Source: Desulfobacterales bacterium HSG17 | GTDB taxonomy: Bacteria; Desulfobacterota; Desulfobacteria; Desulfobacterales; Desulfococcaceae | DNA length: 9,043 bases | Reading direction: 5' to 3' | Assembly (NCBI GenBank): GCA_030377945.1 | Contig: JAUCGD010000026.1 | Span: 1-9,043 of the forward strand | In this document: positions 1 to 9,043 of the stretch, piece after piece | Layout of the letters: every line of letters begins with the position of its first letter | How positions within the stretch are numbered: position 1 is the first letter of the stretch | Made by a program: the position numbers and the translations under genes | The notes under the pieces: model-generated | The model's input: only the letters and a program-made list of their open reading frames with translations | Database searches by the model: none | Told to the model about the DNA's origin: nothing

Positions 1-2
1 GC

Positions 3-986
3 AATATTACACTTGTTGTGGAAGATGAACAGGGTAAATCAGGGCAGATAGTTTTTACAATAAGCAGCCAGGAATCAAATATTCAGCTTCAAGCAGATTC
101 TACTGGTTTTGTTGTTGGTGTTCCCGGGGAGCATGAGATTCTTGGAGATTATCTTAAGCAGTCAGGCTATGGAGTGCTGCACGCTAAAAATGGTGCAAAA
201 GGTCTGGAAATGCTGAAACTTCATAAACCTGAACTCCTGCTTCTGGATATACAAATGCCGGTTATGGACGGATTTCAGGCTCTTAAAAAAATCAGGGAAA
301 TTCATGAATTTAAAAATACCCAGGTAATCCTGCTGTCTTCACTGAATCGTGAGTTTTTAAAACAAAAAGGCATGGACCTGGGAGCAGATGATTATATTGC
401 CAAGCCTTTTGGAAGAGGGGAACTGCTGACCCTCATCAACCTGGCATTTCGCAGAACAGAGCAGAGCCGATCCACTGAAGGCATTATGAAAGGCGATCTT
501 TCTGACCTTGGCCTGCCTGATCTTCTTCAAAGTATGGAACTTGGGACAAAAACTGCCAGTATTTTTCTAAAAGATGCAGATGGTGAAATCCATATTCAGG
601 AAGGCTCCTTAATTCATGTAAGACAGGGAAATTTTATTGGAGACAAGGCCCTGCTGAGAATATTTCTTTTTGAAAAAGGGGTATTTACTGTTAAATTTAA
701 TGAAATCCCAAAAAATATTTCCGGCACTCCTGTTCCTCTTATGTCAATATTAATGGAAAATATGGCTGGTGTTGATGAAATACGCGATATTATCAACCGT
801 ATGCAGGTTGGCAGCCGTATGCTTGAAATACAAGGGAATATATCTGAATTTCCGGCTATTAACAAATTCAAAGAGCTTTTCCCGATTTCTTTTACAGAAC
901 TGATGGTTCATATGGAAGATCATCTGAAAAATAATATTAAAATATTAATCAGTGCATTAAGAAAAGGTGTAATAAGGCTAGTATAG
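3..986 (+). CDS. Receiver (REC)-DUF4388/PATAN response regulator, 5'-truncated by the window edge
   Basis: The reading frame is open to the left edge, so the GTG at 18 is probably internal and the true start lies upstream. Numbering residues from that GTG, a receiver domain spans about 29-147. It has the phospho-acceptor D77 in an LLLLDIQMPVMDG context, S107 after the fourth strand and K129 in an AKPF motif. The acidic pair that normally follows the first strand and binds Mg2+ is not visible: the region reads VVGVPGEHE. From about 159 to 230 comes a DUF4388/PATAN-type domain (GDLSDLGLPDLLQSMELG, later a DG/EGSLIHV-like turn), a module often attached to receivers in Deltaproteobacteria and thought to mediate protein interactions. 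The C-terminal tail (about 231-322) is not recognised. No DNA-binding domain is seen. The next gene begins only 9 bases after the stop, so it is probably co-transcribed with the hydrogenase cluster and may be its signalling output or input. The domain calls are firm; the role is inferred. Confidence 0.85.
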   Translation, partial: NITLVVEDEQGKSGQIVFTISSQESNIQLQADSTGFVVGVPGEHEILGDYLKQSGYGVLHAKNGAKGLEMLKLHKPELLLLDIQMPVMDGFQALKKIREIHEFKNTQVILLSSLNREFLKQKGMDLGADDYIAKPFGRGELLTLINLAFRRTEQSRSTEGIMKGDLSDLGLPDLLQSMELGTKTASIFLKDADGEIHIQEGSLIHVRQGNFIGDKALLRIFLFEKGVFTVKFNEIPKNISGTPVPLMSILMENMAGVDEIRDIINRMQVGSRMLEIQGNISEFPAINKFKELFPISFTELMVHMEDHLKNNIKILISALRKGVIRLV

Positions 987-995
987 GGGGTAATT

Positions 996-2594
996 ATGAA
1001 TCTGGGTATTTTTTTGTCCAAATGTGAAGGGGTTGTGGGAACTGCAATTGATCTTGAGGCACTTGCAGATGAATACGGTCATGTGCAGTCTGTTAAAATC
1101 TTTGACAGCTTTTATTATGAAAAGGATTTTGACTTTCTTTTAAATGAGGTCAGTACCCATAAATTAGATTCTCTTGTTCTGGCCGGTGATTCTCCCATGA
1201 TGTACAGAAAAACTCGAAACGGAGATTATATTTTAAAAAGTCTTTCAAAAAAAGGGATAAATACCAACAGGATAATCATGGTAAACCTGAAAAACATGGT
1301 ATCCATGCCCCATGAAGCCAGTCAGGCAGAATTGCAGCTAAAGGCAAAGCTTTTGATTGATGTGGGCATTGAAAAGGTTCGTTATTCAGGAAAAGTCAAG
1401 ATGGTGGAGGTTGCTCCCAGGAAAGCTGTGGCTGTAATTGGAGCCAGTATCTCAAGTATTGCTGTTTCACAGCATTTTTTAGATGAAGGATATAAGGTTT
1501 TCCTGATTCATGAAGGAGAAGAAATTGACCTGCGGGCTGATGATTCAGCCCATATTTATCCTACATTTGTATATGTCCTGCGCCATCCGCGTTTCAGGGT
1601 TATAAACAGGGCAGTGGTAAATGACCTGTACGGTTTTCCAGGTGATTATACATTGGAGATAAGTTCAAATGCCAATTCTCAAGATAGATCCCAGAATATT
1701 TCTGTGGGAGCTGCAGTTCTGGCTCTTGAAAATAATCGGAAGCTTATAAAAGAATACCAGTCTGTATTTCGCCTGGATGTTAATGAAAACGGTTTTCTGT
1801 CTCCCCTGGATGAAACCTCAGCCCGGTCTCAAACCCTGGACAGGGGAATCTTTGTTGTTGATTATATTAAATCAGATCAAAATAATATAAGCAGAAAACT
1901 TGTTTCAGCCGATGCAGCCGCAAGCATGGTTATTAATCTTTTAAACAGAAAAGAAATCTTTCACAGGATAATGGTAAGCCAGGTTAATACCAGGCTTTGC
2001 AGCGGTTGCGGGGCATGTGTTAAAACATGTATATTTAAAGCAGTGTCACTTCAGGAAGATCCTGCCATATCTGTTATTGACCCTGAAAGATGCAGGGGAT
2101 GCGGAAACTGCGTAACAGCCTGTCCTGCCGATGCAAGGGATCTGGTTGCATATCCAAGCTCTTATCTGTTTAAAGCTGTTGATATACTTTCAAAATTTTC
2201 AAGTGATAATAATGACCCTAAAATGCTGGTCATGGCCTGTGACGGCTGCGGATACCGGTGCCTGGATGATGCAGGTGCAGCAGGTTATACATGGCCGGTC
2301 AGTGTTATGCCTCTTAAACTGGTATGTGGAGGACAGATAGATACCCAGCTGATAATGCACGCTTTTGTAAAAGGCTTTGATTATGTGGTGTTAATGGTTT
2401 GTGCAGAAGGCTCCTGCCATAATGCAATCGGAAATGTTGAACTGGAACGGCGGGTCAATCTTTTCAGGGAAATCCTTGCAAGCCGGGGCATAGACCACAA
2501 GAGAATGCACATAATAGCCGCATCCCGCAACAGCACCGAATGCGTAGAGCGTATCAGCAGAATATACAACCGCCAGCCAAGCTCTTCATCATAA
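996..2594 (+). CDS. HdrA-like / MvhD-like fused iron-sulfur protein (electron-transfer partner of the hydrogenase)
   Basis: This 532-residue cytoplasmic protein resembles a shortened HdrA (heterodisulfide reductase subunit A) fused to MvhD, the [2Fe-2S] linker between Mvh hydrogenase and Hdr. Residues 1-135 follow the HdrA N-terminal fold, but only C10 remains of its cysteines. A Rossmann strand at about 144-172 reads VIGASISS (G149-S154) instead of GGGxAG. The HPRFRVINRAVV segment and the late VSADAAASM segment still match HdrA. Two [4Fe-4S] ferredoxin motifs are intact: C335/C338/C341/C345 and C366/C369/C372/C376. The MvhD part (about 410-525) has C415/C418/C422, C444, C469 and C474, followed by the family-like ERRVNLFREIL helix. 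A good AGGGGG site lies 5 bases before the ATG. The family's role is to carry electrons between hydrogenase and HdrA flavin. Here the flavin and N-terminal cluster are doubtful, so it may only relay or sense redox state. HdrB and HdrC are absent from the window. Confidence 0.85.
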   Translation: MNLGIFLSKCEGVVGTAIDLEALADEYGHVQSVKIFDSFYYEKDFDFLLNEVSTHKLDSLVLAGDSPMMYRKTRNGDYILKSLSKKGINTNRIIMVNLKNMVSMPHEASQAELQLKAKLLIDVGIEKVRYSGKVKMVEVAPRKAVAVIGASISSIAVSQHFLDEGYKVFLIHEGEEIDLRADDSAHIYPTFVYVLRHPRFRVINRAVVNDLYGFPGDYTLEISSNANSQDRSQNISVGAAVLALENNRKLIKEYQSVFRLDVNENGFLSPLDETSARSQTLDRGIFVVDYIKSDQNNISRKLVSADAAASMVINLLNRKEIFHRIMVSQVNTRLCSGCGACVKTCIFKAVSLQEDPAISVIDPERCRGCGNCVTACPADARDLVAYPSSYLFKAVDILSKFSSDNNDPKMLVMACDGCGYRCLDDAGAAGYTWPVSVMPLKLVCGGQIDTQLIMHAFVKGFDYVVLMVCAEGSCHNAIGNVELERRVNLFREILASRGIDHKRMHIIAASRNSTECVERISRIYNRQPSSSS

Positions 2595-2619
2595 GGAAGT
2601 ATTATAATAAGGAGGCATC

Positions 2620-4431
2620 ATGTCATTAAGTAAAAATTACCTTATTTCCGAATCCATTGGCAGCGGTTCCATGGGAACCATAAGCAAGGCCATTCAAAAA
2701 TCCCTTGACCGCTTTGTTGCTGTTAAACAGATTCATCCCCATCTTTCCAAAGATCCCCAGCATATACTTCGCCTGGAAAGAGAGGCCAAATCCGCAGCCC
2801 GTTTAAACCACATGAATATAATGGAAATTATTGATTTCGGAAATGAAGATGAACAATATTATATAGTTGTGGAATATATTGACGGCCCTTCCCTTGCCGG
2901 AATTTTTCAAAATATCAGCTCACTTTCCATGGATGTTATTTTTTCTGTCATAATACAAATGCTTAACGGGCTTGAACATGCCCATAATCACGGCATTATT
3001 CACAGGGATATTAAGCCTGAAAATATCATGTTTACCTGTTCAGGAGTTTTAAAGATAACTGATTTCGGAGTAGCCCGTATTGCCAAACATCCTTCCATAA
3101 CCCAGGAAGATCAAAACATAATCGGAACACCTTATTATATGGCTCCTGAACAGGCTGAAGGAAAAAAAACAGATCACAGGGCCGACCTGTTTTCCGTGGG
3201 TGTTGTTCTTTACCAGATGCTTTGCAATGCACTTCCATTTAAAGGAAACAATATTGCAACAGTCTTAAATGAGATTATATATAAGCCCCATACTCCTGTA
3301 AAAGAGCTGAATCCTGATATTGCTGAAGAATTGTGTAATATTGTTGAAAGAGCTTTGGAAAAGGATGTGACCCATCGTTTTTTTGATGCTGCTGAATTTG
3401 CCTATGCACTTGAAACATTTGCACAAAATGCCGGTATTCAATTCAGCCCCAGGATACTCAAAAACTTTTTTGAATCTGACCTGAATTTATCACAGCCTGA
3501 AACCAAGCCTGAAAGATCGGAATTTTCAAAAAGCTATATTGGCAAAGGACGCGCCACTTGCGCCATACTTCCCCTTACAGGATGTTTCGGATGCCAGGTC
3601 AATCTCCTGGATCTTCATGAAGATTTTCAAAAACTTTATAAAAAGCTTGATGTCAGGTTCAGTTATTTAATGGACATAAAAGAGATTCCCAAGGTGGATA
3701 TTGGCATTGTTGAAGGTTGTGTTGCCAATTTTGACAACCAGGCAAAATTGGAAAAATTGAGAGATTCCTGTGAAACCCTGGTTGCCCTGGGAACCTGCGC
3801 ATGTTTCGGAGGAATTCCCGGACTCAGGAATTTTCATGGAATTAACGATGTTATTCAAAGAGCATACCTTCAGTCAGAAAGCACGGTTAAACTGGGAACA
3901 ATACCTGATTCCCCTGAGATTCCGTCCATGACAGATAATGTGCATCCTTTGTCAGATATTGTTAAAATTGATTATAAGATTCCAGGATGCCCGTCTCCTC
4001 CCCACATGGTGCTGGAAACCATTGACCATCTGATTAAAGGCACGGAACCTGAGATTCCCACCCACACCCTTTGTTATGAATGCACCAGAACCAGGAAAGA
4101 GATGCTTAACCCCAGGCGGGAGTTTATTGCAGACAAAATAAATCCTATTATGGAACTTGAAAAGATTGATCCTGAAACCTGTTTTCTTGAACAGGGAGTT
4201 TTGTGCATGGGCATTACAACCAGGTCAGGATGCAATGCCCGCTGCTTAAAAAACAATATCCCGTGCCAGGGGTGTATGGGACCCGGCCCCCATGTAAGGG
4301 AAACAGGAGCAAAATGGATAAATGCCCTGGGTTCCCTGCTTCCCGGAGGTTCCATGAGATTCCGCCATGATCTGGTGGGCATTGGATACTGCTACACCCT
4401 GCCCATTTCAATGATGCCGTTTAAAAAATGA
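2620..4431 (+). CDS. Ser/Thr protein kinase fused to an MvhG-like [NiFe] hydrogenase small subunit
   Basis: One uninterrupted 603-codon frame joins two complete proteins. Residues about 7-268 form a Hanks-type kinase: glycine loop IGSGSMG at 13-19, lysine K36 (VAVK), helix-C E55, HRD with catalytic D130, K132 and N135, DFG at 148-150, and GTPYYMAPE at 169-177. All residues needed for catalysis are present. After a linker (about 269-310) comes a hydrogenase small subunit running to the C-terminus. Its proximal-cluster ligands are C322/C325 (TGCFGC), C393 (GTCACFGGIPGLRN) and C457 (PGCPSPP). Eight further cysteines, C485, C488, C521, C529, C538, C542, C549 and C552, can hold the medial and distal [4Fe-4S] clusters. 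There is no Tat signal, and the N-terminal kinase places the protein in the cytoplasm, as for group 3 enzymes. AAGGAGG lies 4 bases before the ATG. No in-frame ATG, GTG or TTG with a ribosome site occurs at the domain junction (about 3470-3560), so a separate small subunit is unlikely. The inferred role is kinase activity gated by H2 or redox state. Confidence 0.92.
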   Translation: MSLSKNYLISESIGSGSMGTISKAIQKSLDRFVAVKQIHPHLSKDPQHILRLEREAKSAARLNHMNIMEIIDFGNEDEQYYIVVEYIDGPSLAGIFQNISSLSMDVIFSVIIQMLNGLEHAHNHGIIHRDIKPENIMFTCSGVLKITDFGVARIAKHPSITQEDQNIIGTPYYMAPEQAEGKKTDHRADLFSVGVVLYQMLCNALPFKGNNIATVLNEIIYKPHTPVKELNPDIAEELCNIVERALEKDVTHRFFDAAEFAYALETFAQNAGIQFSPRILKNFFESDLNLSQPETKPERSEFSKSYIGKGRATCAILPLTGCFGCQVNLLDLHEDFQKLYKKLDVRFSYLMDIKEIPKVDIGIVEGCVANFDNQAKLEKLRDSCETLVALGTCACFGGIPGLRNFHGINDVIQRAYLQSESTVKLGTIPDSPEIPSMTDNVHPLSDIVKIDYKIPGCPSPPHMVLETIDHLIKGTEPEIPTHTLCYECTRTRKEMLNPRREFIADKINPIMELEKIDPETCFLEQGVLCMGITTRSGCNARCLKNNIPCQGCMGPGPHVRETGAKWINALGSLLPGGSMRFRHDLVGIGYCYTLPISMMPFKK

Positions 4432-4459
4432 TGCCGTTTAAAAAATGATGCTGTCAAAA
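4410..4459 (+). repeat. 17-bp tandem duplication spanning the stop codon of the kinase-hydrogenase gene
   Basis: The unit aatgatgccgtttaaaa occurs at 4410-4426 and again, identically, at 4427-4443. A degenerate third copy (aatgatgctgtcaaaa) follows at 4444-4459. The first copy encodes the last residues (MMPFKK) and the TGA stop at 4429-4431 falls in the second copy, so the duplication did not change the protein. It lengthens the gap before the large-subunit gene, whose own AGAGAGG site at 4471-4477 lies outside it. This is probably replication slippage. Confidence 0.9.
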
Positions 4460-4484
4460 GATAGATAATCAGAGAGGTTAACAA

Positions 4485-5924
4485 ATGTCTGTTGCAAAAA
4501 CCATAGAGATAGATCCTGTAACACGGGTAGAAGGTCATGGAAAGATCGCCATTCACCTGGATGAATCCGGGAAAATAGAAGATACATTTTTCGGTGTTAC
4601 CGAGTTCCGGGGATTTGAAAAATTCTGTGAAGGAAGGATGCTCTGGGATATGCCCACAATAACAAACCGTATCTGCGGATTCTGCCCTGTAAGCCATCAC
4701 CTTGCTTCTGTCAAAGCATGTGAAGCCCTTCTCGGAGTCGAACCTCCACCCGGAGCCACAAAACTAAGAGAACTGCTTCATATGGGCCAGATGATTCATT
4801 CACATGCTCTGCACTTTTTTTTCTGCGCCCTTCCTGACACAATGTTTGGTGAAAACGCATCAGGAACAGAGCGCAGTCTGTTCGGCATAATGGAAAGCAA
4901 TAAAAAACTTGCAGCAAGTGCCATAAAACTGAGAAAAGCAGGCCAGCAGATTGTTGATATAGTGGGCGGAGGCAGGCTTCATCCCATTGCCTGCCTCCCC
5001 GGAGGAATGAGCAAGCATCTTACCTATATTGAAAGAGTGGAAATGCTCAAGGGAATCGGCTCTGCCATTAAAATTGCCCAGAAAGGCATGAAAATGATTA
5101 AGGATATGTATGCAAAGCAGCCCCAGGTGTTCATGCACTTTGCATCTTTTCCCAGTCTTTATATGGGCATGGTCAAAAATGAAAATCTTGAACTATATGA
5201 TGCGCCCATAAGGGTTATTGACCAGGACGGCAAATTTTTAAGGGATTTTGAAGCAAAAGACTATCTTGCATTTATTGAAGAAAAAACAGCACCAACAAGC
5301 TGGACAAAGTTTACCTATTTTAAGGAAAGCGGGGCTGCAAACCGTTTTTACAGGGTAGCTCCCTTAGCACGTCTTAACATAGCCAAAAACATATCAACTC
5401 CCCTGGCTGATGCAGAACTCCAGGAATTTAAAAAGATCGGAGACGGAAAACCCATACATGGCAGCTTCTTCTTTCATTATGCAAGGCTCATAGAACTGCT
5501 TTATGCAGTTGAACGGGCAAAAGAACTGCTTTATGATCCTGAAATTTTAAGCAATGATGTAAGAATCCCGGTTAAACGGTGTGGAGGTGAAGGAGTAGGT
5601 GTGCTTGAAGCTCCAAGGGGAACTTTGATTCATCACTATTGGGCAAATGAAGACGGAAGGCTTACCAAAATTAATCTTATTGTGGCAACAGCCCATAATA
5701 ATGAAGCCATGAACAGAAGCGTAAGAATTGTGGCTGAAAGTATAGTTCATGACGGAGAAATAAAGGAAAAAGACCTGAACAAGCTTGAAATGGCTATCCG
5801 CTGTTATGACCCCTGCCTTTCCTGTTCATCCCATGCCTTTGGGCAGATGCCTCTTGAGATAACAATCTGCGGCCATGATAAAAAAGTGATCAACAGGTAT
5901 GAGTATGGATACATGCAGAGATAA
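4485..5924 (+). CDS. [NiFe] hydrogenase large (catalytic) subunit, group 3c/MvhA-like
   Basis: This 479-residue catalytic subunit carries the Ni-Fe(CN)2CO site that splits or makes H2. The N-terminus has the family RVEGHG motif (R14-G19, with E16). The L1 motif [11 protein letters not shown] lies at 62-72, giving nickel ligands C64 and C67. The late EAPRG motif is at 375-379. The L2 motif DPCLSCSSH at 442-450 gives C444 and C447. All four nickel-binding cysteines are therefore present, so this is not a degenerate homologue such as the complex I NuoD type. After H450 a 29-residue tail remains. In this family such a tail is cut off once nickel is inserted, and the protease gene immediately downstream overlaps this one by 26 bases. 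The ribosome site AGAGAGG lies 7 bases before the ATG. The partner is the kinase-fused small subunit encoded just upstream. The subgroup assignment rests on the MvhG-like partner and the MvhD-like neighbour, and would need a phylogeny to confirm. Confidence 0.95.
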
Positions 5925-6420
5925 CCTGTTAATTGCAGGTATTGGAAATACCCTGCGGGGTGATGACAGGGTTGGGATTTTTTTGATGAAAAAATTGGAA
6001 AAGCATTTTCTCAATACCATTAAATACCTTGAGATCCATGCCCCTGATATTCTTATGGCTGAAACCTTTTCCCAGTTTGAAAACCTGCTGATTATAGATG
6101 CCATATGTATGGATGATGATAAACCCTATAAGCTTATCCCTATTAAACCTGCAAAAAACATTGCCCCTTCCCCCGGATTTCCAGCCCATGTAGTTGGCTG
6201 GGATACTATTTTATATACAGCCAGGGAATTCTTTGGCCATGCTCCTCAAACCGTTCTTTTAGGTGTGGCAGCCTGTGACTTTGATTTTTCCGAAACCCTG
6301 TCAACTCAATGCAGGGCAAATGCAGACAAGGCATTTGAGTTTATAGTTAAAAACCTGATTAAAACTTTGATAAAAGATAAAACCACGAATCACACGAATG
6401 ACACGAATAAAGTAAACTAA
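5899..6420 (+). CDS. Hydrogenase maturation endopeptidase (HyaD/HybD/FrcD-type, peptidase family M52)
   Basis: This nickel-dependent protease of up to 173 residues should remove the C-terminal tail of the large subunit encoded immediately before it. The signature GIGNTLRGDDRVG lies at 14-26. By recalled alignment to HybD, the metal-binding residues would be D23, D67 (LLIIDA) and H97 (FPAHVVGWD), and all three are present. The gene overlaps the large-subunit gene by 26 bases, which suggests translational coupling. ATG 5899 has no room for a ribosome site because AGG ends one base before it. The second ATG at 5905 (MDTCRDN) sits 7 bases after AACAGG and is the more likely start, giving 171 residues. 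The last 12 residues are odd: three x-T-N tripeptides (TTN HTN DTN) are encoded by a 9-bp DNA repeat, so the normal C-terminus probably ended near LIKTLIKDK and the tail is repeat-derived. Confidence 0.93.
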   Translation: MSMDTCRDNLLIAGIGNTLRGDDRVGIFLMKKLEKHFLNTIKYLEIHAPDILMAETFSQFENLLIIDAICMDDDKPYKLIPIKPAKNIAPSPGFPAHVVGWDTILYTAREFFGHAPQTVLLGVAACDFDFSETLSTQCRANADKAFEFIVKNLIKTLIKDKTTNHTNDTNKVN

Positions 6421-6430
6421 TAATTCGTGT
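6382..6430 (+). repeat. Three 9-bp direct repeats (xxCACGAAT / xxACGAAT) plus an inverted copy around the protease stop
   Basis: Three consecutive 9-bp units, accacgaat (6382-6390), cacacgaat (6391-6399) and gacacgaat (6400-6408), are in frame with the protease gene and form its tail. An inverted copy, attcgtgt, lies at 6423-6430. With the last direct unit (acacgaat, 6401-6408) it forms an 8-bp stem with a 14-base loop that spans the stop codon. There is no run of T after it, so it is at best a weak terminator. I recall CACGAA-rich short repeats of this kind as common intergenic filler in many bacteria. Confidence 0.75.
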
Positions 6431-6452
6431 TTAAATAAATAAGAGAAATATT

Positions 6453-6635
6453 ATGTCAAATGATAAACTTCATCCTGCAAACTATGAATCGGATGAGCCT
6501 CTTTACAGTGATGACGGAGTGGATCTGACACTTATTCGCTGGATGCTCTCTCTGACTCCTGAAGAACGTCTGGATGTATTAAGAAAGAATGTTCAGGCTA
6601 TCAATCGTTTACGTGAGGCAAATAAAAATGGGTGA
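6453..6635 (+). CDS. Small conserved-looking protein paired with a nucleotidyltransferase
   Basis: This encodes a 60-residue, charged, soluble protein with no signal peptide or membrane segment. The N-terminal third is acidic (ESDEPLYSDDGVD). The rest looks helical (LIRWMLSLTPEERLDVL followed by NVQAINRLREANK). A weak purine-rich site AAGAGA lies about 6 bases before the ATG. Its stop overlaps the next gene's start by 8 bases (6628-6635), so the two are almost certainly translated together. I recall similar short LxxLTPxERL proteins encoded directly before small nucleotidyltransferases, but I cannot name a family. A partner or antitoxin-like role is an inference from the layout only. Confidence 0.7.
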   Translation: MSNDKLHPANYESDEPLYSDDGVDLTLIRWMLSLTPEERLDVLRKNVQAINRLREANKNG

Positions 6636-7110
6636 TTTTCTTGAAAGCTTGCCGGTTCTCGTAAAATATAAAGTTGATTTCATAATAGTTGGGGGAGTCT
6701 GTGCTGTTTTGCATGGTGTTCCTGTAACTACTTTTGATCTTGATATTGTTCATTCACGGACATCGAATAATCTTGAACGCCTTATGGAAGCGCTGACTGA
6801 GTTAAATGCTTACTATCGCGGAGGGCCTGGCAAGCCTTTGAAACCGGATGTTGAATGTATTGCATCTTCAGGGCATCACCTGTTTATGACAGATTTCGGA
6901 CCATTGGATGTTCTTGGAATCATAGGTAAAGGTCATGGTTATGAGGATTTGATAAATGATGTTAAAATATTAAATTTTGAAAAAATGGATTTAAAAATTC
7001 TGAATCTTGAGCGACTTATTCGGATTAAGGAAGAAACAGGACATGAAAAGGATTTGTTTGTAATACCAATATTGCGGAATACGCTCAGAGAAAAAAATAA
7101 CAAAACTTAA
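6628..7110 (+). CDS. Nucleotidyltransferase-fold protein, possible toxin-antitoxin component
   Basis: From the ATG at 6628 this encodes 160 residues. An earlier in-frame ATG at 6589 would add 13 residues lying wholly inside the upstream gene and is less likely. The fold is that of small minimal nucleotidyltransferases: a helix (LPVLVKYKVDF), then the VGGVCAVLHG turn with G22-G23, then the acidic pair D37 and D39 in TTFDLDIV, which would bind metal and nucleotide. The end (LKILNLERLIRIKEETGHEKDL) matches the usual C-terminal helix of DUF6036/NTP_transf-like proteins, where a lysine and an aspartate recur in the KD step. The substrate is unknown; relatives include the AbiEii and MNT types. A third catalytic carboxylate is not obvious to me. 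The 8-base overlap with the 60-residue gene and the nearby hsdM suggest a toxin-antitoxin or defence setting. The fold is fairly sure; the function is not. Confidence 0.8.
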   Translation: MGDFLESLPVLVKYKVDFIIVGGVCAVLHGVPVTTFDLDIVHSRTSNNLERLMEALTELNAYYRGGPGKPLKPDVECIASSGHHLFMTDFGPLDVLGIIGKGHGYEDLINDVKILNFEKMDLKILNLERLIRIKEETGHEKDLFVIPILRNTLREKNNKT

Positions 7111-7113
7111 TGC

Positions 7114-7162
7114 TTGTATAAAGCGATTTAGCGCTCAAAAACCGCTAAAGCGCTTTATACAA
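7114..7162. repeat. 49-bp near-perfect inverted repeat between the nucleotidyltransferase and hsdM
   Basis: The left arm 7114-7133 (ttgtataaagcgatttagcg) and right arm 7143-7162 pair over 20 bp with a single mismatch (A7126 with C7150 or its neighbourhood), around a 9-base loop (ctcaaaaac). The word TATACAAA at the right end (7156-7163) recurs at 7183-7190, close to the hsdM start. No T-run follows on the + strand, so it is not a typical intrinsic terminator. A TATAAT-like hexamer at 7173-7178 lies just downstream but has no convincing -35 partner. It could be an operator for hsdM, an RNA hairpin that insulates hsdM from the upstream operon, or a small mobile palindromic element. Confidence 0.85.
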
Positions 7163-7199
7163 ACGTAAATTATATAATTTCCTATACAAAGATTTATCT

Positions 7200-8729
7200 G
7201 TGAAAAAAAAAGATAAGGAATCTAAAAAATTGATTGAAAACCAAGAACTGACCCTGACAAATCTGGAATCCCATTTATGGGGGGCTGCAAATATTTTACG
7301 GGGAAAAATTGACTCATCTGATTACAAGCATTACATATTCGGCCTTCTGTTTTACAAGCGTATCTGTGATGTGTGGGAAGAGGAATATGAGGCCAGAATG
7401 GCCGAATTTGACAATGATGAACTTGCCAGACACCCTGACGAACACCGGTTTTCCATTCCCCAGGGCCATTTCTGGAAAGATGTTAGGAAAAAATCCACAG
7501 ATATCGGGTCCCATCTTAATATTGCTTTTAATGCTATTGAAGATGCCAACCTCCGCTTAAAAGGCGTGTTCCAGGATGTGGATTTTAATAACAAGGAAAG
7601 ATTTCCTGATGCCACCCTGGAGCTGCTTATGCAGCATTTTGACAAATACAGGCTGCGCCGCTCAGATGTGGAACCGGATATGCTGGGCAATGCCTATGAA
7701 TACCTGATTGCCAAATTTGCCGATGATGCAGGTAAAAAAGGAGGCGAGTTTTATACACCGAAAATGGTGGTAAAACTTATTGTAGCCTGCCTGAAACCTG
7801 ATGAAAGCATGAGCGTATATGACCCCACCTGCGGCAGCGGGGGGATGCTCCTTGCCTGTTTTCACTATCTTGCCCAGCATAATAAAAATCCCAAATCTTT
7901 GACTCTGTACGGCCAGGAAATGAATTTAAATACCTGGGCCATCTGCAAAATGAACCTGTTTCTCCATGATATTGATGATGCGTTCATTGCCCGCGGAGAT
8001 ACCCTGACCGATCCGAAACACCGGGTTTCTGAAAACAGCAAGGCCATCATGACCTTTGACCGGGTTATAGCAAACCCGCCCTTTTCCCTGAAAAGCTGGG
8101 GACACGACCTGTGGAAAAAAGGAGACCCATTTGCAAGAGACATCTACGGATGCCCCCCAAAATCCTACGGAGACCTGGCATTTGTACAGCATATGGCAGC
8201 CAGCCTGAATAAAAAAGGAAAGCTGGGAGTCGTCCTGCCTCACGGTATCCTGTTTCGAGGCGGGGCTGAAGGTAAAATCCGCAAAGGTTTTTTACAAGAT
8301 GACCGCATAGAAGCTGTAATAGGTCTTGCCTCGCAATTGTTCTACGGAACCGGTATTCCTGCCTGTGTCCTGATAATCAACAACAGCAAACCCAAAAACC
8401 GCAAAGGCAAAGTCCTGATTGTAAACGGTTCTGAAGAATTTGTGGAAGGTAAAAACCAGAATACCCTGTCTGAAGAAAATATTTGCAAGATGGTCAAAGC
8501 CTTTCATGATTTCAAGGATAAAGAACGATTTTGCAGGGTAGTGGATGCGGCAGAGATTGAGGAAAATGATTTTAATTTGAACATTGCCAGATACGTACAG
8601 ACAGCAGAACCGGAACCGCCCATTGATGTTAAGGCTGAGTTGGAGAAGTTGAAGGGATTGCAGACGGAGAGGAGTCAGGCAGAGGGGCGGATGATGGGGT
8701 TTTTGAAGGAGTTGGGGTATGGCTGTTGA
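7200..8729 (+). CDS. hsdM: Type I restriction-modification system DNA methyltransferase subunit M
   Basis: This encodes the methylation subunit (509 residues from GTG 7200), which transfers a methyl group from S-adenosylmethionine to adenine N6 and forms the MTase with HsdS. The N-terminal helical HsdM domain covers about 18-160 (LTNLESHLWGAANILRG, IFGLLFYKRICDVWEEEYE). The N6 methylase domain begins at about 170 (YEYLIAKFA, GEFYTPKMVV). It has the SAM-binding motif DPTCGSGG at 208-215 and the catalytic NPPF at 292-295, so it appears active. The C-terminus (about 475-505) is a likely coiled coil that would contact HsdS. The GTG at 7200 lacks a ribosome site. An in-frame TTG at 7230 (codon 11) has AAGGA at 7215-7219 with 10-base spacing and is a real alternative start. 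hsdS and hsdR are not in the window; the 314 bases after the stop are repeat DNA. The last 100 bases are noticeably G-rich compared with the rest of the gene. Confidence 0.95.
   Translation: MKKKDKESKKLIENQELTLTNLESHLWGAANILRGKIDSSDYKHYIFGLLFYKRICDVWEEEYEARMAEFDNDELARHPDEHRFSIPQGHFWKDVRKKSTDIGSHLNIAFNAIEDANLRLKGVFQDVDFNNKERFPDATLELLMQHFDKYRLRRSDVEPDMLGNAYEYLIAKFADDAGKKGGEFYTPKMVVKLIVACLKPDESMSVYDPTCGSGGMLLACFHYLAQHNKNPKSLTLYGQEMNLNTWAICKMNLFLHDIDDAFIARGDTLTDPKHRVSENSKAIMTFDRVIANPPFSLKSWGHDLWKKGDPFARDIYGCPPKSYGDLAFVQHMAASLNKKGKLGVVLPHGILFRGGAEGKIRKGFLQDDRIEAVIGLASQLFYGTGIPACVLIINNSKPKNRKGKVLIVNGSEEFVEGKNQNTLSEENICKMVKAFHDFKDKERFCRVVDAAEIEENDFNLNIARYVQTAEPEPPIDVKAELEKLKGLQTERSQAEGRMMGFLKELGYGC
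7215..7219 (+). promoter_or_regulatory. Possible ribosome binding site for an alternative hsdM start (TTG 7230)
   Basis: AAGGA lies 10 bases before an in-frame TTG (Leu codon 11 of the longer hsdM frame). The GTG at 7200 has no purine-rich site within the preceding 15 bases. The core HsdM homology (LTLTNLESHL) starts after both candidates, so homology does not decide between them. Confidence 0.35.
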
Positions 8730-8805
8730 TAATTTTGGGAACCATGATTAAATGATTAAATGATTTACTATGAATGATTTTTAATGATTATTATGATATT
8801 ATGCT

Positions 8806-8831
8806 CGTTCCCAAGCTTTGGCTTGGGAATG
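8806..8831. repeat. Palindromic hairpin core of repeat unit 1
   Basis: TTCCCAAGC (8808-8816) and GCTTGGGAA (8821-8829) pair perfectly over 9 bp around the loop tttg. A G-T wobble and a C-G pair extend the stem to 11 bp. It belongs to the widespread CGTTCCCAxGCTxTGGCxTGGGAAxG type of short dispersed palindrome, which I recall from many environmental bacterial genomes. A T-run at 8856-8862 follows 25 bases later, so a weak terminator role after hsdM is possible but unproven. Confidence 0.85.
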
Positions 8832-8931
8832 CGGTGTTGGAAGCTCTGGTTCCTGTTTTTTTGGGAACCATGATTAAATGATTAAATGATTTACTATGAA
8901 TGATTTTTAATGATTTTTATGATATTATGCT

Positions 8932-8957
8932 CGTTCCCAAGCTCTGGCTTGGGAATG
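8932..8957. repeat. Palindromic hairpin core of repeat unit 2
   Basis: This is the second copy of the same hairpin: TTCCCAAGC at 8934-8942, loop tctg, GCTTGGGAA at 8947-8955. The arms are identical to unit 1 and only the loop has changed (tttg to tctg), as expected if the stem is what is maintained or if the copies are very young. Confidence 0.85.
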
Positions 8958-9043
8958 CGGTGTTGGAAGCTCTGGTTCCTGTTTTTTGGGAACCATGATT
9001 AAATGATTAAATGATTTACTATGAATGATTTTTAATGATTATT

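Follow-up and report, generated by a model that had tools for sequence, protein, structure and literature searches.

A Ser/Thr protein kinase fused to a [NiFe] hydrogenase small subunit in Desulfobacterales bacterium HSG17 and other bacteria

Introduction

What does a protein do that carries a Ser/Thr protein kinase and a hydrogenase subunit in one chain? The question is raised by a stretch of 9,043 nucleotides from Desulfobacterales bacterium HSG17 (contig JAUCGD010000026.1), here called the window. An earlier note, made from the letters alone, had read one open frame in it as a kinase joined to an MvhG-like small subunit of a [NiFe] hydrogenase and had proposed that H2 or redox state might gate the kinase. 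We examined whether the fusion is real, how it is conserved, which partners accompany it and which role these observations favor.

Results

A kinase and a hydrogenase small subunit in one reading frame

The single frame proposed in the earlier note was borne out by Pfam, NCBIfam and PDB searches, and its coordinates were correct (Table 1). Pfam placed Pkinase at residues 9-254 (E 1.3e-56) and Oxidored_q6 at residues 322-471 (E 8.9e-25). The best NCBIfam kinase model was NF033483 (Stk1/PASTA kinase), which matched residues 3-271 with 297.8 bits against a cut-off of 450. This match stops at position 272 of the 563 in the profile, leaving the PASTA part unmatched, and the protein is not a PASTA-kinase equivalog. 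In the small-subunit half, VhuG matched residues 312-600 (E 2.8e-62) with 210.6 bits, under its cut-off of 450. The closest PDB sequences were 9ymt_A and 4eqm_A for the kinase half (E 1.5e-53 at 4-260) and MvhG, 5odc_E, for the small-subunit half (E 2.6e-61 at 318-573).

Table 1. Features of the window around the kinase-MvhG fusion gene
Feature	Position	Strand	Evidence or remark
RR-DUF4388 protein (response regulator)	3..986	+	5' end beyond window; Pfam
Short HdrA-like subunit with C-terminal MvhD (FlpD) domain	996..2594	+	Pfam, NCBIfam, alignments
Kinase-MvhG fusion ORF, 603 aa, ATG start	2620..4431	+	Pfam, NCBIfam, PDB sequence search, alignment with 39 fusions
Ser/Thr protein kinase domain, HRD-type, residues 9-254	2644..3381	+	Pfam, PDB search, AlphaFold match to PknB kinase domains
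Linker, residues 271-311	3430..3552	+	Variable sequence; low pLDDT at 293-309
MvhG/VhuG-like [NiFe] small subunit, residues 312-603, 12 conserved cysteines	3553..4428	+	NCBIfam, PDB search, alignment
MvhA-like [NiFe] large subunit	4485..5924	+	Pfam, NCBIfam
Hydrogenase maturation protease	5899..6420	+	TIGR00072 E 7.5e-21

The catalytic residues of a Hanks-type kinase are all present, namely the catalytic Lys (K36), the alpha-C Glu (E55), the HRD Asp (D130), the Asn (N135), the DFG Asp (D148) and the PE of APE (P176-E177). The small subunit is complete, with all 12 cluster cysteines. Its first cysteine pair, C322/C325, which presumably binds the proximal cluster in the MvhG family, lies only 10-13 residues past residue 312. 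An AlphaFold model (mean pLDDT 69.1) was mostly confident in the kinase domain, except at residues 151-165, and weak across much of the small subunit (pLDDT <50 at 480-504 and 526-603); it gave no interface between kinase and hydrogenase. The top 50 Foldseek rows for this model were all kinases, with PknB first at 34% identity.

Successive genes from that of the RR-DUF4388 protein to that of the protease are separated by 9, 25, 53 and -26 bases, and a GGAGG lies shortly before the start codon of the fusion ORF. Because the gaps are so close, the five plus-strand genes at 3-6420 likely form an operon. Past the protease, positions 6453-8729 contain three further genes: a small ORF, one whose nucleotidyltransferase matches stay below threshold, and a type I methyltransferase (7200-8729).

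The fusion is conserved in a family of proteins

The earlier note had suggested a database search for both domains in one chain. When the small-subunit half was scored against whole proteins of about 332-1055 aa, 58 proteins matched, and 41 of these carry Pkinase and Oxidored_q6 together, the window's own protein and one apparent duplicate being counted. The other 39 fusions that we aligned are 52-76% identical to that of the window, and their sources, where named, are Desulfobacterales, Planctomycetota and 'bacterium'. Three fusion loci were available as DNA from two genomes: L115 and L116 in G1302, and L117 in G1294. The L115 fusion, at least one that the protein search overlooked, is new and 64% identical to its best match; the L117 fusion is 90% identical to P0019. 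Since the L116 fusion is identical to P0016, the 43 aligned rows represent 42 distinct sequences. The two fusions of G1302 are 56% identical to each other.

Genome samples scanned with the small-subunit half suggest that the fusion is rare in one order, where it was present in 2 of 194 genomes (1e-50; four genomes with matches, three fusions). A sample of 384 genomes returned the same four genomes, and two single-genome families repeated those matches. The samples overlap. In the remaining ones, matches occurred in 3/10 genomes at 1e-10 and 0/377 at 1e-50, in 2/114 (frames of 332-333 aa), 19/59 and 6/57 at 1e-30, and in 0/395 and 2/392 (both stand-alone) at 1e-55. At L102 and L103, the matches lie inside long open frames of 760 and 913 aa, each with one TGA within. 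Scanning genome contigs with the whole fusion was uninformative on fusions because kinases swamped the matches, the best 80 of 580 relatives all falling within residues 2-339. Viral contigs held no relative of the small-subunit half, and the window DNA had no match in phages in near mode. Plasmids gave 976 matching records; among the 10 matches listed, eight are annotated as kinases and two have no annotation, and in two records the match extends over 87% of the query, with 23% identity.

The kinase motifs singled out in the earlier note (K36, E55, D130, D148 and APE) are all present in the window's protein. Residues K36, E55, D130, N135, D148, P176 and E177 are invariant in all 43 rows (42 distinct); the A of APE is replaced by S in 38/43. 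G14 is conserved in 40/43 rows and G16 in 42/43. Ten of the cluster cysteines are present in every row, and C322 and C325 in 42/43, the exception (P0041) being a deletion. In the activation loop, position 170 is T in 43/43 rows and position 161 in 39/43. Mean identity over 780 pairs is 57.9% for the kinase half and 60.5% for the small-subunit half. Both halves therefore look functional and under about equal constraint, and a decaying or passive kinase is unlikely, since such a domain would not be expected to match the conservation of the hydrogenase subunit. A gating site was not apparent, because only positions 580 and 593 passed our test for fusion-specific fixed changes in residues 312-603.

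A probable single origin of the fusion from kinase-free parents

We determined how the fusions are related to other proteins by phylogenetic analysis of each half. In a small-subunit tree of 96 rows, the fusions fell in one clade of 45 (SH-aLRT 100, stem 0.68), of which 40 are fused. Four of the others are fragments: P0011 begins within the kinase C-lobe on a contig of 1146 bases, and the contigs of the non-fused P0179, P0181 and P0195 measure only 958, 915 and 1417 bases. The fifth, P0180, has no kinase call; it sits on a contig of 409,361 bases and begins at the linker end, and a contig of the same size carries a short HdrA-like protein (P0105, 433 aa). P0180 may be a split, broken or genuinely kinase-free gene. 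The 40 fused rows rule out that all close relatives keep the two genes separate, and the 45-row clade contains no clear case of kinase loss. In the kinase tree, the 40 fusion kinases formed one side of a branch (99) against 40/80 outside kinases, which are 35-43% identical to the kinase of the window. As both halves form single clades, a single origin of the fusion, from kinase-free parents that are still extant, is most likely.

Such parents are common. A search limited to shorter proteins gave 375 matches to stand-alone small subunits about 50% identical, in agreement with the premise of the earlier note that this is the usual form in the parent group; five of the best 120 of these 375 belong to the fusion clade. 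In six kinase-free stretches (L106-L109, L118 and L119; L108 and L109 contain L107 and L106), HdrA-MvhD, MvhG and MvhA occur together. The small subunit is 45-52% identical in G1428, G1395, G910 and G1083. A tblastn search of 3.8-15 kb around the kinase-free operons found no kinase. A 950-aa frame in L106 was considered as a further fusion and rejected as a stop-free frame in GC-rich DNA.

A shortened HdrA-MvhD accompanies the fusion

Two partners that bear on mechanism, the HdrA-MvhD lacking the flavin region and the RR-DUF4388 protein, were left unused in the earlier note. HdrA-MvhD contains a ferredoxin domain at about residues 331-385 and an FlpD domain at 411-518. It aligns to HdrA of 5odc (5odc_A) at 6-238 and 534-647, while 5odc_A 239-533 is without counterpart, except for weak ferredoxin repeat matches; the alignment to 9sfi_A picks up again at 501. 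The available part of PMC12054007 gives K409 and E356 as two key HdrA residues. If their numbering is that of 5odc, both fall in the missing part, and the flavin domain of a bifurcating Mvh-HdrABC is not found here. The Rossmann glycines (GxGxxG) are degenerate and the region around them is poorly conserved among the HdrA-MvhD rows. Fusion and non-fusion clades share eight invariant ferredoxin cysteines and largely invariant MvhD cysteines. With the flavin region largely missing and its glycines degenerate, bifurcation of the HdrA type is unlikely. We set aside a bifurcating HdrABC complex. HdrB and HdrC were found neither in the window (ORFs, Pfam) nor in a Pfam scan of 20 ORFs from L115-L117; their genes could sit elsewhere. 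Loss of the flavin region did not coincide with gain of the kinase, since the kinase-free parents also have the short HdrA-MvhD.

HdrA-MvhD adjoins the fusions at L115, L116 and L117 as well. Linkage was assessed through contig sizes: 21 of the 41 distinct sizes of fusion contigs, the window's included, recur among the best 120 of 151 HdrA-like proteins, and controls with shifted sizes averaged 0.2 recurrences and never exceeded 2. DNA confirmed the linkage on two contigs, those of L116 (8794; P0016, P0078) and L115 (9478; P0066). In a midpoint-rooted tree of the HdrA-like proteins, whose P-row links rest on shared contig sizes, all 22 fusion-linked rows fell in one clade of 41 (100, stem 0.58). 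The clade also includes 19 rows without a link; the 20 rows linked to stand-alone MvhG all lie outside it. Such a clade on a long stem would fit a change of role of the whole complex upon gain of the kinase.

All members of the 41-row clade have C10 in the HdrA-like protein (window 1023-1025), a residue that is not conserved in the other rows. Fusion of HdrA to MvhD has been described before, as type Ia HdrA. Among the matches listed in our literature search, some available in part, we found no description of the short HdrA-MvhD/MvhGA family.

Large subunit, protease and neighboring genes

The large subunit matched VhuA (E 7.4e-122) with 406.9 bits, under the cut-off of 800. It carries RICGFC and DPCLSC, which we take to be both Ni-binding CxxC motifs, and a C-terminal tail of 29 residues past DPCLSCSSH. 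Compared to their counterparts at L117, the large subunit is 67% and the protease 45% identical.

A homolog of the RR-DUF4388 protein occupies the same place at L115 (46% identity over 283 residues), and none was found by tblastn beside L116 or L117. In G1294, the genome of L117, RR-DUF4388 matches among those listed were only partial and at receiver level. Two more long matches occur in G1302, one on contig C441 and one on C101, and the stretches read around these sites had no match to the HdrA-like protein, the fusion or the large subunit. As the RR-DUF4388 protein is present at two of four readable loci, it is a candidate phosphorylation target, no more.

Within the window's RR-DUF4388 protein, the phospho-acceptor region (LLLLDIQMP) is kept. 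The acidic residues seem lost, given that the start of the response regulator reads VVGVPGEHEIL against ILIVDDDGNQ at L115. The protein also has an N-terminal stretch without Pfam match. Another homolog in G1302 (L129), 47% identical, lies away from the fusions.

The neighbors scanned at L115 are metabolic, and those at L117 include transport and metabolic genes and a HipA-like gene. Upstream of L116 are a phage-type integrase and a Uma2-family gene. At L117, about 4 kb upstream of HdrA-MvhD, positions 16288-18630 hold two flavoprotein genes (Fer4_20/Pyr_redox_2 and a DHODB-type FeS subunit), which we take to resemble an Nfn or sulfide-dehydrogenase pair.

Discussion

Comparison with known systems

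The fusion complex most resembles group 3c [NiFe] hydrogenases as in MvhAGD-HdrABC (5odc), with the same small-subunit cysteine pattern, an MvhA-like large subunit and an MvhD domain. By profiles and motifs, with both profiles under cut-off, it has an MvhG-type small subunit with all cluster cysteines and an Mvh/Vhu-type large subunit with both CxxC motifs. It differs in the kinase on MvhG, in an HdrA shortened in the flavin region, and in the lack of visible HdrB and HdrC within the regions scanned. The kinase-free operons share the same three partners, but their MvhG is unfused. The kinase domain is similar to those of the Hanks-type kinases PknB and Stk1, with the hydrogenase small subunit in place of the PASTA part.

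Links between hydrogenases and signaling have been described or proposed. According to the available parts of PMC10073562 and PMC5665086, HoxBC-HoxJ is a characterized [NiFe] group 2b sensor with a histidine kinase as a separate subunit. Like the fusion complex, it ties a cytoplasmic [NiFe] module with three [4Fe-4S] clusters to a protein kinase. Unlike it, HoxBC-HoxJ belongs to another hydrogenase group and has its histidine kinase on its own subunit instead of a fused Ser/Thr kinase. HoxC also has no C-terminal extension (PMC10073562, available part), in contrast to the large-subunit tail and protease gene of the window. The available part of the HydDB table lists group 2b as histidine-kinase-linked, group 2c as putatively diguanylate-cyclase-linked, and putative [FeFe] groups C1-C3 with a histidine kinase, a chemotaxis protein and a Ser/Thr phosphatase as outputs. 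In 2c and C1-C3, a hydrogenase is joined to a signaling output as here, and none of those listed has a Ser/Thr kinase output. Other regulatory links of hydrogenases appear in PMC8163306 and PMC11406978, the available parts of which include no Ser/Thr kinase. The earlier note knew of no system with this architecture; likewise, our literature search, which mostly did not extend to subscription journals, returned no description of a fusion between a kinase and a [NiFe] small subunit among the matches listed.

A possible H2- or redox-responsive kinase

We consider it an even prospect, judged from sequence, that the complex is a soluble, cytoplasmic H2- or redox-responsive Ser/Thr kinase, in which the state of the NiFe site and proximal cluster is coupled to kinase activity. 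MvhA would split H2, and the electrons released would enter the small-subunit half of the fusion with its three FeS clusters. From there they would move on to the MvhD and ferredoxin centers of HdrA-MvhD, which lacks a flavin region for bifurcation. The redox or ligand state of the NiFe site and proximal cluster might then shift the seating or dimerization of the kinase domain. Such a shift may alter autophosphorylation at T161/T170 of the activation loop and action on partners, with the neighboring RR-DUF4388 protein as a possible target. Since the small-subunit part begins so close to C322/C325, the kinase is probably tethered close to the active-site end of the relay. Assembly of the complex, H2 turnover, gating and all phosphorylation targets are what we infer.

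Several observations favor a sensor kinase. The catalytic residues are invariant and the cysteines nearly so, the two halves are about equally constrained and form single clades, and the flavin region is largely missing. Moreover, HdrA-MvhD has co-diverged, G1302 has two fusions, a receiver-type gene lies upstream and there are precedents for hydrogenases in signaling. Against a sensor, the large subunit differs from HoxC of the known sensor in keeping a C-terminal tail and a protease gene, and a relay that seems able to support turnover would suit an enzyme equally. The short HdrA-MvhD is also found in the kinase-free parents, and the response regulator is missing beside L116 and L117. Nor is a gating site apparent, and the model is poor over much of the small subunit and without interface.

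The leading alternative is that the kinase responds to some other signal (ATP level, a ligand or another kinase) and phosphorylates the hydrogenase, HdrA-MvhD or maturation factors, thereby switching H2 metabolism, with the fusion keeping regulator and target together. In its large subunit, C-terminal tail and protease the complex looks like a working enzyme, and large subunit, relay and protease appear competent for turnover; the complex also has kinase-free relatives, which presumably function as plain enzymes. On the other hand, Pfam shows no separate input domain on the kinase and an enzyme regulator need not be fused to a subunit, neither of which is decisive. On balance, we regard this alternative as unlikely but serious. 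Sequence cannot separate it from the sensor-kinase reading.

It is less probable still that the hydrogenase is a passive tether, which holds the kinase for localization or co-expression while each works independently and the kinase signals regardless of H2. The linker sequence varies (28% mean identity, 741 pairs), as that of a tether might, but its length is near-constant (41-53 residues in 39/40), and kinase loss is not clearly seen in the fusion clade, with P0180 as an ambiguous case.

An anti-phage defense kinase of the PD-T4-6 type is very improbable. PADLOC PDLC04060 matches residues 3-272 (E 1.1e-86) and the type I methyltransferase lies downstream. However, the PD-T4-6 profiles match the kinase domain alone, the scanned neighbors at L115 are metabolic (those at L116 and L117 are given above), and the hydrogenase half would be left without a role, for which reasons we set this explanation aside. 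Finally, an artifact, be it a chimeric assembly or an overlooked stop between two genes, has a negligible chance, as the same in-frame junction recurs in 39 other fusion proteins and in DNA loci of two other genomes.

Significance

The kinase-hydrogenase fusion is real, conserved and present in dozens of environmental sequences, and H2 sensing by its kinase is plausible from the sequences compared. Tentatively, and with somewhat more doubt than belief, we propose a bolder form of the sensor-kinase reading: this may be the first H2-gated eukaryotic-type kinase, in which a group 3c-like hydrogenase, by the state of its NiFe site and proximal cluster, exerts direct control over a Ser/Thr kinase on the same chain. 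The flavin-less HdrA-MvhD would serve as electron sink or potential reference, and H2 in anoxic habitats would be linked to a Ser/Thr phosphorylation network that includes the RR-DUF4388 protein. Because both halves share one chain, transfer from redox state to kinase is directly testable on one purified complex. With the fusion, the short HdrA-MvhD/MvhGA family, which is common in databases (the 375 small-subunit matches), has been drawn into a kinase system. For sensory hydrogenases, joining a [NiFe] small subunit covalently to a Ser/Thr kinase would represent a novel type of output and, if the reading is true, cells would convert the presence of H2 into protein phosphorylation.
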